Part shown: one piece after another, positions 1 through 64,000 of the stretch
Layout of the letters: each line of letters begins with the position of its first letter
Position numbering within the stretch: the stretch's first letter is position 1
Origin: Dehalococcoidia bacterium
Lineage (GTDB): Bacteria; Chloroflexota; Dehalococcoidia; Bin125
Direction: 5' to 3'
Assembly: GCA_022825855.1 (NCBI GenBank)
Contig: JAJDWB010000013.1
Coordinates: 62,001 to 126,000 of the forward strand
Length of the DNA stretch: 64,000 nt
Program-made: the position numbers and the translations under genes
The notes under the pieces: generated by a model
Told to the model about the DNA's origin: nothing
The model's input: the letters and a program-made list of their open reading frames with translations, nothing else
The model's database searches: none

Positions 1-981
1 GACTGGGCCGAGGGTTGGCAGGTCATCGTCCTGGCCGTCGTCTCCGGATCAAGCACCGGGTTCTTCCACCCCGCGCGCCGCGCCATGCTGCCCGGCATGG
101 TCGACCAGCCGCACCTCCGATCCGCGGTGGCGCTCTCCCAGACCGGTCAGACCTCCATGAGGATCGGCGGCGCGCTCATGGCCGGACTCCTGCTGATGTT
201 CGCCGACTTCACCTGGATCTTCGGTGTCATGACCGTCCTCAACGTGTCGGCCGCGATCCTCGTGATCTTGATCCAAACCCGCGAGGAGCCCCACCAGCCC
301 GATCCCGATGCCGCCCGCTCGCTGCTGCGCCAGGTCACGGCCGGAGCGAGATGGGCAATCGAGTCCCGCTGGCCGCTCGCCGTCGTCGGCATCTCCGCCG
401 TGCTGTTCATTTTCCTGCAGCCCTACGAGGGCGTGATGATCCCGCTGATCGTGATCGAGGAGCTGGGCGAACACAAAGCCTGGGTCGGCTATCTCGTCGC
501 CGTTGGAGGAGTCGGCGCGACCCTCGGCTCGGTGCTGATCGCCTCGATGACCGAGATCCGCTCGCCCAACGCGATCATGGTCGGCATCATCGTGATCGCC
601 GGGACGGCGCTCACAGTGTTGTCCCAGGCGCCCCATCTCGCGGTCGTCGCGATCTGCGTCTTCTTCGGCAGCGCCTGCGTCAACAACATGGTCTCGGTGG
701 CCAATCTCGCCCTACTGGCCCACGCGCCCCAGCACATGCGCGGTCAGGCTCTGACCTTGATGAATCTCGTCCTGGGCACCAGCCTGATCGGCGCGCTGAT
801 CGCCGGCACGCTCGCCGACTCGATCGGAGCGCGCTGGGGTTTGCTGACCATGGGCGCCTGCCTGCTCGGCTGCGCCCTGCTCGCGCTCTCGACGCCGCGC
901 GTGCGCTGGTGGCTCTGGCGCCGCGCGATGTACGCCGACGTCTCCCGAGAAGACTGGCTGCAAAGCGGACGCAACGAGTGA
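1..981 (+). CDS. MFS transporter, EntS/MFS_3-like (5' truncated by window edge)
   Basis: The reading frame is open from base 1, so the gene starts before the window. The first visible codons encode a hydrophobic helix, followed by an FFHPARRAMLPGMV loop. A Phe-x-Pro-Ala-Arg loop of this kind is typical of the EntS/MFS_3 group of major facilitator exporters. About eight hydrophobic segments follow, and the visible protein ends in a short Arg-rich tail. An exporter role for a small molecule or drug is inferred from the family; the substrate cannot be read from sequence. The stop lies 10 bases from the stop of the opposing protease gene, so the two genes converge. Methionine codons from base 85 onward are internal and should not be taken as the start. 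Confidence 0.8.
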   Translation, partial: DWAEGWQVIVLAVVSGSSTGFFHPARRAMLPGMVDQPHLRSAVALSQTGQTSMRIGGALMAGLLLMFADFTWIFGVMTVLNVSAAILVILIQTREEPHQPDPDAARSLLRQVTAGARWAIESRWPLAVVGISAVLFIFLQPYEGVMIPLIVIEELGEHKAWVGYLVAVGGVGATLGSVLIASMTEIRSPNAIMVGIIVIAGTALTVLSQAPHLAVVAICVFFGSACVNNMVSVANLALLAHAPQHMRGQALTLMNLVLGTSLIGALIAGTLADSIGARWGLLTMGACLLGCALLALSTPRVRWWLWRRAMYADVSREDWLQSGRNE

Positions 982-990
982 CGCTCCCCG

Positions 991-2100
991 CTAGCCGCAT
1001 CCGCTCTCGGGGATCTGAGCTGGCCAGCTCCCGGCGGTCGTCTCCAGCGTGAGCCGGCCGGCTCCGCGACGCACCGTGATCGTGATCGCATCCCCCGGCA
1101 ACACCGACGCCAGAGCCTGCACAAGCTGATCGAACGTCTCTGCCTGCTCGCCGTTGATTGCGAGAATCACGTCCCCGTCGCGCATGTCCGCCTCGTCCGC
1201 CGCCGAGCCGCAGGTCACATCGACCACTTCCAGCCGTCCCTCGCGGTGATCGAGCGAGACGCCGAGGTAACTGCGCTCGACATCCTCGCCGCTCATCAGC
1301 GTCGGCAGCGAGCTCAGCATTGCGTCGGCGCTGACCGCAAACCCGATCCCGCTGGACACCCGATCCGGACTCTGGATCTGCGTGGGAATGCCGATCACCC
1401 GTCCCTGGTCGTCCACCAGCATGCCGCCCGAGTTGCCGGGGTTGAGCGCGGCGTCGGTCTGGATCATGTTGCGCAGCGGCTCGATGGTCTGGTTGCCGCT
1501 GGGGCGCAGCCGACCCAGCCCCGAGACGATGCCCACCGTCAACGTGTTCGACAGCCCAAATGGCGCGCCCAGCGCACCCACGGGATCGCCGATCTGCAGC
1601 TCCTCCAACGACCCGAAGGAGGGCACCACGATCTTGATCTCGCCCGCATCCACCTTGAGCAGCGCGAGGTCGTTGCCGGCGTCCCGCGCGATCAATTCGG
1701 CATCCAGGCGGTCGCCGCCCTGGGTCAGGACCACGATCCGCTCACTCCGCGCCACGACGTGCAGGTTCGTGATCACGTGACCCTGCTCGCTGACGAAGAA
1801 CCCCGACCCCGCGCCCTGGTCGACACGTACGGACACCAGCGAGGGCACGGCGACCGCGTACACGTTCGCCCAGTCGACCACGGCCGGTATCGGCTCCAAC
1901 ACCGGATCCCCAGGCTCGATCGGCGCGGCGGGCGCGGCTTGGCGGGTCACCATGCTCGATTCCGCCGCGAGAATGGCCTGAGGCTCGCTCGAAGGTTGTT
2001 CGGCGACGCCGGCGCCGATCGACAGCAGAATGCCGGTCGTGACCGCGGTCGCGAGCGCGGCAGAGACGAAGACGGCGGGAAGCAGTGACAGGCGGGACAT
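991..2100 (-). CDS. Trypsin-like serine protease with PDZ domain (HtrA/DegP family)
   Basis: A 369-residue secreted or membrane-anchored protease. Residues 1-35 form an N-terminal hydrophobic signal or anchor. The trypsin-like domain (about 76-260) has the expected triad: His114 in TNLHVV, Asp144 in AGNDLALL and Ser224 in PGNSGG. One PDZ domain (about 266-355) follows, containing the YLGVSL and GDVILAING segments seen in HtrA proteins. The length suits a one-PDZ DegS/HtrA-like enzyme. The family degrades or refolds damaged envelope proteins. The gene is transcribed alone and converges on the MFS gene. The family call is firm; which HtrA paralogue it represents is not determinable. Confidence 0.93.
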   Translation of the reverse strand: MSRLSLLPAVFVSAALATAVTTGILLSIGAGVAEQPSSEPQAILAAESSMVTRQAAPAAPIEPGDPVLEPIPAVVDWANVYAVAVPSLVSVRVDQGAGSGFFVSEQGHVITNLHVVARSERIVVLTQGGDRLDAELIARDAGNDLALLKVDAGEIKIVVPSFGSLEELQIGDPVGALGAPFGLSNTLTVGIVSGLGRLRPSGNQTIEPLRNMIQTDAALNPGNSGGMLVDDQGRVIGIPTQIQSPDRVSSGIGFAVSADAMLSSLPTLMSGEDVERSYLGVSLDHREGRLEVVDVTCGSAADEADMRDGDVILAINGEQAETFDQLVQALASVLPGDAITITVRRGAGRLTLETTAGSWPAQIPESGCG

Positions 2101-2153
2101 ACGCGGCTCTCCTCGCAGACAACCTATCCGCAGCGGTCGGATGTCGGGCGCGG

Positions 2154-3092
2154 CTACTCGGGACCTGCGAGGACTTCGATCAAGACGCTTACACGCCCTT
2201 CAGGAAGCAGCGCCAGGCGCTGGAACGCCGCCTCCGACAGATCGACGTGGTTGTAACCGAGAAGCCCGGTGTCCTGCACGATCACGTCGACGTATCGCTC
2301 GTCCCGCCAGATCCGCAGCCGCGTCCCGCACGGCCAGGTCACCGCCGCGCCGACCGTCACGTCCTGCGGGTCGTAGCGATTGTGCGGCGGGCAGTACATC
2401 ACGCCGCCGGCCAGCGATGGATGGTAGTAGGTGATCTCGCCCGGTACGACCCTCGAGGCCAGGTCCGCCTGGACCATCCCACCGGCCGGATTCCAGCGCG
2501 CCGAAGCGACCCGCATCTTGACCCAGACCGCGTTGCCCGGGTGCAGCACGGCAAAGAGCTGCTGTGCGGACTCGCCCGGCAGGTACGAAATCCAGCGCTC
2601 ATACTCGGTGTTCCAGCGCCAGACCTCTGCGACCGGACCGAATGGATCCTCGCCAAACGCCGTCCAGACCGGTTCATGCAGCCCCGACCAGCCGATGTAG
2701 GACCAACCGACCGGCAGCTCCGCCGCCTCGGGCAGGGGTCCGCGATAGCTCGGCTGACGCCAGTCCGCGTCCGACTCAAGCTGCATCCACAACGGCTGGC
2801 CGTGGCGCAGGACGCCGATCGTGTCAATCGGTGTGCGGGGCGCGTAGGCCAGCCATCGCTGCTTCGCGACGTGCCAACCGTGGACGACGCGCACCGGCAG
2901 CGAGCCAACCGCCTCGCCAATCGGAGTGTCCGGCCCGCACCAGGTCGCGCTGTTCCATCCGGCGGCCAACGCGATGGCGTCGGTCTCACGCGCCGCCGCC
3001 GGCGAGGTGGCCAGGCGCGGACCCAGCGCCGCGCCGACCGCGCACACCGCTCCGGCGCGCAGGAGCGCCCGACGGCTGAATCGCCGGCTCAT
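2154..3092 (-). CDS. Tat-exported protein with C-terminal double-psi beta-barrel (RlpA-like) domain
   Basis: A 312-residue protein. The start chosen is the ATG at 3092, because it overlaps the upstream methyltransferase stop as ATGA, a translational coupling arrangement. A longer start at 3116 would add eight residues. The N-terminus carries a twin-arginine signal (SRRALLRAG followed by a hydrophobic stretch ending in AAA). The middle (about 40-215) contains repeated Trp-rich segments such as GWNSATWCG and VGWSYIGWSG, and I do not recognise it as a named domain. The last ~90 residues (ITYYHPSLAGG to VLIEVL) resemble the double-psi beta-barrel of RlpA and expansin-like proteins, with an Asp in VIVQDTG and His in NHVDLS. 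A cell-wall or polysaccharide role is an inference. Confidence 0.72.
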   Translation of the reverse strand: MSRRFSRRALLRAGAVCAVGAALGPRLATSPAAARETDAIALAAGWNSATWCGPDTPIGEAVGSLPVRVVHGWHVAKQRWLAYAPRTPIDTIGVLRHGQPLWMQLESDADWRQPSYRGPLPEAAELPVGWSYIGWSGLHEPVWTAFGEDPFGPVAEVWRWNTEYERWISYLPGESAQQLFAVLHPGNAVWVKMRVASARWNPAGGMVQADLASRVVPGEITYYHPSLAGGVMYCPPHNRYDPQDVTVGAAVTWPCGTRLRIWRDERYVDVIVQDTGLLGYNHVDLSEAAFQRLALLPEGRVSVLIEVLAGPE

Positions 3093-4117
3093 GCCCGACG
3101 CTGCCGAACTTGCCATCCGCGAAAGGCGTACATCGCCACCGATGTCGCCACCGCCACATTCAGGCTGTCGATCTCGCCGTAGATCGGCAGATCGACCTGC
3201 AGCGACGCCGCCTCAACCAGCGACGGCGGCAGCCCGTCGCCTTCGTTGCCAGCGACGATCAGCGGCCGTTTCGGCCAGTCCGCCTCCCAGATCGGCACGG
3301 CGCGCGGACCTTGCTGCAGGGCGACGATCTCGAAGCCCTCCTCGGCAGCGCGGGAGAGGCAGTCGTCGCCCGAATCGAGCGTCTCGACCGGCAGCCACCA
3401 GTCGGCGCCCTTGGTCGATGGTCGGTAGTAGAAATCGCGTCCGATGATCCAGACCGCCTCCGCGCCCGCCGCCTCGGCGCTGCGCACCAGCGTGCCCAGG
3501 TTGACGCCGTAGGAGAAGTTGAACGCCGCCACCGCAAACGACTGCGGCCGTGTCGGCGGGGCATCCCGATAGGGCAGACCGAACGGGCGGACGTAGGACA
3601 GCCGCCGATTGCCGTTCTCGGGCGGCCGCGCCTCGATCGCCTCAAGCGCCCGACGGGCCCGGTTCCGGATCGCTCCGTCGGGATCGTCGGTCAGGCGCTC
3701 AAGCAGATCGGTCGCCGGAGCGCCGATCGCCGCCAGAGCGACGCAGGCCGCCCGCCGCGAGTTGCGTTCGCCGCCCTCCAGCACCGGGTCGAGCTGCCGG
3801 CAGACCTCGTCCGGGTCAAGCCGCGGCAGCAGCGTCATCGAGCGCCGCCGCATCCGCTTGTTGGCCGAGAGCAACGCCGGCAGCAGCGCCGCCACGACCT
3901 CACGCGCCGGTCCAAACTGCAGCGCAATCCTCGCCTCCCCGCGCGGAAACCCATGATTCGTATTCAGCGCCACCTCAACCGTGCGCTCAATCCACCCCTC
4001 AGCCCGCGATGCCGCGTCAGCCCGCACCGCCAGCCCCGCATCGTAAGCAGCCTGCTCCTCCGTGTTGAGGTCGGGGATGCCGCTGAGTTCGCCGGTGTGG
4101 GGTCTACGCTGCGTCAC
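3089..4117 (-). CDS. HEAT-repeat/SpoU (TrmH superfamily) RNA 2'-O-methyltransferase
   Basis: A 342-residue protein with two parts. Residues about 55-165 contain helical repeats rich in Arg/Ala/Leu that look like HEAT repeats. The C-terminal half has the three SpoU motifs: motif 1 FNFSYGVNLGTLVRSAEA, motif 2 LIVAGNEGDGLPPSLV and motif 3 LPIYGEIDSLNVAVATS. This knotted fold methylates the 2'-hydroxyl of a tRNA or rRNA nucleotide using S-adenosylmethionine. The HEAT front end is not part of ordinary TrmH or RlmB, so the RNA target is unclear. It is translationally coupled to the downstream Tat-exported protein. A second SpoU enzyme at 26434-27054 has the classic TrmH layout. Confidence 0.85.
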   Translation of the reverse strand: MTQRRPHTGELSGIPDLNTEEQAAYDAGLAVRADAASRAEGWIERTVEVALNTNHGFPRGEARIALQFGPAREVVAALLPALLSANKRMRRRSMTLLPRLDPDEVCRQLDPVLEGGERNSRRAACVALAAIGAPATDLLERLTDDPDGAIRNRARRALEAIEARPPENGNRRLSYVRPFGLPYRDAPPTRPQSFAVAAFNFSYGVNLGTLVRSAEAAGAEAVWIIGRDFYYRPSTKGADWWLPVETLDSGDDCLSRAAEEGFEIVALQQGPRAVPIWEADWPKRPLIVAGNEGDGLPPSLVEAASLQVDLPIYGEIDSLNVAVATSVAMYAFRGWQVRQRRA

Positions 4118-4195
4118 AGGAGATCAGCGTATTGCGATTCACAGCGCCTGGGGACGATCAGGCGCATGGCCGCGGGCCGCAGCGGGAGTCGACGA

Positions 4196-4591
4196 ATGAC
4201 CATCCGTGACATCGAAATCGAGGCGGAGCCGATTGACGCCTTCGAGGCTGCGCTGGAGGTGTTGGAGCGCGCGATCACCGAGGGCGCGTTCAAGGAGTTG
4301 GTCAGCGAATCGCCGCGTCACTACGCCATCGGCTGGGCCACGCTGCTGACCGGGGCGAGGTACGATTTCCGCTTCGAGCGCGCCGGCGGAGGGATCACGC
4401 GGGCCGAAGTGGAACTGGACTTCTCCGGACTCATGGGGCCGCTGCTGCGCCTCATTCGCGGCGCCGGCAATGGACCGCACCTCGAACAAATCCTCGGCGA
4501 CATCAAGGGCCTGGCCGAATCCGAAGAGTTCTACAACGACGACGAAGTCAATGACGACGAAGACACAGATCAGGAATCAGGCGACGTATAA
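4196..4591 (+). CDS. Small SRPBCC-like protein of unknown ligand
   Basis: A 131-residue protein. The ATG at 4196 is preceded by GGGAG seven bases upstream, which decides it over an in-frame ATG at 4166. The pattern of alternating hydrophobic strands (ARYDFRFERAGGGITRAEVELDFSG) followed by a long C-terminal helix (LLRLIRGAGNGPHLEQILGD) resembles the START/SRPBCC fold, though no catalytic signature is visible. The C-terminus ends in a very acidic tail (DDEVNDDEDTDQE). The gene is divergent from the methyltransferase. Function unknown; the fold call is tentative. Confidence 0.6.
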   Translation: MTIRDIEIEAEPIDAFEAALEVLERAITEGAFKELVSESPRHYAIGWATLLTGARYDFRFERAGGGITRAEVELDFSGLMGPLLRLIRGAGNGPHLEQILGDIKGLAESEEFYNDDEVNDDEDTDQESGDV

Positions 4592-4893
4592 TCGCGCCGG
4601 ACTCTGCGGATTGGGCTAAACTTAGAACGAATAATCGCTGTAGAGAGGCTGCGATCATGTCGTTCCCGGCGCACAACAGATCGTCAAACACGGCCCTCAC
4701 TTGGCTGACCGCCGCCTTCCATAGCCAACCATTCTCAACCACGTTCAACCACCCCGCTGTCGCGAAACCCAGCGTTTCATGCGGCGAACGCCCCGTTTTT
4801 CCTGCCACGCCCTGGCAGAAAAAAATTCTGCCAACCACCCAACCACCTCGCCTATCATCGGCGCACACCTCGTAACGGGCTGGAGGCCGACGC
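4592..4893. other. 302-base intergenic region, relatively AT-rich
   Basis: No convincing gene. It contains an AT-richer patch, a short perfect hairpin (separate entry), repeated CAACCAC words, and a ribosome-binding GGAGG at 4882-4886 serving the SDR gene. A 72-codon frame at 4657-4875 has no ribosome-binding site and amino-acid usage unlike its neighbours. The segment probably holds the 3' end of the SRPBCC-like transcript and the promoter of the SDR/crotonase pair. Confidence 0.5.
4813..4833. terminator. Perfect 8-bp hairpin with A5 loop
   Basis: TGGCAGAA and TTCTGCCA arms pair perfectly around AAAAA. It lies between the SRPBCC-like gene and the SDR gene, with a TTTTT run just upstream. 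It could be a terminator for either direction or an operator; with no U-tract after the + strand stem, the terminator reading is weak. Confidence 0.35.
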
Positions 4894-5715
4894 ATGCAGT
4901 TGAGCGGACTTGAAGACAGAGTGGCCGTCGTCACCGGCGCAGGGCGGATGCGCAGCATCGGTCGCCCCATCGCGGTCGAGTTGGCGCGCCAGGGCTGCGA
5001 TGTGGTCCTGACCGGCACGGGCCGCGCGCCCGAGGACTATCCCGACGACGAGAAGGCCGCCGGCTGGCGCGATATTGACTCCGTCGCCGACGAAGTCCGC
5101 GCCGAAGGCCGCCGCGCGTTGCCGCTGGTCTCCGACGTCGCCGACTACGGGGCGGTCGAGAACCTGCTCGATACGACCTTGTCCGAGTTCGGCCGCGTCG
5201 ATTTCATCGTCAATAACGCCGGCGCCGCTCGAGGCTCGGACCGCGTGCCCGTGCTCGACCTCGACCCCGATCTCTGGCGGCTGGTGCTCGACGTCAACCT
5301 CAACGGCGTCTTCTACATGTCGCAGGTCTTCGGCCGCAAGCTGATCGAACAGGGCGACGGCGGCGCGATCATCAACATCTCCTCGATCGCCGGCAAGATG
5401 CTGGGTCCGAACACGGCCGCCTACGCCTCGTCCAAAGCAGGACTCCAGGCGCTCACGGCCTGCATGGCCCAGGAAGTCGGACAGCACGGCGTCCGCGTCA
5501 ACGCCATCTGCCCCGGCATCATCGACACCTCGCGCATGGACGACATGGGCCGCGGCGAGTTCTGGCAGCGAGCGATCGACACGCGGATTCCCATGGGTCG
5601 GGCGGGCGAAGGCGAGGACATCGCCTACATCACGGCCTTCCTCTGCGCCCGCGAGGGCGAGTGGATCACGGGTCAGTCCTACAATGTGGACGGCGGGACC
5701 TGCGTGCAGCACTAG
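4894..5715 (+). CDS. Short-chain dehydrogenase/reductase (SDR)
   Basis: A 273-residue classical SDR that oxidises or reduces a hydroxy/keto group with NAD(P). The nucleotide motif is TGAGRMRSIG (about residues 14-23), NNAG is at 107-110, and the catalytic residues are Ser164, Tyr177 and Lys181 in the usual Ser...Tyr-x3-Lys spacing. GGAGG at 4882 supports the ATG at 4894. It lies 64 bases before an enoyl-CoA hydratase-like gene on the same strand, suggesting a shared pathway such as hydroxyacyl conversion. Substrate not determinable; related proteins include 3-oxoacyl-ACP reductases and sugar or hydroxyacid dehydrogenases. Confidence 0.9.
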   Translation: MQLSGLEDRVAVVTGAGRMRSIGRPIAVELARQGCDVVLTGTGRAPEDYPDDEKAAGWRDIDSVADEVRAEGRRALPLVSDVADYGAVENLLDTTLSEFGRVDFIVNNAGAARGSDRVPVLDLDPDLWRLVLDVNLNGVFYMSQVFGRKLIEQGDGGAIINISSIAGKMLGPNTAAYASSKAGLQALTACMAQEVGQHGVRVNAICPGIIDTSRMDDMGRGEFWQRAIDTRIPMGRAGEGEDIAYITAFLCAREGEWITGQSYNVDGGTCVQH

Positions 5716-5779
5716 CCCGCCTCTCCGCACGATTCGTTCGAACAGACCAGCATCGATCAGCACCTGACAGGGGTTCGCA

Positions 5780-6580
5780 ATGGCCGATTACGAGTTCATC
5801 AAGTACGAGCAGGACGAGAACATCGTCACGATCACGATCAACCGGCCGGAGCGGATGAACTCGATCCATCCGCCCACGACCGAGGAACTGTCCGACGCCT
5901 GGAACACCTTCGCCAACGATGACTCCGCCTGGGTCGGCATCCTCACCGGCGCCGGCGATCGCGCGTTCTCGGCCGGCAACGATCTCAAATACACCGCCGA
6001 GATGTCGCGCGTGCCGGCCAACGAGCGCCCCTCCTTCGCCCCGGTGCGCGGCGGCTTCGGCGGAATCACGGCCGACTGGGAGTGCCCCAAGCCGATGATC
6101 GCCGCCGTCAACGGCTTCGCCCTGGGCGGCGGCTGCGAGATGGCGATGGCCTGCGACATCATCATCGCCGCCGACCACGCCCGCCTCGGTCTGCCCGAGC
6201 CGCGCGTCGGCTTGATGGCCGGCGCCGGCGGCGTCCACCGCCTGCCCCGACACATCCCGCTCAAGATCGCCATGGGCTACATGCTCACCGGCAACCACAT
6301 CCCGGCGCCCGTCGCCCACCAGTGGGGCCTGGTCAACGAGGTCGTCCCCGCCGACGAGCTGATGGACACCGCCCGCCGCTGGGCCGGAGAGATCCTGCTC
6401 TGCGCCCCGATTTCGGTCCGGGCCTCGAAGGAATCCGCCTACAAGGGCCTCGACCTGCCCTTGCCGGCCGCGCTCACGCACACCTTCCACCAGCAGCGGA
6501 TCATGAGCCAGTCCGAAGACCTGATCGAGGGCCCGCGCGCCTTCGCCGAGAAGCGGACCCCCAACTGGAAAGGCCGCTAG
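5780..6580 (+). CDS. Enoyl-CoA hydratase/isomerase (crotonase) family protein
   Basis: A 266-residue crotonase. The oxyanion-hole segments are AFSAGNDLK (62-70) and NGFALGGGCE (111-120). Glu120 and Glu140 (in LPEPRVG) sit where the two catalytic glutamates of true enoyl-CoA hydratases are found, so hydration of a trans-2-enoyl-CoA is plausible. Length is normal for the family. It follows the SDR gene on the same strand, and the two may act in successive beta-oxidation-like steps. Crotonase members also include isomerases, dehalogenases and decarboxylases, so the exact reaction remains open. Confidence 0.9.
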   Translation: MADYEFIKYEQDENIVTITINRPERMNSIHPPTTEELSDAWNTFANDDSAWVGILTGAGDRAFSAGNDLKYTAEMSRVPANERPSFAPVRGGFGGITADWECPKPMIAAVNGFALGGGCEMAMACDIIIAADHARLGLPEPRVGLMAGAGGVHRLPRHIPLKIAMGYMLTGNHIPAPVAHQWGLVNEVVPADELMDTARRWAGEILLCAPISVRASKESAYKGLDLPLPAALTHTFHQQRIMSQSEDLIEGPRAFAEKRTPNWKGR

Positions 6581-6583
6581 GGG

Positions 6584-7174
6584 TTAGGGACTCAGACCGC
6601 TAGACCAGGGCGGATTGTCCGACAGCTCGGCCATCCGCCGACCCGAGTCGGGCACGTCGTGGCTGAGCTTGCGGCCGTACTCCTCGGCCCAGTCGGGCGG
6701 CAGGACCTGCTGCACTTCGTGCCAGCGAAGTGGCTGAGCCCGGGTGTTTCGGTCGGCGTCCGTGACGTCGGCCAGCCAGATCGCCATGTCCCCGCCGTCC
6801 ATGTAGTTCACGACCCGGCAGGTCATCCAGCCCAGCACGCCGCCGAGGATCGGCAGACCGTCGTCGTGCTCAAACCAATCCAGCCCCTCGAACTTGTCAA
6901 CCTCGGTCTGCGAGCGGAATCCCCAGTGCTTGACCCACGCCCACTGCTCGCGGCTGATCACATGCACCGCCATCTTGCCCGAGGCCTCAATCAGCGAGTT
7001 CGTGTGATTCCGCTTCTGAATCTGTACGAGCACGCGCGGCTGCGCCGGAACAATCGAAGCCGCGAACGCGCCCACAGCGATCTGCCCGCCCCGCTGGCCC
7101 TCGTGGGCAGACGTCACCACGGTCAGCGGTGACCACATCAACGTGAGCAGAGTAGGCGCGTCGGAGATCGGCAT
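6584..7174 (-). CDS. Flavin reductase-like (FMN-binding split barrel) protein
   Basis: A 196-residue protein of the flavin-reductase-like family. The N-terminal half has the family pattern: PTLLTLMWSPLTVVTS, then VAVGAF..SIVPAQPRVLVQIQKRNHTNSLI, and AVHVIS. Members bind FMN and either supply reduced flavin to two-component monooxygenases or act as standalone flavoproteins. The window has two luciferase-like oxidoreductases and a DszC-like acyl-CoA dehydrogenase-fold protein that could use reduced flavin, but none is adjacent. The gene converges on the crotonase gene (3 bases between stops) and lies just downstream of the VTT membrane protein on the same strand. Confidence 0.82.
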   Translation of the reverse strand: MPISDAPTLLTLMWSPLTVVTSAHEGQRGGQIAVGAFAASIVPAQPRVLVQIQKRNHTNSLIEASGKMAVHVISREQWAWVKHWGFRSQTEVDKFEGLDWFEHDDGLPILGGVLGWMTCRVVNYMDGGDMAIWLADVTDADRNTRAQPLRWHEVQQVLPPDWAEEYGRKLSHDVPDSGRRMAELSDNPPWSSGLSP

Positions 7175-7183
7175 GCCCCGAGG

Positions 7184-7888
7184 CTAACGCTCCGTCGGCG
7201 CGGGCTGAACGCGGCGAGCCGCCCGCCGCTGCCGCCACCAGACCCAGACAATCGGCAGCGCGAAGAATCCCACGATGCCGATCGCCGCGCCAATCAGCAG
7301 CTCGCGGTTGCGCTCCAACACCGCGTCGCCGAGCACCGCGGCCAGAATCAAGATCGGCGCCGACGCCAGCACCGAGATCACGATGTAGGTCGGGAACCGC
7401 ATCTGCGTCAGCCCCGCGGCATAACTGACGTAGTCGACGCCCGCCACGGGAAACAGCCGCAACACAATCAGCAGTCGGATGCCGAGCCGCGCGCCCAGCT
7501 CGTCGATCTTGTCCAGCGCTCGCTGCGACGTCAATCGGCGCAAGACGGGACGGCCCAGCCGCCGGGCTACCCAGAAACAGATCGTCGAGCCGATCGCCGT
7601 GGCCGTGATCGTGTAGAGAAACCCGAGCGCCGGACCGAACACCGCGGCCGCGACCAGCGGCATCGGCGCGGTCGGCAGCGGGGCAAACAACATCGAAGCC
7701 GCGAACACGACGATGTAGACCACCGGCCCCCAGACCCCGAACCCGTCGATCCACTCCTCGATCTCCGCCTGTTCCCACGGGAACCAGCGTTCGTAGGCGA
7801 GGTAGGCGCCGATCAGCAGCGCGATGACCGCCACCCCGAGCAGACCCAGCCAGGCCGCCCGGCGTCGAGTGATCCGCCAGTTCGTCAT
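7184..7888 (-). CDS. TVP38/TMEM64 (VTT/SNARE-associated) membrane protein
   Basis: A 234-residue integral membrane protein with about five to six hydrophobic segments. The VTT domain is recognisable from the FAPLPTAPMPLVAAAVFGPALGF loop, the GSTICFWVARRLGR segment and the later LRLFPVAGVDYVSYAAGLTQ. These match the re-entrant loops of DedA/TVP38 proteins, which are now linked to phospholipid scrambling or undecaprenyl-phosphate recycling. The specific role here is inferred only from the family. It is divergent from the PLP aminotransferase across 85 bases and upstream of the flavin reductase-like gene. Confidence 0.88.
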   Translation of the reverse strand: MTNWRITRRRAAWLGLLGVAVIALLIGAYLAYERWFPWEQAEIEEWIDGFGVWGPVVYIVVFAASMLFAPLPTAPMPLVAAAVFGPALGFLYTITATAIGSTICFWVARRLGRPVLRRLTSQRALDKIDELGARLGIRLLIVLRLFPVAGVDYVSYAAGLTQMRFPTYIVISVLASAPILILAAVLGDAVLERNRELLIGAAIGIVGFFALPIVWVWWRQRRAARRVQPAPTER

Positions 7889-7960
7889 GCCGTCACTCTA
7901 GTTTGACCATGGCCTGCGTCCGACCCCGCCGTGTGCGCTAGTGTCGAAGAGAGCAACAGC

Positions 7961-7970
7961 AGAGGAGGAG
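7961..7970 (+). promoter_or_regulatory. Strong ribosome-binding site that fixes the PLP enzyme start
   Basis: AGAGGAGGAG lies three bases before the ATG at 7974, with the GGAGG core about six bases away. It decides this ATG over an in-frame GTG at 7941. Confidence 0.75.
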
Positions 7971-7973
7971 GCC

Positions 7974-9329
7974 ATGAGCGGCTCGACGGCGATCGATCGG
8001 GAATTCCTGGACAAGCACGCCGAGTCGGCGCGGCGCGCGGAGGAGGCTCAGACGCTCTTTCCTGGCGGCGTCACCCACGACGCGCGTCACTTCGATCCCT
8101 TCGGCATCACCGTCGACCGCGCCGTCGGAGCGCAAAAGTGGGACGCGGACGGCAACGAGTACATCGACTACGTGATGGGCCACGGCGCCCTGATCTTCGG
8201 CCACAGCCACCCCTACCTGGTCGAGGCCGTGACCGAGCAGGTTGCTCGCGGCACACACATGGGCGGCTCAAGCGACCTCGAGCGTCGCTGGGCGCTGGCG
8301 ATCAAACGGCTGGTGCCCAGCGCGGAAAAGGTGCGTTTCACCTCCTCAGGCACGGAGGCCACGATGATGGCCGTGCGCCTGGCCCGCGCCGCCACCGGCC
8401 GCGACCGCCTGCTGCGTTTGCGCCATCACTTCCACGGCTGGAACGACAGCGTCTTCGCCGCCGGCCGCACGTCGGCCGGACCGATCGCCGCCAACGGCCA
8501 ACCGACGGCCATGCAGGAATTGATCTCGGTCTTCGACCAGACCGATGTCGCCGGCATCGCCGAGGCGGTCGAGACCCGCGAGTACGCCGCCGTGATCCTC
8601 GAACCCACCGGCTACTCCTGGGGCACCTGCCCGCTCGATCCGTCGGTGCCGAAAGATTTGCGCGAATTGACCGAGCGCAGCGGCACGATGCTGATTTTCG
8701 ACGAGGTCGTGACCGGCTTCCGCGCCAGCCAGGGCGGCGTCCAGGAGCGGATCGGCGTAACGCCCGACCTGACCACGCTGGCCAAGATCGCGGCCGGCGG
8801 CTTGCCCGGAGGCGCCGTCGTCGGACGCGCCGACCTGCTCGATCAGATCAGCTTCGACGCCGGCAGCGGCCGCGTCGCCCATCCCGGCACCTTCAACGCC
8901 AATCCCCTCTCCGCGGTCGCCGGCGAACGCGCCCTGCGCGCCATCGCGGAGGAGGATCCCTTAAGCATCGCCAACGCGCGAGCGGCGCAACTCTCGAAGG
9001 GCCTGAACCGCGCCTTGCTCGAGGCCGAAGCGCCCGGCTGCGCCTGGGCCGACGCCTCGATGGTGCACATCGTCCTCGGTCAGGACCTCGACCGGCCGGA
9101 AGACGGCGTCACCTGGGACTGGGACGAGCACGGCGGCCCGCAAGCGACACTGCCCGGCACGCCGTCCGAGATCGCCTGGCCCTTCCGCCGGGCGCTGATC
9201 AACCACGGCGTCGACCTCATGGGCATGGGCGCGCTCGTTTCTTGCGTCCACACCGAGGATCAAATCGACGCGACCGTCGACCGTTTCAGCGCGGCGCTCT
9301 CGGACCTGCGTCGGGCAGAGATTCTCTAG
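7974..9329 (+). CDS. Class III PLP aminotransferase, glutamate-1-semialdehyde aminomutase-like
   Basis: A 451-residue class III aminotransferase. Key residues are Asp243 in IFDEVVTGFR, which contacts the PLP ring nitrogen, and Lys271 in TTLAKIAAGGLPGG, which forms the Schiff base. SSGTEATMMAVRLAR (about 124-138) is the phosphate-binding segment. The order of segments and length fit the HemL-like subgroup. No other heme gene is near, and this subgroup includes many enzymes that are not HemL, so heme synthesis should not be assumed. The adjacent strong ribosome site indicates good expression. The substrate is undetermined. Confidence 0.85.
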   Translation: MSGSTAIDREFLDKHAESARRAEEAQTLFPGGVTHDARHFDPFGITVDRAVGAQKWDADGNEYIDYVMGHGALIFGHSHPYLVEAVTEQVARGTHMGGSSDLERRWALAIKRLVPSAEKVRFTSSGTEATMMAVRLARAATGRDRLLRLRHHFHGWNDSVFAAGRTSAGPIAANGQPTAMQELISVFDQTDVAGIAEAVETREYAAVILEPTGYSWGTCPLDPSVPKDLRELTERSGTMLIFDEVVTGFRASQGGVQERIGVTPDLTTLAKIAAGGLPGGAVVGRADLLDQISFDAGSGRVAHPGTFNANPLSAVAGERALRAIAEEDPLSIANARAAQLSKGLNRALLEAEAPGCAWADASMVHIVLGQDLDRPEDGVTWDWDEHGGPQATLPGTPSEIAWPFRRALINHGVDLMGMGALVSCVHTEDQIDATVDRFSAALSDLRRAEIL

Positions 9330-9391
9330 CCGATTCGCGCCTGCCGCCGGGCGGCCGCTGTAATCGGATCGCTAGCGCGGCGGGGCCATTT

Positions 9392-9405
9392 GTGCGAATA
9401 TTCAC
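9392..9405. promoter_or_regulatory. GAATATTC palindrome upstream of gltB
   Basis: GAATATTC (9396-9403) is a perfect 8-base palindrome flanked by GTG on the left and AC on the right. It lies in an AT-richer patch 79 bases before the chosen gltB start and could be part of the promoter or an operator. Chance occurrence is quite possible. Confidence 0.3.
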
Positions 9406-9434
9406 GTAGTTTGTGGCGTCAAGGCCAGTGTGTG

Positions 9435-9455
9435 CATTGACTGAGACAGTCAATG
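9435..9455. promoter_or_regulatory. Perfect 9-bp inverted repeat in the gltB leader
   Basis: Arms CATTGACTG and CAGTCAATG pair perfectly around AGA. The repeat ends 26 bases before the ATG at 9482. It could be an operator for a dimeric regulator of nitrogen assimilation or an mRNA hairpin in the leader. Its position argues that the upstream in-frame GTG at 9413 is not the start. Confidence 0.6.
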
Positions 9456-9481
9456 AAGTGAGAGAGATAGACGACCTCGAT

Positions 9482-12400
9482 ATGTCCAGGAGTCGCCAGC
9501 CTCATCGAGCAAGCGAGACCGACTACGCGGGCCTCTACGACCCGAGTAATGTCCGCGATGCCTGCGGCACCGGGTTCATCGCCCGCCTCGACGGTGTGGC
9601 GACACACCGGCTGGTCGAGCAGGCCGTCGAGGGCGTGGTCAGCCTGACTCACCGCGGCGCGGTCAATGCCGACCCCGATACCGGCGACGGCGCAGGCGTC
9701 ACCATCTCGATCCCCTACGCCATCCTCCAGGACGATCTCGCTCGGCTGGGTCGCATCGGCCTCGCCGACGACGATCTGGCTCTGGCAATGGTCTTCCTGC
9801 CAGACGAGCCCGACGCCGCCGAGCGGGCCAAGCAGTTGATCGACGAGTGTGTCGAGCGAACCGGACTCGACGTGATCGGATGGCGTTCGGTGCCGACCGA
9901 TCCCGGTGTGCTGGGCAGTTGGGCGCTGCGCGACCTGCCCAGCATCGAGCAATTGCTGTTCACTCGGCCGACAGGCATCTCCGACGACGAATTCTCACGC
10001 CGGACCTACCTCGCCCGGCGACGCGCGGACACCGAGATCCGATTGCTGGGCGAAGCCGACTCCGAGGACCATGCGGCCGAGACCTACATCGTCTCCATGT
10101 CGACCTCGACCGTCGTCTACAAGGGACTGATGGTCGCGCCCCAGTTGAGCAAGTTCTACCCCGACCTGACCAATCCTGACACGGTGTCCGCTCTGGCTCT
10201 GTTCCACCAGCGCTATGCGACCAACACCCTGCCCGACTGGAAGATTGCCCAGCCATTCCGCTACATCGCCCACAACGGCGAGATCAACACGCTGCTCGGC
10301 AACCGGCTCTGGATGCAGGCTCGCGGTCCGGCCATGGAGTCGGATGTCTGGGGCGAGACGGTGTCGGAGCTGCATCCGGTGCTGGGACAGGTCGGATCCG
10401 ACTCGCAGGCGTTCGACGAGGCATTCGAGTTGCTGGTTGCCTCGGGCCGGAGTCCACTGCACGCCATGATGATGCTGATTCCCGAAGCCTGGGAGCAGTT
10501 CGAAGACATGGACCCCGATCTGCGGGCGTTCTACGAGTACCACGCCTGCCTGTCGGAGCCGTGGGACGGTCCGGCCGCGATGGCCTTCACCGACGGCAGG
10601 ATTGCCGCCGCTGCCATGGACCGAAATGGTTTGCGGCCGGCCCGCTACCAGGTCACTCGCGACGGTTTGGTGGTGATGGGCTCGGAAGTGGGACTGATCG
10701 AACTGGACCAGTCCGAAATCATCGAATCGGGCAGGCTGGGACCGGGCCAGATGGTCGCCGTCGACGTCCAGCGGCACGAGCTGCTGCGCAACGACGACAT
10801 CAAGCGCCGCGTCGCCGCCGGCCGCCCCTACGCACGATGGGTCCGCACGAACATGGGCCGGCTCGATCGGTCCGCCAGCCTCAGCGCATCGAACATCCCT
10901 CAGCCCGACGAGGGCGACCTCTTGGCCAGGCAGATCCTGCACGGCTACAGCCGGGAAGAGATCGAGTACGTGCTCAAGCCCATGGCCAGGCAGGCCAAGG
11001 AGCCGGTCGGCTCGATGGGCGATGATACGCCGCTCTCGGTCCTGCACGATCCGCCGCGGCCGCTGTACACCTACTTCAAGCAAAAGTTCGCGCAGGTCAC
11101 CAATCCTCCGATCGACTCGATTCGCGAGCGAAACGTCATGTCGCTCGACACCTGGCTGGGCCGGCGTCATTCGCTGCTCGAGGAGACCGCGGAGGCCGCC
11201 AGGCTGGTTCATGTCAGCTCGCCGCTGCTGCTGAGCGATGACCTCCAGAGTCTGCTCGATTTCACCCTGGCCGGCTTCTCGGCGACCGAGATCGAGACCT
11301 CGTTCCCGGTCGAGGACGGTCCGGCCGGGCTGGAGGCGGCGCTCGATGCGCTCTGCGACCACGTCGAGAACGCGATCGAGGACGGCCACACGATGATCGT
11401 GCTCAGCGATGAGCACGTGGCTGCGGATCGCGTGCCGATTCCGATGTTGCTGGCCGTGTCGACGGTGCATCACCATCTGATCTCCAGCGGTCAGCGGATG
11501 TCGGCGTCGATCGTGGCCAGTTGCGGCGACGCCCGAGACGTGCACCAGATTTCCTGCTTGATCGGCTTCGGCGCCGACGCCGTGCATCCACATCTCGCGT
11601 TGCAGACCCTGTCCTCGCTCCACGCCGAGGGTGAGTTCGAAGACATGGATGCCGGCGAAGTGATTGAGCGCTACGTCCAGGCGGTCGATTCGGGGATTCT
11701 CAAGATCATGTCGAAGATGGGGATCGCCGCGCGCGCCTCGTATCACGGCGCGCAGATCTTCGAGGCGCTGGGCATTGGCCAGGAAGTGGTCGAACGTTCC
11801 TTCCCCGGCACACTCTCGCGCATCGGTGGGATCGGTTACGAAGAAATCGGTGCGGACGCGATCGCCCGGCACGCCCAGGCCTACCCGGCCGACGGCCTTG
11901 ATGCGGGCGGCTGGTATCGATACCGCCGAGACGCCGATTACCACGCGAACGAGCCGCCGGTCTGGCGCGCGCTGCACAAGGCGGTCCAGGGCGGAGGAGC
12001 GGAGCAGTATCAGATCTACGCCGAGCGGGCCAACAATCGACAGCCGACGGCCCTGCGTGACATGCTCGGATTCAAATCCGACCGTGCGCCTATCTCGCTC
12101 GATCAGGTCGAGCCGCACGACGCGATCACGCCGCGGTTCAGCACCGGCGCCATGTCCCTGGGAGCGCTGAGCCCGGAGACGCACGAGGACATCGCGCGGG
12201 CGATGAACGTGCTCGGCGCCGCGTCCAACACGGGAGAAGGCGGCGAGGATCCGCGGCGGTTCCTCGAGTCGGGCGACAAGTCCGATGCCAACTCGCACAT
12301 CAAGCAGATCGCTTCGGGCCGCTTCGGCGTCACGCCTGCCTATCTGGGCAGCGCCAGCGAGATCGAGATCAAGATCGCGCAGGGCTCGAAGCCGGGCGAG

Positions 12401-14035
12401 GGTGGACAGCTTCCGGGTCACAAGGTGACGGAGTACATCGCCATGCTGCGCCACTCGACGCCGGGCGTGGAGCTGATCTCTCCGCCGCCGCATCACGATA
12501 TCTACTCGATTGAAGACCTCTCACAGCTCATCTACGACCTCAAGATCGCCAATCCGAGAGCGCGGGTCTGCGTCAAGCTGGTCGCCTGCGAGGGCGTGGG
12601 CACGATTGCCACCGGTGTGGCCAAGGCGTACGCCGATGTCGTCCACATCTCCGGCGCCGACGGCGGGACGGGCGCGTCTCCGCTGTCCTCCGTCAAGTAC
12701 GCTGGCGCGCCCTGGGAGCTGGGCGTCAAGGAGGCGCACGAGGCGCTGGTCGTCAACGGACTGCGAGGACGGATCCGACTGCGCACCGACGGCGGCTTCC
12801 ACACCGGACGCGACGTCGTGGTGGCGGCGATGCTGGGCGCCGAGGCCTACGGGTTCGGCACCGCCGCGCTGGTCGCGCTGGGCTGCAAGATGGCCCGCCA
12901 GTGCCACCTCAACACCTGCCCGGTCGGCGTGGCGACACAGCGCGAAGACCTGCGCGCCAAGTACTTCGGCAAGCCGCAGATGTTGATTGACTTCCTCCTG
13001 CACGTCGCCGAGGAAGTGCGAGTCATCCTCGCCGAGTTGGGCTATAGCTCGCTCGACGAGGTCATCGGTCGTACCGACCTGCTGGAGCAGGTGCCGCCCC
13101 GCTCTGGCGAGCGCGCCAGGACGGTCGACCTGTCCAAGCTGCTGGCGCCGATCGATGCGGACCCCGATCTGCCTCGGGTGAGGATCCAGGAGCGCAACGA
13201 CCGCAGGGACGATCTGCGGCTCGACGACGAACTGCTGGAGATGCTGGAGCCGCACATTGACCGCTCCGAGCACATCTCGGCCAAGTTCCCGATCACCAAC
13301 AAGCACCGCGCCGTTGGCGCGCGGGTGTCAGGTCGGATTGCCCGCCAGTACGGCGATCTGGGCATGCAGCGCGGGACGATCGAATTGCACTTCGCCGGCT
13401 CGGCCGGCCAGTCCTTCGGCGCGTTTCTCGTGCGGGGCATGCGGATGTACCTGGAAGGCGAAGCCAACGACTACGTCGGCAAGGGCATGGCCGGCGGCAT
13501 GATCGCCGTCTCGCCCAGGGAAGACTCAGGGTTCCGAGGGCGCGACGGCGTGCTGGTCGGCAACACGGTGCTCTACGGGGCGACCGGCGGCACACTCTGG
13601 GTCGCAGGCCGGGCCGGCGAGCGCTTCGCGGTGCGCAACTCAGGCGCGCGCGCCGTGGTCGAGGGAGTCGGCGATCACGGCTGCGAGTACATGACCGGAG
13701 GCACGGTCGTGGTACTCGGTCCGGTGGGACGCAACTTCGCGGCCGGCATGAGTGGCGGCACGGCGTACGTCTGGGATGCCGAAGGCGACGTCGAGTCGCG
13801 TGTCAATCACGCCATGGTCGACCTGGAGCCGGTCCGAGACGCCAACGACATCGCGATGCTGGCCGAGATGATCGAAACGCACGCGGAGCGGACCGGCAGT
13901 CCGTTCGCGGTCGAGTTGCTGGACAACTGGGACGTGGTCGTCAGCCAGATGGTCAAAGTGATCCCGCGCGACTACCGCCGGGTGCTTCGCGAGCAAGCCG
14001 CAGAGCGCGCGCACGCGCTGGCCACGCAGGAATAG
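9482..14035 (+). CDS. gltB: Glutamate synthase large subunit (ferredoxin or NADPH type)
   Basis: A 1517-residue enzyme that converts 2-oxoglutarate and glutamine to two glutamates. Domains in order: class II glutamine amidotransferase with putative nucleophile Cys28 in DACGTGF (the preceding residues are a likely cleaved propeptide), central domain, FMN-binding synthase domain (FSTGAMSLGALSPETHE, ASNTGEGGEDP, KPGEGGQLPG), the 3Fe-4S cysteines in CKMARQCHLNTCPVG (about 1135-1150), and the C-terminal GXGXG beta-helix (GGTVVVLGPVGRNFAAGMSGG). ATG 9482 is chosen over GTG 9413 because a perfect inverted repeat lies between them. The small-subunit gene gltD is not adjacent; it may lie elsewhere or the enzyme may use ferredoxin. 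Confidence 0.96.
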   Translation: MSRSRQPHRASETDYAGLYDPSNVRDACGTGFIARLDGVATHRLVEQAVEGVVSLTHRGAVNADPDTGDGAGVTISIPYAILQDDLARLGRIGLADDDLALAMVFLPDEPDAAERAKQLIDECVERTGLDVIGWRSVPTDPGVLGSWALRDLPSIEQLLFTRPTGISDDEFSRRTYLARRRADTEIRLLGEADSEDHAAETYIVSMSTSTVVYKGLMVAPQLSKFYPDLTNPDTVSALALFHQRYATNTLPDWKIAQPFRYIAHNGEINTLLGNRLWMQARGPAMESDVWGETVSELHPVLGQVGSDSQAFDEAFELLVASGRSPLHAMMMLIPEAWEQFEDMDPDLRAFYEYHACLSEPWDGPAAMAFTDGRIAAAAMDRNGLRPARYQVTRDGLVVMGSEVGLIELDQSEIIESGRLGPGQMVAVDVQRHELLRNDDIKRRVAAGRPYARWVRTNMGRLDRSASLSASNIPQPDEGDLLARQILHGYSREEIEYVLKPMARQAKEPVGSMGDDTPLSVLHDPPRPLYTYFKQKFAQVTNPPIDSIRERNVMSLDTWLGRRHSLLEETAEAARLVHVSSPLLLSDDLQSLLDFTLAGFSATEIETSFPVEDGPAGLEAALDALCDHVENAIEDGHTMIVLSDEHVAADRVPIPMLLAVSTVHHHLISSGQRMSASIVASCGDARDVHQISCLIGFGADAVHPHLALQTLSSLHAEGEFEDMDAGEVIERYVQAVDSGILKIMSKMGIAARASYHGAQIFEALGIGQEVVERSFPGTLSRIGGIGYEEIGADAIARHAQAYPADGLDAGGWYRYRRDADYHANEPPVWRALHKAVQGGGAEQYQIYAERANNRQPTALRDMLGFKSDRAPISLDQVEPHDAITPRFSTGAMSLGALSPETHEDIARAMNVLGAASNTGEGGEDPRRFLESGDKSDANSHIKQIASGRFGVTPAYLGSASEIEIKIAQGSKPGEGGQLPGHKVTEYIAMLRHSTPGVELISPPPHHDIYSIEDLSQLIYDLKIANPRARVCVKLVACEGVGTIATGVAKAYADVVHISGADGGTGASPLSSVKYAGAPWELGVKEAHEALVVNGLRGRIRLRTDGGFHTGRDVVVAAMLGAEAYGFGTAALVALGCKMARQCHLNTCPVGVATQREDLRAKYFGKPQMLIDFLLHVAEEVRVILAELGYSSLDEVIGRTDLLEQVPPRSGERARTVDLSKLLAPIDADPDLPRVRIQERNDRRDDLRLDDELLEMLEPHIDRSEHISAKFPITNKHRAVGARVSGRIARQYGDLGMQRGTIELHFAGSAGQSFGAFLVRGMRMYLEGEANDYVGKGMAGGMIAVSPREDSGFRGRDGVLVGNTVLYGATGGTLWVAGRAGERFAVRNSGARAVVEGVGDHGCEYMTGGTVVVLGPVGRNFAAGMSGGTAYVWDAEGDVESRVNHAMVDLEPVRDANDIAMLAEMIETHAERTGSPFAVELLDNWDVVVSQMVKVIPRDYRRVLREQAAERAHALATQE

Positions 14036-14076
14036 GCCGCAGGGGCGCGACCCCGCCGCACGCAGGCACGGCGACG

Positions 14077-14577
14077 TTAGAAGTCAAGCAGAGAAGACCA
14101 CTCAGCAAGTATGCCGCGTCGCTTTGGCGCGGGCGTGAGCGACGGATCGATCGCGAGCGCCAGTCGGCGGCGAACGCTCACTGGCGCGGCCGCCGGGGCT
14201 GGAGCTGCCGCTTCGAACGCCCTCAGTCGGCGTCCCACGCTCACGGCCACGAAGAGGGCCAGGGTCATCGCCGCAGCGGACGCGAGAATTCTCAAGAGCT
14301 GACTGTCGAGCGGCAGTTGGAGCGCGGAGCGGGGCAGGGTCCGGTTGAGCGTTTGCCGCCAGTCGGCCGAGCGCGGCATCGCAACCGGCTCTTCGATGAC
14401 GGGCGGCTCGGGCTGGGCAGCCGTCGCTTCGGGCTCAACGCCGTTCGCGCCGTTGGCCCCGTTCGCGCCGGCCTCAGGCACGACCGGGCCCCAGCCATCC
14501 AGCGCCAGGACCGTGCTGGTTGCCTGCTTGCTCGAGTTGCCCAGGTCTGGTTCTTCGTGTCCGTTGGGGGTAGTCAT
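14077..14577 (-). CDS. Single-pass membrane protein with Ala/Pro/Asn-rich N-terminal tail
   Basis: A 166-residue protein I do not recognise. Residues 1-65 are disordered in composition and include a short GAN tandem (GANGANGANG). Residues about 95-115 form one transmembrane helix, followed by an Ala/Pro stretch and a basic C-terminus ending in WSSLLDF. It starts with an ATGA overlap with the MFS exporter stop, so the two are translationally coupled and probably work together. An accessory role for the exporter is an inference from coupling alone. Confidence 0.7.
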   Translation of the reverse strand: MTTPNGHEEPDLGNSSKQATSTVLALDGWGPVVPEAGANGANGANGVEPEATAAQPEPPVIEEPVAMPRSADWRQTLNRTLPRSALQLPLDSQLLRILASAAAMTLALFVAVSVGRRLRAFEAAAPAPAAAPVSVRRRLALAIDPSLTPAPKRRGILAEWSSLLDF

Positions 14578-16544
14578 GCTCGCTCCGACTCAAACGCGTG
14601 CTCGGCCTGCCGGCGCTGCTGGGTCGCCCAGGACGCAATCATCGGCGCCGAATGATGCAGTCCGTCGCGCCCAGATCCGCCGTTGGACGAGGTATCCGAC
14701 GCCGACGCGGGCGCAGGCCGTACTGCCACTGTAGTCCCTGTGGGAGGTCCGTTGCCGGCGAGGCCGGACGGAACGCCGGTCGTCCTTCCCGTCGGCGGTC
14801 CGCCGTTCGGCACTCCTGCGGGCTCAGCCGCCGGCATGCCCGGCGTCGCGCCGGCCGGTCGATTGGCAGCTGCCGACGCCCGAGCCGCGGCCATCATCTC
14901 TTCCTGGGTCTGGAACCGGACCCTGGGCAGCAGGATGGCGATGACCAGCACGATGGCCATGACTATCGCGCCGTAGAGGAAGACGTCGGTCACCGGTACG
15001 GCGAGGGACTCGCGGGCCGACTGGATGACCGCGTCGGCCGAGCCGGCCGACTGTTGCTCCAGTTGCTGGCGGAAGGCCTGCAACGCTTCCGGATTCAGCA
15101 GAATCTCGGGTTGCTCCTTGAGTCGTTCGAAGCCGACCGGGAACGCCTTGCTCAGTTGCGATGAGAATCCGGACACGATCATGGCTCCGAACAGGGAGAT
15201 GCCCATGGCGGCGCCCATTTGACGGAAGAATTGGTTCGTTGCCGTGCCGACGCCCAATAGTCTGAACGGCAGCGAGTTCTGCATCAGGAGCGAATAGAGG
15301 GGCATCAGAATGCCCATCGATGCGCCCATGATGAACATGTAGATGCGCGCCATGTTCAGGTTGGAATCGACGTTGAGCTGAGACAGCATGAACAGCGCGA
15401 ACGCGGCGCCGGCGCCGCCAATGATCGCAAGCGGCTTGTAGCGACCGGTCCGGGACAGGATCTGACCGGCGACGATGGATGCGGGAACGACGCCGAGGCT
15501 CATCGGCAAAGTGACGAGTCCGGAGTTGGTGGCCGAGATGCCCTGCGCGCCCTGCAGGAAGAAGGGCAGGTTGAACATCGCGCCCATCATGGCGATGCCG
15601 ATCAGGAACATCACCACGGTGCAGAACAGGTAAATCCTGTTGCGGAACATGGGCAGCGGCATGATGCCGTCTTCGCCCTTGCGCCGCGCCGTCCGCCACC
15701 AGGCAACGGCCCCGACGACGGCAAGGATCAGGCAGGCGACGATGGGAGAATCGAGCCAGCCGAACTGGTTGCCGCCCATCGAGAACGCGAGCAATAGCGG
15801 GGTGACGGCGACGATCAGGAGTCCCGCGCCAAGCCAGTCGGTGGGCTCGCGGTTGGGATGCTCTGGCCTCTGCCGCGGCATCAGCATGGTGATGGCCAGC
15901 AGGCCTACGCCTCCGACGGGGATGTTGATGTAGAAGACCCAGCGCCAGGACAGCTCGTCGGTGAGTACGCCGCCGGCCAGCGGACCGATGATGCTGGCCA
16001 GGGCGAACGTGCCGGCGATAATGCCGGCCCAGCGTCCGCGTTCGGCCGGGGCGAAGTAATCGCCCATCGTGGTGAAGGCGTTGGCCATGATGAAGGCGGC
16101 GCCGAAGCCTTGCAGCAGACGGAAGCCGATCAGCTCCCACATGCTGCCCGACGCCCCGCAGAGCGCTGAGGAGATCAGAAAGATGACGATCCCGGCGAGC
16201 AGATACGGCTTGCGTCCGTGGGCGTCGGAGAGTTTGCCGATGATCGGCACGATGACCGTTGAGCCCAGCAGGTAGGAGGTGGCCGGCCAGGCGAAGAGGT
16301 CGAGGCCGCCGAGGTCGCCGACGGCCTTGGGCGCGGCGACGCTCCAGATCGTCTGGTCGAGTGCAGCCAGGAACAAGGCCAGCATGACGCAGACCATGAT
16401 CAGCACCTTGCGGCGCTGCGGCAGCATCCATCCCGGCGGCACTTCGCCCATTCCGCCCATGCCCGGTGGGGGTCCGCCCTGTGTCATCGGTGGGCCGCCG
16501 GGCGCGCCCGGAGATTGTCCGTTGCCAGCGCGTGGTGGGCCCAT
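14574..16544 (-). CDS. DHA2-type MFS exporter (EmrB/QacA family) with Pro/Gly-rich tails
   Basis: A drug:proton antiporter-like transporter of about 656 residues with about 14 membrane segments. Visible family marks include LDQTIWSVAAPKAVGDL in the first helix (the LDxTIVNVALP motif), GKLSDAHGRKPYLL (motif A) and RLLQGFGAAFIMA. The ATG at 16544 has GAGGTGA about 10 bases upstream; a GTG two codons earlier also overlaps the MarR stop. Unusually, the first ~40 residues are Pro/Gly/Met-rich (GGPPPGMGGMGEVPPG) and the last ~100 residues are Pro/Gly/Thr/Ala-rich. It lies directly after a MarR regulator, the common arrangement for regulated efflux. Substrate unknown. Confidence 0.9.
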   Translation of the reverse strand: MGPPRAGNGQSPGAPGGPPMTQGGPPPGMGGMGEVPPGWMLPQRRKVLIMVCVMLALFLAALDQTIWSVAAPKAVGDLGGLDLFAWPATSYLLGSTVIVPIIGKLSDAHGRKPYLLAGIVIFLISSALCGASGSMWELIGFRLLQGFGAAFIMANAFTTMGDYFAPAERGRWAGIIAGTFALASIIGPLAGGVLTDELSWRWVFYINIPVGGVGLLAITMLMPRQRPEHPNREPTDWLGAGLLIVAVTPLLLAFSMGGNQFGWLDSPIVACLILAVVGAVAWWRTARRKGEDGIMPLPMFRNRIYLFCTVVMFLIGIAMMGAMFNLPFFLQGAQGISATNSGLVTLPMSLGVVPASIVAGQILSRTGRYKPLAIIGGAGAAFALFMLSQLNVDSNLNMARIYMFIMGASMGILMPLYSLLMQNSLPFRLLGVGTATNQFFRQMGAAMGISLFGAMIVSGFSSQLSKAFPVGFERLKEQPEILLNPEALQAFRQQLEQQSAGSADAVIQSARESLAVPVTDVFLYGAIVMAIVLVIAILLPRVRFQTQEEMMAAARASAAANRPAGATPGMPAAEPAGVPNGGPPTGRTTGVPSGLAGNGPPTGTTVAVRPAPASASDTSSNGGSGRDGLHHSAPMIASWATQQRRQAEHAFESERA

Positions 16545-16549
16545 TGCCA

Positions 16550-17038
16550 CTACATCACCTCAGGAACGGGAGGCCAGGGCGCCAACACGCCCTGGCGTTC
16601 TGCTTCCGAGGTTAACAGGCCGAAGGCGCGGTTAATCTCGGCTAATTCCTGATCGCTGAAGTTGCGGAAGATCTTCCAGATCAGCGCCCGATTGCGCGCG
16701 CGGATCTCGTTGATCACCTGTAGGCCGCGCTCGGTCAGCCGGATCCGCACGCGACGGCGATCCATCTCGTCGCGTTCGCGGGTGACCAGTCCGTCGCGCA
16801 CCAGGCGATCGACAATGCCGGTTGCGGTCGACGGTCTGACCTTGAGATAGGCGGCAACGGCGCCGGCCGGCGTTCCGGGGCCGGCTTGCAGCAGGTAGAG
16901 CACTCGGAGCTGCGACAGCGTGAGTCCCAGTTCCTCCCACACCTCGAGCCGGTTGGGATCGAACACGCCAGCCGCGCGTGCGTAGTTGTTGAGGATGTTC
17001 TCGATCAGCGCGTCGGTCTGGGTGCTTGTTGCCGCCAC
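16550..17038 (-). CDS. MarR-family transcriptional regulator
   Basis: A 162-residue winged-helix regulator. The helix-turn-helix spans about 55-85 (TPAGAVAAYLKVRPSTATGIVDRLVRDGL), followed by the wing with the family Asp-x-Arg pattern (DEMDRRRVRIRLTERG). MarR proteins act as dimers and release DNA on binding small phenolic or acidic ligands. It starts with GTG as TAGTG overlapping the Ldh_2 stop, and its own stop meets the exporter start, so it is co-translated with both. It probably represses this operon, controlling export and perhaps the upstream catabolic genes. Confidence 0.92.
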   Translation of the reverse strand: MAATSTQTDALIENILNNYARAAGVFDPNRLEVWEELGLTLSQLRVLYLLQAGPGTPAGAVAAYLKVRPSTATGIVDRLVRDGLVTRERDEMDRRRVRIRLTERGLQVINEIRARNRALIWKIFRNFSDQELAEINRAFGLLTSEAERQGVLAPWPPVPEVM

Positions 17039-18150
17039 TACGCTCCGCCTCCCGGTACTGGAGCCGGGAAGGCAACGCCGCGTTGCTCTCCCAGCGCGAT
17101 CAGCTGCTCAATGGTCTCCTCGTCCAGCGGCACGCCGTTGAGGCTGCGGTCGGCGCGAGCCAGCTCCTCGGGATCGCCGGGGATCACGACGCGCTCGACT
17201 TCGTCCACCGGGGGCACGTCGCGAATGGCGTCGACCATCTGCTTCATGCTCGTCTTGAATTCGCCTGGGTCGGAGAAGAGGTCGATGCGCCAGGCAGCGA
17301 ACCACTGGCCCTGGATCAGGTTCTGTCCCCGGGGAACAAACATGCCCGATCCGTCGCCCGAGAGCACGCCGGTGAGGATGTCCACCATGAGTCCAAGGCC
17401 GTAGCCCTTGTGGGAACTGGTGGCGATCGTCGATCCGAGCGGCAAGAGGCCGCCGTTCTTGCGCAAGATGAACGGGTCGTCGGTGTGTTGGCCGTCTTGG
17501 TCCAGCGCCCAACCGACGGGCAGCGGCTTGCCTTGCCGACCGGCGATCTCGAGCTTGCCTCCGGCCACCGCCGTGGTCGCGACATCGAGTCGGAACGGCG
17601 TGTCGCCGGCGACCGGCGCGGCCATGGCGATCGGGTTCGTGCCGTAGACCCGGCGCTTGCCGCCCGACGCGAGTCCGATCGGCGGTGCGTTGCACATCGC
17701 CATGCCGATCAGGTCGTGTTCGACGGCCATATGCGCGTAGTAGCCGGCGGCGCCGAAGTGGCGGCCGTTGCGGACGGTGACCATACCCAGGCCGCTTGTC
17801 TGCGCCTTCTCGATGCAGGTCGACATGGCCTTGTGGCAGACGATGGTGCCGAAGCCGCCGTCTCCGTCCCAGGCGGCCGAAACCGGCGTCTCTCGGAGCA
17901 CCTTGATCTCGGGCGTGGGATTGACGACGCCGGACTCGAACCCCGGCGCGTAGCCGATGTGCCAGGGCAAGTGAGCGATGCCGTGCGAGTCGATGCCGAC
18001 CAGGTCGGCGTCGATCAACACGTCGGCGCCGATATCCGCGTCGTCAGCGGGAACGCCGTAGGACTGGAGTACCGCGGACGTGAAGCCACGCAGTTGCGCC
18101 GCATCGAAGCGCCTCCGGGTCTCGGGCGCTTCTCGCCCGGTCCAGGCCAT
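17038..18150 (-). CDS. Malate/L-lactate dehydrogenase family (Ldh_2) oxidoreductase
   Basis: A 370-residue NAD(P)-dependent 2-hydroxyacid dehydrogenase of the Ldh_2 type (relatives: AllD, YlbC, sulfolactate and malate dehydrogenases). Recognisable segments are DSHGIAHLPWHI near residue 55, RNGRHFGAAGYYAH (about 127-140), YGTNPIAMAAP and SSHKGYGLGLMVDIL. It lies three bases downstream of the HpaI-type aldolase stop and overlaps the MarR start by one base, so it belongs to a tightly coupled operon. The likely role is oxidising a hydroxyacid or reducing the matching keto acid produced by the aldolase; the exact substrate is unknown. Confidence 0.9.
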   Translation of the reverse strand: MAWTGREAPETRRRFDAAQLRGFTSAVLQSYGVPADDADIGADVLIDADLVGIDSHGIAHLPWHIGYAPGFESGVVNPTPEIKVLRETPVSAAWDGDGGFGTIVCHKAMSTCIEKAQTSGLGMVTVRNGRHFGAAGYYAHMAVEHDLIGMAMCNAPPIGLASGGKRRVYGTNPIAMAAPVAGDTPFRLDVATTAVAGGKLEIAGRQGKPLPVGWALDQDGQHTDDPFILRKNGGLLPLGSTIATSSHKGYGLGLMVDILTGVLSGDGSGMFVPRGQNLIQGQWFAAWRIDLFSDPGEFKTSMKQMVDAIRDVPPVDEVERVVIPGDPEELARADRSLNGVPLDEETIEQLIALGEQRGVAFPAPVPGGGA

Positions 18151-18153
18151 GTC

Positions 18154-18930
18154 CTAGTCCTGACCGTAGCTTCGCACGGTGCGCAACCCCTGAGCCGACG
18201 CCTGGGCCATGAACTGCCCTTCGCTGCCGGAGGGGATGTATAGCCAGCCCTCTTCGGCTCGGCGCTTGGCTTCGACCGGGCCGGAGGTGAAGATGCCCGG
18301 CGCGACGCGATTATCGATCCGGTGGGAGGCGGCCAGGACCTCGGCGCAGGCGGCGACGTGGTCCGGGTGCGGATTATCCGGGCGAACAGGGATGCCCATC
18401 GATTTGGCCAGGTCGGCGGGGCCGATGCAGGTTGCGTCGATGCCCGGAACGGAGAGGATTTCGTCGATCCGCTCGACTGCCTCGATCGTTTCAATCTGGA
18501 TGATGCAGGCGATCTCGTTGTTTGCCTCGTCGCCGTAGTCGGGGCCGCCGTAGAGGAATCCGCGATATGCGCCGAAGCCTCGCAGCCCGTCGGGTGGGTA
18601 GCGGCAGGCCGAGACGGCTTGCTCCGCTTCGGCGCGGTTGTTGACCCAGGGAATCACGACCCCGTAGGCGCCACCGTCGAGGATGCGCTTGATGATCACC
18701 GGATCGTTCCACTGCGCTCGCGCCATGGGGATGGTGTCGGTGGTCGAGATGGCCTGGAACATCTGGATCATGGTCTGGAGGTCGACGGGCGAGTGTTCAC
18801 CATCAACGACGAGCCAGTCCCAACCCTGATGAGCCATCGATTCGGCGGCAATCGGCGAACAGGTGCCGAGCCAGGCGCCAAAGGCCGGCTTGCCCTCGGC
18901 CCACAGCCGCTTCACCGTGTTGGGTCGCAT
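18154..18930 (-). CDS. HpcH/HpaI-family class II aldolase
   Basis: A 258-residue aldolase of the HpcH/HpaI family, related to 4-hydroxy-2-oxoheptanedioate and 2-keto-3-deoxy-L-rhamnonate aldolases, which cleave hydroxy-keto acids with a divalent metal. Seen: GAWLGTCSPIAAE, DWLVVDGEHSP (metal/substrate region), GGAYGVVIPWVNN, CIIQIETIEAVERIDEIL and the DATCIGPADLAKSMG segment with a metal-binding Asp. GGAGG eight bases upstream of the ATG at 18930 decides it over a TTG at 18936. It is the first gene of an aldolase - Ldh_2 - MarR - exporter - TM-protein unit. Confidence 0.92.
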   Translation of the reverse strand: MRPNTVKRLWAEGKPAFGAWLGTCSPIAAESMAHQGWDWLVVDGEHSPVDLQTMIQMFQAISTTDTIPMARAQWNDPVIIKRILDGGAYGVVIPWVNNRAEAEQAVSACRYPPDGLRGFGAYRGFLYGGPDYGDEANNEIACIIQIETIEAVERIDEILSVPGIDATCIGPADLAKSMGIPVRPDNPHPDHVAACAEVLAASHRIDNRVAPGIFTSGPVEAKRRAEEGWLYIPSGSEGQFMAQASAQGLRTVRSYGQD

Positions 18931-19118
18931 TGGCAATCCTCCGAGTTTCGAGCCGATTGAATTCGGTACATCGGTCGCCCGAGTGTCGTCTACATTGCAG
19001 AAAAGCGTACACGATACTCCGGAAGCTTCGGCGGCGCGAAGAATCGCGTTCCCGGTTCCATGGCCGTCATGGGAGGCCGAGTATCCGCCTGGCGCGCAGG
19101 TGTGGAACCGCTGGCGGT

Positions 19119-20117
19119 CTAGCGCTCCGGATGCGGCGACAGCGCGACGCTGTCGAGTACGGCCTTGTTGACGACGGATCGGGGCATGTACCCCTGGAGG
19201 ACATCTGCAGCGGCTTCGCCGACTCGCTGGAGCAGCAGTGGCATGGAGTTGTCGGAGTAGAAGGCCGAGTGCGGGGTGGCGATCACGTTGTCGAACTCGA
19301 GCAGCGGGTGATCCTGGTGGACCGGCTCGGGATCCCAGACGTCGACACCTGCGCCTGCGAGTTGGCCGCGCTTCAGGGCGTCGTACAGCGACCGCTCGTC
19401 AACGACTCCACCGCGGCAGGTCGTGATCAGGTAGGCCGTGGGTTTCATCAGGGCCAGTTGGTCGGCGCCGACCAAGCCTCGGGTCTCGGGGCTCAGGGGC
19501 GGATGAACCGAAACGTAGTCGGCCTGCATGACCTCTTCCAGCGTGGTCAGCCGGACGCCGGCGGCTTCGGCGGCGGCGAGGTCCTGGTACGGGTCGTAGG
19601 CGATTACGTTGAGGCCGAACGCCTGCGCGCGGATGGCCGCCTGCTGGGCGATGTGACCGAATGCGACCAGACCCAGGGTCTCGCCGTACAGCGGGCCTGA
19701 CGGACCGAGCGGCACACGCTCGCCGGCGCGAGCGGCGTCGTTGTGGGCGATCAACTTACGGTTCAGGGCCAACAACAGTGAAATCGCGTGCGTGGCGACC
19801 TCGTTGATGCAGTAGTCGGTGATGTTGCAGACGACGATGCCGTAGTCGACAGCGGTTTGCCAATCGATGTTGTCGAACCCGATCCCGTATCGGACGACCA
19901 CCTTGAGGTTGGGCGCCGAGTCGAAGATCTCCCTGCCAACGTGGCGGTAGCCGCAGATGATGCCGTCGGCGTCGGTTACGTGGGCGGCCACGTCCTCCTG
20001 TTGTTCTGGCGAAAGCGAGATGAGCTCGGCGTCGGCCTTGGCGAGCTGTTCGGCCTCAGCCGTGTGCGGCTGACGCTCGGGCCGAGAGTCGATGTGGTAG
20101 ACCTTGTACTTCGCCAT
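19119..20117 (-). CDS. D-isomer-specific 2-hydroxyacid dehydrogenase
   Basis: A 332-residue NAD-dependent D-2-hydroxyacid dehydrogenase, nearest in look to the phosphoglycerate dehydrogenase/CtBP group. The Rossmann segment is LGLVAFGHIAQQAAIRAQAFG, with Phe-Gly-His in place of a fuller Gly-x-Gly run. The catalytic Arg is in TTCRGGVVDE, the Glu in DVWDPEP and the His in IATPHSAF. The ATG at 20117 has GGAGG upstream and is preferred over TTG 20123. It follows the small winged-helix-like gene on the same strand and is separated from the aldolase unit by 188 bases. Confidence 0.9.
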   Translation of the reverse strand: MAKYKVYHIDSRPERQPHTAEAEQLAKADAELISLSPEQQEDVAAHVTDADGIICGYRHVGREIFDSAPNLKVVVRYGIGFDNIDWQTAVDYGIVVCNITDYCINEVATHAISLLLALNRKLIAHNDAARAGERVPLGPSGPLYGETLGLVAFGHIAQQAAIRAQAFGLNVIAYDPYQDLAAAEAAGVRLTTLEEVMQADYVSVHPPLSPETRGLVGADQLALMKPTAYLITTCRGGVVDERSLYDALKRGQLAGAGVDVWDPEPVHQDHPLLEFDNVIATPHSAFYSDNSMPLLLQRVGEAAADVLQGYMPRSVVNKAVLDSVALSPHPER

Positions 20118-20143
20118 CGGCAAGTCCTCCCGAAATCCTGCGT

Positions 20144-20503
20144 TCAGAGCCAGGTCTGGATGCGCGATCGCGGCACGGCGGGAATGACCGCCTTGAGCCG
20201 TTGACCGTCAGCAGTGAGCCTAAACGACATCTGCTTTCCGGGCTCCAACTCGGGATGCAGGATGCGCTGAATCAGGCGGAACGACTCGAAGCGGATCAGG
20301 GAGAGCCTCACCTGCTGCTGATTGGCGGTTGGCCGGGAGACGAGGACGGCGTCGGTCAGTTCGTCGAACGTGGCCTGCTCGACCAACAGCAAGTATTGGA
20401 CGATGAGCTGCTCAACGACATCCAGCTCGATTTCGATGGGCTCGCGGCGCAGGCGCTGTTTGAGCGCGGAGCGCAAGTTTGAGAGTCGGGCCGAGATGCT
20501 CAC
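20144..20503 (-). CDS. Small winged-helix-like protein, unknown function
   Basis: A 119-residue basic protein. The central part (VEQLIVQYLLLVEQATFDELTDAVLVSRPTANQQQVRLSL) looks like helices of a winged helix domain, and the C-terminus (MSFRLTADGQRLKAVIP) reads like the wing strands of a small regulator. I cannot assign a family. The GTG start follows the CoA-transferase stop by one base, so the two are translationally coupled. A local regulator of the hydroxyacid/CoA-transferase unit is one possibility. Confidence 0.6.
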   Translation of the reverse strand: MSISARLSNLRSALKQRLRREPIEIELDVVEQLIVQYLLLVEQATFDELTDAVLVSRPTANQQQVRLSLIRFESFRLIQRILHPELEPGKQMSFRLTADGQRLKAVIPAVPRSRIQTWL

Positions 20504-20504
20504 T

Positions 20505-21773
20505 TCAGGCGCTGAGGTAGGCGGCGATGTCGGGACCGCCTTCGGTCAGGACAACGCCGGACTGGACCAATTGCTCTGTTTGCTCGGGCGTGACGCCCAG
20601 CCACGATTCGAGCACCTCCGCGGTGTCTTCGCCGAACTGCGGCGCGGCGCCGTAGACCCGGCCCGGGGTGCGCGACAGCTTGAGCGGAGATGCGGCCATG
20701 GTGACGTCCCCGGCGACCGGATGATGCACCGTGGTGATCATTTCGCGCGCGGCGATCTGTTCCTGCTGCACTGCCTGTCCGATGGTGTTTAGGGGGCCGA
20801 TCGGTATGCCGTACTGGGCGAGTGTCGAGACCCAATGCTCGGTGGACTGCTTGCGCGTCGCTGCAAAGAGGACAGGCTCGAGCTGGGCGTGATTCTCGGT
20901 GCGCTTGAAGGAGGTGTCGAAGCGTTCGTCGCCGACCAGCTCGGGCAGTCCGAGTTCGGCGCAGAAGATTTCCCACTGCGTCGCGATACCCCAGGACAGC
21001 GCGACGACCATCCAACCGTCGGCGGTGGGGAAGGCCTGGAAGGGTGTGGCCGAGGGGTGGCGGGTCCCCAGCGGTCCCGGCTCCTGGCCGGTCGCGAAGT
21101 AGCGGGCGACGGCGTTTTCGAGGATGGCGATCTGGCAGTCGAGCATGGAGATGTCGACCGATTGTCCGCGGCCGCTGTGATCGCGTTCGCGCAGCGCGGC
21201 GAGGATGCCGATGGCCGTATAGAAGCCGCCGCAGATGTCGCCGATCGACGTGCCTGGGCGCGCCGGCGGTTCGTCCGGGTATCCGGTGATGCTCATCACG
21301 CCGCCCATGCCCTGGACGATGATGTCGAGGGCCGGTTTGTCGCGCATTGGGCCGGTTTGGCCAAAGCCGGAGGTCGAAGCGAACACCAGGCGCGGGTTGC
21401 GTTCGAGCAGTGTCAGGGGACCGATGCCGAGCTTGTCCATCACGCCGGGTGTGAAGTTCTCCATGACGACGTCAGCTTTGTCTACGAGTTGCAGAAACAG
21501 GTCGTGACCCTCGCTGGAGCGCAGGTCAATCGAGATGCTCTTCTTGCCTCGGTTGACCGACTGGAAGTACATCGACTCGTTGTTGACGAACGGTCCCGTC
21601 GTGCGGGCGACATCGCCGTGCGGCGGTCGCTCGACCTTGACGACTTCGGCTCCGAGGTCGCAGAGGATCATGGCCGCGTAGGGACCGGCGAGAACCCAGG
21701 TCAGGTCGAGGATGCGGATACCGGCGAGCGGGCCGGGCGGATGTGTGTTGTTGCTGCTGTGGCTGTTGGTCAT
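20505..21773 (-). CDS. Family III CoA-transferase (CaiB/BaiF)
   Basis: A 422-residue family III CoA-transferase that moves CoA between an acyl-CoA and a free acid through aspartyl intermediates. Seen: GIRILDLTWVLAGPYAAMILCDLGAEVVKVE at the N-terminus, DVVMENFTPGVMDKLG and the likely catalytic Asp150 in KPALDIIVQG, where the family has Asp before the Gln/Gly stretch. The ATG at 21773 is supported by AGGAG upstream and the eight-base gap after the preceding stop. It sits between a 2-hydroxyacid dehydrogenase and a small regulator-like gene, pointing to a hydroxyacid as substrate. Confidence 0.93.
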   Translation of the reverse strand: MTNSHSSNNTHPPGPLAGIRILDLTWVLAGPYAAMILCDLGAEVVKVERPPHGDVARTTGPFVNNESMYFQSVNRGKKSISIDLRSSEGHDLFLQLVDKADVVMENFTPGVMDKLGIGPLTLLERNPRLVFASTSGFGQTGPMRDKPALDIIVQGMGGVMSITGYPDEPPARPGTSIGDICGGFYTAIGILAALRERDHSGRGQSVDISMLDCQIAILENAVARYFATGQEPGPLGTRHPSATPFQAFPTADGWMVVALSWGIATQWEIFCAELGLPELVGDERFDTSFKRTENHAQLEPVLFAATRKQSTEHWVSTLAQYGIPIGPLNTIGQAVQQEQIAAREMITTVHHPVAGDVTMAASPLKLSRTPGRVYGAAPQFGEDTAEVLESWLGVTPEQTEQLVQSGVVLTEGGPDIAAYLSA

Positions 21774-21781
21774 GGCGTCTC

Positions 21782-22783
21782 CTAAACGTCGCCCAGGCTG
21801 GGATCGGAGAGTTCGATGTCGGTGACGACCCATTCCAGCGGTTCGCCCGCGACCAGGTGGGCCAGGTTGGTGAAGAAGAAGTCGGCGGTGCGCAGGTATG
21901 AGGCGTCGACGTGACAGGAGTCGTGCGGGGTGATCCGGCAGTTTGGCAAGTCCCAGAGCGGGGAGTCGGGCGCCAACGGTTCCGTGGGGACGACATCGAG
22001 GACCGCGCCGGCAATCGTGCCGTTGCGCAGGGCATCGCCCAGCGCGTCGTGATCGACCACGCGCCCGCGGGCGACGTTGATCAGGAGGGCATGTCGTTGC
22101 ATAGCCGACAACGCATCTGCATCGATCAGATTGAGGGTCTCGTCGGTAAGGGGGCAGCAGAGGACGACATAATCGCTCTCGGCGAGGAGATGGTGGAGAC
22201 GGTCGGGTGCGAGGTGCAGGTCGAGAAGATCGTCACTCGGCGGACGGCGCTTGGTCGCGATCGTGCGCATCCCGAATGCGCGGCCGAGCCTCGCGCAGGC
22301 CTCGCCGATGCCGCCGTAGCCGACGATGCCGAGAGTCTGACCGGCGAGTTCGACCGAGTCGAGCGGAGACCACTGCCGTTCGGCCTGACGGTCAGTGTGC
22401 TGGGGCAGGCGCTTGGCGTGGCTGAGGATGTAGGCGAAGACGTACTCGGCGATTGGTCCGCCGTGTACGCCGGGCGAATTGGTCACGATCGATCCGGAGT
22501 CGATCAGGTGGGCGAAGATGGCGTGATCGACGCCGGTGCTGGCCGTCTGCATCCATCCGGGCCGGGCGGTATCCAGGAGCGAGATGAACGCTCCGGCGGC
22601 CTCGGGCAGATAGTAGAGATCCTCGGAGAAGAAGAAGCCGTCGAGATGGTCGGGATTGGCGGACCAGGAGCCATCGGGATGGAGCAGGACCACGTCGGCC
22701 TCGGGCGCGACCTCGCGGAGGCGCAGCCCGGCCCGCTCGTTGAGCTCGGTCGTTACGCCGATGCGCAGCGATGAGTTGGACAT
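21782..22783 (-). CDS. D-isomer-specific 2-hydroxyacid dehydrogenase
   Basis: A 333-residue D-2-hydroxyacid dehydrogenase of the glyoxylate/hydroxypyruvate reductase type. The NAD-binding segment is LGIVGYGGIGEACARLGRAFG, the catalytic Arg is in NVARGRVVD, the Glu in VVPTEPL, and the His in CRITPHDS. It heads the minus-strand unit (dehydrogenase, CoA-transferase, small regulator-like protein, second dehydrogenase) and diverges from an MFS carrier across 54 bases. The carrier could import the substrate. Only the general reaction can be stated. Confidence 0.92.
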   Translation of the reverse strand: MSNSSLRIGVTTELNERAGLRLREVAPEADVVLLHPDGSWSANPDHLDGFFFSEDLYYLPEAAGAFISLLDTARPGWMQTASTGVDHAIFAHLIDSGSIVTNSPGVHGGPIAEYVFAYILSHAKRLPQHTDRQAERQWSPLDSVELAGQTLGIVGYGGIGEACARLGRAFGMRTIATKRRPPSDDLLDLHLAPDRLHHLLAESDYVVLCCPLTDETLNLIDADALSAMQRHALLINVARGRVVDHDALGDALRNGTIAGAVLDVVPTEPLAPDSPLWDLPNCRITPHDSCHVDASYLRTADFFFTNLAHLVAGEPLEWVVTDIELSDPSLGDV

Positions 22784-22837
22784 GCCGCCTCCGTGTCTCG
22801 ATTCGAGTGTTCTTCTGGCGGTAGGGTAGTGGCGTTC

Positions 22838-24166
22838 ATGAGCCTGCCCGATCAGTCGCGCAACCTGCTCCCTGCTCGACGCAGCCAGCGTCTGCCTGGG
22901 TTCCTGTATTCGAGACCCTTCCGGCGGGTCTTCGCCGGTTGGTGGATTGCCGCGGCGGCGTCGATGTCGTCGTTCGCGGCAGTGTCGTTCTTCAATCCGG
23001 TGCTAGGTGCGCTGACGCCCGAGTTGCAGGCGGAGTACGGCTGGAGCACGGCTTCGATTGCGCTGACGATGGTAATCGGCGGCATCGGCGGCGGGGTGTT
23101 GGCTTCTTTCGTGGGTCCGATCGCCGACCGGCATGGGCCTCGGATGTTGCTGTTCGTGTCGGTGGGCCTGGTTGCCGGGGTGATGGTCGGGCTGGGCTTC
23201 ATCGACCAGTTGTGGCAGTTTCTGCTGCTCTGGGGCGTCGGTCGAGGAATCACCGTGGCGGTGATCGACATCGCGGTGGTGGTCGTGATTGCGAACTGGT
23301 TCATCCAGCGGCGGGGCTCGGCGATGGGCCTGACGATGATTGGCACGCGCAGCGGGATGATGATCTTTCCGCTCGTGATCACGGCGGGATTCTGGCTGGG
23401 AGGGTTGCGCGAAGCGTTTCTGCTGATGGCGCTGCTGATCGTGGTGGTCGGTCTGTTGCCGCCGCTGATCATGCGGCGTCGGCCGGAGGATGTGGGTCTG
23501 CGTCCCGACGGGCTGCGCCGCAGCGGGCGGCGCGTGGACGCCGACTCTGCGCCTTCGGCACCGGACGATCCCGACTGGACGGTGCGCGAGGCGATGCGCA
23601 CGCGGGCGTTCTGGCTGCTGCTGTTAGGGACGACGATATTGATGGTGGTGGGCGGGTCGGTGAACTTCACCTTCGTGTCGCACATGACGCAGAACGGGAT
23701 TGACGCCGACACGGCGCGGTCGGCGCTGGCGCTGTGGGCGGGGATGGGGATCATCGGCGGGGTGTTCGGCGGCGAGTTGCGTCAGCGTCTCGCGGTGCGG
23801 TATGCCCTGCCGCTGGTGATCTGCGTGACGGCCAGCGCGGTCGTCTGGTTCATCCTCACGGACACGGTCTGGATGGCGTTCGTCTTTGCGGTCTGGCACG
23901 GCCTGTCGTTCGGAGCGCAGTTGCCGCTCAACCGGATCTCGTTTCCGGACTACTTCGGGCGTTACTCGGTGGGCCGGATCCGGTCGGTGACGGCGCCGCC
24001 GCAGTTGATTCTGAACGCGTTCGGACCGTTCGTGTCGGGACTGGTGATCGACAACCGAGGGTCGTACGACCTGATTTACATCGTGTTCGTCGGCCTGCTG
24101 CTGTGCGCGGCGCTCAGCGTGTTGCTGGCTCGTCGTCCGGAGCCGCCGGTCCGAACAAGTCGCTGA
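22838..24166 (+). CDS. MFS transporter, monocarboxylate/oxalate-formate type
   Basis: A protein of about 442 residues with 12 hydrophobic segments. The first helices carry SFFNPVLGALTPELQAEYGWSTASIALTMVIGG, and a motif A-like PIADRHGPRMLL loop follows helix 2. This layout, with a long central loop rich in Arg and Pro (RRRPEDVGLRPDGLRRSGRR), matches the OxlT/monocarboxylate porter group, which carries small organic acids. The start at ATG 22838 is preceded by a GGTAGGG-like ribosome site; an upstream in-frame ATG at 22793 adds a non-hydrophobic tail. It is divergent from the hydroxyacid dehydrogenase operon, and its 3' end overlaps the Uma2 gene by 53 bases. Confidence 0.87.
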   Translation: MSLPDQSRNLLPARRSQRLPGFLYSRPFRRVFAGWWIAAAASMSSFAAVSFFNPVLGALTPELQAEYGWSTASIALTMVIGGIGGGVLASFVGPIADRHGPRMLLFVSVGLVAGVMVGLGFIDQLWQFLLLWGVGRGITVAVIDIAVVVVIANWFIQRRGSAMGLTMIGTRSGMMIFPLVITAGFWLGGLREAFLLMALLIVVVGLLPPLIMRRRPEDVGLRPDGLRRSGRRVDADSAPSAPDDPDWTVREAMRTRAFWLLLLGTTILMVVGGSVNFTFVSHMTQNGIDADTARSALALWAGMGIIGGVFGGELRQRLAVRYALPLVICVTASAVVWFILTDTVWMAFVFAVWHGLSFGAQLPLNRISFPDYFGRYSVGRIRSVTAPPQLILNAFGPFVSGLVIDNRGSYDLIYIVFVGLLLCAALSVLLARRPEPPVRTSR

Positions 24167-24704
24167 CGCGGCAACTGAACCCCGGGAGGATGTCCTCACT
24201 TGAGACGACGCCGTCCGTGGTCAGCGTGACCGCCTCAGTGTCGGGTCGATAGATGTCCAGGGTTCGAGACTCGGGAATCAGCACCCAGACCAGGGGAACG
24301 CCGTAGTCCAACCACATCCGCGCGCGCCGCTCCATGTCGGGCAGGGAGTCGTTCGGCGAGCGAATCTCAACTGCCAGGTCCGGCGGTATCTCGGCGTAAC
24401 CAGGGATGTCGTCGTCCAGGCCCATACGGTCCGCGGCATAAAACGAGACATCTGGCGCCCTGACCGTGTCGGGTCCACGTTCTATGACAACGCCGGTATC
24501 ACCTGGTAACACCGTGCCCAGTGATCTTGGGAGCACGAAGGACATCAGGATATAGGTCACGAGACCCATGACCTTGTTGTGCCGGACGCCTGGTCGCATG
24601 AGTTCAACCAGCTCCCCTCGGACTAGCTCGCCGGAGAACCCGTTCGCGGAGAGTTCCAGAAGTTCTTCGGCGGTGACGAGCTTCGGGGAGCTGGTTGTGG
24701 TCAT
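24114..24704 (-). CDS. Uma2-family (DUF820) putative endonuclease
   Basis: A 196-residue Uma2 protein, a PD-(D/E)XK nuclease-like fold abundant in Cyanobacteria and Chloroflexota and often present in many copies. Seen: VTAEELLELSANGFSGELVRGELVEL at the N-terminus, VRAPDVSFYA, and IPPDLAVEIRSPNDSLPDMERRARMWLDYGVPLVWVL, which carries the putative active-site Asp, Glu and Lys/Arg region. The canonical Lys-type residue after SPND is not obvious. The biological role is unknown for the family. The final 53 bases overlap the opposing MFS gene, so both ends are coding on both strands. Confidence 0.85.
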   Translation of the reverse strand: MTTTSSPKLVTAEELLELSANGFSGELVRGELVELMRPGVRHNKVMGLVTYILMSFVLPRSLGTVLPGDTGVVIERGPDTVRAPDVSFYAADRMGLDDDIPGYAEIPPDLAVEIRSPNDSLPDMERRARMWLDYGVPLVWVLIPESRTLDIYRPDTEAVTLTTDGVVSSEDILPGFSCRVSDLFGPAAPDDEPATR

Positions 24705-24713
24705 ACGGCCATG

Positions 24714-25916
24714 TTACGCGTTGGCGAGGATGAGGGTGCCGGCTGAGGCGAACATGCCGCCGGGGCCGTGGGCCATGCTGACGTTGACGTCGGGGACCTG
24801 GCGGTCGCCGCATTCGCCGCGGAGCTGGCGGACGGACTCGATGATGGCGAACATGCCGTACATGCCGGTGTGGCAGTAGGAGAGACCGCCGCCGTTGGTG
24901 TTCATGGGGAAGTCGCCGCCGGGGCCGGACTTGTAGATGACCTCGCCGTCGGGACCGGTCCTGGTCTCGGCGAAGAACGGGCCGCCCTCACCCTTGGGCA
25001 CGAAGCCGAGGTCTTCGGCGGCCATCAGCGGGGTGAAGGTGAAGGCGTCGTAGAACATGCAGTGGTCGATGTCCTGGGGGCCGAGGCCGGCGCTCTTGTA
25101 GGCGGCTTCGCCGGCGATGCGGTAGCCGTCGGCGGTGGTGTGGTCGCGCATCTGCGAGACCATCCAGTGAGCAGCCGCTTCGCCTGCGCCGAGCACATAG
25201 ACCGGATCCTTGGCGTAGTCCTTGGCGCGTTCCTCGGAGACGAGCACGAGGGCGCCGCCGCCGTCGGCGACGACGCAGCAGTCGAGCAGGTTGAAGGGGT
25301 AGCAGATCATGCGCGAGTTGAGCACGTCTTGCGGCGTGATCGGTCCGCCGCCGCGCTCGGGGGCGCGGCGGTGGCTGCCCATCATGGCCATCGGGTTGAG
25401 GTTGGCCCAGGCGCGAGTGGCGGCGGCGATGTGAGCGAGGTGTTCCTTGGTTGTGCCGTACTCGTGGAAGTGGCGCAGCACGGGGATCGAGAAGGTGGTG
25501 GGCGCGCCGCCGATGGCGAAGGGCGCCTCGTACTGACCGCCGGGGGAGGAGGCGGAGCCGCCGCGCGGGGCGTCGACGCCGGAGCGACCGCTCTCGCCGT
25601 GGGTGACGAGGGCGACGTCGCAGTAGCCGGCCATGATCGCGGCGACGGCGTGGCGGACGTGAATCATGAACGAGCAGCCGCCGACCGATGTGCCGTCGAT
25701 GTAGCGGGGCTGGATGCCGAGGTACTCGGCCACCTCATTGGGAATCGCGCCGGCGCAGAGCAGGCCGTCCACATCGGCCAGCGAGATGCCGGCGTCGTCG
25801 AGGGCGTTCCTGGCCGACTGCGCGTGCAGCGCGAGGCGGGACATGTGGGGGAGCTGTCCGAGATCGTCGGTCTCGGCGGCGCCGACGATTGCGACCTTGT
25901 GTCGAATCTGATCCAT
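24714..25916 (-). CDS. Thiolase-like protein (SCP-x/lipid-transfer group)
   Basis: A 400-residue thiolase-fold protein. The region where the fold carries its nucleophile reads VGGCSFMIHVRHAVAAI, with Cys retained; the C-terminal signature is NTNGGGLSYCHTGMYG, with a His near the expected position, and QLRGECGDRQV follows. This matches SCP-x-type thiolase/acetyltransferase-like proteins that pair with DUF35 proteins. The DUF35 gene lies 39 bases upstream in the same direction, so they likely form a complex. The reaction could be cleavage or formation of a 3-oxoacyl-CoA, or an aldol reaction; the pathway is unknown. Compare the second pair at 59.5-61.1 kb. Confidence 0.85.
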   Translation of the reverse strand: MDQIRHKVAIVGAAETDDLGQLPHMSRLALHAQSARNALDDAGISLADVDGLLCAGAIPNEVAEYLGIQPRYIDGTSVGGCSFMIHVRHAVAAIMAGYCDVALVTHGESGRSGVDAPRGGSASSPGGQYEAPFAIGGAPTTFSIPVLRHFHEYGTTKEHLAHIAAATRAWANLNPMAMMGSHRRAPERGGGPITPQDVLNSRMICYPFNLLDCCVVADGGGALVLVSEERAKDYAKDPVYVLGAGEAAAHWMVSQMRDHTTADGYRIAGEAAYKSAGLGPQDIDHCMFYDAFTFTPLMAAEDLGFVPKGEGGPFFAETRTGPDGEVIYKSGPGGDFPMNTNGGGLSYCHTGMYGMFAIIESVRQLRGECGDRQVPDVNVSMAHGPGGMFASAGTLILANA

Positions 25917-25955
25917 GTGTGATCTCCGTTTCGAGAGGGCTAGTGGTGTCGGCGC

Positions 25956-26372
25956 CTAGACAGGCTTGAACTTGGGCAGGGTGACCTCGTCGGTGACGTC
26001 GTCGAAGACGATTTCGACGTCCATATCGACCGTGGTCTGGTAGGGGTCGTCGATGATCAGGTTGGACATCATGCGCGGGCCCTCTTCGAGTTCGATTACG
26101 GCGATCACGTAGGGCGGCGCGTTGTCCTCGGAGTTGTAAGGCGGAATCGGCTGGTGCGAGATGACGAAGGTGTGCACCTTGCCCTTGCCCGAGGCCTGGG
26201 TCCACTTGATGTCCCAGTTGAAGCAATCGGGCATGGGGCAGAACGGTCGCGGGTAGAAGTGCGGACCGCAGTCGTCGCAGGTGGGCAGCATCAGCTTGTG
26301 TTCTTTGAGACCGTCCCAGTAGGGCTGCGACTCGGGCGTCGCCACGGGCAGTCTGCCGGCGTAGTCGGCCAT
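25956..26372 (-). CDS. DUF35 (OB-fold/rubredoxin-like zinc ribbon) partner of thiolase
   Basis: A 138-residue protein. The N-terminus reads TPESQPYWDGLKEHKLMLPTCDDCG, the usual DUF35 helix followed by a zinc ribbon; cysteines occur in CDDC and later in FCPMPDC. The OB-fold follows, with SGKGKVHTFVISHQPIPPY and PPYVIAVIELEEGPRMMSNL. DUF35 proteins bind thiolase-fold partners, for example Ltp2-ChsH2 in steroid breakdown. AGAGGAG precedes the ATG. It sits immediately upstream of the thiolase-like gene. Confidence 0.9.
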   Translation of the reverse strand: MADYAGRLPVATPESQPYWDGLKEHKLMLPTCDDCGPHFYPRPFCPMPDCFNWDIKWTQASGKGKVHTFVISHQPIPPYNSEDNAPPYVIAVIELEEGPRMMSNLIIDDPYQTTVDMDVEIVFDDVTDEVTLPKFKPV

Positions 26373-26433
26373 TCTGTGCTCCTCTTCGATTTGCTCGCGT
26401 TGTCAACCGCGATGCTACACGACGCCGAACCGC

Positions 26434-27054
26434 TCACCGGAGCGAGGATTCGCGGTCGATCCAGGTTTGCTCCAGCGCCGCCTTGCGTTCGGTCCAGGGC
26501 GGTTCGACGGCCCGGCGCTGGCGGGCCAGCTCGGCGAGCAGGACGGCGGCGGCGACGGAGACGTTGAGGGACTGGGCGAATCCGAGCATGGGCACGACTA
26601 TTGCGCCGTCGGCGAGGGCGGTCATCTCGACCGAGCAGCCGGCGTGCTCGTTGCCGAGGACGATGGCGGCGGGTCCGGTGAAGTCGATACCGAGGTAGTC
26701 CTGCGCGTCGTCGGTGAGCTGGGTGGCGTAGACCTTGATGCCCTCGGAGTGGAGGGCGGCGACGCAGGCCTCGGCGGAGTCGAAGCGGTCGATCTGGAGC
26801 CATTTCTGGACCTGGGCAGCGACGCCGCCGGAGATTTCGGGGAAGACCTGGTTGGTGTAGACGAGGGCTACGCGGCCGACGCCGAAGGCGTCGCAGCTTC
26901 TAAGGATGGCCGAGGCGTTGTGTTGGTCGTGGACATTCTCGATCACGACGACGACATCATCGTGGCGGCGTTCGAGGACGCGGCGCATCCTGGCGAGTCG
27001 GCGTTCGGTGATCGGCCGCTGCGGCTGTTCGGCGGGATCGGACGAGTTACTCAA
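26434..27054 (-). CDS. trmH: TrmH-family tRNA guanosine-2'-O-methyltransferase
   Basis: A 206-residue SpoU enzyme. The N-terminal basic segment (RRLARMRRVLERR) is typical of TrmH, which methylates G18 of tRNA. Motif 1 is ENVHDQHNASAILRSCDAFG, motif 2 LGNEHAGCS, and motif 3 VVPMLGFAQSLNVSVAAAVLL. The frame begins with TTG at 27054, preceded by AAGGA; an internal ATG at 26988 is the alternative. The gene may start a unit running on into the DUF35 and thiolase genes, with a 61-base gap to the next start. The repeat array lies 150-230 bases upstream. Confidence 0.88.
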   Translation of the reverse strand: MSNSSDPAEQPQRPITERRLARMRRVLERRHDDVVVVIENVHDQHNASAILRSCDAFGVGRVALVYTNQVFPEISGGVAAQVQKWLQIDRFDSAEACVAALHSEGIKVYATQLTDDAQDYLGIDFTGPAAIVLGNEHAGCSVEMTALADGAIVVPMLGFAQSLNVSVAAAVLLAELARQRRAVEPPWTERKAALEQTWIDRESSLR

Positions 27055-27203
27055 CCGGCGGGTCCTTTCGGGGTCTTGGCGGGCTTTCTTTCCTGGGCGG
27101 AGAAATGGGCGATTTCCAGCGTATTGCTGAGGATGGGGAAACGGGGGGGATCAATTTGGACTAGTTTCGTCATGGTTTTTCTGCGCTCTGCTGATTGACG
27201 AAT

Positions 27204-27283
27204 GTCAGATTTGGTCAGATTTTGTTCGAATTTGGGTGAGTCCGGGTGATTGTGGGTGGCTGAGGGTGACCCTGGGTGGGTCT
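27204..27283. repeat. Eight-unit tandem repeat with exact 10-bp period
   Basis: Eight consecutive decamers start at 27204, 27214, 27224, 27234, 27244, 27254, 27264 and 27274. The first two are GTCAGATTTG and GTCAGATTTT, the third is GTTCGAATTT, and the last five all begin GGGTG (GGGTGAGTCC, GGGTGATTGT, GGGTGGCTGA, GGGTGACCCT, GGGTGGGTCT). On the minus strand this reads as units ending in CACCC or in TCTGAC. A 10-base period is one helical turn and not a multiple of three, which points to a DNA-level rather than a protein-level repeat. Confidence 0.75.
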
Positions 27284-27465
27284 CGCTGAGTGTTGTTGTG
27301 TGGTGTGCGGGATTGGCATTTGGGACATGGCTTGCGGCTTTCGGGCGGCTTGTTGGCGTGGGGAACGTCATTGTATATGCACGGATGTGCTATGGGAGGG
27401 GGTTCGTTGTCTGGGTGACAGACGGGGGAGTGGTCTGTCTGCGCTGCCGACCATCACCCCCGTGT

Positions 27466-27484
27466 CCCCTGTTCAAGCCAGGGG
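27466..27484. terminator. CCCCTG/CAGGGG hairpin
   Basis: CCCCTG (27466-27471) pairs with CAGGGG (27479-27484) around a seven-base loop, about 50 bases beyond the reductase stop. It may help end the reductase transcript, though no U-tract follows. Confidence 0.35.
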
Positions 27485-27505
27485 CAGGCAAGGACGGGGC
27501 AGGCT

Positions 27506-27520
27506 TCTCCCTCGGGGAGA
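27506..27520. terminator. TCTCCC/GGGAGA hairpin just after the reductase stop
   Basis: TCTCCC pairs with GGGAGA around TCG, 12 bases beyond the stop of the nitrite/sulfite reductase on its strand. The CCCTCTCCC..GGGAGAGGG type of word is also common as a dispersed intergenic repeat. No U-tract follows. Confidence 0.4.
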
Positions 27521-27532
27521 GGGGACCGGAGG

Positions 27533-29311
27533 CTAGACGGCGCACTCGCCTTCGCCGCGTTGGAGGATGTAGATGTCCTGGCGGTCCCAGTCGATGAACA
27601 TGGGGAGGGTGTCGGCGGAGAACTCGGGCGGGAGGGTGAGGTCGTTGAGGGTCTCCTGGATGGGGTTGAGGCCGGCGCGGTCGACCCAGGCGCTGAAGAG
27701 TTCCTGATCGTCTTCGCGGTTGGCGTGGTAGAGGTCGATCACGCGCTCGACGGCGTCGGGCACGCGCTTGGCCGGGATGCGGACCTTGGGCACGAGCTGT
27801 CCGAGGCGCATTTCCTCGGTGCGGTAGGTGCCGCCGATGAACATGTGGTAGGCGGGAATCTGGCGGTTGCCGACCTTGATGGCGGCGCCGTGGAAGCCGA
27901 TGTCGGCGATGTGGTGCTGACCGCAACTGTTGGGGCATCCGCTCATGTGGATGCGCATCTTGCGGGTCAGCGGATCGTCGATGGCCATCTCGCGCACCCG
28001 CTCCTGGACGGCGCGGTTGAGACCCATCGAGGAGGTAATGCCCAGCTTGCAACTGTCGGTGCCGGGGCAGGAGACAACGTCCTCGATCTCCTGGGCGTCG
28101 GGCGCGCCCATGCCGAGGGCGTCGAGTTCCCGCCACACCGCGTAGACGGCGTCGTTCGGGATCCAACGCAGGACGACGTTTTGCTGCGGCGTGGTGCGGG
28201 CGCGTTCGCGTCCGTACCTGCGCAAAATCTCGGCCAGACCGCGGAACTGTTCGGGTGTGAGGTCGCCCTGATCGATCGACGCTTCAACGGCCGAGTAGCC
28301 CTCCTGGACCTGGGCGCGGACGTTGGCGGCGAGGAAGCGTTCGAAGCGCGCGGCATCGCCGTTGGGGGACGGAAGCTCGGCGCTCACAGCTCGCTCGTCG
28401 GAGTCTTCGTCGTCGATGTAGAGCAGTTCTTCGAGCGGCGGCGTTTCGCTCGCCCAGCCCTTTTGCAGCTCTTCGTCGACCATCTCGCGGAAGGCGTCTT
28501 CGCCGACGCGGTGGACGAGGAACTTGAGGCGGGCCTTGAGGATGTTCTTGCGCAGCTCGTCGGCGGCGTTGAAGATGCGGATCACGGCCTCGGAGAGGGT
28601 GAGGAACTCCGACATCGGCACGAACTCGGTCAGAGTGACGGCTTCCTTGGGCATGGTCGAGAGTCCGCCGCCGACCATGACGCGGAATCCGCGCACTTCC
28701 TCGCCGTCGATCACGCGGACCTGGGAGAAGAAGGCGAGGTCGTGGATCGCGGCGATGGCGGAGTCGGCCTCGCGGCCGGTGAAGTAGACCTTGAACTTGC
28801 GCGGCAGGAGCTGGGTGATTGAGTTGCGGACCCAGTAGCGGACGAATGCGCCGGCGTAGGGGGTGGGGTCGAAGACTTCATCGTCGGAGATACCGGCCCA
28901 GGGGTCGGCGGTGACGTTGCGGACGGTGTTGCCGCAGGCCTCGCGGGAGGAGAGTCCGACCTTGCCGAGCACGCGGAGCATGTCGGGCATCTGGTCGAGC
29001 GGGACGAAGTGGACCTGGATGTTCTGGCGGGTGGTGATGTGACCCTTGCGCAGGGGCGCGAACGTCTCGCAGATCTCGGCGAGGCCGTCGAGTTGGTCGG
29101 AGGTGACGCCGCCCATGGGCAGCTTGATCCGGTTCATGTGGACGTCGGGCTGGCGCTGACCGTAGACGCCCTGACGCAGTCGGTAGAGCATGAACTCGAC
29201 TTCCTCGCGCTGCTGCTCGCGGAAGGCGGTGGCTTCGGTCTCGAAGTCGTCGAGTTCGTCGTCCCAGATGGGGATCACGACTCCGGGGGTGTCGGTTCTG
29301 GTCTCGGACAT
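27533..29311 (-). CDS. Ferredoxin-dependent nitrite/sulfite reductase
   Basis: A 592-residue siroheme/4Fe-4S reductase with the two-fold repeated layout of the family (ferrodoxin-like half domains and two siroheme-binding halves). Cys415, Cys421, Cys459 and Cys463 form the C-x5-C...C-x3-C cluster that binds the 4Fe-4S and siroheme. Substrate-side basic residues are likely in TTRQNIQVHF and RTTPQQNVVLRW. ATG 29311 is chosen because GGAG lies nine bases upstream, over an in-frame TTG at 29326. No nitrate reductase or siroheme genes are next to it, so nitrite versus sulfite cannot be decided. Confidence 0.93.
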   Translation of the reverse strand: MSETRTDTPGVVIPIWDDELDDFETEATAFREQQREEVEFMLYRLRQGVYGQRQPDVHMNRIKLPMGGVTSDQLDGLAEICETFAPLRKGHITTRQNIQVHFVPLDQMPDMLRVLGKVGLSSREACGNTVRNVTADPWAGISDDEVFDPTPYAGAFVRYWVRNSITQLLPRKFKVYFTGREADSAIAAIHDLAFFSQVRVIDGEEVRGFRVMVGGGLSTMPKEAVTLTEFVPMSEFLTLSEAVIRIFNAADELRKNILKARLKFLVHRVGEDAFREMVDEELQKGWASETPPLEELLYIDDEDSDERAVSAELPSPNGDAARFERFLAANVRAQVQEGYSAVEASIDQGDLTPEQFRGLAEILRRYGRERARTTPQQNVVLRWIPNDAVYAVWRELDALGMGAPDAQEIEDVVSCPGTDSCKLGITSSMGLNRAVQERVREMAIDDPLTRKMRIHMSGCPNSCGQHHIADIGFHGAAIKVGNRQIPAYHMFIGGTYRTEEMRLGQLVPKVRIPAKRVPDAVERVIDLYHANREDDQELFSAWVDRAGLNPIQETLNDLTLPPEFSADTLPMFIDWDRQDIYILQRGEGECAV

Positions 29312-29386
29312 ACCGTAGTACTCCAACTAAGTTTGTCGTGTTTTCAGTCTATCAGCGCGGGATGCGCGTCTCGGGCCGCATGTGAG

Positions 29387-30400
29387 TCAGAATCGGAAAC
29401 TGCCTGATCGCGGCATGTAGCGTCGCAGCGGAATGCCTGAGCGCTGCCTGGGCACGTCCACCGGGCGTCGCAACCACCGCCAGAACTGAGCGAGCACGAG
29501 CAATGCCAGTGCAGCGATCGAGAGTGCAATGATCTTGCCTGTCGTGAACCAGGCATGCCAGGGCGGGCGTTCCGTGTAGGGCCAACTGAGCTGAGTGATC
29601 CGCGGCGCCTCTGCCGCGAACGCCGAGACGAAGGAATCGCTGCTCAACTCGTAGGTGTCGAGCACGGACTGCTCGAACGAGTCTCCTTCGGCGATTCGAG
29701 TAAACATGCCGGCGAACGCTTCGGGCGGCCAATCCTGCAGCAGCCAGGCGAGCATCGCAAGTGATTGAGCGACATAGATACGCTGAAAGACATCAAGCGT
29801 CGGCCACGATTCGAGCCGTTCGAGCGGGAAGTATTCGTCGTAGGCATACGTGGGGTCAGTGGCGATCTTTCGCGCCGGGTCAAGTGTCGCACTCTGGTTG
29901 CCGCCCCTGACCCAGTGGCGAAGCGCGATGCGAAGCCAGAGCGGCACCTCTGACTGATGCGGGAACGCGGCTCGATCGATCACGATGTCGCTGATGGCGT
30001 CTCGAACGTCGTTGGACTCGTCGCCCGCCATCAGGTACAGCGATTCGCCCTCCAGAAGCTCGGGCCTGGCGGCCAACGGATTGGAGTGATCAGCGGGCCA
30101 GGCGACGATTTCTAGGCGCTCGATCCGGACGGTTGTGGCGGGCAGCAGGACGCCGGAGGTCTCCAGTGTCTCGTTCGCCACCGACGCCAAGCGCTGCGCA
30201 TGCGCCTGGCTGCGCGTGGAGAAGACGGTGACCTGCCCATCCTGACCGGTCCAGCAATCGAGCTCGCCAAGTCGAGCCGCAACCGATTCGGTCTCGCACG
30301 AAGCCCTGGCAGTCTCGGCGACCGCCGGGCGGATCATTGTCGCCGTCCCGACAATCATTGCGAGCGCACCGGCAATCATGACAAGGATTTCGCGCGTCAT
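29387..30400 (-). CDS. Peptidase MA-like secreted membrane protein lacking the HExxH motif
   Basis: A 337-residue protein with an N-terminal signal/anchor, an extracytoplasmic domain and a C-terminal transmembrane helix (GKIIALSIAALALLVLAQFW) plus basic tail. The central region (ISDIVIDRAAFPHQSEVPLWLRIALRHWVRGG) resembles the zinc-helix and P-x-WL-x-EGLA segment of peptidase MA-like gluzincins, but I see no HExxH. If so, it is an inactive relative. The ATG at 30400 overlaps the pncB stop as ATGA; an upstream ATG at 30436 is inside pncB. Coupling to the NAD salvage genes is unexplained. Confidence 0.6.
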   Translation of the reverse strand: MTREILVMIAGALAMIVGTATMIRPAVAETARASCETESVAARLGELDCWTGQDGQVTVFSTRSQAHAQRLASVANETLETSGVLLPATTVRIERLEIVAWPADHSNPLAARPELLEGESLYLMAGDESNDVRDAISDIVIDRAAFPHQSEVPLWLRIALRHWVRGGNQSATLDPARKIATDPTYAYDEYFPLERLESWPTLDVFQRIYVAQSLAMLAWLLQDWPPEAFAGMFTRIAEGDSFEQSVLDTYELSSDSFVSAFAAEAPRITQLSWPYTERPPWHAWFTTGKIIALSIAALALLVLAQFWRWLRRPVDVPRQRSGIPLRRYMPRSGSFRF

Positions 30401-31659
30401 GTTCGATCCGGGAAGTTCTGGATGGAATCCAACCACTGGATGTCTCGGCGGCTCCGTCCGGCAGCAGCGCGGGTTCTTATCTCGTCCAGCGACGGCTCCT
30501 CCTGGGCCAGTCGCCGTCCGCTTCGCATGACAGCTTCGAGAACCGGAACGGTGTTGGCGGGACCCGTGTCACGGGATAGGCCGATGTAGTCGGTGTCTGC
30601 AGACCGCCAGACCTGCTTGCGGTGGCCGATGCTGGGCTTGCCAATGGAGCGTTTTGCGACGGGGCGGGCGTCGTACTCGACCATTTTGTAGGCGGAGTCG
30701 AGGGTGGGGGCATCAGTGGGCGCGACGATGAAGGTGCCGCAGGCGTAGACGTCGATGGGGGCGTTGGCGTTTTCCAACTCGGCGATGCGGTACTCGTCGA
30801 GGCCGCCGCTGACGACGATGCGGATGTCGGACAGGCCCGCGGTGTCGAGCTTGATCCGGGCCTGCCATGACTCGTTGAGGAAGTCGCCGGAATCGATGCG
30901 GATTGCGCCGACGGAGCCGTGTCCGCGCTGCTTCGCGGTCCTGATCGCGTTGGTGACGCCGGCGGCAGTGTCGTAGGTGTCGACCAGCAGGGTGGTGCCC
31001 GGGTAGCGGGAGGCGAAGGCGTCGAAGGCGGCGGCCTCGTCGGCTTCGGCGAGGATGAAGCTGTGGGCCATGGTGCCGGTGGTGGGGATGCCGTAGCGGC
31101 GGCCGGCCTCGACGGAGGAGGTGGCCTCGAATCCGGCGATGTAGGCGGCGCGGGCGGCTTCGACGGCGGCTTCGGAGCCGTGGGCGCGGCGGCCGCCGAA
31201 CTCGACGACGGTCTTGCCGGCGGCGGCGTCGACGGCGCGGGCGGCCTTGCTGGCGACGAGTGTGGCGTAGGCGAGCTGGTTGATCATGGCGGTTTCGACG
31301 AGCTGCGCCTCGGGCAGCGGGGCGACGACCTGGATCAGGGGTTCGTGGGGATAGACGAGCGTGCCCTCGGGCGGGGCCCAGACGTCGCCGGTGAAGCGGA
31401 GATTGCGCAGTTGGTCGATGAATGCCTGGTCGAACTGAGGCAGCGTGCTGAGGAAGGCGAGATCGTCGTCGGCGAATCGCAGGTGTTCGAGGAAGTCGAG
31501 AGCGCGATCGAGCCCGGCGGCGATCAGGTAGTCCCAACCGTCGGGCAGTTGGCGGACGGTGAGCTCGAAGACGGCCTGGGCGGTCATGCCGCGGTCGTAG
31601 TAGACCTGCGCCATGGTCAGTTCGTAGAGGTCGACGAAGAGGGCGGAGGGCGTGTTCAC
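30397..31659 (-). CDS. pncB: Nicotinate phosphoribosyltransferase
   Basis: A 420-residue enzyme joining nicotinate to PRPP to make nicotinate mononucleotide. Segments of the family are visible: LFVDLYELTMAQVYYDRG at the N-terminus, VEFGGRRAHG, TGTMAHSFILA (the His-containing region), LLVDTYDT, IRIDSGDF and VSGGLDEYRI. The start is GTG at 31659. It lies 10 bases after the pncA stop and overlaps the next gene by ATGA. Together with pncA it forms the Preiss-Handler salvage of nicotinamide. Confidence 0.93.
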   Translation of the reverse strand: MNTPSALFVDLYELTMAQVYYDRGMTAQAVFELTVRQLPDGWDYLIAAGLDRALDFLEHLRFADDDLAFLSTLPQFDQAFIDQLRNLRFTGDVWAPPEGTLVYPHEPLIQVVAPLPEAQLVETAMINQLAYATLVASKAARAVDAAAGKTVVEFGGRRAHGSEAAVEAARAAYIAGFEATSSVEAGRRYGIPTTGTMAHSFILAEADEAAAFDAFASRYPGTTLLVDTYDTAAGVTNAIRTAKQRGHGSVGAIRIDSGDFLNESWQARIKLDTAGLSDIRIVVSGGLDEYRIAELENANAPIDVYACGTFIVAPTDAPTLDSAYKMVEYDARPVAKRSIGKPSIGHRKQVWRSADTDYIGLSRDTGPANTVPVLEAVMRSGRRLAQEEPSLDEIRTRAAAGRSRRDIQWLDSIQNFPDRT

Positions 31660-31669
31660 TGGGTGAACG

Positions 31670-32266
31670 CTATTGGATGCGGTCGACGAGGGCGCCGGCG
31701 TCGGTCATGGCGGCGAGGGCGGCTTCGCCGTCGCCGGGCTGGAGGTTGACGGCGGCGACGGCGTCGGTGGGGACGAGGACTTCATAGCCGAGGCGGCAGG
31801 CGTCGAGGACGGTTTCCCTGACGCAGTAGTCGGTGGCGAGTCCGACGACGACGCAGCGCTCGACACCGGCTTCGAGCAGGATGTCCTCGAGGTCGGTCTG
31901 CTGTTGCGCGCCGCTGCGCGGATCGCGGGTGGTGAATCCGGAGTAGCCGTCGTTGCCGTCAACGCCCTTGCGCACGGTTGGTCCGGCGGCGGTGGTCAGG
32001 TCGTCGTGGAACCGGGCTCCCCAGGTGTCGGCGACGCAGTGGACGGGCCAGATGCCGCCGTCCTGCTCGAAGTGGGGGGTGTGCTCGGGATGCCAGTCCT
32101 GGGTGTAGACGACGAGCGCACCGGCGCCGGTTGCCCGGGCGATGGCGCGGTTGGCATTGGCGACGACCTCGGCGGCGCCGGCGACGTAGAGGGAGCCGTC
32201 GGGGTGGGCGAAGTCGTTCTGGACGTCAACGACGATCAGCGCGGTGGAGGAGTCGAACTGGGGCAC
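31670..32266 (-). CDS. pncA: Nicotinamidase (isochorismatase family)
   Basis: A 198-residue cysteine hydrolase converting nicotinamide to nicotinate. Catalytic triad: the Asp in VDVQNDF (near residue 15), the Lys in VRKG and the Cys in GLATDYCV. The metal ligands Asp, His and His occur in the QDWHPEHTPHF stretch, as in true nicotinamidases, which distinguishes it from other isochorismatases. GTG start. It is the first gene of the pncA-pncB pair, and its product is the pncB substrate. Just upstream are the tRNA genes. Confidence 0.94.
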   Translation of the reverse strand: MPQFDSSTALIVVDVQNDFAHPDGSLYVAGAAEVVANANRAIARATGAGALVVYTQDWHPEHTPHFEQDGGIWPVHCVADTWGARFHDDLTTAAGPTVRKGVDGNDGYSGFTTRDPRSGAQQQTDLEDILLEAGVERCVVVGLATDYCVRETVLDACRLGYEVLVPTDAVAAVNLQPGDGEAALAAMTDAGALVDRIQ

Positions 32267-32290
32267 GGAATGGAGTCAAGGGGGAGAAGT

Positions 32291-32364
<74 letters not shown>

Positions 32365-32385
32365 GGGTGCGCAGGTGCGTTGTAC

Positions 32386-32460
32386 TGGAGCGGAAGAAGG
32401 GATTCGAACCCTCGACCTTCTCCTTGGCAAGGAGACGCGCTACCGCTGCGCCACTTCCGC
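32386..32460 (-). tRNA. tRNA-Gly (GCC)
   Basis: The 75-base gene has a GCGGAAG acceptor paired with its partner strand, a CTCCTTGCCAAGGAG anticodon arm with GCC, a GGTTCGAATCCC T-arm and encoded CCA. Reads GGC and GGU glycine codons. Confidence 0.95.
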
Positions 32461-32511
32461 TCGATAGGGACATTGTACCCGCCGGTGGGCTGTCGGCGGA
32501 AGTCCGGGTGC

Positions 32512-32599
32512 TGGTGCCGAGGAGAGGACTCGAACCTCCACGCCCGCAATGGGCACAGCGCCCTCAACGCTGCGTGTCTACCAGTTCCACCACCTCGGC
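32512..32599 (-). tRNA. tRNA-Leu (GAG)
   Basis: The 88-base gene has a class II long variable arm, GCCGAGG acceptor, CAGCG-TTGAGGG-CGCTG anticodon arm with GAG, a GGTTCGAGTCC T-arm and encoded CCA. The length is right for tRNA-Leu. Confidence 0.95.
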
Positions 32600-32631
32600 A
32601 AGATTGGGTGGGATGGGCAGGTGAGTTGCTC

Positions 32632-32708
32632 TGGCAGGGGTGGCAGGACTCGAACCCGCGACCTACGGTTTTGGAGACCGTTGCTCTGCCAAACTGAGCT
32701 ACACCCCT
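32632..32708 (-). tRNA. tRNA-Trp (CCA)
   Basis: The 77-base gene has an AGGGGTG acceptor strand, an ACGGTCTCCAAAACCGT anticodon arm with CCA, a GGGTTCGAGTCCT T-arm, discriminator G and an encoded CCA end. Reads UGG. Confidence 0.95.
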
Positions 32709-32742
32709 TCGCAGTGTCTGAGCATAGCAGGAAATCGGGCGG

Positions 32743-33474
32743 TTACCGGTGGTCGAGGACCGCCTGGATGCGTTCCGGGTAGTCGCCGACGACGCCGGTT
32801 GCGCCAAGCGCGACACAGCGTTCGATGTCGGAGGGCTCGTTGACGGTCCAGACGAAGGCGGCCATGGCGTGGGCGCGACAGGCGGCGACGTGCTCGGCGG
32901 TCAGACCGGATCCGTGCATCGCGATGCCGTCGAGTCGGTATTGCGCCGCGATCTGCCAGATGTCGGGCGTGGGCGAGAGGCAGAGGTGGGCGATGCGGCG
33001 GCCGTGCGGGGCGCGGCGGGCGAGTTCGATCACGGTGTCGGAGTCGAAGCTCCAGAGCCAGGTCCAGGCGATGGCGTCGGCTTCAGCGATGTCGGTGAGT
33101 ACGGCGTCGCAGAGGGCGGCGACATCGTCGCCGGGGGTGACCTTGAGTTCGACGATGCAGAGCATCCGTGCGTCGATGAGGGCGAGGGCGTCGCGGAGGG
33201 TCGGGACTGGCTGGCCGCGGCCAGCGTCGACCGCTGCGAGCGAGTCGAGCGTGGCCTCGGCGACGCGGCCGGATGCGTCGGTGGTGCGGCTGAGATCGTC
33301 GTCGTGGATCAGGACGGGCACAGCATCGGCGCAGAGGCGGACATCGAGCTCGACGCCGTCGCAGTCCATGTCCAGCGCGGTCCGGATGCCGAGCAGGGTG
33401 TTCTCGGGCGCGTGACCCATGGTCGTGCGGTGGGCGATGACGAGCGGACGGTCGAGCGGGGTATGGTGAGACAT
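32743..33474 (-). CDS. Glycerophosphodiester phosphodiesterase
   Basis: A 243-residue GDPD with a TIM-barrel layout. The His-Arg and PENT signature is AHRTTMGHAPENTL (the usual Gly after Arg is Thr), followed by GVELDVRL with the metal-binding Glu-x-Asp and VLIHDDDLSRTTDASG with the second His-Asp. Later blocks VELKV and TVNEPSDIERCVALGATGVVGDYP fit the family. It hydrolyses glycerophosphodiesters from lipids. The ATG at 33474 is chosen because the frame upstream overlaps the divergent methyltransferase. It diverges from that gene across 39 bases. Confidence 0.9.
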   Translation of the reverse strand: MSHHTPLDRPLVIAHRTTMGHAPENTLLGIRTALDMDCDGVELDVRLCADAVPVLIHDDDLSRTTDASGRVAEATLDSLAAVDAGRGQPVPTLRDALALIDARMLCIVELKVTPGDDVAALCDAVLTDIAEADAIAWTWLWSFDSDTVIELARRAPHGRRIAHLCLSPTPDIWQIAAQYRLDGIAMHGSGLTAEHVAACRAHAMAAFVWTVNEPSDIERCVALGATGVVGDYPERIQAVLDHR

Positions 33475-33513
33475 CGGCGAACTCGTGAGCGGCTGGTGCG
33501 ACGGAGGCAGAGG

Positions 33514-34332
33514 GTGCGGCACGAGGATATCGCCGAGAGTTTCAACCGCAGCGGGGCCGCGTACGAGTCGTCGGCGCGGGAGTTGATCAACTTCGCCGCG
33601 TCGGAGCTGGTCCAGCGGCTGCATCTGCAGGAAGACGACGATCTGGTCGATCTCGGCTGCGGGCCGGGCGTGGTGATGGCCCATGCTGCGGAGGCCCTGA
33701 GCCGGGGCAGCGCGATCGGCGTGGACCTGTCGCGGGTGCAGCTTGAGCTGGCGCGCGAGCGGTTCCGATTGTCGGCGCTGCGGCCGCGGTTCATCCAGGA
33801 GGACGCGTGCGCGACCAGTCTGCGCAGCCGGTCGGCGAGCGCCGCGTCGCTGGGACTGGTGCTGCCCTACGCGGAGCGGCCGTTGCTGCTGCTGAAGGAA
33901 GCGACGCGGCTGGTGCGTCTGGGCGGGCGGGTTGCGGCGACCGTGATCGGTTCGCCCTTCTTCGGCTCGGCGGGGACGACTCTGCTGGGGCAGATGGAGC
34001 GGCGCGGCGTGGTGCGGCCGGAGATCGAGTTGCAGTTCGATCCGCGGGAGGCGGTGCGGCTGGCGTTATTGAGCGAGATCGAGGATTTGCGGCTGGACGA
34101 GGTCGAGATTGAAGAGCTCGAGCGGGAGTTCTGGTGGGACGACTTCGACGCCTGGTGGGGGATGCTGGAGGGGTTCGGCTTCCTGCCGTCGGGTCGCGAG
34201 CGGATACTGGCATCGATCGCGGGCGAGCTGCGGGAGGACGATCGGGTTGTCGATCCGGACGGGCAGGTCCGCTGTCCGGTCAAGATCTGGTTGCTGTCGG
34301 CGACGGTCTGTGAAGGAGATCCCTGGCTATGA
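33514..34332 (+). CDS. Class I SAM-dependent methyltransferase
   Basis: A 272-residue methyltransferase. The start GTG at 33514 is preceded by GGAGG seven bases upstream. The SAM-binding loop is LVDLGCGPGVVMAHA (motif I), followed by the acidic GVDLSRVQLELARERF (motif II) and the FIQEDACATSL segment. The C-terminal ~100 residues are rich in acidic and aromatic residues (EIEELEREFWWDDFDAWWGMLEGFGFLP), which I do not recognise. The overlap with the LLM gene is ATGA, so the pair is co-translated. Substrate unknown. Confidence 0.88.
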   Translation: MRHEDIAESFNRSGAAYESSARELINFAASELVQRLHLQEDDDLVDLGCGPGVVMAHAAEALSRGSAIGVDLSRVQLELARERFRLSALRPRFIQEDACATSLRSRSASAASLGLVLPYAERPLLLLKEATRLVRLGGRVAATVIGSPFFGSAGTTLLGQMERRGVVRPEIELQFDPREAVRLALLSEIEDLRLDEVEIEELEREFWWDDFDAWWGMLEGFGFLPSGRERILASIAGELREDDRVVDPDGQVRCPVKIWLLSATVCEGDPWL

Positions 34333-35339
34333 CGAACGACACACGGCGCATCTCGGTCAACCTGCCCTGGAATCCGGACTTTGTCGAGACGTTCCTGGCG
34401 CGCGCGAGGCTGGCTGACGAGATTGGGGTGGACACGATCTGTGTGATCGAGGGCTACGGTCACGATGCGTTCACGGGCATGGCGTTGCTGGCGCACGAGA
34501 CGTCGAGGGTGCGGATTGCGTCGGCGATCGTGAACGTGTTCTCGCGCACGCCGGCGACGCTGGCGCAGAGTTTCGGCACGGTCGATCAGTTATCGGGCGG
34601 GCGGGTGGTGGTCGGGCTGGGGGCGAGCGCGCCGGGGGCGATCGAGCGGTTTCACGGGGTCAAGTTCGAGCGGCCGTTTGCGCGGATTCGCGAGGCGGTG
34701 GAGCTGATCAGGCTGTACTGGTCGCGTGAGCGGTTCAGCTACGAGGGGCCAACGATCCAGGTGGAGCGGGCGCTGGTCAGCGGGATGATTCCGGGTCAGC
34801 CGACTCCGCCGATTCACCTGGCGACGCTGAATCCGATTTCGGTCAAGATGACGGCGGAGATCGCGGACGGCTGGATGCCGACCTGGATTCCCAACAACCG
34901 GGTCGAGGGGGCAGTCGGACAGGTGCGGCAGTGGTCGGTGGAGGCCGGCAGGAGCGCGGATGCGGTGGAGGTGCGGTCGCCCGGGTCGGCGACCGTGGTG
35001 CTCGATCCGGAGCGGCAGGCGGAGCTGGATCGGGGGTTTGCGCAGGGACTGTCGTTCTTTGCCGTGCGGAACGGTCCGGGCTACTTCCGGCAGTTCGAGC
35101 GTCAGGGCTTCGCCGAGGAGGTCGCGGCGATGCGGGACGCCTGGCAAGACGGCGGTCCGGGCGCGGCTGCGGAGATTGCGATGGAGATCGCGCCGCGGTT
35201 CTCCTGCCGCGGATCGCTGGACGATTGCGTGCGGCAGATCGACGAACAGTCGGCAGCCGGAGTGGACCTGCACCAGGTGTCGGTGGACACGGAACACGAC
35301 CATGTGTGGGCGGACGTGCTGGCGCAGATCGTGGGTTAA
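34329..35339 (+). CDS. LLM-class flavin/F420-dependent oxidoreductase
   Basis: A 336-residue luciferase-like TIM-barrel protein. Seen: the N-terminal NLPWNPDFVETFLARARLADEIGVDTICV, TSRVRIASAIVNVFSRTPATLAQSFGTVDQLSGGRVVVGLG and the RPFARIREAVELIRLYW segment, which together match LLM proteins using F420 or FMN. A GQPTPPIHLATLNP block follows. It is translationally coupled (ATGA) to the methyltransferase and is followed by a DinB-like protein. The oxidised or reduced substrate and the cofactor cannot be read from the sequence alone. Confidence 0.9.
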   Translation: MTNDTRRISVNLPWNPDFVETFLARARLADEIGVDTICVIEGYGHDAFTGMALLAHETSRVRIASAIVNVFSRTPATLAQSFGTVDQLSGGRVVVGLGASAPGAIERFHGVKFERPFARIREAVELIRLYWSRERFSYEGPTIQVERALVSGMIPGQPTPPIHLATLNPISVKMTAEIADGWMPTWIPNNRVEGAVGQVRQWSVEAGRSADAVEVRSPGSATVVLDPERQAELDRGFAQGLSFFAVRNGPGYFRQFERQGFAEEVAAMRDAWQDGGPGAAAEIAMEIAPRFSCRGSLDDCVRQIDEQSAAGVDLHQVSVDTEHDHVWADVLAQIVG

Positions 35340-35390
35340 CGTGCATCAAGGAAACAGACCAACCGCAGAGACTGAACCGGAGGATCGACG

Positions 35391-35921
35391 ATGGCAGACA
35401 ACGATCTGGCGGCGGCGCTGGCCAAGTTCACCGACCGCGTGCTGCGCTGGACGGCGGAATCGATGCAGGACCTGAGCCAGGACGAGGTTCATTTCTGCAC
35501 CTACGAAGGTCAGAACTGCATCGGCTTCGAGGCCTGGCATATCGCGAGGACCGCCGACAACCTGATCCACTTCGCGTTCGAGCGGGAGCAGCCGATCTGG
35601 ATGTCGAAGAACATGCACGAGGCCTGGGGACTGCCCAAGGTCGACCAGGGCACGGGCACGAGCTACGACGAAGTCTCGACCTGGGTGTTTCCCGACGGTC
35701 CCACGCTGGCCGGGTATCTGACCGACGTTGCGGACGTGATCGTCCCGCGGATTGCGGAGATGACGCCGGAGTATCTGAACTCGATCACGCGGATCGTGCC
35801 GCAGGGCGAGCTGCCCAAGTGGGAGATCATCGGGCAGGTAATCATCAATCACTCGAACAATCACCTGGGCCAGATCAACGTGGGCCGTTCGATGCAGGGC
35901 AAGGAAGGCCTGGGCTTCTAG
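35391..35921 (+). CDS. DinB-superfamily four-helix-bundle protein
   Basis: A 176-residue protein. Four-helix layout with potential metal-binding histidines: His50 in GFEAWHIART and two late ones in INHSNNHLGQI, close to the three-His pattern of DinB/YfiT-like proteins. The middle section is Gly/Asp-rich (GLPKVDQGTGTSYDE). DinB-fold proteins include thiol transferases and metal-dependent hydrolases, so function is open. It lies 10 bases before the amidase gene and after the LLM gene on the same strand. Confidence 0.8.
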   Translation: MADNDLAAALAKFTDRVLRWTAESMQDLSQDEVHFCTYEGQNCIGFEAWHIARTADNLIHFAFEREQPIWMSKNMHEAWGLPKVDQGTGTSYDEVSTWVFPDGPTLAGYLTDVADVIVPRIAEMTPEYLNSITRIVPQGELPKWEIIGQVIINHSNNHLGQINVGRSMQGKEGLGF

Positions 35922-35930
35922 GAGCCGGAG

Positions 35931-37250
35931 ATGTCCGATTCGGGCGATGTCCAACTGGTCCAGCCGATCTCGCTGAGCGAGCAGGTCGGAGCGGCGCGCT
36001 CCGGAACGCTACCGCTGCAGGATTTGATTGAGCAGACGCTGGAGCGGCTTGACGCGGTCAATCCGTTGGTACGGGCGATGCTGCCCGATCCGAGGCAGCG
36101 CGAACGGTTGTCGTCGGAGGCGGCGACGCTGATCGAGCGCTGGCCGTCGCCGGAGGAGCGGCCGCCGCTGTACGGCGCGATGGTTGCGGTGAAGGACATC
36201 TTCAACGTCGACCGGATGCCGACGCGCGCCGGCTCGGCGGTGCCGCCGGAATCGTTCAGCGGGCGCGAAGCGGACGTGGTGTCACAGTTGCGCAACGCCG
36301 GCGCCCTGATCCTGGGCAAGGCGGTGACGACGGAGTTCGCGTTCTTCGCCTCGGGCGCGACGGCGAATCCACATAACCGGGAGCACACGCCCGGAGGCTC
36401 CAGCAGCGGCTCGGCGGCGGCGGTCGCGGCCGGGATTGCACCGCTGGCGCTGGGCTCGCAGACGGTTGGATCGGTGATTCGGCCGGCGTCGTTCTGCGGC
36501 GTGGTCGGTTACAAGCCGTCGTATGACCGGATTCCCACGGGAGGCACGCTGTACTACTCGCCGTCGGTGGATACGGTGGGTTACTTCGTCAATTCGGTCG
36601 CTGACGCCATCCTGGTCGCGTCGTCGCTGTTGCTGGGCTGGCGCGAGGGCGAGGACGAAGAGGCGGCGGCGCCGCGAGTGGGGATTCCGACGGGGGCGTT
36701 CCTCGACCAGGCGGGAGCGGAGATCTGCGCGGCGCTTGACGATGCCGGGGCGAAGCTGCGGGAAGCGGGGATCAGCGTCGAGCCGACGCCGACGCTGCGC
36801 GACATTGAAGCAATCAACGTCCGGCATCGGCAGATGACGACGTTCGAGTTCACGGAAACGCATCGGGAGCGGTACGCAAGGTACGGCGCGATGTTCCGTC
36901 CCGAGAGCGCCCGGCTGTACGAGGAGGGGCTGTCGATCTCGAGCTCCGACGCCGAGGCGGGGCGCGCCAGCCGAATCGCGCTGCGCCAGCGGCTGCACGA
37001 GCGGATGGACCGGGCGGGGATCGACGTCTGGCTGGCTCCGTCGGCGCTTGGCGGTGCGCCTCGTGGTTTCAACGGCACCGGCGAGCCGGCGATGAACCTG
37101 CCCTGGACGCACGCGGGGATGCCGGTGATCAATCTGCCCTTTGGAGATGTGGAGGGGTTGCCGCTGGGGCTCTCGCTGGTCGGGCGGTTTGGTCACGACG
37201 AGACGTTGTTGGGTCAGGCGGCGATGGTGGAGTCGGCGCTGGTGGGTTGA
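35931..37250 (+). CDS. Amidase (amidase signature family)
   Basis: A 439-residue amidase-signature hydrolase. The Ser-cisSer-Lys triad is visible: Lys88 in MVAVKDIF, a cis-Ser around 157-159 in PGGSSSGSAAAVAAG, and nucleophile Ser181 in SQTVGSVIRPASFCG. This version of the signature (GSQTVGS) occurs in some amidases. The C-terminus holds NLPWTHAGMPVINLPFG. It lies after the LLM and DinB-like genes, a possible co-operating set acting on an amide or carbamate. A short perfect hairpin follows its stop codon. Confidence 0.92.
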   Translation: MSDSGDVQLVQPISLSEQVGAARSGTLPLQDLIEQTLERLDAVNPLVRAMLPDPRQRERLSSEAATLIERWPSPEERPPLYGAMVAVKDIFNVDRMPTRAGSAVPPESFSGREADVVSQLRNAGALILGKAVTTEFAFFASGATANPHNREHTPGGSSSGSAAAVAAGIAPLALGSQTVGSVIRPASFCGVVGYKPSYDRIPTGGTLYYSPSVDTVGYFVNSVADAILVASSLLLGWREGEDEEAAAPRVGIPTGAFLDQAGAEICAALDDAGAKLREAGISVEPTPTLRDIEAINVRHRQMTTFEFTETHRERYARYGAMFRPESARLYEEGLSISSSDAEAGRASRIALRQRLHERMDRAGIDVWLAPSALGGAPRGFNGTGEPAMNLPWTHAGMPVINLPFGDVEGLPLGLSLVGRFGHDETLLGQAAMVESALVG

Positions 37251-37252
37251 GG

Positions 37253-37269
37253 CTGGGTGCTCCACCCAG
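37253..37269. terminator. CTGGGTG/CACCCAG hairpin after amidase
   Basis: A perfect 7-bp stem with CTC loop begins two bases after the amidase stop codon. It is followed by no U-tract, so it may be a weak or factor-dependent terminator, or an mRNA-end stabiliser. Confidence 0.5.
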
Positions 37270-37351
37270 ACGGGATGCAAACGGGCCTATGGAAACGCGC
37301 CAGCAACAACTTGCCAGAGTGCCGGACGACCTGGCTGCCCTGAACTGACCC

Positions 37352-37666
37352 CTACACAGCTCTTGCCGGTTCGTGCGGCCTGATACTCGCGATCTCTTCC
37401 GCCTCAGCTCGCTGCGCGTGGTAGAGGTCCCACCGGAGTTGCAAGTTCATCCAGAAATCGGGCGATGTACCCAGGAACCTGGATAGACGCAGGGCGGTGC
37501 TCGGCGAGACTCCGCGCCGCCCCCGTACCACCTCGTTCACGCGCTGGAACGGGACATGGATGGCAGTTGCCAGATCACGCTGGGTCAGATCCATGGGCCG
37601 CAGAAACTCAAGCAGCAGCATCTCTCCTGGATGAGTCGGCTGTCGATCAGTGGGAATCCGAACCAC
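37352..37666 (-). CDS. higA: HigA-family antitoxin
   Basis: A 104-residue antitoxin with a helix-turn-helix domain: PTHPGEMLLLEFLRPMDLTQRDLATAIHVPFQRVNEVVRGRRGVSPSTALRLSRFLGTSPDFWMNLQ matches VapI/HigA proteins. It neutralises the HigB toxin and represses the operon by binding upstream DNA. It is 14 bases downstream of the toxin gene, the toxin-first order typical of HigBA. The pair is compact and in a generally metabolic neighbourhood, consistent with lateral acquisition. Confidence 0.92.
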   Translation of the reverse strand: MVRIPTDRQPTHPGEMLLLEFLRPMDLTQRDLATAIHVPFQRVNEVVRGRRGVSPSTALRLSRFLGTSPDFWMNLQLRWDLYHAQRAEAEEIASIRPHEPARAV

Positions 37667-37680
37667 GGCTAGTCTTCTCT

Positions 37681-37974
37681 CTAGTGATAGTCGGCGATTT
37701 CGACTTCGTCAGGACCTGCGTCGGTCCAGACGAAGCAGATGCGGTACTGGTCATTGATGCGGATGCTGTGCTGTCCACTTCTGTCGCCCGTCAAGCGCTC
37801 AAGTCTGTTTCCTGGGGGCGCCGCCAGATCGCTCAGGACCACGGCAGAATCCAGCATGTCCAGTTTTCTCCTGGCCACTCTCCAGACTGCAGGAGGGCAG
37901 GTGCGGCGCGCGCGACGAGAGTCGCGCCCGTCAAACACATCCTCCGTTCCACCTCTTCGAAAGGCGACTATCAT
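37681..37974 (-). CDS. higB: HigB-family mRNA-interferase toxin
   Basis: A 97-residue toxin of the RelE/HigB type. The C-terminal block HSIRINDQYRICFVWTDAGPDEVEIADYH is the family signature (INDQWRI...DYH), and the N-terminus MIVAFRRGGTEDVFDG is a variant of the start seen in HigB proteins. It would cut ribosome-bound mRNA when HigA is lost. The ATG at 37974 is preceded by the two 8-bp direct repeats noted as the probable operator. Confidence 0.9.
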   Translation of the reverse strand: MIVAFRRGGTEDVFDGRDSRRARRTCPPAVWRVARRKLDMLDSAVVLSDLAAPPGNRLERLTGDRSGQHSIRINDQYRICFVWTDAGPDEVEIADYH

Positions 37975-37990
37975 GGTAACACGGTATCAC
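37975..37990 (-). promoter_or_regulatory. Direct repeat upstream of higBA, candidate operator
   Basis: GGTAACAC and GGTATCAC lie in tandem directly next to the toxin start. HigA autoregulates higBA in known systems, so this is a candidate operator. It also sits in or near the ribosome-binding region, since no clear Shine-Dalgarno is seen. Confidence 0.4.
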
Positions 37991-38153
37991 GGAGGTCGTG
38001 CTACTCAGAAGCAACTGTCGACTTCAGTCCTGCCGAGTCCCTTTAGTGCAGCTCACACCGGGGACCTTGCCTGAACTCCCTGACTGAGTAGACGGGGCGC
38101 GCTGCAGTTCTGTCGTCATACTGAAGGCCGAGTATGGCGCACCGGAGTGGCAG

Positions 38154-39887
38154 ATGCCCGCCAACGACCACATTCGATACGAACCGGACGATTCGGCGCC
38201 ATGGCCGTTGACGGTCAACGTGGCATTCCAGGGCGCGGTGCTGATCGTCTCGAACACGATCACGTTCGTGGTGATCTTTTCGGCGGCGTTCGAGGACGAC
38301 GGGAGCTACGCCGAGTGGGCGATGGTCGGGGCGCTGATCATTGCCGGGCTGGTGACGGCGCTGCACGCGTCGCGGTTGGGCCGAATGGGGCCGGGTCACA
38401 TCCTGCTGATGGGTCCGGGCGTGCCGTTCCTGGCGGCCTGCGTGCTGGCGGTGGATGCGGGCGGACTGGAGCTGATGTCGAGTCTGGTGATTGCCTCGTC
38501 GCTGATCCAGTTCGCGGTGGCGGCGTGGCTGGCGCGTCTGCGGCGGCTGATTACGCCGGTGGTGTCGGGCGTGGCGTTCATGATGATCGCACTGTCGGCG
38601 ATGCCGATTGCGATCGAGCGAATGAGCGACGTGCCGGCGGGCGTGTCGGACGCGGCCGGTCCGGCGGTGGGCGTGGCGGCGCTGGCATTCACGGCGCTGC
38701 TGATGCTGCGCGGGGTGGGTCTGTGGAGCCTGTGGGCGATGCCGATCGCGATTGTTGCGGCGTGTGTGGTGGCGGTTCCGCTGGGCGTCTACGACGGGCA
38801 GCCGGTGCTGGACGCGGCCTGGATCGATCTGCCCGAGACGGGCGGCTGGCCGGGATTCGCTTCGATCCTGGATCGTGACTTCTGGGTGTTGCTGCTGGTG
38901 TTCCTGGTGGTGAGCGCGGTGGTGGCAGTGCGATCGAGCAGCGAGGGGGCGGCGATCCAACAGGCGTCGCGGAGGGTGCCGCGGTCGATCGACTTCCGCG
39001 GCGTGCAGCGGACGCTGAACGTTGGCGGGATCGCGGTGTTGTTCTCGGGGCTGGCGGGGACGCCGCCGACGATTGCCTATCTGCCTTCGACGATCTCACT
39101 GTTCAACTTCACCGGCGTGGCGTCGCGGCGGGCGGGGATCGTGATGGGCGGGATGTTGATCGTGCTGGCGCTGCTGCCCAAGGCGGTGGCCGTGTTGCTG
39201 ACGATCCCGCGTCCGGTCAGCGGGGCGTTGCTGATGGTCGTGATGGGGCTGCTGTTCGTCGAAGGGATGCGCTCGGTGATGCGCGAGGGACTGAACCGGC
39301 AGCGGGCGTTCGTCGTCGGCATCTCGCTGGCGATTGCGGTGGGACTGCAGAACCAGCCGGGGTTGCTCGAGTCGGTGGGCGGATCGTGGTCGGGGGTGCT
39401 GGGCAACGGGGTGCTGGTCGGGGTTGGCGCGGCGGTGTTGTTGACCCTGGTGCTGGAACTGACCGGATCGCGCCGGAGCCGGCTGGAGACGGCGCTGGAC
39501 TACTCGTCGCTGCCCGACCTGGACGCGTTCCTGCGCGGGCTGGGCGGGCGGATGGGCTGGAGCGAGGCGTCGCTTGAGCGGCTCTGCGCGGCGGGCGAGG
39601 AGACGCTGTCGGCGATGATGCAACTGCGCGAGGATCACGAGGCCGACACGCCGCCTCGAGTGATGATCAACGCGCGGCCAGGAACGGGCGTGATCGAGTT
39701 GGAGTTCATGGCCCTGTTCTCAGAGGAGAACCTGGAGGATCGGATCGCCTACATCAGCGAGCAGGCCGAGGCGCCGGACGTGGGCGATATCTCCTTCCGG
39801 CTGCTCCGGTTGTATGCCAGCGCGGTGCGGCATCGGAAGTACTACGGCATCGACATCGTCACGGTCGAAGTCGAAGGCGGCGGTTGA
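38154..39887 (+). CDS. NCS2/SLC23-type permease with C-terminal ATPase-like (HATPase) tail
   Basis: A 577-residue protein. Residues about 20-430 form the membrane domain with about 12-14 hydrophobic segments; HILLMGPGVPFLAACVLAV and SGLAGTPPTIAYLPSTISLFNFTGVASRRAGI resemble xanthine/uracil permease signatures. The last ~130 residues are cytosolic: LDAFLRGLGGRMGWSEASLERLCAAGEETL then DISFRLLRLYASAVRHRKYYGIDIVTVEVEG, resembling the core of an anti-sigma-type HATPase domain, though an Asn of the N-box is not seen. The fusion could couple nucleobase transport to nucleotide sensing. Substrate and tail function are inferred. Confidence 0.75.
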   Translation: MPANDHIRYEPDDSAPWPLTVNVAFQGAVLIVSNTITFVVIFSAAFEDDGSYAEWAMVGALIIAGLVTALHASRLGRMGPGHILLMGPGVPFLAACVLAVDAGGLELMSSLVIASSLIQFAVAAWLARLRRLITPVVSGVAFMMIALSAMPIAIERMSDVPAGVSDAAGPAVGVAALAFTALLMLRGVGLWSLWAMPIAIVAACVVAVPLGVYDGQPVLDAAWIDLPETGGWPGFASILDRDFWVLLLVFLVVSAVVAVRSSSEGAAIQQASRRVPRSIDFRGVQRTLNVGGIAVLFSGLAGTPPTIAYLPSTISLFNFTGVASRRAGIVMGGMLIVLALLPKAVAVLLTIPRPVSGALLMVVMGLLFVEGMRSVMREGLNRQRAFVVGISLAIAVGLQNQPGLLESVGGSWSGVLGNGVLVGVGAAVLLTLVLELTGSRRSRLETALDYSSLPDLDAFLRGLGGRMGWSEASLERLCAAGEETLSAMMQLREDHEADTPPRVMINARPGTGVIELEFMALFSEENLEDRIAYISEQAEAPDVGDISFRLLRLYASAVRHRKYYGIDIVTVEVEGGG

Positions 39888-39934
39888 CGGCTATCTTGGT
39901 GTGCGATGCCGATGTCGGAGCCGAACTCGGTGAG

Positions 39935-39957
39935 ATACCCGCGGCAAGCGCGGGTAT
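39935..39957. terminator. ATACCCGC/GCGGGTAT hairpin after the permease
   Basis: An 8-bp perfect stem with a seven-base loop (GGCAAGC) starting 48 bases after the permease stop. Words of this type (TACCCGCG...CGCGGGTA) often occur as dispersed intergenic repeats as well as terminators. It lies 28 bases before the next gene. Confidence 0.45.
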
Positions 39958-39984
39958 GACGGAGATGCAAGGAGGCAGGTTGCG

Positions 39985-40278
39985 ATGAATGGCTACGTGG
40001 TGATTGACACTGAGGTAATCGACCAGGAGGCGTTTGCGGAGTTCGTCGAACGGATTCCCGAGGCGATGGCCGCGAACGGCGGCCGCTTCGCCGCCCGCGG
40101 CGGCCGGAGCGAAGTGGTCGAGGGAGACTGGTCGCCGCAGCGGCTGGTGATCATGGAGTTCGACAGCTACGACGCGGCGCGGGCGTTCATCGGCTCGGCG
40201 GAGTACCGGGCGCTGGGAGAGTTGCGCAGCCGGGCGCTGAGGTCGAACGTCGTCGTGATCGAGGGCTATGAATCCTGA
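39985..40278 (+). CDS. DUF1330 small dimeric alpha+beta barrel protein
   Basis: A 97-residue DUF1330 protein. MNGYVVIDTEVIDQEAFAEFVERIPEAMAANGGRFAARGG, then EVVEGDWSPQRLVIMEFDSYDAARAFIGSAEYRALGELR, matches the family, which has a ferredoxin-like alpha+beta barrel related to EthD and ABM proteins. Function of the family is unknown. GAGGCAGGT supports the ATG. It stands alone between the permease and the tRNA-Arg gene. Confidence 0.85.
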   Translation: MNGYVVIDTEVIDQEAFAEFVERIPEAMAANGGRFAARGGRSEVVEGDWSPQRLVIMEFDSYDAARAFIGSAEYRALGELRSRALRSNVVVIEGYES

Positions 40279-40328
40279 AGCCGGGCGAGTCCTGGTTGGT
40301 TCCAGACGATCCAGATGGCGAGGCCGTC

Positions 40329-40403
40329 TGGTCCCCCCGGGAGGATTCGAACCTCCGCGCGCGGTTTAGGAAACCGGTGCTCTATCCCCTGAGCTACGGG
40401 GGG
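40329..40403 (-). tRNA. tRNA-Arg (CCU)
   Basis: The 75-base gene has a CCCCCCG/CGGGGGG acceptor stem, an anticodon loop with CCU, an AGGTTCGAATCCT T-arm and encoded CCA. Pairing of the outermost base pair of the anticodon stem (positions 27-43) looks mismatched (C opposite C). Reads AGG. Confidence 0.93.
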
Positions 40404-40499
40404 CTGTTGCCGAGTGTATTCGCGTGTGGGCTGATTGATCCTCGTGCGCCGTTTCGTATTCTGCGAGGAGACGTTGATCGATCAAGCGGAGCGCCACCG

Positions 40500-40754
40500 A
40501 TGCCGATGTACGAGTACTACTGCCAACCCTGCAACGAGACGTTCACGAAGCTGCGGCCGATGAGTGCGGCTTCGGATCCCTATGAATGCGAGTGCGGAGC
40601 CGTCGCGCAGAAGGTGTTGACGGCGGCGGTGGTCTCGATTGCCGGGCAGTACCCGGAGATGGAGTCGGCGGAAGCGATGCCGTCCGGCGGCGGCTGCGCC
40701 TGCGGCCGCGGCTCCTGCGGCTGCGGTGGCGGAGGCATGGGCGGGCTCAACTAG
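40500..40754 (+). CDS. FmdB-family zinc ribbon protein
   Basis: An 84-residue zinc ribbon protein. MPMYEYYCQPCNETFTKLRPMSAASDPYECECGA has the two CxxC-type pairs (CQPC and CEC) of FmdB, a family originally described as a formamidase-operon regulator. The C-terminus is Cys/Gly-rich (GGGCACGRGSCGCGGGGMGG), which could bind further metal. GGAG eight bases upstream supports the ATG at 40500. Function is unproven for the family. Confidence 0.88.
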   Translation: MPMYEYYCQPCNETFTKLRPMSAASDPYECECGAVAQKVLTAAVVSIAGQYPEMESAEAMPSGGGCACGRGSCGCGGGGMGGLN

Positions 40755-40817
40755 CGTCATCCCTTGACCGGCCGAATCAATCGGCATTCCAGCCACTTCT
40801 CAGCGTCTGGATTCGTG

Positions 40818-41921
40818 ATGTCTCATCCGTTTCGCACCTTGAGCGCCGGAGCGCTGCTGATTGCCCTGGTTGTCGGCTCAGCGTTGTCGAGCGGGGTGGT
40901 TCGATTCGATTTTGCCGCCTCCGATCACCACGGCGGCGGCGAGACCGAGTTCCGTGTCCAGGCTCGGCAGACGGAGAGCGGGCGGGTCGAGGTGCGAGCG
41001 CAGGCGCGGATGAGCGCAGATGAGTGGACGACGCACACGCCCGATGCCCGCTTCCTGCCCATTCCGACGGAACCGGGCAGGTGGTACTCGAGCAACGTGT
41101 TCGCCGTGGGCGGGTCGGCGGCCGCGCCGGATATCTCCGATCCTGGCGCATACACGCAGTTCTATGTCGCTGAGGCGGTTGACTACTACGAGCGCCACGG
41201 CCGGTCCGAGATGCTGCGCTACTACAACTCTGCGGAGAGCATGGTCGGTCAGTGGTACCTGTTCGCCTACGACGAAAACGACACCTACATCGCGCACCGG
41301 ATTGCGTCGCGGTTGGGACAATCGGCGAGCGACATCGTCGGTCCCGACGGCTATCCGATCCCGCTGGTCCTGATTGGGGCGGCAACCGAAGAAGGAAGCT
41401 GGGTGGACTATCTGCACGTAAACGCCGAAACGGGCGCGGTGCAGCTCAAGCACTCGTGGGTCGTGCGCCACGACGGGATCGTGCTTGGCTCCGGTTGGTA
41501 CGAAGACGGACCGTCGAGAGAGCACGCGCCGGGCGCCTTCGCTCAGTCGTTTGTCGAGCGGGCGCTGGCGATGTATCAGGCGTTGGGGCGTGAGGCGACG
41601 CTGGAGCACTACAACTCTCCCGAGAGCGTGGATGGCGAGTGGTACGTGAGCATCTACGAACTCGACGGCACTCGTTTGGCGCACCCCTACTTGCCGATAG
41701 GAGGGAACTTGCTGGACGGCGGGCCTGATGTGACCGGGCGCCACTTCCGAGAGGAATTCATCGCGATTGAAGATCGCGGATGGGTCGGTTACGTGTTCCT
41801 CAATCCCGATAGCGGTGAGCAGGAGCAGAAGCACACCTGGGTCGTGCGGCATGACGGTCTGCTCTTCGCGTCGGGTTGGTACGAAGCGGGCGTCGTCGCG
41901 TCGTCGGACGGAGACTCCTAG
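40818..41921 (+). CDS. Exported protein with two sCache_2-like repeats
   Basis: A 367-residue exported protein: the ATG at 40818 begins a signal peptide (residues 1-25), followed by two similar ~112-residue units at about 116-229 and 244-356. Each has a tyrosine-rich helix (AEAVDYYERHGRSEMLRYYNSAES; VERALAMYQALGREATLEHYNSPES), then WYLFAYDENDTYIAH or WYVSIYELDGTRLAH, and ends with KHxWVVRHDGxxxxSGWYE. The pattern is like single-Cache (sCache_2) ligand-binding domains. No transmembrane segment after the domains is seen, so it may be a free periplasmic or cell-surface ligand binder. It ends overlapping the DUF1461 gene by four bases. Confidence 0.7.
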   Translation: MSHPFRTLSAGALLIALVVGSALSSGVVRFDFAASDHHGGGETEFRVQARQTESGRVEVRAQARMSADEWTTHTPDARFLPIPTEPGRWYSSNVFAVGGSAAAPDISDPGAYTQFYVAEAVDYYERHGRSEMLRYYNSAESMVGQWYLFAYDENDTYIAHRIASRLGQSASDIVGPDGYPIPLVLIGAATEEGSWVDYLHVNAETGAVQLKHSWVVRHDGIVLGSGWYEDGPSREHAPGAFAQSFVERALAMYQALGREATLEHYNSPESVDGEWYVSIYELDGTRLAHPYLPIGGNLLDGGPDVTGRHFREEFIAIEDRGWVGYVFLNPDSGEQEQKHTWVVRHDGLLFASGWYEAGVVASSDGDS

Positions 41922-42628
41922 ACGGGCGTCAGCCTCTGTCGCTGACGCCACTCGTAGATGCCGGCGAACAATGCCGGGGTGACGTCGACGGCGAGCGTGA
42001 CGCCGCCGATCAGCATCGTGGTGTCGAAGAAGAATCCCTGGGGGAATAGCTGGATCAGTCCGTCGCGGGAGCTGAGCTGCCAGAGGTCGTTGGTGAAGAA
42101 GATGAGGTGAAACTGGCGGAAGGCGGCGTCGAATCCAGCGATGCCGATGACGCCCAGCACGACGACCAACAGCGCAACCACGCCCGAAGCGGACAGGATT
42201 GAGCGAGCCAGCACCTTCGGGGCGCGGCGGCGATGCCGCCAGATGACGAAGCCGACGAAGGCAACGATGTAGCCCAGCGCGGCCCAGCCGGCGTCGAAGG
42301 TGCGAGCCATGAGGCGTTTGACGTCAATCATGTGGAGGATTTCGCGCTCCGAGTAGAAGGGCTCGCCATCTACGTTGACGCTGAGGCGTTCCATGTCGTT
42401 GGTGAGGTAGTCGCGTGTCTCTTGGGCGATTCGCAGGACCTCGTCTTGCGGCAGTCCGGTGCGACGGGTGGCGTCGTACTTCTCGAATCCGCGCTCCCAC
42501 CAGGAGGCGGATGTCGTCGCATAGCGGACGGTGAAGGCGACGGGCAGGGTGAACAGCGCGAGCGCGAGTGCGACCAGCGCCAGGGCGGCGAGCGGGCGGG
42601 TCGGCGAGATGCGGGCGATAGGCTTCAT
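41918..42628 (-). CDS. DUF1461/TIGR01906-family integral membrane protein
   Basis: A 236-residue membrane protein with about four hydrophobic segments. The layout N-terminal helix, external DYLTNDMERLSVNVDGEPFYSEREILHMIDVKRLM block, helix pairs, then FHLIFFTNDLWQLSSRDGLIQLFPQGFFFDTTM matches the TIGR01906/DUF1461 family of unknown function. It converges on the Cache-like gene by four bases and diverges from mazG across 38 bases. Confidence 0.88.
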   Translation of the reverse strand: MKPIARISPTRPLAALALVALALALFTLPVAFTVRYATTSASWWERGFEKYDATRRTGLPQDEVLRIAQETRDYLTNDMERLSVNVDGEPFYSEREILHMIDVKRLMARTFDAGWAALGYIVAFVGFVIWRHRRRAPKVLARSILSASGVVALLVVVLGVIGIAGFDAAFRQFHLIFFTNDLWQLSSRDGLIQLFPQGFFFDTTMLIGGVTLAVDVTPALFAGIYEWRQRQRLTPV

Positions 42629-42666
42629 ATGTCAAGCCTGAGCGTATCGCCAGCCGGAGATCGTCA

Positions 42667-43593
42667 ATGTCCGTGAGCCTGTCCCAGATCATCGAAGCGG
42701 CCGGTCTGGAGAGCGAACCGACGTTAACGGTGACGAGGGCGACCGCCGAGGAGCAGCCAATCACGACCGGCAGGCTCGTTGTGTTGATCGACGATCGGTC
42801 GAAGCTGGGTGAGGCGCTGCGGCACTATCCGGGCGAGCATCCGCTCCGCGTGATCGACACGACGTTCCGGGTTCGCGAGGCCACGCTGTCCGACGCCCTG
42901 GACGATCTGGCGCCAGACGCGGTGGCGCTCGTGCTGGAGCCGGTTCCGTTGTTTGACGTGCGCCACGCGCCCGACGGTGTGCGGGGGGTGATGGATCGGT
43001 TGCGGGATCCGGTCGACGGCTGTCCCTGGGACAACGCGCAGACGCACGAGAGTCTGCGGCCGCATCTGCTGGAAGAGACGTACGAGGTGCTCGAGGCGAT
43101 CGCGGCAGGCGAGCCAGCCGAACTCTGCGAGGAGCTGGGGGACCTGATGATGCAGGTCGTGCTACACGCGAAGCTGGCGGAACAGGCTGGACAGTTCACG
43201 CTGGACGACGTGTCGGAGGGGATCCGGGCCAAGCTGGTGCGGCGGCATCCGCATGTGTTCGGGGACGGCATAGCCGACACGCCGAAGTTGGTTGAAGGGG
43301 CGTGGGAGAAGCTCAAGGCGCGAGAGCGGCCGAATCGAGAGTCGGTGCTGGACGGCGTGCCGAGAACGCTGCCGGCGCTGGCGCGGGCGCAGTCGATCCT
43401 GGGTCGGGCGCAGCGCAACGGGTTTGAACGCGACTCGGCCGCCAGCGCCGATCTGGGCGAGCGGTTGCTCGACCTGGTGCAGGAAGCGCGCGAACTGGAC
43501 GTGTCGGCGGAGGACGCGCTGCGAGACGCGCTGGGCGCGTTCGAGCGCGGTGTCCGGACGGCGGAACGGGCAGAGCGCGCTAGGCCCGAGTGA
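42667..43593 (+). CDS. mazG: MazG nucleoside triphosphate pyrophosphohydrolase with N-terminal remnant
   Basis: A 308-residue protein. Residues about 105-225 hold the MazG domain: MDRLRDPVDGCPWDNAQTHESLRPHLLEETYEVLEAI, then the EELGDLMMQVVLHAKLAE that completes the EExxE...ExxD metal-binding pattern. It hydrolyses NTPs to NMP and pyrophosphate, limiting misincorporation. The first ~100 residues (LVVLIDDRSKLGEALRHYPGEHPLRVIDTTF) resemble the C-terminal half of a tetrapyrrole methylase domain, as in YabN-type fusions, but truncated. Overlaps the convergent helicase gene by 14 bases. Confidence 0.9.
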   Translation: MSVSLSQIIEAAGLESEPTLTVTRATAEEQPITTGRLVVLIDDRSKLGEALRHYPGEHPLRVIDTTFRVREATLSDALDDLAPDAVALVLEPVPLFDVRHAPDGVRGVMDRLRDPVDGCPWDNAQTHESLRPHLLEETYEVLEAIAAGEPAELCEELGDLMMQVVLHAKLAEQAGQFTLDDVSEGIRAKLVRRHPHVFGDGIADTPKLVEGAWEKLKARERPNRESVLDGVPRTLPALARAQSILGRAQRNGFERDSAASADLGERLLDLVQEARELDVSAEDALRDALGAFERGVRTAERAERARPE

Positions 43594-45850
43594 GGTTGGC
43601 CATCGATGCCAGCAGCCGCTTGACGCCGGTGTCGGCGAAGCGGACGGTGACCTCGGCGTCGCGGCCGATCGCGCGCAAGGAGAGTACGACGCCGTCGCCG
43701 AAGATCTCGTGCGAGACTTCGTCGCCTTCTTTGAGTCCAACGCTGGGCGCTGTGACCGGTTCGGCGTCAACGGAATCGAAGTCGTCCCAGCGGACGGTGC
43801 GGTTGCGGGCGGGTCGGACATCCTCACCGACGCGCGCCTGCTGTCGCTGGTGGCGTTGCAGCAGCTCTTCGGGAATGTCGGCGAGGAAGCGGGAGGGCGG
43901 GTTGTGGCCGCTGCGACCCTGGAAGGCGCGTCGGAAGGCGTAGAGCAAGTGGAGTTCGCGCATCGCGCGGGTCATGCCGACATAACAGAGGCGGCGCTCT
44001 TCCTGGAGCTGGTTCGGATCGTCCATCGAGAGCTGGTGGGGCAGCAGATACTCTTCCATGCCGACCATGAAGACGACGGGGAACTCCAGGCCCTTGGCCT
44101 GATGCAAGGTGATCAGGGTGACGGCGTCGGGCGGACCGTCGGGCAGGTCGTCGACATCGGCGACCAGAGCCACGTCCTCGAGGAATGCGTCCAGGGCGGC
44201 TCCGGGGGCGATTTCCGCGTAATTTTCGGTGACCGTGATCAACTCCTGGACGTTTTCCCAACGGCTCTCCGCCTCGGTCTCGGTGTCCGACTGCCTGACC
44301 AGCCACTCCCGGTAGCGGGTCTTGACCAGGATGGCGCGGAGGACATCGGCGAGCGGCTCGCGCGACGCCTGCGCGCGGGCCTCCTCAATCAGGGTGACGA
44401 ACTCCTTGAGCGAGGCGGCGGCGCGACGCGAGACGTCCGGCGGTTTGAGATATCCGCCGAGGGCGTCGGAGTCGATGCCGGCTGCGGCGGCTGCGGCCTG
44501 AAACGGTGACCTCGTGTGGTTCGCGGCCCAGTCGATGAGCGTTTCCAGCGTCCGCGCGCCGATTCCGCGAGTAGGCACGTTGGCGATCCGGGTGAAGGCC
44601 ACGGCGTCGGACGGGTTGCGCACGAGGCGCAGGTAGGCGAGCAGATCGCGGACTTCGCGGCGGTCGTAGAAGCGAGTCGCGCCGACGAGTCGGTAGGGAA
44701 TGCCGTGCTGGACCAGCGACTCCTCGATGGCCCGCGACTGGGCGTTGGTGCGGTACAGGACGGCTGCGTCGCCGGAGCGAATCGAACCGTCGCGCAGGCC
44801 GCGCTCGACGTAGCCGGAGACGTACTCCGCCTCGTCGCTTTCGCTGTAGGCCTCGTGCAATCGCGGCAGCGGCCCGTCATGGTTGTCGGTGACCAGGCGG
44901 CGCTTGATCCGGTTCGAGGCGCGATCGATGACGGCGTTGGCGGCGTCGAGGATCTGCTGGGTCGAGCGGTAGTTGTTGTTGAGCTGTACTTCGGTGGCGT
45001 CCGAATGATCGCGGACGAAGTAGTTGAGGTTGCGGATATCGGCAGATCGCCAGGAGTAGATCGATTGATCCGGGTCGCCGACCACGGTCAGGTTGCCGCT
45101 GCCGGCCGACCAGGCGCGAGCGAGTTGATACTGAATCGTGGAGGTGTCCTGGAACTCGTCGACCAGGACGTGGTCGAATCGCTCTTCGTAGGTGCGGCGC
45201 ACCGAGTCGACCTCGAAGAGGTCGAGCGTCTTGAGCAACAGGTCGTCGAAGTCGAGCGCGGCGGCTTCATTGAGCTGGGAGGTGTAGCGGGCCCAGACGC
45301 GGCCGGCGATTTCGTCGAAGTAAGACCCGGTCGAGGCGGCGAAGTCCTGCTCGGAGGTTCCCTCCGACTTGGCCCGGGAGATGCGGCTGAGCAGGGCGCG
45401 CGGCGGATATTGCTTGGGATCGATCTGCAGGTCCTTGAGCGCGCTGCGCACGACCTGCATCTGGTCGTCGCTGTCGAAGATGACGAAGTTGCGGGGAACG
45501 CCAATCTCCTGGCCCTGAGAGCGCAGCATGCGCACGCAGATGCGGTGAAACGTACCGAGCCAGACCTTGTCGCTATCGTCGGTTCCGATCAGCGACTCCA
45601 GGCGCGAGCGCATCTCGCGGGCGGCGCGGTTGGTGAAGGTGACGGCGAGGATGCGCCAGGGCGGCGTGCCCTGCTCGATCAGCCAGGCGATGCGATGGGT
45701 GATCACGCGCGTTTTGCCGGAGCCGGGGCCGGCGATGACCAGCAATGGTCCGTGCGGATGGGTGACTGCCGCCCGCTGCGCGTCGTTGAGGTGCTCGAGA
45801 TCGATCGAGGTCAGCGGCGAGGCGGGGAAATCGCTCATGGCAGCGAGCAT
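43580..45850 (-). CDS. UvrD/PcrA-type DNA helicase
   Basis: A 756-residue superfamily 1 3'-5' helicase. Walker A is GPGSGKT at residues 41-47, DExx-type VDEFQDTSTIQYQLA (Walker B), and the family motif GDPDQSIYSWRSADIRN. Later motifs are TLHQAKGLEFPVVFMVGMEE and RRLCYVGMTRAMREL. The C-terminus has the PcrA-like tudor domain (LKEGDEVSHEIFGDGVVLSL). It unwinds DNA in repair and replication-fork processing. The first Met (45850) has no clear ribosome site; an alternative Met lies five residues in. It diverges from a zinc-ribbon membrane gene. Confidence 0.95.
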   Translation of the reverse strand: MLAAMSDFPASPLTSIDLEHLNDAQRAAVTHPHGPLLVIAGPGSGKTRVITHRIAWLIEQGTPPWRILAVTFTNRAAREMRSRLESLIGTDDSDKVWLGTFHRICVRMLRSQGQEIGVPRNFVIFDSDDQMQVVRSALKDLQIDPKQYPPRALLSRISRAKSEGTSEQDFAASTGSYFDEIAGRVWARYTSQLNEAAALDFDDLLLKTLDLFEVDSVRRTYEERFDHVLVDEFQDTSTIQYQLARAWSAGSGNLTVVGDPDQSIYSWRSADIRNLNYFVRDHSDATEVQLNNNYRSTQQILDAANAVIDRASNRIKRRLVTDNHDGPLPRLHEAYSESDEAEYVSGYVERGLRDGSIRSGDAAVLYRTNAQSRAIEESLVQHGIPYRLVGATRFYDRREVRDLLAYLRLVRNPSDAVAFTRIANVPTRGIGARTLETLIDWAANHTRSPFQAAAAAAGIDSDALGGYLKPPDVSRRAAASLKEFVTLIEEARAQASREPLADVLRAILVKTRYREWLVRQSDTETEAESRWENVQELITVTENYAEIAPGAALDAFLEDVALVADVDDLPDGPPDAVTLITLHQAKGLEFPVVFMVGMEEYLLPHQLSMDDPNQLQEERRLCYVGMTRAMRELHLLYAFRRAFQGRSGHNPPSRFLADIPEELLQRHQRQQARVGEDVRPARNRTVRWDDFDSVDAEPVTAPSVGLKEGDEVSHEIFGDGVVLSLRAIGRDAEVTVRFADTGVKRLLASMANLTRA

Positions 45851-45905
45851 AACGGCGAGTTCGGCCTATAGTGGCCTCAGCGGGGGATGACAACAGAGGC
45901 GATCC

Positions 45906-46454
45906 ATGCTCGACGGCGTCGGCATCTCCTGGCCCGGGGGATCACCCGAAAACACCGGCTTGATTCTCGCGCTGATCGTCGGCGCGTACTTCGTCGTGCT
46001 CTGGCTGTCGGCGGTGGTCTGGACGGCGCGAGACATTCATCAGCGCACGACCGAGCCGATGGCCCAGCTTGTGTTCACGCTGATCGTGCTGATCTTCAAT
46101 TTCCCTGGTCTGGTCGTGTACCGCGTGCTGCGCCCGCCGCTGACGCTGCAGGAGGCGGAGGAGCACCGGCTGGAGTCGACGGCGCTGACGCGAGAGTTGC
46201 AGCAGAATCCACCGTGTCCGCGCTGCGGCTACGAGATCCTGGCCGACTTCCTGGCCTGCCCGCGCTGCGGGCTGACACTGCGCATGCCCTGTGACGGTTG
46301 CGAGCGCGTGCTGGACCCGAGCTGGAAGATCTGTCCCTGGTGTGTGGCGCCAATCACGGCCGAGTTGCCAGCATCCGCCAACGGCGGCGAGCGGCCGGCG
46401 CCGGTACATGCACCGACCGATCCACCGACCGCGGCAAGGACAACCGATGGCTGA
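45906..46454 (+). CDS. Membrane protein with double zinc ribbon
   Basis: A 182-residue protein with two N-terminal transmembrane helices (LILALIVGAYFVVLWLSAVVW and LVFTLIVLIFNFPGLVVY), followed by a cytosolic double zinc ribbon: CPRCG...CPRCG and CDGC...CPWC, spaced as in DZR domains. The C-terminus is Pro/Ala-rich. I recognise the architecture, not a function. It overlaps the hydrolase start by eight bases, so the two genes are coupled. Confidence 0.75.
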   Translation: MLDGVGISWPGGSPENTGLILALIVGAYFVVLWLSAVVWTARDIHQRTTEPMAQLVFTLIVLIFNFPGLVVYRVLRPPLTLQEAEEHRLESTALTRELQQNPPCPRCGYEILADFLACPRCGLTLRMPCDGCERVLDPSWKICPWCVAPITAELPASANGGERPAPVHAPTDPPTAARTTDG

Positions 46455-47289
46455 ACTGCGGGAGTCGCGGCTCGCGATCAACGGCGTTGCCGGAGTGGTC
46501 ACCGAGGCCGGAGACGGCGACGGCGAAGAAGCGGTTGTCTGCTTGCACTCGGTGCCGGGATCGGGCCGTGACTTCCAGTTTGTGATGCCGGCGATCGGCG
46601 AAGTCATGCGAGTCGTCGCGATCGATCTGCCGGGCTTCGGCCGGGCCGACAAGCCCGAGGATTTTCCCTACTCGATTGAGGGTTACCAGACCTGGCTGAC
46701 GCCGGCGCTGGGCGAGTTGGGCCTGAAGCGAGTACATCTGCTGATGCACAGTTTTCATTCCCAGACCGGCTTGTTGTGGGCGGCGATGAACCCCGACAAG
46801 TGCGCGTCGGTGATGCTGCTGGACGGCGGCGTGCTGGAGGACTATCCGGGCAACCTGGTCGCCAACATCTGGCGCACCAGGTACGCGGGCGAGATTCTGC
46901 AGGCGATCACGACCCGACCCGCCTTCAAGCTGTTCATGCGCTGGGGCAATCCGCGCGGGCTGCATCCGCAGTGGCTGGACGAACTGATCACGGAAGACGA
47001 CCGCGATACGCGGAGGGTGACGCTGGAGCTGTACCGGAACACGGACTTCGACGAAGGGCACATCCTGCGGCAAGCGCTATCGCCCCGCAACCTGCCGGCG
47101 CTCGTGATCTACGGCCGCAAGGACCCGTTCATCAGTTGGCGCTACGCCGAGCGGCAACGTGAGACCTTCGCCGACGCGGAGGTCCACGTCTGGGACGACT
47201 GCGGTCACTTCCCCCACGTCCAGCATCCGCAGCGGACGGCGGAGTTGGTGACCGCATTCCTGCGTTCGCAGGTTGACTCCCGCGACTAG
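46447..47289 (+). CDS. Alpha/beta hydrolase with unusual nucleophile elbow
   Basis: A 280-residue alpha/beta hydrolase. Oxyanion region is LHSVPGSGRDF (normally HG), the nucleophile elbow is LLMHSFHSQTG with likely Ser102 but Met and His where Gly is usual, an Asp is in YGRKDPFISW and the catalytic His in DCGHFPHVQHP. AIDLPGFGRADKPEDFPYS is a clear family block. The ATG at 46447 has an AAGGA ribosome site and overlaps the previous gene. Relatives include haloalkane dehalogenases, meta-cleavage hydrolases and esterases; substrate open. Confidence 0.88.
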   Translation: MAELRESRLAINGVAGVVTEAGDGDGEEAVVCLHSVPGSGRDFQFVMPAIGEVMRVVAIDLPGFGRADKPEDFPYSIEGYQTWLTPALGELGLKRVHLLMHSFHSQTGLLWAAMNPDKCASVMLLDGGVLEDYPGNLVANIWRTRYAGEILQAITTRPAFKLFMRWGNPRGLHPQWLDELITEDDRDTRRVTLELYRNTDFDEGHILRQALSPRNLPALVIYGRKDPFISWRYAERQRETFADAEVHVWDDCGHFPHVQHPQRTAELVTAFLRSQVDSRD

Positions 47290-48623
47290 TCGGTCGCCCC
47301 CAGTTCGACGGCGAGGTTGGCCGTCTTCTTCATCTCCTCGAAGCGCGCAGCTTGCTCGCGAGCTCGCTTCTCGGCCTCTTCGTGGTGATACTCCTCGCTG
47401 AGACGGTTGGAGCTGGAGACCACGTCGAAGCCGTAGGGCGGGTAGACGGGGATGTCCTCGTCGGAGAGTTCGGCCATCATCTCGTTGCGCTCGGCTTTGC
47501 GCTTGAACGCTTCCTCGATGTAGGGCGCGAGTTCCTCTTCCTTCCTGGCGACGCGCTCGGCCTCGAACTCCTTGAACTCGGGCATCACGTCGCGGGCGAA
47601 GATCTCCAGCGACTCGCAGATGTGCTCGTGGCGGTTGTTGCCGGCCTGCTGGATGAAGACGGATTGGTCGACGCCACAGTCGGAGAAGATGCGCAGGTGC
47701 TCGCGCAGCTCGTCCGGCGTGCCGATGCCACCTTCGCCGCCCTGTCGCGGCCAGGTCTCGCGGAGCTGTTCCCAGGCCTTCCAGATGTTGGTCCGGCCCG
47801 GCTTGTGCATGCCGGCGGCGTAGTGATGGCCGAGGGCGAACTGGAAGAAGCGGAAGCCGTCGCCGCCTCGGCGTTCGGCCTCGTCGGCGTCGGGGTGGAC
47901 CGAGAAGGACGAGACCATCGCGATGTTCGCGTTGACGGTGTGGCCGATCGGCACGCACTCGGTCTTGATCGTCTCGTAGTAGTCGTTGACCCAGTGCTCG
48001 GCCTCGGCCGGGTCGATGAAGGCGAACGTCAGCGCGCCGATGCCGAGTTTGGCGGCGAGGTGAATCGTGTCGCGGTTGGAGCAGGCGACCCAGAGCGGCG
48101 GGTGCGGCTTTTGCACCGGCTTGGGGACCACGTTGCGGGTCGGCATCGAGAAGTATTTGCCCTCGTAGCCGGGGTAGGGGTTCATCGCCAGCATGTTGGC
48201 GACCTGCTCGACGGTCTCGAGCCACATCGAGCGGCGTTCTTCGGGGTTGACCCGATAGCCCTCGAGTTCGGCGCGCGAGGCCGACTCGCCGGTGCCGAAT
48301 TCGACGCGGCCGTTGGAGACGAGGTCGAGCGTGGCGATACGCTCGGCGACTCGAGCGGGGTGGTTGTAGCCGGGCGGCATCAGCACGATGCCGTGTCCGA
48401 GGCGAATGTTCTGCGTGCGCTGCGAGGCGGCGGCGAGGAAGACCTCGGGCGCGGAGGAGTGAGAGTACTCCTCGAGGAAGTGGTGCTCGACCTCCCAGGC
48501 GTGGTCGATGCCGAGCTGGTCGGCGAGTTCAACCTGATCGAGGGCGTCCTGGAAGAGTTGCTGTTCCTGACCCTCGCTCCAGGGCTTGGGCAGTTGGTGT
48601 TCGTAGAAGATTCCGAATCTCAT
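47286..48623 (-). CDS. LLM-class flavin-dependent oxidoreductase
   Basis: A 445-residue luciferase-like protein. MRFGIFYEHQLPKPWSEGQEQQLFQDALDQVELADQLGIDHAWEVEHHFLEEYSHSSAPEVFLAAASQRTQNIRLGHGIVLMPP fits the bacterial luciferase alpha family; RMEFGTGES-like VEFGTGESASRAELEGY follows. An acidic, Lys/Glu-rich C-terminal extension (about 370-445) may be a coiled coil. It lies downstream of the EthD-like gene on the same strand, and the two are likely co-transcribed. Substrate open; monooxygenation with FMNH2 is the family reaction. Confidence 0.9.
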   Translation of the reverse strand: MRFGIFYEHQLPKPWSEGQEQQLFQDALDQVELADQLGIDHAWEVEHHFLEEYSHSSAPEVFLAAASQRTQNIRLGHGIVLMPPGYNHPARVAERIATLDLVSNGRVEFGTGESASRAELEGYRVNPEERRSMWLETVEQVANMLAMNPYPGYEGKYFSMPTRNVVPKPVQKPHPPLWVACSNRDTIHLAAKLGIGALTFAFIDPAEAEHWVNDYYETIKTECVPIGHTVNANIAMVSSFSVHPDADEAERRGGDGFRFFQFALGHHYAAGMHKPGRTNIWKAWEQLRETWPRQGGEGGIGTPDELREHLRIFSDCGVDQSVFIQQAGNNRHEHICESLEIFARDVMPEFKEFEAERVARKEEELAPYIEEAFKRKAERNEMMAELSDEDIPVYPPYGFDVVSSSNRLSEEYHHEEAEKRAREQAARFEEMKKTANLAVELGATD

Positions 48624-48656
48624 CAGCGGCTCCGTTCGTGTCGGTCTGTGTTGAGT

Positions 48657-49340
48657 TTAGGAGACGACGACGATTTCGCGACCCTGCAGGATCACCGTGG
48701 CAGAGGCATCGATCAGCGGCGGGAATGGGTCGCCCGGTTCGACGGAGGGCGGCAAGCCTCGCGCTGCGGCGTCGGCGTCGGTGTACCAGAGCGAGGCGAT
48801 GCCGTCCCAGGGACCGCCGGACGCGCCCTGGTCGGCGTGCGAGGTCGTGTAGCGCAGGCAGCGGCCCTCGGCGCGGGCAATGGTCTTGCTCACGCGCGGC
48901 GAGTGACCGTCGTGCCAGGCGTGGAACAGTTGCTCGCGGCTCACGTCCTCGCCCCGCTTGACGAACGCGACCCACTTCATCGTTTCTTCCGATGTCGGCT
49001 CGTCGACGTAGATGCGCTCGGTCGTGAAGAGCGAATCCGACAGTGGCTCCGTGAGCTGGTTGAAGCCGTCAATCGTACGCAGCGCGCCTCGGTGGTCGCC
49101 GAATGCGTCGTTGAAGTGATCGAAGTCGCGGAACCACAGCTCGGCCAGACCGTCGTATGCCATCTCGTCCGCCGCCGGCGCGCCGCCCAGCGATGCGGCG
49201 CTCTCGAAGAACGTGATGCAGTAACGCTCGGGCTTAGCCAGATTGGCGACGTGCGGCGCGTGGACGCAGCGCCAGAATTCGTAGAAGGCTTCGCGATCGA
49301 CACCCTCCTGCTTGATAACCGGAACGACCCACTTCAGCAT
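48657..49340 (-). CDS. Tandem EthD-domain protein
   Basis: A 227-residue protein with two EthD-type units: residues 1-105 (MLKWVVPVIKQEGVDREAFYEFWRCVHAPHVANLA) and about 120-227 (MKWVAFVKRGEDVSREQLFHAWHDGHSPRVSKTIA). EthD is a dimeric alpha+beta barrel found near oxidation enzymes, including heme-binding or ring-cleaving proteins. The tandem could replace the usual dimer. GAGG precedes the ATG. It lies between the lyase and the LLM gene, all minus strand. Confidence 0.85.
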   Translation of the reverse strand: MLKWVVPVIKQEGVDREAFYEFWRCVHAPHVANLAKPERYCITFFESAASLGGAPAADEMAYDGLAELWFRDFDHFNDAFGDHRGALRTIDGFNQLTEPLSDSLFTTERIYVDEPTSEETMKWVAFVKRGEDVSREQLFHAWHDGHSPRVSKTIARAEGRCLRYTTSHADQGASGGPWDGIASLWYTDADAAARGLPPSVEPGDPFPPLIDASATVILQGREIVVVS

Positions 49341-49367
49341 GGCGAGCCTCCTCTGCCGTTCTGCTGC

Positions 49368-50732
49368 TTAGTTCTGGGCCGAGTCTAGGCGTTCGGCGAG
49401 CTCACGCGCGCGTTGGGCCTGAACTCGGGCGATCTCGGCGCAGGCGCCGGTGTAGCCGGCGGGATCGAGCAGTTCGTCCAGCTCCTGCTCGGACAGATGC
49501 CGGCGGACTTCCTCGTCGGCAACCAGCAGGTCGCGGAACGATGTGTGTTGCACGGCGGCGTCCTGCGCGTGCTCGTAGACAATGTCGTGGGCGCGCTGTC
49601 GTCCGACCCGCTCGCCGAGTGCGAGCATGATCCGCTCGCTCATGATCAGGCCGCCGGAGAGATCGAGATTCTGTCTCATCCGCTCCGGTTTCACGTCGAT
49701 ACCGTCGAACAGCACGATCATCCGGGCGAGGATGTCGCCGACCAGCTCGATTGAGCCGTGGACGACGCGTTCGATCATGACGCTGGTCGAGCCGTCGGCT
49801 TCATGCTCCGTGCGCATGGCGTCGAGGGCGAGCGGGAACAGCGTCGTGACCTGTGCGGTTGCGGCGCGGATGTCTTGCGAGAGCTTCGGATTTCGCTTCT
49901 GTGGCATCGTGCTGCTGCCGACGGTGCCGGGCGGGACCGGCTCCTCGATCTCGCCGAACTCGGGCTTCATCAACGTGTAGGTCTCGTCGGCGATCTTGCG
50001 GCAGGTGGCAGCGAGCATGGCCAGGATGGCTGCGTACTCGGCGTGATGATCGTGGCTGGTGCGTCCGGGGACGGGCATGGGCAACAGGTCGAGGTATCGG
50101 GCCATGCCTTCCTGGACGGCAAGACCGGGTGCGCCGAAGGAGGCGAGCGTGCCGGCGGCGCCGCCGAGCATGGCCACGAAGATGCGCGGCTCGGCGTCCC
50201 GCAGCCGCTCGACATGGCGGCAGAGTTCATCGATCCATGCGCCGACCTTGTAGCCGAAGGTCGCCGGGACCGCATGCTGACCGTGCGTGCGTCCGGCGCA
50301 GGGATCGTCAGCGTGACGCTCAGCCAGCGGCGCGAGCAGGGTGAGGAGGTGCCCAATCTGGCCAAGGATGATCCCGTGCGCCCGGCGCAGTTGCAGGATG
50401 TCGCCGGTCTGAGTGATGTTCTGCGTCGTCGCGCCCCAGTGGACGTAGCCGCCGATCTCGTCGCCGAGGACGCGGTCAAGCTCCCAGATCAACGGCACCA
50501 GCGGGTGCGCGGTGACGGCCAGGATCGCTTCGATCTTCTCCATGTCCAGCAACTCGAGCCGGCAGTGTTCGGCGATCTGCACGGCCGCGTCGGCGGGGAT
50601 CATGTCCAGTTCGGCCTCGGCCCGCGCCAATGCGGCCTCGACATCGAGCCAGGATTGCCAGCGTGCTTCGCGAGTGAACAGTTCGCGGATTCCGGGGTCG
50701 GGTATCCGAGAGGCGGTTGGTCGGTGTTGCAT
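49368..50732 (-). CDS. Fumarase/aspartase-superfamily lyase (adenylosuccinate lyase/PcaB-like)
   Basis: A 454-residue superfamily lyase. The signature GSSTMPQKRNPKLSQDIRAATAQ is exact. Other blocks: THPLVPLIWELDRVLGDEIGGYVHWGATTQNITQTGD and AGRTHGQHAVPATFGYKVGAW, near the adenylosuccinate lyase and 3-carboxymuconate cycloisomerase groups. Substrate cannot be settled; PcaB-like ring-intermediate chemistry is suggested by its place in an LLM/EthD/CoA-transferase neighbourhood, whereas a house-keeping purine role would not. It diverges from a CoA-transferase across 74 bases. Confidence 0.86.
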   Translation of the reverse strand: MQHRPTASRIPDPGIRELFTREARWQSWLDVEAALARAEAELDMIPADAAVQIAEHCRLELLDMEKIEAILAVTAHPLVPLIWELDRVLGDEIGGYVHWGATTQNITQTGDILQLRRAHGIILGQIGHLLTLLAPLAERHADDPCAGRTHGQHAVPATFGYKVGAWIDELCRHVERLRDAEPRIFVAMLGGAAGTLASFGAPGLAVQEGMARYLDLLPMPVPGRTSHDHHAEYAAILAMLAATCRKIADETYTLMKPEFGEIEEPVPPGTVGSSTMPQKRNPKLSQDIRAATAQVTTLFPLALDAMRTEHEADGSTSVMIERVVHGSIELVGDILARMIVLFDGIDVKPERMRQNLDLSGGLIMSERIMLALGERVGRQRAHDIVYEHAQDAAVQHTSFRDLLVADEEVRRHLSEQELDELLDPAGYTGACAEIARVQAQRARELAERLDSAQN

Positions 50733-50806
50733 GGTCGGCTCCTATTGATCTTGAATCGGTGTCGCGGCAAGTAGGATCGGACTGCAAGTTAACGAAGGGT
50801 CTGGCT

Positions 50807-52021
50807 ATGGTTGCGCCGCTCGAGGGAATTCGGGTCGTGGAGGTTGCGAACTGGTTGGCGGCGCCGTCGGCGGCCGCATTGATGGCCGATCTGGGCGCCG
50901 ATGTCGTCAAGGTCGAGAATCCCGTGGGCGACGCCTGGCGCACCACGCTAATGCGGGGCCAGAAGTCAGACTTCGACCCCGAGACAGACGTGGATGCCGC
51001 GTTCGAGCTGGACAACCGCGGCAAGCGCGGGGTCGCGCTCTCGCTGGAGCGTCCGGGCGCGAGCGAGGTCGCCAAGCGGATGGTCGCCGACGCCGACATC
51101 TTCATCACCAACCTGACCGCTCCGCGCATTGCCCGCTACGACCTGACCCGCGAATCGTTGCAGGACGTCAATCCGGGTCTGATCTACGTGGTGCTGACCG
51201 GCTACGGGACGCGCGGGCCGGACAACGCGAAGACGGCATTCGACTACTCGGCGTTCTGGTCGCGTTCGGGGATCATGAGTCTGATCGGCGAGCCCGGCGG
51301 TCCGCCGATGCCCTGCCGTCCGGGACAGGGCGATCACGCGACGGCGTTGAACCTGCTCGCCGGCGCGCTGGCGGCGCTACGGCTTCGCGATCGCACCGGG
51401 GAGGGACAGTACGTTGAAGTCACGCTGCAGCGGACCGGCGCGTGGACGATCGGGGCGGACGTATCGGCGGCGTTGATTACGGAGCAGCAACCGCAGCGGA
51501 TCGATCGGTTGCAGCCGGGCAATCCGCTGTTCAACTCCTACGAGACCGGCGACGGCCGCTGGTTGATGCTGGTCATGCCGACCGGGGATCGATACTGGGC
51601 GCCGGCTTGCCGCGCGCTGGGCCGCGTCGATCTGCTGGCCGACGAGCGCTACGCGACGTTGCTGAGCCGAATGGAGCATTCGCACGAGTTGACGTCCGAG
51701 ATTGCCTCGACATTCCGCTCGAAGACGCTGGCCGAGTGGGTTCCACTGCTGGACGCCGAGGCCTTGACCTGGGCGCCGGTCGCCGAGTTGCCGGAGCTGA
51801 TTCACGACCCGCAGATGGAAGAGATGAATGCGTGGAGCGTAATTGACGGGTCAGAGGGCCGATTTCGCACGCTCAACACGCCGTTCGAAATCGAGGGCGC
51901 GGACATCGGGCCGCGCGGACCCGCGCCGAAAACCGGGCAACACACGCACGACGTGTTGCGCGAGGTCGGCCTGTCCGACGACGAGATCGCGGCGCTGGCC
52001 GAGAGCGGCGCGCTCGGCTGA
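50807..52021 (+). CDS. Family III CoA-transferase (CaiB/BaiF)
   Basis: A 404-residue CoA-transferase. MVAPLEGIRVVEVANWLAAPSAAALMADLGADVVKVENP opens the fold, IFITNLTAPRIARYDL continues it, and Asp146 in KTAFDYSAFW fits the catalytic Asp. The ATG at 50807 is supported by AAGGG; an in-frame upstream Met at 50717 would extend into the opposing lyase. It activates an acid with CoA from a donor thioester. An acyl-CoA dehydrogenase-fold gene follows 38 bases downstream, which suggests activation then oxidation. Confidence 0.92.
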   Translation: MVAPLEGIRVVEVANWLAAPSAAALMADLGADVVKVENPVGDAWRTTLMRGQKSDFDPETDVDAAFELDNRGKRGVALSLERPGASEVAKRMVADADIFITNLTAPRIARYDLTRESLQDVNPGLIYVVLTGYGTRGPDNAKTAFDYSAFWSRSGIMSLIGEPGGPPMPCRPGQGDHATALNLLAGALAALRLRDRTGEGQYVEVTLQRTGAWTIGADVSAALITEQQPQRIDRLQPGNPLFNSYETGDGRWLMLVMPTGDRYWAPACRALGRVDLLADERYATLLSRMEHSHELTSEIASTFRSKTLAEWVPLLDAEALTWAPVAELPELIHDPQMEEMNAWSVIDGSEGRFRTLNTPFEIEGADIGPRGPAPKTGQHTHDVLREVGLSDDEIAALAESGALG

Positions 52022-52059
52022 GCGACGGGATCTGCGCGTCGCTGGTTGGATGGTGAAGC

Positions 52060-53208
52060 GTGAGCGAAGCACTCGATCTCATCCTTGAGGCCGTTCGCCG
52101 CTTCGTCCGCAAGGAGGTCTGGCTGCAGGAGCGGCGGATCGAGCCGAATGCGCATCGGCTGCCGGCTGACGTGTTCGCGGCGCTACTGGACCGCGCCGGA
52201 GAGCTCGGTATCGATCACCTGATGGCGCCGCGCCAGGCGGCAGTTGGACCGCAGATCGACCTTCCCGACGCTGATCGATTGCGGATCGCGGAAGAGCTGT
52301 CCCAGCATCGGGCGGGACTGCTCAATCCGGCGTACGGCCTGTTCGATCCGGATCCGCCGCACCAGCTCTATGCGGCGACAGCCGACCAACAAGAGCGGTT
52401 CCTGATGCCGCTGCTGCGCCGAGAGGTGACCTGCTTCCGCGGACTGGACGATCTCGATCTCGAGTATCTGCCGACGGACGGCGTAAGGATCCGGGCCCTG
52501 AAGCACCCGCTCGGATGGATGCTGGACGGGACCAAGCTGTTCGTGGCCGACGCAGCGGATGCCGCTTTTGGCATCGTCTACTGCAACACGGAAGAAACAC
52601 CGGGCGAGCGGTCGGGCGTGTCGGCGATCGTCGTGGAGAGCGATCGGGTGGGGTTCCAGCATTGGCGGCCCTGGCCGACGCTGGCCGCCGGTCGCGACAC
52701 GATGGAGCTCAACCTGTCGGCGGTGAAGGTGCCGGAGTCGAATCTGCTTGGCGCACCATCGCAGGGTCCGGCCTTTGCCAACGACCTGGGGCTGCGGCGA
52801 CGACTGTTCACGGCGGCGCATCTGACGGGCATCGCGTCCGCAGCACAGGACATGTGCCGCGGCGCGGTCTGGTCGCAGCGGGAACATGGAGCGCCGCTGG
52901 CGCAGGGCGAGCGCGCCAGGCTGGCGCTGGCCGACAACGAGATTGCTACGTCCGCCTCGCGCGCGCTGTACATCGCTGCAGCCGACCATGTCGAAGAGCT
53001 GGCGTTGGCGTCTCTGGCATTCGCACTCGACTCGGCCATCGCCGTCGTCGGACGATCGATGGACCTGCACGGTCCGGCGGGCGGCGCCGCGGACCTGCCA
53101 CTGGAACGCTGGTCGCGAGAACTGCGCTGGATGTCATTGAGCAACGGCGGGGCCGATCAGCATCGGCTGGGGATCGCGCGGCGGCTGACGTCGACGTTCA
53201 AGAAGTGA
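52060..53208 (+). CDS. Acyl-CoA dehydrogenase-fold protein (small/divergent)
   Basis: A 382-residue protein with the acyl-CoA dehydrogenase fold, GTG start. The C-terminal part (RRRLFTAAHLTGIASAAQDMCRGAVWSQREHGAPLAQGERARLALADNEIATSASRALYIAAADH) matches the helical C-terminal domain, and DLDLEYLPTDGVRIRALKHPLGWMLDGTKLFVADAADAAFGIVY the middle barrel. A clear catalytic Glu could not be located, so it may be divergent. It follows the CoA-transferase and converges (three bases) with the next dehydrogenase-fold gene. Substrate unknown. Confidence 0.8.
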   Translation: MSEALDLILEAVRRFVRKEVWLQERRIEPNAHRLPADVFAALLDRAGELGIDHLMAPRQAAVGPQIDLPDADRLRIAEELSQHRAGLLNPAYGLFDPDPPHQLYAATADQQERFLMPLLRREVTCFRGLDDLDLEYLPTDGVRIRALKHPLGWMLDGTKLFVADAADAAFGIVYCNTEETPGERSGVSAIVVESDRVGFQHWRPWPTLAAGRDTMELNLSAVKVPESNLLGAPSQGPAFANDLGLRRRLFTAAHLTGIASAAQDMCRGAVWSQREHGAPLAQGERARLALADNEIATSASRALYIAAADHVEELALASLAFALDSAIAVVGRSMDLHGPAGGAADLPLERWSRELRWMSLSNGGADQHRLGIARRLTSTFKK

Positions 53209-53211
53209 CAG

Positions 53212-54402
53212 TCAGTCGAACTCGGGCAGTGGATCAAGTGCGTCGGCGGCGATCAGTTCGAGTCCGCGCGGGGTGATGGGCGGATTGTGCAGCGGACCGC
53301 GGACGTCGCGGTAGTAGCGCTCCAGAGGCTGCGAGCGATGCAGAGAGACGCCGCCGACCAGCCTCATGCAGCGGTCGACCACGTCGACGGCGATGTCCCC
53401 GGCGTGCAACTTGGCCGCGGCAACGCGGGGGCCGAGCGATCCCCGGGCCTCGTGGTCGAGTTGGTCCCAGGCCGATGCCGTCTCGTGCAGCAGCGCCCGC
53501 GCCGACATCAACCGCAGGTCGATCTCACCGACCTGGGCGCGCACGGTCGGGATGCTGCCGATTGGACCCGGCGCGCCTCCGGGTCGGCGGTGGCGGGCGA
53601 ACTCGACGGTGTAATCGCGCGCCGCCTCGGCGACGCCCAGCGATGCCGCGGCGACCAGCAGGGCAAACCAGGCGAAGTCACCGTGACGCTGACCGGCTCG
53701 GGACGGATCCTGTCGAACCAGAAACTCGTCGTCCGTCACCGCGACATTCTCATACCAGACGTCGTGCGATCCGGTCGCGCGCAACCCGACGACGTCCCAC
53801 GTCTCTTCAATCCGCAATCCGGGCGAGTCGCGATGTACGGCGACGCGGGCGAGCATGCCCGAGCCGTCCTCGATGGCGCAGTAAGTGAGAAACCAGGTCA
53901 GCGCCGGAGCGAGCGTGGTGAAGGACTTGCGGCCGTTGATGCGCCAGCGGCCCGGACCGTCGGGAGTGAGTGTGGTCTGCGGGCGTCCGCCGCCCTGGGG
54001 CGATCCGAGATCGGGCTCCGTGGCGACCTGGTTGCAGAGCGCGCCTTCCTCCACGACGGAGTGAAAGATGCGCTCGCGCAACTGGTCGGGCCAGGTGCGA
54101 TTGGCGCGCTCAGAACCGACCGACATGAGGTGCATGCCGCAAGAGAACGCGAGGGCCATGTCGAGTCTGGCCAGCGCCGTCTGAGCGGCGACGAGATCGG
54201 CGAGCGAGCACTCGGAGCCGCCGTACTCGCGTGGAATGGGCGCGGAGAACCAGCCAATATCGCGCAGCAGCTCGAAGGACGCAAACGGGAACGAGGCCTC
54301 GCGATCGTGCGTGATCGCGTGCCTGGCCAGATCGTCTTGATGCGGAGCCAGCCGCTCAATCAACTCCCTTCCGGCATCGTTCGAAGCGGGAAGGGGAGAC
54401 AT
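53212..54402 (-). CDS. Acyl-CoA dehydrogenase-fold protein (possibly DszC-like monooxygenase)
   Basis: A 396-residue acyl-CoA dehydrogenase-fold flavoprotein. FFSAPIPREYGG-like WFSAPIPREYGGSECSL, the substrate/flavin block ATEPDLGSPQGGGRPQTTLTP, and RINGRKSFTTLAPALTWFLTY are visible. The block EETWDVVGLRATGSHDVWYENVAV and the late LVGGVSLHRSQPLERYYRDVRGPLHNPP are close to the type 2 C-terminus shared with DszC/flavin monooxygenases. It could therefore be an oxygenase rather than a dehydrogenase. Tail to tail with the previous gene and next to the HU gene on the same strand. Confidence 0.85.
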   Translation of the reverse strand: MSPLPASNDAGRELIERLAPHQDDLARHAITHDREASFPFASFELLRDIGWFSAPIPREYGGSECSLADLVAAQTALARLDMALAFSCGMHLMSVGSERANRTWPDQLRERIFHSVVEEGALCNQVATEPDLGSPQGGGRPQTTLTPDGPGRWRINGRKSFTTLAPALTWFLTYCAIEDGSGMLARVAVHRDSPGLRIEETWDVVGLRATGSHDVWYENVAVTDDEFLVRQDPSRAGQRHGDFAWFALLVAAASLGVAEAARDYTVEFARHRRPGGAPGPIGSIPTVRAQVGEIDLRLMSARALLHETASAWDQLDHEARGSLGPRVAAAKLHAGDIAVDVVDRCMRLVGGVSLHRSQPLERYYRDVRGPLHNPPITPRGLELIAADALDPLPEFD

Positions 54403-54422
54403 GGGCGACTCGGAGGGTGGAT

Positions 54423-54740
54423 CTAGAGCACGTCGCGGAGGCGCTTCAGCGCACGCACGCGTACCTTGCCGCGATCCAGGGCCGGACGCGCGGCGATCGT
54501 GATCGCCTCGCCGGTGGCGGGGTTGCGGCCCTGGCGTTCGGGACGCGCCGTCTGCGGGACGATGTCCACTTTGATCAATCCGGCGACCGTGACCGAACCC
54601 GGGCCGCCCTGCGACAGGTCTTCCAACACGACATCGGCGAGCCCGTCCAGGACCTCGGACACATCTCGGCTGGCGATCCCGGTCTTGTCCTCAATCGCCT
54701 TGGCGATCTGAACCTTGGTCTTGGGCTTGTCGTTGCTCAT
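54423..54740 (-). CDS. HU-family histone-like DNA-binding protein
   Basis: A 105-residue HU/IHF-fold protein. KTKVQIAKAIEDKTGIASRDVSEVLDGLADVVLEDL (dimer core) and the GRNPATGEAITIAARPALD arm region match HU. It shapes the nucleoid as a dimer. Likely abundant. The upstream region contains a perfect inverted repeat and direct repeats between this gene and the divergent O-methyltransferase. Confidence 0.93.
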   Translation of the reverse strand: MSNDKPKTKVQIAKAIEDKTGIASRDVSEVLDGLADVVLEDLSQGGPGSVTVAGLIKVDIVPQTARPERQGRNPATGEAITIAARPALDRGKVRVRALKRLRDVL

Positions 54741-54770
54741 GTCCCTACCCTCTCCGGAATGTCAGACGTG

Positions 54771-54813
54771 TCGGGAATTGAATCGACTAAGTCGATAGTG
54801 TTATCGGGAATTG
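54771..54813. promoter_or_regulatory. Palindrome and direct repeats between HU and O-methyltransferase genes
   Basis: ATCGAC (54782-54787) and GTCGAT (54791-54796) form an inverted repeat around TAA. It is flanked by two copies of TCGGGAATTG (54771-54780 and 54804-54813), 33 bases apart. On the plus strand TTGAAT (54778-54783) and TTATCG (54801-54806) are 17 bases apart, giving a possible -35/-10 pair with the palindrome in the spacer. A shared regulatory site for a divergent pair is likely. Confidence 0.55.
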
Positions 54814-54866
54814 TTTAAGGCGCAAGCACAGAGGGAACCCTTGATGCTTCGGTTAGCGTGACCCTA

Positions 54867-55529
54867 ATGACTTCTATCCGCTCGATCACCGTAACTTCGG
54901 AACTGGCCGCGTACATGGAAGCGGCCTCGACCAGAGAGGACGATACCTGGCGGCGACTTCGCGAAGAGACTTCGGCGTTGCCCGCCGGCGGGATGCAGAT
55001 TGGCGCAGACCAGGCGAGGCTGCTTGGCTGGTTGGTCCGGCTGGTCGGCGCGCGCCGGACCCTGGAGATTGGCACCTTCACCGGCGCCTCGGCTCTGGCG
55101 GTCGCCCAGGCGTTGCCCGTCGATGGCCGCGTGGTCGCCTGCGACGTGAGCGAGGAGTGGACTTCGATCGCGCGCCGCTACTGGGCCGACGCCGGCGTCG
55201 CCGACAAGATTGAGCTGCGGCTCGGTCCTGCGCTGGACACGCTCGGCCGGCTGCGCCGGGAAGGCGGCAGTCCGTTCGACTTCGCCTTCATCGATGCGGA
55301 CAAAGAACCGATCTGGAGCTACTTTGAAGCCGCGCTGGAGCTGGTACGCCCGGGCGGGCTGATCGCAGTCGACAACACGCTCTGGGGCGGTCAGGTCGCC
55401 AATCCCGATGCGAACGACCCGGACACGAAGGCGATTGACGCGTTCAACCGCCGCGTGACCGACGATCCACGGGTCGACTCGGTGCAACTGACCGTTGGCG
55501 ACGGTCTGACCCTGGCGCTCAAGCGTTAG
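54867..55529 (+). CDS. O-methyltransferase (catechol O-methyltransferase-like family 3)
   Basis: A protein of about 220 residues. The ATG at 54867 is chosen; a GTG three codons earlier is in frame and no strong ribosome site is visible. The fold carries TLEIGTFTGASALAVAQALPVDGRVVACDVSEEWTSIARRYWADAGV (SAM site), FAFIDADKEPIWSYFEAALELVRPGGLIAVDNTLWGGQV, with the metal-binding Asp residues typical of the family. Relatives methylate catechols, caffeoyl-CoA or secondary metabolites. It diverges from HU. Substrate unknown. Confidence 0.9.
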   Translation: MTSIRSITVTSELAAYMEAASTREDDTWRRLREETSALPAGGMQIGADQARLLGWLVRLVGARRTLEIGTFTGASALAVAQALPVDGRVVACDVSEEWTSIARRYWADAGVADKIELRLGPALDTLGRLRREGGSPFDFAFIDADKEPIWSYFEAALELVRPGGLIAVDNTLWGGQVANPDANDPDTKAIDAFNRRVTDDPRVDSVQLTVGDGLTLALKR

Positions 55530-56434
55530 GCCAGGGTATCCACCGGGAGCGCGCCGCCGACCAGCTCGACGGCGGTGTCGAGCTTGCGCCGGCCAACGAA
55601 GGCGGAGCGACCGTAGAGCGGGCCGATCGCTTCGACCGTCTCCAGCGTGGTCATTGCGGTCGTGATCAAGGCGAACGACTCACGTTCGGCGCGTTGCGCG
55701 ACGTAGGGCAGCGTGGGCTCGCCGCCGGCGAGAATCAGGCAGAGCGGCTCGTAGTCGAGCGCGCCCAGGGCGATATCGATCCGGTCGTGGCGTGTGATCA
55801 GCGTCTTGTCTGGGTACTTGCGGAAGTAATCCATGCCTTCGTGTGCGCTGACCGGCCCGATCACCAGGTCGCGGGAGGCTTCGGCGAACAACGCCGCATC
55901 GCCGGAGAGATCGCCGTCGATAGCCGGGGCGATGTCAGCGACCGTCGGCGCCGCAAGGTGCCGGTCCTGGGGCAGCGCGCGCACATCGCCGCCGCCAAGC
56001 CCGCTGACTCGCGAGGCCGCTTCGGCATCGCCGTGCTCGGGGACCGCGTTGACCACCACGACATCGGGATCGAGCGTGTCCAGCGCCCGTGAAACGGTCT
56101 CATCGTCGGCCTCGCCGTGGCGGATCACGAGCACCGTCCGATCACGTTCGACGCCTTCGGCGCTCGAGGCCTCGATCACGATGTGGTCGGTGTCGGACTC
56201 GACATCGCCGGCGGCGATCGGACGAGCGCTGCCGCGTACGCCGTTGACTCGCGAGAGCTGCTCCGCGTCTGCGGCGGCGGAGTCGGAGTCGTCGACCCGT
56301 TCCAGACGGACGGTCGCGCCGGTCGCTCGCAGCGCTGCGGCGAGACCGGCGGCGACGACCGACTTGCCGTCGCCGGGCAGCGTGGAAGTGACGAGAATGC
56401 TGGTCACGTGCGGCTCCGCATCTCCGGTTGCCAT
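55526..56434 (-). CDS. P-loop/DRTGG-domain protein (phosphotransacetylase-associated type)
   Basis: A protein of about 302 residues. The N-terminus has TSTLPGDGKSVVAAGLAAAL, a P-loop of the dethiobiotin-synthetase-like kind. The C-terminal ~125 residues contain the DRTGG-like region (DLVIGPVSAHEGMDYFRKYPDKTLITRHDRIDIALGAL). These two domains are found together in the N-terminal part of some phosphate acetyltransferases and as separate regulatory proteins. The middle is divergent. The stop overlaps the convergent O-methyltransferase by four bases. Confidence 0.75.
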   Translation of the reverse strand: MATGDAEPHVTSILVTSTLPGDGKSVVAAGLAAALRATGATVRLERVDDSDSAAADAEQLSRVNGVRGSARPIAAGDVESDTDHIVIEASSAEGVERDRTVLVIRHGEADDETVSRALDTLDPDVVVVNAVPEHGDAEAASRVSGLGGGDVRALPQDRHLAAPTVADIAPAIDGDLSGDAALFAEASRDLVIGPVSAHEGMDYFRKYPDKTLITRHDRIDIALGALDYEPLCLILAGGEPTLPYVAQRAERESFALITTAMTTLETVEAIGPLYGRSAFVGRRKLDTAVELVGGALPVDTLA

Positions 56435-56580
56435 GATGGCCCGTTCAGGCCTCAGGAGAGAGACTAGAGGCAAGCGCCGCTATGCGCAGATCGCAGGGCG
56501 CGAGGGACAGGCGAGCGGTCGCTACTGCTTGGCTAGACTGGCGGCACGCCCGGATCGGAAACGCAGGCGAGGACGACGAG

Positions 56581-56805
56581 ATGCCCGAGCAGTCCGGCTC
56601 AGGACGGGACGTCTGGCCGCCGCCTGCGCCCGACTCGCCGCGCGCGAGGCGGCGTCCGCCCGAGCGGCACGCCCGCTGGATTGACCATCGCAATCGGGCG
56701 GACGAGCCGCGCGAGGATGCGCCCAGGCTGTTGTGGTGGGTGCTGGGCGGGTTGCTGCTGTTCGGCGTGTTTTCGGTGCTGGTCCGAATGTTCCTGGTTC
56801 TCTAA
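56581..56805 (+). CDS. Small C-terminally anchored membrane protein
   Basis: A 74-residue protein. The ATG at 56581 has GAGGA about seven bases upstream. Residues 1-48 are Pro/Arg/Asp-rich and disordered in composition, followed by one transmembrane helix (LLWWVLGGLLLFGVFSVLVRMFLVL) at the C-terminus. Function unknown. It is divergent from the DRTGG-domain protein. Confidence 0.55.
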   Translation: MPEQSGSGRDVWPPPAPDSPRARRRPPERHARWIDHRNRADEPREDAPRLLWWVLGGLLLFGVFSVLVRMFLVL

Positions 56806-56931
56806 CGCACGCTCTTCAGTATCTTGATTGACAATCTGTGGCATCGCGCCGCGCCACGTGGTGAGGTGTCCGCGAGGGCGCGAGGTTCGCGTTCGCGCCT
56901 GCTGTGACACACACAGGATCGGAGTTCGAGG

Positions 56932-59412
56932 ATGACGACTGCAGGGTCGGACACGCTGTTGGCCGGGGTGAGAGTGCTCGATCTGGCGACGCGCCGCGCA
57001 GAGATGGCGGGTCGAGTGCTCGCCGACATGGGCGCCGAGGTGATCAAGGTCGAGCCGCCAGAGGGCGCCGAAGCGCGTCGGCTGCCGCCGTTTAGCGACT
57101 CGGAGCCGGGTCGCTCGCTCTATTGGGCTTCGGTCGGCTTCGGCAAGCGCAGCGTGGTTGTCGATCTGGACTCGGAGCACGGCCGCGACGACTTCCGCGC
57201 CTTGCTCGCGACGGCCGACGTGCTGATCGAGTCGTTCGATCCTGGAACCATGTCGCGGTGGGGCCTGGGCTACGAGGACATTCAGGAGGAACATCCCGAA
57301 CTGATCTACGTGTCGGTCACGCCCTACGGACAGGACGGACCGCATGCCGATCGGCCGGCGACCGATCTGACGATCGAGTCCGCCGGCGGCCTGGTCGGGC
57401 TGCAAGGCGACGGCGACCGGCCGCCGGTGCCTGTGGGATTTCCGCAGGCCTCGATTCATGCCGGCGTGCAGGCAGCGGCCGATACGTCGATCGCCCTGCG
57501 CGAGCGCGAGCTGTCGGGTCTGGGACAGCATCTCGATGTGTCGATGCAGGCGGCGGTGGTCTGGACGCTGATGCACGCAACTGGGTTCCCGCCGAACACG
57601 GGCGGCGATCCGCCGGGTACCTGCGCGCAGCGTAACATCGGCGGCGACAACATGGGCGGCGCCGTGATGGGCGTGCATCCCTGCCTCGACGGTTACATCG
57701 TCTTCAGCATCGTGCCGGGCGGTCTGGGGCTGCGCCACTCGACGTTGGTCTTGAAGTGGATCGAGGAAGAGGGGGAGCTGATCGGTGAGCTGGAGGGCGC
57801 AAACATTGACGAGTGGGCCGCCAACATCGCCCGCCTGGTGACGGAAGATCCGGCCGAAGTGGGCCGGCAGGTGGTGATCGCGACGGAGAATATGCACCAC
57901 TTCGTGGCCAAGAAGACGATGGCCGAGTGCTTCGAGCGGGCGGTCCGCGACAGCTTCATGATGGCCCCGCTCTACACGATGGAGCAGATCGCCAGCGACA
58001 CGCATCTGGCCGCCCGGAACTTCTGGGTCGATATCGACGGACACCGCTATCCGGGACCGTTCGCCAAGCTCTCGGAGACGCCGCTGCAGCTCAACCGGCC
58101 CGCGCCGACGCTGGGCCAGGACCAACATCTGCTGGCCGAGGTCGGCCGCGCGTCCAGGCGGGCGGCGCGCCCGCCGGTCTCCTCCAACGGCGTGCGGGGC
58201 GAGGACGGCGGCGCGCTGTCTGGTGTCAAGATTGCCGACTTTGCCTGGGTCGGCGTGGGTCCGCTGATCTCCAAGTCGATGGCCGACCACGGCGCAACCG
58301 TGGTGCACATCGAGTCGGCGACGCGGCCGGATGTGCTGCGCCTGGCGCCGCCGTTCAAGGACAACGAGCCGGGCATGGACCGGGCGCAGTTCATGGCCAA
58401 CTTCAACTCGTCCAAGATCGGCGTCGCCCTGCGGCTCAACACGGAGCAGGGAAGAGACTACGCCCGCCAACTGATCGACTGGGCCGATGTGGTCGTCGAG
58501 TCGTTCACGCCTGGCACGATGAAGCAGTTTGGCTTCGACTACGCGACGCTCAGTCAAGATCGCCCTGAGCTGATCATGTTGAGCACCTGCCTGCGCGGGC
58601 AAACGGGACCCGAGTCGAGTTATCCCGGGTTCGGCCTGCAAGGCGCCTGTCTGTCGGGTCTGCACCGGATCACGGGTTGGCCCGACCGTCAACCCGCGGG
58701 CACCTGGGGCGCGTACACGGACTTCATCAACCCGCGCTTCGGTTCAGGCGTGTTGGCGGCTGCGATTCGTCACCGCGACCGGACCGGGCAGGGCCAGTAC
58801 ATCGACCTGGCACAGAGCGAGGCGGGGATTCATTTTGCCGCGCCGCTGCTGCTCGACTACATCGAGAACGGCCGGATCGCGCAGGCGCCGGGCCACGACT
58901 CGCTGTATGCGGCCCCGCACGGTGTGTTCCGCGTCGGTGAGGGCGAGCGCTACGTAGCGATCGCGACCGAAACCGCGGAACAGTGGCAAGCCCTTCGCGA
59001 TGCGGCTGGTCTGGAGCACTGGTCGAGCGCCGACTACGACGACCTCTCGGCCCGGGTCGCCGCCAAGGCGGAGATCGAGGCGGCGCTCGCCGCGTGGTGT
59101 GCGCCGCAAACCGCGGACGCGGTGGTCGATTGCCTGACCGCCGCCGGCGTGCCGGCGTCGATGGTCGAGTGGCCGTCGGACCTCTATGAGGACGCCCAGC
59201 TCGCGCACCGGGACTTCTTCGTCACGCTGAACCACTCGGTGATGGGTCCGACGCCGTACGACGGCCTGGTGACGAAGTTCTCGGGCGGGACGGCGAAGCT
59301 GCGACGCGCCGCGCCGGCAATCGGCGAGCACACGCACTATGTGCTGTCGGAGATTCTCTCGGTCTCTGACGAAGAGATCACGGAGGCACTCGTCGCCGGT
59401 GTGTTTCAGTAA
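56932..59412 (+). CDS. Double family III CoA-transferase (two tandem CaiB/BaiF domains)
   Basis: An 826-residue protein with two full CaiB/BaiF domains. Domain 1 (about 1-405) starts LLAGVRVLDLATRRAEMAGRVLADMGAEVIKVE and has the catalytic-type Asp145 in RPATDLTIES. Domain 2 (about 431-826) starts GALSGVKIADFAWVGVGPLISKSMADHGATVVHIES; at the equivalent place it reads YPGFGLQGA, with Gly566 where Asp is expected. Family III enzymes are dimers with interlocked chains, so a fused pseudo-dimer with one working site is plausible. It lies 61 bases before the Ltp2-like gene. Confidence 0.88.
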   Translation: MTTAGSDTLLAGVRVLDLATRRAEMAGRVLADMGAEVIKVEPPEGAEARRLPPFSDSEPGRSLYWASVGFGKRSVVVDLDSEHGRDDFRALLATADVLIESFDPGTMSRWGLGYEDIQEEHPELIYVSVTPYGQDGPHADRPATDLTIESAGGLVGLQGDGDRPPVPVGFPQASIHAGVQAAADTSIALRERELSGLGQHLDVSMQAAVVWTLMHATGFPPNTGGDPPGTCAQRNIGGDNMGGAVMGVHPCLDGYIVFSIVPGGLGLRHSTLVLKWIEEEGELIGELEGANIDEWAANIARLVTEDPAEVGRQVVIATENMHHFVAKKTMAECFERAVRDSFMMAPLYTMEQIASDTHLAARNFWVDIDGHRYPGPFAKLSETPLQLNRPAPTLGQDQHLLAEVGRASRRAARPPVSSNGVRGEDGGALSGVKIADFAWVGVGPLISKSMADHGATVVHIESATRPDVLRLAPPFKDNEPGMDRAQFMANFNSSKIGVALRLNTEQGRDYARQLIDWADVVVESFTPGTMKQFGFDYATLSQDRPELIMLSTCLRGQTGPESSYPGFGLQGACLSGLHRITGWPDRQPAGTWGAYTDFINPRFGSGVLAAAIRHRDRTGQGQYIDLAQSEAGIHFAAPLLLDYIENGRIAQAPGHDSLYAAPHGVFRVGEGERYVAIATETAEQWQALRDAAGLEHWSSADYDDLSARVAAKAEIEAALAAWCAPQTADAVVDCLTAAGVPASMVEWPSDLYEDAQLAHRDFFVTLNHSVMGPTPYDGLVTKFSGGTAKLRRAAPAIGEHTHYVLSEILSVSDEEITEALVAGVFQ

Positions 59413-59473
59413 CCGTCGATTCCCGGGTATCCCCTAAACTGCCAGCAACGATTCGCAAGGAAGGACAAAAGAG

Positions 59474-60655
59474 ATGGGCAACCGCACGATGCGTGGCGAA
59501 ACTGCCATTATCGGCGTCGGCGAGACGACCTACTACAAGCGCGGCCGCTCCCCGGACGCCGAGTTCAAGCTCGTGATCGAAGCGATCCTCAAGGCCAGCG
59601 CCGATGCCGGGATCGATCCGCGCGAAATCAATGGTTTTGCGTCTTACTCCAACGACCGTAACGACCCGTCACGGATCGCGGCGGCGCTGGACATCAAGGA
59701 TCTGCGCTTCTCCAACATGGAGTGGGGCGGCGGCGGCGGCGGCGGTTCGGCAGCCTGCGCCCACGCGGCGTCGGCCGTGGCAACCGGACTCGCCGATACC
59801 GTCGTGGTCTTCCGCGGACTCGCGCAGGGGCAGTTTGGCCGCTTCGGTCAGGGCGCTCGGGTGCCGCACGTCCGCGGCGACCAGGCGTACACCGCGCCCT
59901 ACGGGTTGATGTCACCGGCGCAGTCGTTCGCGATGCGCGTCCATCGACTGTTCGACGACCACGGCATCACGCAGGACACGCTCAAGGCCTGTTCGCTGGC
60001 GTCGTACCACCACGCCCAGAACAATCCGCGAGCGGTCATGTACGGTCGGCCGCTGACGCCCGAGGACTATGACGCCTCCCGGTGGATTGTGGAGCCCTTC
60101 CACCTGTTCGACTGCTGCCAGGAGAACGACGGCGCCGCGGCGATGATCTTCGTCTCGGCCGACCGGGCCAAGGACTTCGCCAAGACGCCGGTCTACTTCC
60201 TCGGCGGCGCGGTCGGTTCGGGCAACCGGGCCGGATCCGGCTCGCACAACGCGACAGACTACGCGACGTCGAATTTCAAGACGGTGGCGCCGCGCATGTA
60301 CGACATGGCGCAGGTCAAGCCAGAGGAAGTCGACGTGGCGCAGGTCTACGAGAACTTCACCGGCGGCGTGGTGATGAGCATCATCGAGCACGGGCTGACT
60401 TCCTACGAAGAAGCCAACGAGTTCATCACCTTCGACAACCTGATCGCGCCGAGCGGCAAGATGCCGATCAACACCAGCGGCGGCAACCTGGCCGAATGCT
60501 ACATGCACGGTCTGGAGCTGAACATCGAGGCCGTTCGGCAGGTGCGAGGCGAGTCCTGTAACCAGGTCGATGACGTGAACGTCTCGCTGGTCGCCTCGGG
60601 TCCGATGGTGACACCGGTATCCGACATGATCGTCGGTTCAGAGGCGGTGCTCTAA
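59474..60655 (+). CDS. Thiolase-fold protein resembling Ltp2-type aldolase
   Basis: A 393-residue thiolase-fold protein. The nucleophile region reads EWGGGGGGGSAACAHAASAV, in which Gly replaces the thiolase Cys position by my alignment to the other thiolase in the window. The C-terminus reads NTSGGNLAECYMHGLELNIEAVRQVRGE, with Tyr where thiolases have His. Both changes resemble the Ltp2 aldolases that use Tyr residues. The DUF35 gene overlaps its stop as TAATG, as in Ltp2-ChsH2 complexes. A retro-aldol cleavage of a hydroxyacyl-CoA is the inference; AAGGA precedes the ATG. Confidence 0.8.
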   Translation: MGNRTMRGETAIIGVGETTYYKRGRSPDAEFKLVIEAILKASADAGIDPREINGFASYSNDRNDPSRIAAALDIKDLRFSNMEWGGGGGGGSAACAHAASAVATGLADTVVVFRGLAQGQFGRFGQGARVPHVRGDQAYTAPYGLMSPAQSFAMRVHRLFDDHGITQDTLKACSLASYHHAQNNPRAVMYGRPLTPEDYDASRWIVEPFHLFDCCQENDGAAAMIFVSADRAKDFAKTPVYFLGGAVGSGNRAGSGSHNATDYATSNFKTVAPRMYDMAQVKPEEVDVAQVYENFTGGVVMSIIEHGLTSYEEANEFITFDNLIAPSGKMPINTSGGNLAECYMHGLELNIEAVRQVRGESCNQVDDVNVSLVASGPMVTPVSDMIVGSEAVL

Positions 60656-61113
60656 TGGCGAATCCTGGACGTTACTACCTGGGCGAGGGCATGCCTGCCC
60701 CCGCGCCGTCCATTGACGGGCTCGACACCGAGTACTGGGAAGGCCTGAAGCGCCACAAGCTCTTCGTCCAGCACTGTCACACGTGCGATCGCCCCCAGTT
60801 CGGTCCCGAATGGGTCTGCCACATTTGCCACAGCTTTGATCTGGGCTGGCGAGAGGTCGAAGGCCACGGCCGGATCTACTCGTGGGAGCGCGTATGGCAC
60901 CCGGTCCATCCTGCTTTGCAGGATTCGTGCCCATACCTCGTCGTCCTGGTCGAACTGCCCAACCACGAGAATGTGCGCATGGTCGGCAATCTCGTCGGCG
61001 ACCCGATGCAGACGGTCGAGATCGGCGCGGAAGTGCGCCCCGTGTTCGAAGATCACGAGGGCAACGACGAGGTCGAGCCGTTCACCCTGGTGCACTGGGA
61101 ACTGGTCGGCTAA
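60655..61113 (+). CDS. DUF35 (OB-fold zinc ribbon) partner of Ltp2-like protein
   Basis: A 152-residue DUF35 protein. DTEYWEGLKRHKLFVQHCHTCDRPQFGPEWVCHICHSFDLGWREVEGHGRIYSWERVWHP has the zinc-binding CHTC and CHIC pairs and the OB-fold start; NLVGDPMQTVEIGAEVRPVFEDHEG follows. One base overlaps the thiolase-like stop (TAATG), so the pair is translationally coupled and probably forms a complex. Confidence 0.92.
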   Translation: MANPGRYYLGEGMPAPAPSIDGLDTEYWEGLKRHKLFVQHCHTCDRPQFGPEWVCHICHSFDLGWREVEGHGRIYSWERVWHPVHPALQDSCPYLVVLVELPNHENVRMVGNLVGDPMQTVEIGAEVRPVFEDHEGNDEVEPFTLVHWELVG

Positions 61114-61122
61114 GGCAGCGGC

Positions 61123-64000
61123 CTAGCCGGTGTTGCGCAGGCCGGCGGCGACGCCGTTGACGCTACGCAGGATCGCCTCGAGCGTGTCCGCGTACTCCGG
61201 ATCGCTCTCCGGCAGGTCGCGAATGCGGCCGAGCAGGTCGACCTGCAGGAAACTCAGGGCGTCGACATACGGGTTGCGCAGCGCGATGGAGCGCTGCAGC
61301 ACCGGCGACTTGTCGAGCAGTCGTTCCTGGCCGGACAGCAGGTTGACCATGTCTACGGTGCGCACGTACTCGTCGCGCAAGCGCCCGAAGGTGCGCAGGT
61401 CCAGGTCACCGTCGCCAAGTGTGCGCGCGTAGTGCTCGGCGACATCGAAGTCGGCCTTGGCCAGGACCATTTCGACATTCGAGAGCAAGGTGGCGAAGAA
61501 GGGCCAGCGGTCGCGCATGTCCTTGAGCAGCGCTTCACCGGCGTTGCCGTGACGCTTGATGAACTCGTCGAAGGCCGTGCCAACGCCCATCCAGCCGGTG
61601 ATCACGTGTCGCGTCTGCATCCAGGCGAAGACCCAGGGAATGGCGCGCAGCGAGGTCAGCGAGGCGTCGGAACCGGGACGGAACGTCGGACGCGAGCCAA
61701 TCGCGAGATTGCCGAGCATGCCGATTGGCGTGACGCGCTGGAAGTAGGCGTGCAGGTCGGCATTCTCGACCACTTGCGAGCGGTAGGCCGCCTGGGCGAT
61801 CTCCGAGAGTTCGTCCATGGCGGCGTGATAACGCTCGCGCTCGGTGTCCGGCGTGTCGCCGTGGTCCTGGTCGAAGCGTTTGACTAGCGACGCGGCCAGC
61901 GTCTGTTCCAGGTTCCATCGCGCCAGCCCGGGCATGCCGTAGGTGAACTGGATCATCTCGCCCTGCTCGGTGAACTTGATCCCGCCCTCGGTCGTGTGCG
62001 GCGGCAGGGCGAGGATGGCGTCGTGCGACGGTCCGCCGCCGCGGCTGACGGTACCGCCGCGGCCGTGGAAGAACATCAGGTTGATGCCGGCCTCGCGCGC
62101 GACTTCGTGCATCAGGTCCTGGGCCCGGTAGAGGCCCCAGAGCGAGGGCAGCACACCGGCGTCCTTGGCCGAGTCCGAGTAGCCGACCATCACTTCCTGC
62201 AGGTCGTCGTGGGCCTTGAGATGCCGTCGGTACGCGTCGTGCGAAAACAGCGAGCGGAGCACCGACGGGGCGCGATCGAGGTCGGCGACGCGCTCGAACA
62301 GGGGCGCGATTCTGATCTGTCCGCCGGGCGCGCGCAGGTTGACATCGTTCAGCCCCGCCTGACGAGCGACGAGCACCGGGGCGAGCACGTCCGCGGCGGT
62401 CTCGCTCATCGAGACGATGCAGGTCTGCATCGCTTCGGGCCCGCAGATGCGCTGGATTCGGCGGGCGGTGCGGAATCGGCGCAGCGTCTCGTCGTCGTGC
62501 GTCGACATCGCGTGGCCGACCGGAAGGTAGTCGCGGTCCAGTTCGCGGGCGAGGAACTCCTCGCGCTGGGCCTTGGTGAGATCGAGGTAGCTGCCACCCG
62601 GTGGCTGGATATCGAGACCGCGCAACACGGCGTCGGCTGCCGCGTGAAAGCGGTCGGCGTGATCGCGGATGTCGAGCGTGGCCAGGTGGAAGCCGAACGC
62701 GCGGGCGCGATCAATCAGCGGTTGCACGACGGTGTCGGCCCCGGCGTTCGCTCCGTGGAGCCTGAGGCTATCCGCAATCGCTTCGAGGTCCTCGACATAT
62801 TCTCCGGGCGAGTCGTAGGCGGCGCCGTCGGGTTCTTCGGCGCTGAGCCTGGCGTCGTGGATCGTTGCGGCCCGGGTGTCGAGCAGCGCGTAGTCCGCCT
62901 CCAAAGTCGCCTCGAGCCGCGCTGCCATGTAACGAATCTTGTGGCGGTACCGCTCGGCCTGGTTGCGGTGCTCGAGCCGCGCCTCGACCCTCGGCATGCG
63001 CCGCGCGTCTCGCTGCAGCGACTCCTCAAGCGAGGCTGAAGCGGCGACCCGGCGCACGGAGTGAGGCAGCATCGTGTCCATCGCGCGAACGGCCTGCAGG
63101 TGCAACCGCAAGACGCGTGCGCGCATGGTCAGGGCCGTTTGCCAGGTCAGGTCCGGCGTCACGTTCGGATTGCCGTCGGCGTCGCCGCCCATCCACGAAC
63201 CGAGGATGACCGGCGCAGGCGCTTCCTCGGCGGTAACGCCGGTGGCGCGCCTGAATCGCCCGGTCACATCCGGCACGGCGTCCCAGAGCGTGGTCTCGAA
63301 GGTGCGCAGCAGCAACCGTGACTCTTCCAGCACCGTGGGACGCCGATGGCGCAGGTGATCGGCCTGCCAGAGGCCCTCGATATGCGTGCGCAGGGCGGCG
63401 TCGATCTCGTCCAGATCCGAGGGAATCGCGTGTTCGCGGTCGAGCAGCAGGCGGTGCAAATCCTGCAATGTGCCGAGCATGGTCAGTCGCTGAGACTCCG
63501 TTGGGTGCGCGGTGAACACCGGCTGCAGGTGGATGCCTGCGGCCTGCTCGCGAACCGTTGATTCGTCGATGCCGCGCGAGAGGAGCTGTTCGACCACGGC
63601 GGGCAGCGAACGCGGCGCGGCATGGCTGTTGCTCGAGCGCAGCCGCCGGCGGCGAATCCGGTGCGCTTCCTCGGCTGTGTTGGTAAGCAAGAAGTAAGTC
63701 AGGAATGCGTTGCCGACCTCTGCCGCCAGCCACAGCGGCCAGCTATGCACGAGCTGCACGATTTCGGCGGTGAGCTGCGGTTCCGGTTCCTGGCGGATGC
63801 CTCGGCGACGCTGAGCCAGCCCCCGCAACTGCTCGACCGCGTTGAACACCTCTTCTCCGTCGACGCGCCGAATCGTATTGCCCAGCAGACTGCTGAGCAG
63901 GCGCACATCGGCGGCCAGCGGAGCGTCGACCAGGCGGCGGTCTTGATTGGCCTGTGCTGCTGCCTCAATCGTGGTGCGGGCGCTGGCCGGTCGTTGTGAG
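61123..64000 (-). CDS. ppc: Phosphoenolpyruvate carboxylase (5' end beyond the window)
   Basis: The frame stays open to the right edge. Translation of 63907-64000 gives a tail ending ...DAPLAADV, which runs directly into RLLSSLLGNTIRRVDGEEVFN, the usual PEPC N-terminus, so the GTG at 63906 is internal and the start is off-window. Over 950 residues are visible. Conserved: VFTAHPTES (catalytic His), GSWMGGDADGNPNVT, GYSDSAKDAG, FHGRGGTVSRGGG and QGEMIQFTYG. It carboxylates PEP to oxaloacetate for anaplerosis. It converges on the DUF35 gene. Confidence 0.95.
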   Translation of the reverse strand, partial: SQRPASARTTIEAAAQANQDRRLVDAPLAADVRLLSSLLGNTIRRVDGEEVFNAVEQLRGLAQRRRGIRQEPEPQLTAEIVQLVHSWPLWLAAEVGNAFLTYFLLTNTAEEAHRIRRRRLRSSNSHAAPRSLPAVVEQLLSRGIDESTVREQAAGIHLQPVFTAHPTESQRLTMLGTLQDLHRLLLDREHAIPSDLDEIDAALRTHIEGLWQADHLRHRRPTVLEESRLLLRTFETTLWDAVPDVTGRFRRATGVTAEEAPAPVILGSWMGGDADGNPNVTPDLTWQTALTMRARVLRLHLQAVRAMDTMLPHSVRRVAASASLEESLQRDARRMPRVEARLEHRNQAERYRHKIRYMAARLEATLEADYALLDTRAATIHDARLSAEEPDGAAYDSPGEYVEDLEAIADSLRLHGANAGADTVVQPLIDRARAFGFHLATLDIRDHADRFHAAADAVLRGLDIQPPGGSYLDLTKAQREEFLARELDRDYLPVGHAMSTHDDETLRRFRTARRIQRICGPEAMQTCIVSMSETAADVLAPVLVARQAGLNDVNLRAPGGQIRIAPLFERVADLDRAPSVLRSLFSHDAYRRHLKAHDDLQEVMVGYSDSAKDAGVLPSLWGLYRAQDLMHEVAREAGINLMFFHGRGGTVSRGGGPSHDAILALPPHTTEGGIKFTEQGEMIQFTYGMPGLARWNLEQTLAASLVKRFDQDHGDTPDTERERYHAAMDELSEIAQAAYRSQVVENADLHAYFQRVTPIGMLGNLAIGSRPTFRPGSDASLTSLRAIPWVFAWMQTRHVITGWMGVGTAFDEFIKRHGNAGEALLKDMRDRWPFFATLLSNVEMVLAKADFDVAEHYARTLGDGDLDLRTFGRLRDEYVRTVDMVNLLSGQERLLDKSPVLQRSIALRNPYVDALSFLQVDLLGRIRDLPESDPEYADTLEAILRSVNGVAAGLRNTG

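Follow-up and report, generated by a model that had tools for sequence, protein, structure and literature searches.

The array of direct repeats between the genes for a nitrite/sulfite reductase (nirA) and an RNA methyltransferase (trmH) in the window (the whole 64,000-nucleotide stretch of Dehalococcoidia bacterium DNA that was analysed) is, judging by its dispersed relatives, one copy of a genus-wide family of promoter-plus-leader elements of uncultured Chloroflexota. Across the family the repeat unit is exchanged at a constant period of 10 nt, stop codons are avoided in one frame, and the deduced peptide is not conserved. Sequence comparison points to a possible regulatory role of apparently translated, peptide-indifferent repeats.

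Period-10 array in the window

The eight decamers described in the initial annotation (GTCAGATTTG, GTCAGATTTT, GTTCGAATTT, GGGTGAGTCC, GGGTGATTGT, GGGTGGCTGA, GGGTGACCCT, and GGGTGGGTCT), their exact 10-bp period and their coordinates were confirmed base for base, as was the intergenic position between nirA and trmH; with about ten units, the array is two units longer than had been listed. The sense strand is the minus strand of the window, and reads AGACCCACCC AGGGTCACCC TCAGCCACCC ACAATCACCC GGACTCACCC AAATTCGAAC AAAATCTGAC CAAATCTGAC, of which AAATTCGAAC AAAATCTGAC CAAATCTGAC are the closing three units. The lag-10 self-match score was 31 over positions 27204-27306 of the 478-bp gap, above all 2000 dinucleotide shuffles of the gap (maximum 13 at lag 10, none reaching 31), and in 500 shuffles every lag from 5 to 20 stayed below 31. 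The other lags from 4 to 20 scored at most 10 in the real gap sequence, except lag 20, a harmonic of 10, which scored 14. A scan of the whole window at six lags (7, 8, 10, 11, 13, and 14; threshold 12) revealed a sole other run of at least 12, at lag 10 (score 13, positions 4714-4752). Tandem Repeats Finder also detected the array, weakly (scores 36-38). Gathering-level Rfam matches in the window were five tRNAs only, the array copy being unmatched.

The array sits downstream of its putative promoter, in the predicted transcribed leader of the minus strand, and not upstream of that promoter. Features of the locus are collected in Table 1; the leader ORF of this copy lacks a good ribosome site.

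Table 1. Coordinates of the period-10 element and its neighbours in the window.
Feature	Coordinates	Strand	Basis or remarks
Nitrite/sulfite reductase gene (nirA), upstream	27533..29326	-	PF01077 and PF03460
Upstream conserved element GTCACCCAGACAAC (GTYGCCnnnGACAC type)	27406..27419	-	About 30 bp from operator; alignment A1
Palindromic operator GCACATCCGTGC (GnAC-n4-GTnC, LexA-box-like)	27379..27390	-	Genome pattern count and likeness to lexA upstream region
-10 hexamer TACAAT	27370..27375	-	Conserved in 39-row promoter alignment A1
Short leader ORF, 37 codons	27215..27328 (ATG 27328-27326, TGA 27217-27215)	-	Spans most of array
Period-10 array	27204..27306	-	About 10 units, sense strand A/C-rich; lag-10 score and about 29 dispersed genome copies
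Hairpin-module relic	27110..27137	-	Orthologue alignments; in relatives the module stands behind the CGAAC/CCTGAA-type arrays of this locus
SpoU/TrmH-type RNA methyltransferase gene, downstream	26434..27054 (start TTG 27054-27052)	-	PF00588, E 5.1e-32

At the trmH locus four relatives (L073, L074, L075, and L080, the same loci as L188, L191, L203, and L182) have CGAAC/CCTGAA units, and the window copy has TCTGAC units, one remaining TTCGAAC unit, and a decayed hairpin. Other relatives (e.g., L069) lack the element, and there trmH starts immediately after the nirA stop. Downstream of CGAAC/CCTGAA-type arrays (L182, L188, L191, L193, L211, L213, L231, and others; alignment A2) come a hairpin (CGATCTCCAG-n7-CTGGAGATCG), a run of T able to pair with a run of A farther on, and a single additional CCTGAAA unit. 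Beside the 3' end of nirA, positions 27457-27532 hold a separate dispersed repeat, a palindrome of the CCCTCTCCCCGAGGGAGA type that is partially matched at dozens of places in the genome, and similar repeats occupy the same gap in relatives.

Element architecture and repeat units

In the aligned copies, a GTYGCCnnnGACAC-like block is followed by about 30 bp, a GnAC-n4-GTnC palindrome, 3 bases, and TACAAT; then come about 40 nt, a ribosome site such as CCAGGAGC, ATG, and the array. ATG or GTG was found 28-56 nt past the -10 hexamer in 80 of the 84 elements, and a purine-rich stretch precedes the start codon in 75 of the 84; ATG is missing at the expected place in 6 of 78 arrays. Relative to the -10 hexamer, 58 of 78 arrays fall into four adjacent phases, a preference confounded by common descent.

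The decamer consensus is AAAYCYGACC, and the best lag is 10 in 81/84 elements. Other units, found at other loci or in other species, are AATCTGGACA, AATCCGGACA, AAATCCAGAC/AAAATCGGAC, AATCGAACAn with AACCTGAAAA, and CCAACCAnnn, all with period 10; the unit sequence varies between loci and species and the period is constant. Lengths change by 10 nt between copies (L015, L031) and between orthologues, and autocorrelation is higher at 41 than at 40, indicating occasional 11-bp steps. A frequent array ending in other copies is AAAATCNGAC NGGATCTGAC CAAATCTGAC.

The set of 84 elements omits L021, where the array lies within a long coding frame; R1 (promoter model, see below) matches encoding about 100 residues or more (L174, L183, L184, L190, L202, L204, L219, L220, L228, L229, and L230); L224 and L225, which have neither an array nor a clear gene; and the duplicates L195, L197, and L203 together with identical sequences. 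At L021, a pair of TCTGAC decamers is found inside the long open frame and is not intergenic.

Distribution of the family

Arrays with this period recur across the genome and in the majority of the genus genomes. When the own genome (2.8 Mb, 22 contigs) was searched with the array as query, 41 stretches matched, some of them weakly. The 20-mer CAAATCTGACCAAATCTGAC, allowing up to 3 mismatches, gave 41 matches against 0 in the reversed control, and these merge into 29 aligned array copies; the genome contains about 29 arrays of the window's unit, plus arrays with other units. Arrays with this architecture are present in 9 of the 15 genus genomes, and the sequence-only promoter model R1 matches 10 of the 15; the genome G004 has only two R1 matches, L174 and L184, both of which are protein-coding and lack an array. 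With stricter filters, R1 matched 7 of the 148 genomes of a class sample, all 7 in this genus, and the promoter search found the architecture in no other genus of that sample. Exact TCTGAC-type arrays occur in 4 of 61 genomes searched (the own genome included), all in the genus. The relatives with named records are metagenome assemblies of Chloroflexota/Dehalococcoidia.

Among the 70 promoter-model loci viewed, without selection of rows, 55 have a lag-10 score of at least 10; most promoters in the training set of R1 bear arrays, and that set includes some of the 70 loci. Orthologous copies in different species could be assembled into fifteen groups, which argues that the family is old and that many copies were inherited in place. 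A literature search of open-licence PubMed Central papers yielded no description of this element family. No DNA similar to the element was found in phage and plasmid collections, and a phage or plasmid origin was rejected; in 2.9 million viral contigs one exact pattern matched five times, singly and never in an array.

Operator and putative SOS control

The exact operator pattern GNACNNNNGTNCNNNTANAAT occurs at 24 places in the genome and at none in the reversed control. The lexA gene was found in all 15 genus genomes, and in 14 of the 15 G[AT]AC-n4-GTTC is present 108-197 nt ahead of its start codon, usually followed by CCGCACACGTGC. Operators of the elements (GAACGTGCGTGC, GCACATCCGTGC, GAACATCAGTCC, and others) have the same shape as this lexA footprint: they conform to GnAC-n4-GTnC, mostly GAAC-n4-GTGC, i.e., one base off the lexA box, and the lexA site of the own genome, GAACATCAGTAC, is one base from the GAACATCAGTCC of two promoters. 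The recA upstream region contains a poor match only. The evidence supports putative LexA control of the element promoters without amounting to proof.

Where GAAC-n4-GTTC ahead of lexA is followed by CCGCACACGTGC (L134, L248-L261), this second palindrome resembles the trmH-locus operators of relatives. The same promoter also fronts several families of 100-130-residue proteins (L145, L149, L158, L184, L202, L204, L219, and L228-L230) that share a conserved YVrxxAxxxL-like region and have strongly acidic C-termini; five of these proteins were tested and had no significant Pfam or family match, only weak PHROG ones.

Reading frame and selection

Frames were counted in the 72 of the 84 elements that have a lag-10 score of at least 10 and an ATG 28-56 nt past the -10 hexamer. 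From the ATG to 30 nt short of the array end, the ATG frame contains 2 stops in 2049 codons, against 54 in 2026 and 51 in 1998 codons in the other two frames (105/4024 together), and it is open in 70/72 elements, against 32/72 and 41/72. P values of these tests are optimistic, because paralogues within a genome share ancestry; the openness holds for one element per orthologue group (n = 51), for the own genome G000 alone (n = 26), for the other genomes alone (n = 46), and in each unit class separately, and the antisense control showed no stop depletion.

The amino-acid sequence behaves differently. Orthologues mismatch at codon positions 1, 2, and 3 with frequencies of 0.235, 0.215, and 0.206 (chi-square P 0.52; totals over 13 orthologue pairs, each standing for one group in which framing of a pair was possible); the signature of a conserved small protein, fewer substitutions at positions 1 and 2 than at 3, was not found in these 13 pairs, and without codon-position bias the amino-acid sequence is therefore not conserved, which excludes a conserved peptide. 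Leader ORFs also stop at differing places, their lengths ranging from 24 to more than 100 codons. The array appears to be translated, with its peptide sequence apparently free. The earlier statement that a 10-bp period cannot encode a peptide repeat was not supported, as a stop-free decamer gives one and the same 10-residue repeat whichever of the three frames is read, and here the frame is kept open.

The phases of the decamer differ in conservation. Orthologues disagree at the core C, G, A, C, C in 80 of 546 cells (0.147) and at the remaining five phases in 129 of 531 (0.243; P 8e-5 vs. the core), which suggests that nucleotides at fixed decamer positions are constrained. The array looks functional, in line with the suggestion of a small repeat array with another role. 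The proposed bend element fared worse: in orthologues, the A positions show some of the highest mismatch frequencies (0.23-0.26) and the C/G/A core the lowest (0.12-0.17), and a DNA bend was rejected as the main role. Also rejected as the purpose of the array were three TGA codons, one per frame, as only the TCTGAC unit supplies them and the TCTGGAC, TCCGGAC, and CGAAC units have none.

Orientation relative to genes

Among 51 unambiguous cases, assigned by a crude rule of ORF length and GC3 rather than by a gene caller and with orthologues not collapsed, both neighbours are co-oriented with the element in 20, the downstream gene is convergent in 17, the upstream gene is divergent in 10, and both neighbours are opposed in 4. 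In tandem gaps the element is co-oriented in 20 cases and opposed in 4 (P 0.0015); an earlier run on G000 only gave 9:0, and the two runs disagree on some loci (e.g., L038 and L024). The bias in tandem gaps suggests that orientation relative to genes matters, but a co-oriented downstream gene is not required.

Possible function of the leader

The anatomy of the element is well supported; as for its mechanism, we infer, tentatively and with appreciable doubt, a leader of the SOS type in which the array, unstructured, rich in C and poor in G, would serve as a loading tract for Rho whenever no ribosomes cover it. LexA would repress the promoter, so that the element would be made under DNA damage; the array in the mRNA would form a rut-like Rho-loading tract with a pyrimidine-C (YC) step every 10 nt, which ribosomes on the leader ORF would cover. 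When translation fails, Rho would load and terminate transcription, making the element self-limiting, and before co-oriented genes, such as trmH here, the element may attenuate read-through. Control of read-through cannot be its general role, since the next gene is convergent in 17/51 cases.

This translation-gated Rho leader is favoured because Rho binds C-rich, G-poor, unstructured, ribosome-free RNA and gating short ORFs are known (PMC6407284, PMC7815308). A C-rich, G-poor, unstructured tract of about 70-80 nt, as described for rut sites, was found: 40-150 nt past the -10 hexamer the content of C is 0.40 and that of G 0.16 (56 elements), and the predicted folding is -0.156 kcal/mol per nt, against -0.394 in 80 window controls, a weakness explained by base composition, which alone predicts the same (z -0.23). 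The spacing does not fit. Chains of at least five YC steps have spacing 10 in 51/84 elements and spacings of 7-9 or 11-15 in 0-8/84, i.e., they run at period 10 with 8 nt between dimers, and not at the 11-15 that corresponds to the published rut descriptors, YC dimers 9-13 nt apart (PMC9160355); cytosines every 11-13 nt are also given for rut (PMC6407284). The main weakness of the Rho reading is this period outside the published 11-15 together with the conserved G and A of the decamer core, which Rho does not need and which count against it, as do the missing clear ribosome site of the window copy and the 6/78 arrays lacking ATG. The Rho gene is present in the genome, which says little, since Rho is nearly universal.

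The leading rival, though unlikely, places the function in DNA: the decamers would be head-to-tail sites for a small HTH filament protein, similar to BldC, that blocks or times transcription from the promoter of the element. It leads because the units (AAATCTGACC, AAATCCGGAC, AAAATCGGAC) closely resemble the BldC optimum CAATTCGGACAATTCGGACA given in PMC5859096; moreover, the sequence-specific core goes beyond YC, the orientation of the array is fixed relative to the promoter, the occasional 11-bp steps would suit the helix, and a small HTH_17 protein occurs across the genus. However, the spacing of BldC sites is 9 bp (PMC5859096), not 10, and 9-bp repeats of the AATTxxxxC type were not found, the best lag being 10 in 81/84 elements. 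The units differ by species, yet the copies of the HTH_17 protein that were compared hardly vary; the protein is also encoded in array-free genomes and has no significant sequence match to any solved structure, and a DNA filament gives no reason for the open frame. The protein itself (L242 and orthologues) has 72 residues and is almost invariant in the genus copies read.

Somewhat less probable is a role of the array in RNA as a multivalent tract for another RNA-binding protein or a base-pairing partner, which the SOS-induced transcript would titrate. Multiple copies, each with its own promoter, a weakly folding single-strand tract, and a sequence-specific 10-nt core whose unit identity changes by species would agree with titration, but the candidate partner is still hypothetical, the window copy has no Rfam gathering-level match, and the open frame is left unexplained.

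That the peptides are the product, as fast-evolving, hydrophilic, disordered SOS-induced peptides, is improbable. The ribosome site, ATG, and open frame would agree with such a product, and frameshifts would be tolerated, as stop-free decamers give the same repeat in any frame; nevertheless, the orthologues show no codon-position bias (P 0.52), the ORFs stop at differing places (24 to more than 100 codons), and coding explains neither the 10-nt period nor the conserved nucleotide core. Quite improbable is a selfish or neutral dispersed repeat, a slippage-prone minisatellite without a cellular role: the many copies, the 10-nt length changes between copies and orthologues, and the restriction to one genus in the genomes searched would suit it, but orthologous copies are kept between species with conserved core positions, the period is kept as the unit changes, and stop codons are avoided.

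Comparison with known systems

Three described systems share traits with the element. First, TAACTGA repeats of marine Beggiatoaceae (PMC4679880) are likewise dispersed intergenic direct-repeat arrays, gene-oriented and near start codons, with unit-step length changes and a suggested post-transcriptional role, their function being unproven; however, as described there, they are fixed-sequence heptamers, mostly upstream of the start codon and without a ribosome site, whereas here a decamer of changing sequence lies downstream of the start codon, in an ORF behind its own promoter. Second, Rho termination gated by an upstream ORF at mdtU-mdtJI in E. coli (PMC7815308) involves a short leader ORF of 34 codons (the modes here are 34 and 37) and C-rich, G-poor, unstructured RNA, the general description of Rho sites. 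The account of mdtU in that paper, in the part available, gives a conserved C-terminus and mentions no periodic array, whereas here the peptide is unconserved and there are dozens of copies with an SOS-type operator. Third, BldC sites of Streptomyces (PMC5859096) are variable numbers of head-to-tail, very similar direct repeats, described as having a 9-bp period and being bound at promoters; the arrays discussed here have a 10-bp period, lie downstream of the promoter, and are apparently transcribed and translated.

We consider it possible, with less than even confidence, that the family represents a new class of bacterial regulatory elements, i.e., dozens of SOS-controlled, peptide-indifferent translated leaders with a strictly 10-nt-phased mRNA array, in which a partner would read phase and a short core. 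The unit has been replaceable at one locus (CGAAC/CCTGAA in four relatives, TCTGAC here) with the period kept, which argues that such a partner would read phase and core and not a fixed word. The 84 elements from 9 species form a natural data set in which period, unit sequence, and frame openness evolve separately, and with them it can be tested directly what is recognised by a machinery that steps along RNA or DNA 10 nucleotides at a time. If that machinery is Rho, the array would be a loading site of unusual regularity, optimised in nature and controlled by translation; any other reader would be a new one for direct repeats, linked to an SOS-type promoter of uncultured Chloroflexota.

Follow-up and report, generated by a model that had tools for sequence, protein, structure and literature searches.

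Related systems described previously

The steroid retro-aldolase Ltp2, which acts together with ChsH2 (Thermomonospora curvata, PDB 6ok1), belongs to a steroid gene cluster and uses 17-hydroxysteroid CoA. Two tyrosines of Ltp2 (Tyr294 and Tyr344) serve as base and acid, and in the bile acid aldolase Sal a pair of Tyr and Cys is used (PMC12329534). Ltp2 activity requires the DUF35 protein, as gene disruption in Comamonas has shown (PMC12502768). A known example from outside steroid breakdown is IpfD/IpfE of the ibuprofen pathway, in which CoA activation and dioxygenation precede a retro-aldol release of propionyl-CoA (PMC9195938). IpfD and IpfE were assigned here by their positions in the gene cluster of pIBU218 (Rhizorhabdus wittichii MPO218), where the IpfD gene adjoins genes for an OB-fold protein, a ligase and a dioxygenase. 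IpfD is annotated as "hypothetical protein" and carries a YDAF motif, a second Tyr and no Cys; thus, the signature of two tyrosines is not steroid-specific. The same plasmid has a second Ltp2-type gene (59% to T. curvata Ltp2, TcLtp2), in a stretch (L175:6525-10143) with the order CoA-transferase, enoyl-CoA hydratase, OB-fold protein and Ltp2-like protein.

Among CoA-transferases, the succinyl-CoA:(R)-benzylsuccinate CoA-transferase BbsEF (9fn0, 9fol) combines one silent half with one half bearing the catalytic Asp. BbsE and BbsF are separate chains, and the enzyme goes with a true thiolase, BbsAB. Enzymes of the BbsEF type take CoA from succinyl-CoA and pass it to an alkyl- or arylsuccinate.

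Gene layout and conservation of the locus

The window, i.e. the whole stretch of 64,000 nucleotides analysed here, belongs to an assembly of 2.8 Mb. Near the end of the window, three genes (hereafter the trio) lie on one strand in the order given in the earlier note, with a gap of 61 bases between the first two and a one-base overlap (TAATG) between the last two, as read from the sequence. Their features are as follows.

56932..59412, + strand: fused family III CoA-transferase, 826 aa, with a BbsE-like and a BbsF-like half (Pfam, PDB matches, asymmetric site)
57451..57453, + strand: Ser174, at the catalytic-Asp position of transferase domain 1, the putative silent half (alignment of family III transferases)
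58720..58722, + strand: Asp597, predicted catalytic Asp of transferase domain 2 (aligned with BbsF Asp178; 15 homologues)
59474..60655, + strand: Ltp2-like thiolase-fold protein, putative retro-aldolase, 393 aa (6ok1 best match by sequence and fold; tree)
59726..59746, + strand: Gly85-Gly91 of the aldolase, at the position of the thiolase nucleophile Cys (alignment)
60347..60349, + strand: Tyr292 (YENF), corresponding to Ltp2 Tyr294 and proposed as the catalytic base (alignment; Ltp2 roles from PMC12329534)
60500..60502, + strand: Tyr343 (ECY), corresponding to Ltp2 Tyr344 and proposed as the catalytic acid (alignment; PMC12329534)
60655..61113, + strand: stand-alone DUF35 protein (zinc ribbon and OB fold), 152 aa, putative aldolase partner (Pfam; PDB 9myr_B, 6ok1_B)
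60775..60828, + strand: zinc ribbon of the DUF35 protein with Cys41, Cys44, Cys55 and Cys58 (alignment with 6ok1_B)

In Pfam searches, the transferase ORF showed two CoA_transf_3 stretches (6e-170), the aldolase ORF Thiolase_C_1 (1.5e-25), and the DUF35 ORF zf-ChsH2 and OB_ChsH2_C. A convergent gene for PEP carboxylase lies downstream of the trio. Upstream, past a small ORF, are genes for a DRTGG protein, an O-methyltransferase, an HU-like protein, two proteins resembling acyl-CoA dehydrogenases and a further CoA-transferase. Unlike the IpfD/IpfE cluster, which contains an ATP-dependent ligase for activation and ring dioxygenase genes, the trio has neither a CoA ligase gene nor a ring dioxygenase gene beside it, and no hydratase or oxygenase gene adjoins it in the source genome.

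Within the genus, 12 named loci keep the order of the trio, as does one cut locus of a sister genus, which argues against a chance arrangement. The transferase was found in all the 15 genomes of the genus (75-100% identity) and the aldolase in 14 of them (96-100% identity), the locus of the fifteenth being truncated at a contig edge. The dN/dS ratios were 0.02-0.03 for the aldolase, 0.01-0.09 for the DUF35 protein and 0.05-0.21 for the transferase halves, and all parts of the trio are under purifying selection. However, conservation is much stronger in the aldolase than in the transferase, so one shared constraint may not hold for both.

The fused CoA-transferase

The first protein had been described in the earlier note as a double CoA-transferase. 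Two domains are indeed present in one chain, the first aligning over its full length with BbsE and the second with BbsF, but the implication of two active domains has to be dropped since there is only one catalytic Asp. Asp597 sits in the alignment at the position of BbsF Asp178, the CoA-bearing residue in 9fol, and is invariant in 15 homologues. The corresponding site of domain 1, Ser174 in the window, is Ser, Ala or Pro across the genus and never Asp; an exception outside the genus is the BbsE-like half of genome G039, which retains the Asp. The best solved match of the fused protein was BbsEF (9fn0), both by sequence and by a structural model that has moderate confidence only (pLDDT 70). 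From these comparisons the protein is predicted to be one BbsEF-type enzyme with an active and a silent half, here joined in a single chain and, in contrast to BbsEF, adjoining a retro-aldolase-like pair. A BbsE/BbsF-like gene pair also occurs on plasmid 2 of Aromatoleum EbN1 (L171:5188-9203), right after UbiX/UbiD genes and with no thiolase gene.

The aldolase-like protein and its DUF35 partner

The active site of the second protein was compared with Cys thiolases and known aldolases by alignment. A run of seven Gly (85-91) lies where Cys thiolases show CASG, and the first thiolase His (HDxF) is replaced by Tyr292 (YENF), both as proposed earlier. In addition, the second thiolase His (GHP) is replaced by Tyr343 (ECY). 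An intact Cys/His site, which had been named beforehand as the result that would speak against an aldolase, is therefore absent: Gly, Tyr and Tyr occupy its three positions. The Gly run and both tyrosines are conserved across the roughly 100 closest homologues, nearly all of which share the YENF motif, whereas Ltp2 has YDHF and its His296 is replaced by Asn294 in the window protein. Therefore, apart from this replacement, the protein follows the Ltp2 pattern.

An AlphaFold model of the protein (mean pLDDT 79, pTM 0.86, with less reliable loops around residues 122-145 and 252-261) was compared with solved structures, as the earlier note had suggested for Ltp2-ChsH2. The Ltp2 structure 6ok1 was the top fold match (Z 47.7 over 374 residues), followed by Sal (Z 42.1), 4u4e (40.7) and Cys thiolases (at most 40.5). 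In the phylogenetic tree, a branch with 99/99 support separated all the proteins with two tyrosines, YDxF or YENF from Cys thiolases. The window aldolase was placed in a widespread clade (100/98) that also holds proteins from Chloroflexota, from proteobacteria and from Burkholderiales plasmids; TcLtp2, Sal and 4u4e lie outside it. Its score against NCBIfam PRK07855 was 356.7 bits, below the cut-off of 469, and TcLtp2 scored 709.9. The two tyrosines and the Gly site, taken with the score below the cut-off, suggest that the protein probably works like Ltp2 but should not be filed as Ltp2.

The resemblance to the known systems is partial in each case. Ltp2-ChsH2 shares the thiolase fold, the Gly at the nucleophile position, both tyrosines and a four-Cys DUF35 protein, but Ltp2 is only about 36% identical to the window aldolase. 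IpfD/IpfE shares the Tyr/Tyr site, the lack of Cys and an OB-fold partner at 28% identity between the aldolases. Sal-Shy (9myr) shares the thiolase fold, the first catalytic Tyr and a DUF35 partner, but Sal has Tyr302 and Cys304 (YDCY) and a Gln at the position of the second Tyr, and the zinc site of its DUF35 partner is Cys3His1 while that of the window protein has four Cys.

These four residues (Cys41, Cys44, Cys55 and Cys58) align with the zinc ligands of ChsH2 (6ok1_B); unlike ChsH2, the window DUF35 protein has no MaoC domain. A scan of GTDB contigs yielded 559 related stretches, from which 80 loci were kept, and in all the 80 the DUF35 gene directly follows the aldolase gene.

Occurrence of CoA-transferases beside the aldolase-DUF35 pair

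The scanned loci bear on whether the transferase belongs with the pair at all. Alternatively, the aldolase and the DUF35 protein may act independently, with the transferase as a lineage-specific neighbour serving other acids and with the CoA esters for the aldolase coming from beta-oxidation-like steps. Consistent with such independence, most of the 80 loci contain the pair without a transferase. In a set of 67 loci, mostly proteobacterial and excluding the genus with its nearest relative, transferases showed no higher density within 2 kb of the pair (5) than at greater distance (9; p = 0.41). An MFE-2/MaoC hydratase adjoins the pair in 16-17 loci, a MaoC-type hydratase occurring with the pair in many marine proteobacteria as well as in Variovorax SRS16; no match to the MFE-2 hydratase (PF22622) was found in the source genome. 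That genome is also rich in CaiB-type transferases (73 candidates at first look).

However, the order of the trio is constant throughout the genus, and transferase pairs recur beside Cys-less thiolase/DUF35 genes in several lineages and in varied layouts. In two genomes from other families of the same class (G043 and G039), separate BbsE/BbsF-like genes lie downstream of the pair, and in a gammaproteobacterium (L130) a fused BbsE/BbsF-like transferase does so. In Rhodococcus opacus and Variovorax SRS16 the genes are separate and lie upstream, in SRS16 in the order of the window and with a MaoC gene after. The aldolases of SRS16 and Rhodococcus fall outside the clade of the window aldolase, which suggests that these units were assembled separately. 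Plasmids of Burkholderiales carry a single transferase gene that overlaps or abuts the aldolase gene, with an OB-fold gene next in order, and this overlap also argues against independence. In view of these recurrences, we consider an independent pair unlikely.

Some lineages thus show a real link between transferase and pair, and others lack it. The activation-and-cleavage unit proposed in the earlier note is partly supported by the recurring genomic association; no general enrichment was seen over the 67 loci.

The Burkholderiales plasmid clusters hold a Rieske oxygenase gene, in most cases together with genes for a reductase and tricarboxylate-transporter binding proteins. In the clusters L162, L163, L165, L166 and L174, which look catabolic, the reductase present in most is of VanB type, and genes for a CoA-transferase and for what is probably an alpha-methylacyl-CoA racemase occur as well. 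In the Delftia clusters L162 and L174, the gene overlapping the aldolase gene is of the NLVGDYGGGS type, presumably this racemase, and a transferase lies nearby instead. Delftia versions of the cluster are located near IS1071.

Proposed function

On balance, we favour the reading that the trio forms an ATP-independent activation-and-cleavage module for an organic acid, and activation and retro-aldol cleavage likely belong to one pathway. Homology with the described systems points to CoA transfer, a complex with the DUF35 protein and a retro-aldol reaction. The fused transferase would use Asp597 of its second half to charge the acid with CoA taken from a donor thioester, and its first half would stay silent, apparently like BbsE. 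With the DUF35 protein at its side, the thiolase-fold protein would split a beta-hydroxyacyl-CoA by a retro-aldol reaction: Tyr292 would deprotonate the beta-hydroxyl group, the C-C bond would break, and Tyr343 would protonate the acyl-CoA enolate, leaving an aldehyde or ketone and a short acyl-CoA. The acid would either bear the beta-hydroxyl from the start or acquire it after activation and before cleavage, through enzymes whose genes lie elsewhere. Since a Rieske oxygenase or a MaoC-type hydratase accompanies the pair in relatives, an oxidation or hydration step may intervene between activation and cleavage. Citrate lyase follows a similar logic, in which ATP-free CoA transfer is followed by C-C cleavage releasing an acyl-CoA, with unrelated protein families.

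More tentatively, and with considerable doubt on our part, the trio may represent a recurrently assembled catabolic module, in which a CoA-transferase (in many cases a pair or fusion of BbsEF type) and a thiolase-fold retro-aldolase/DUF35 pair cut acids whose beta-carbon blocks beta-oxidation. The released acyl-CoA would serve as the next CoA donor, so that no ATP would be spent. No paper describing a unit of CoA-transferase, DUF35 protein and retro-aldolase was found in the literature searched, which covered few subscription journals.

The Cys-less fold might instead form C-C bonds or catalyse another reaction of CoA esters, with the DUF35 protein acting as a scaffold, the role it has in PhlABC and in the complex of HMG-CoA synthase. 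Aldol reactions are reversible, and DUF35 partners are also found in biosynthetic thiolase-fold complexes, of which 6esq and 5m3k were among the fold matches. However, the 6esq complex keeps its Cys nucleophile in the alignment, as does PhlC, and related loci have catabolic neighbours (Rieske oxygenase, tricarboxylate-transporter binding proteins and beta-oxidation genes), which makes a biosynthetic role improbable. Least probable is a genuine aldolase for the side chains of steroids or triterpenoids, i.e. an Ltp2 orthologue acting on host or sea-water sterols: Ltp2 is the closest solved relative and SAR202 bacteria have been proposed to attack sterols (PMC5395668), but the protein misses the PRK07855 cut-off that TcLtp2 easily passes and branches in a separate clade, the DUF35 protein is not fused to MaoC as in ChsH2, a CoA-transferase gene rather than a MaoC/ChsH1-like hydratase gene adjoins the pair, and no HsaA, the steroid-ring enzyme, scored above its cut-off in the source genome, so that the earlier statement that no steroid genes are near holds as far as tested.

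Genome-wide setting

Its class and the expansion of CoA-transferases suggest that the source bacterium is SAR202-like. In SAR202, CaiB-type CoA-transferases are abundant and were proposed to provide an ATP-free entry of acids into metabolism (Landry and co-workers, PMC5395668); neither thiolases nor DUF35 came up in a word search of that paper. The trio offers a concrete next step after such activation, namely C-C cleavage. Since cultivated Variovorax, Delftia, Cupriavidus and Burkholderia carry relatives of the unit on plasmids, its function and substrate are accessible to laboratory tests. Relatives of the aldolase are often annotated as acetyl-CoA acetyltransferases, an annotation that is probably wrong.

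According to our searches, on which the genome-wide counts rest, the source genome (G000) has ten DUF35 genes, each adjoining one of ten thiolase-like genes (the trio and L149-L157). The first thiolase His is replaced by Tyr in all ten, and the Cys is absent in at least nine, the remaining one (C16) aligning poorly. Across the class, the number of DUF35 genes per genome ranges from 0 to 14. The window itself contains a second pair of a Cys-less thiolase-like gene (24714-25916, - strand; 4u4e-like, with YDAF) and a DUF35 gene (about 25956-26372, - strand), with a single CoA-transferase gene at 20505-21833 on the same strand. Relatives of the window aldolase come mostly from environmental MAGs; one at 68% (L111) is in a record titled as a Klebsiella pneumoniae MAG, which is probably a mislabelled assembly.
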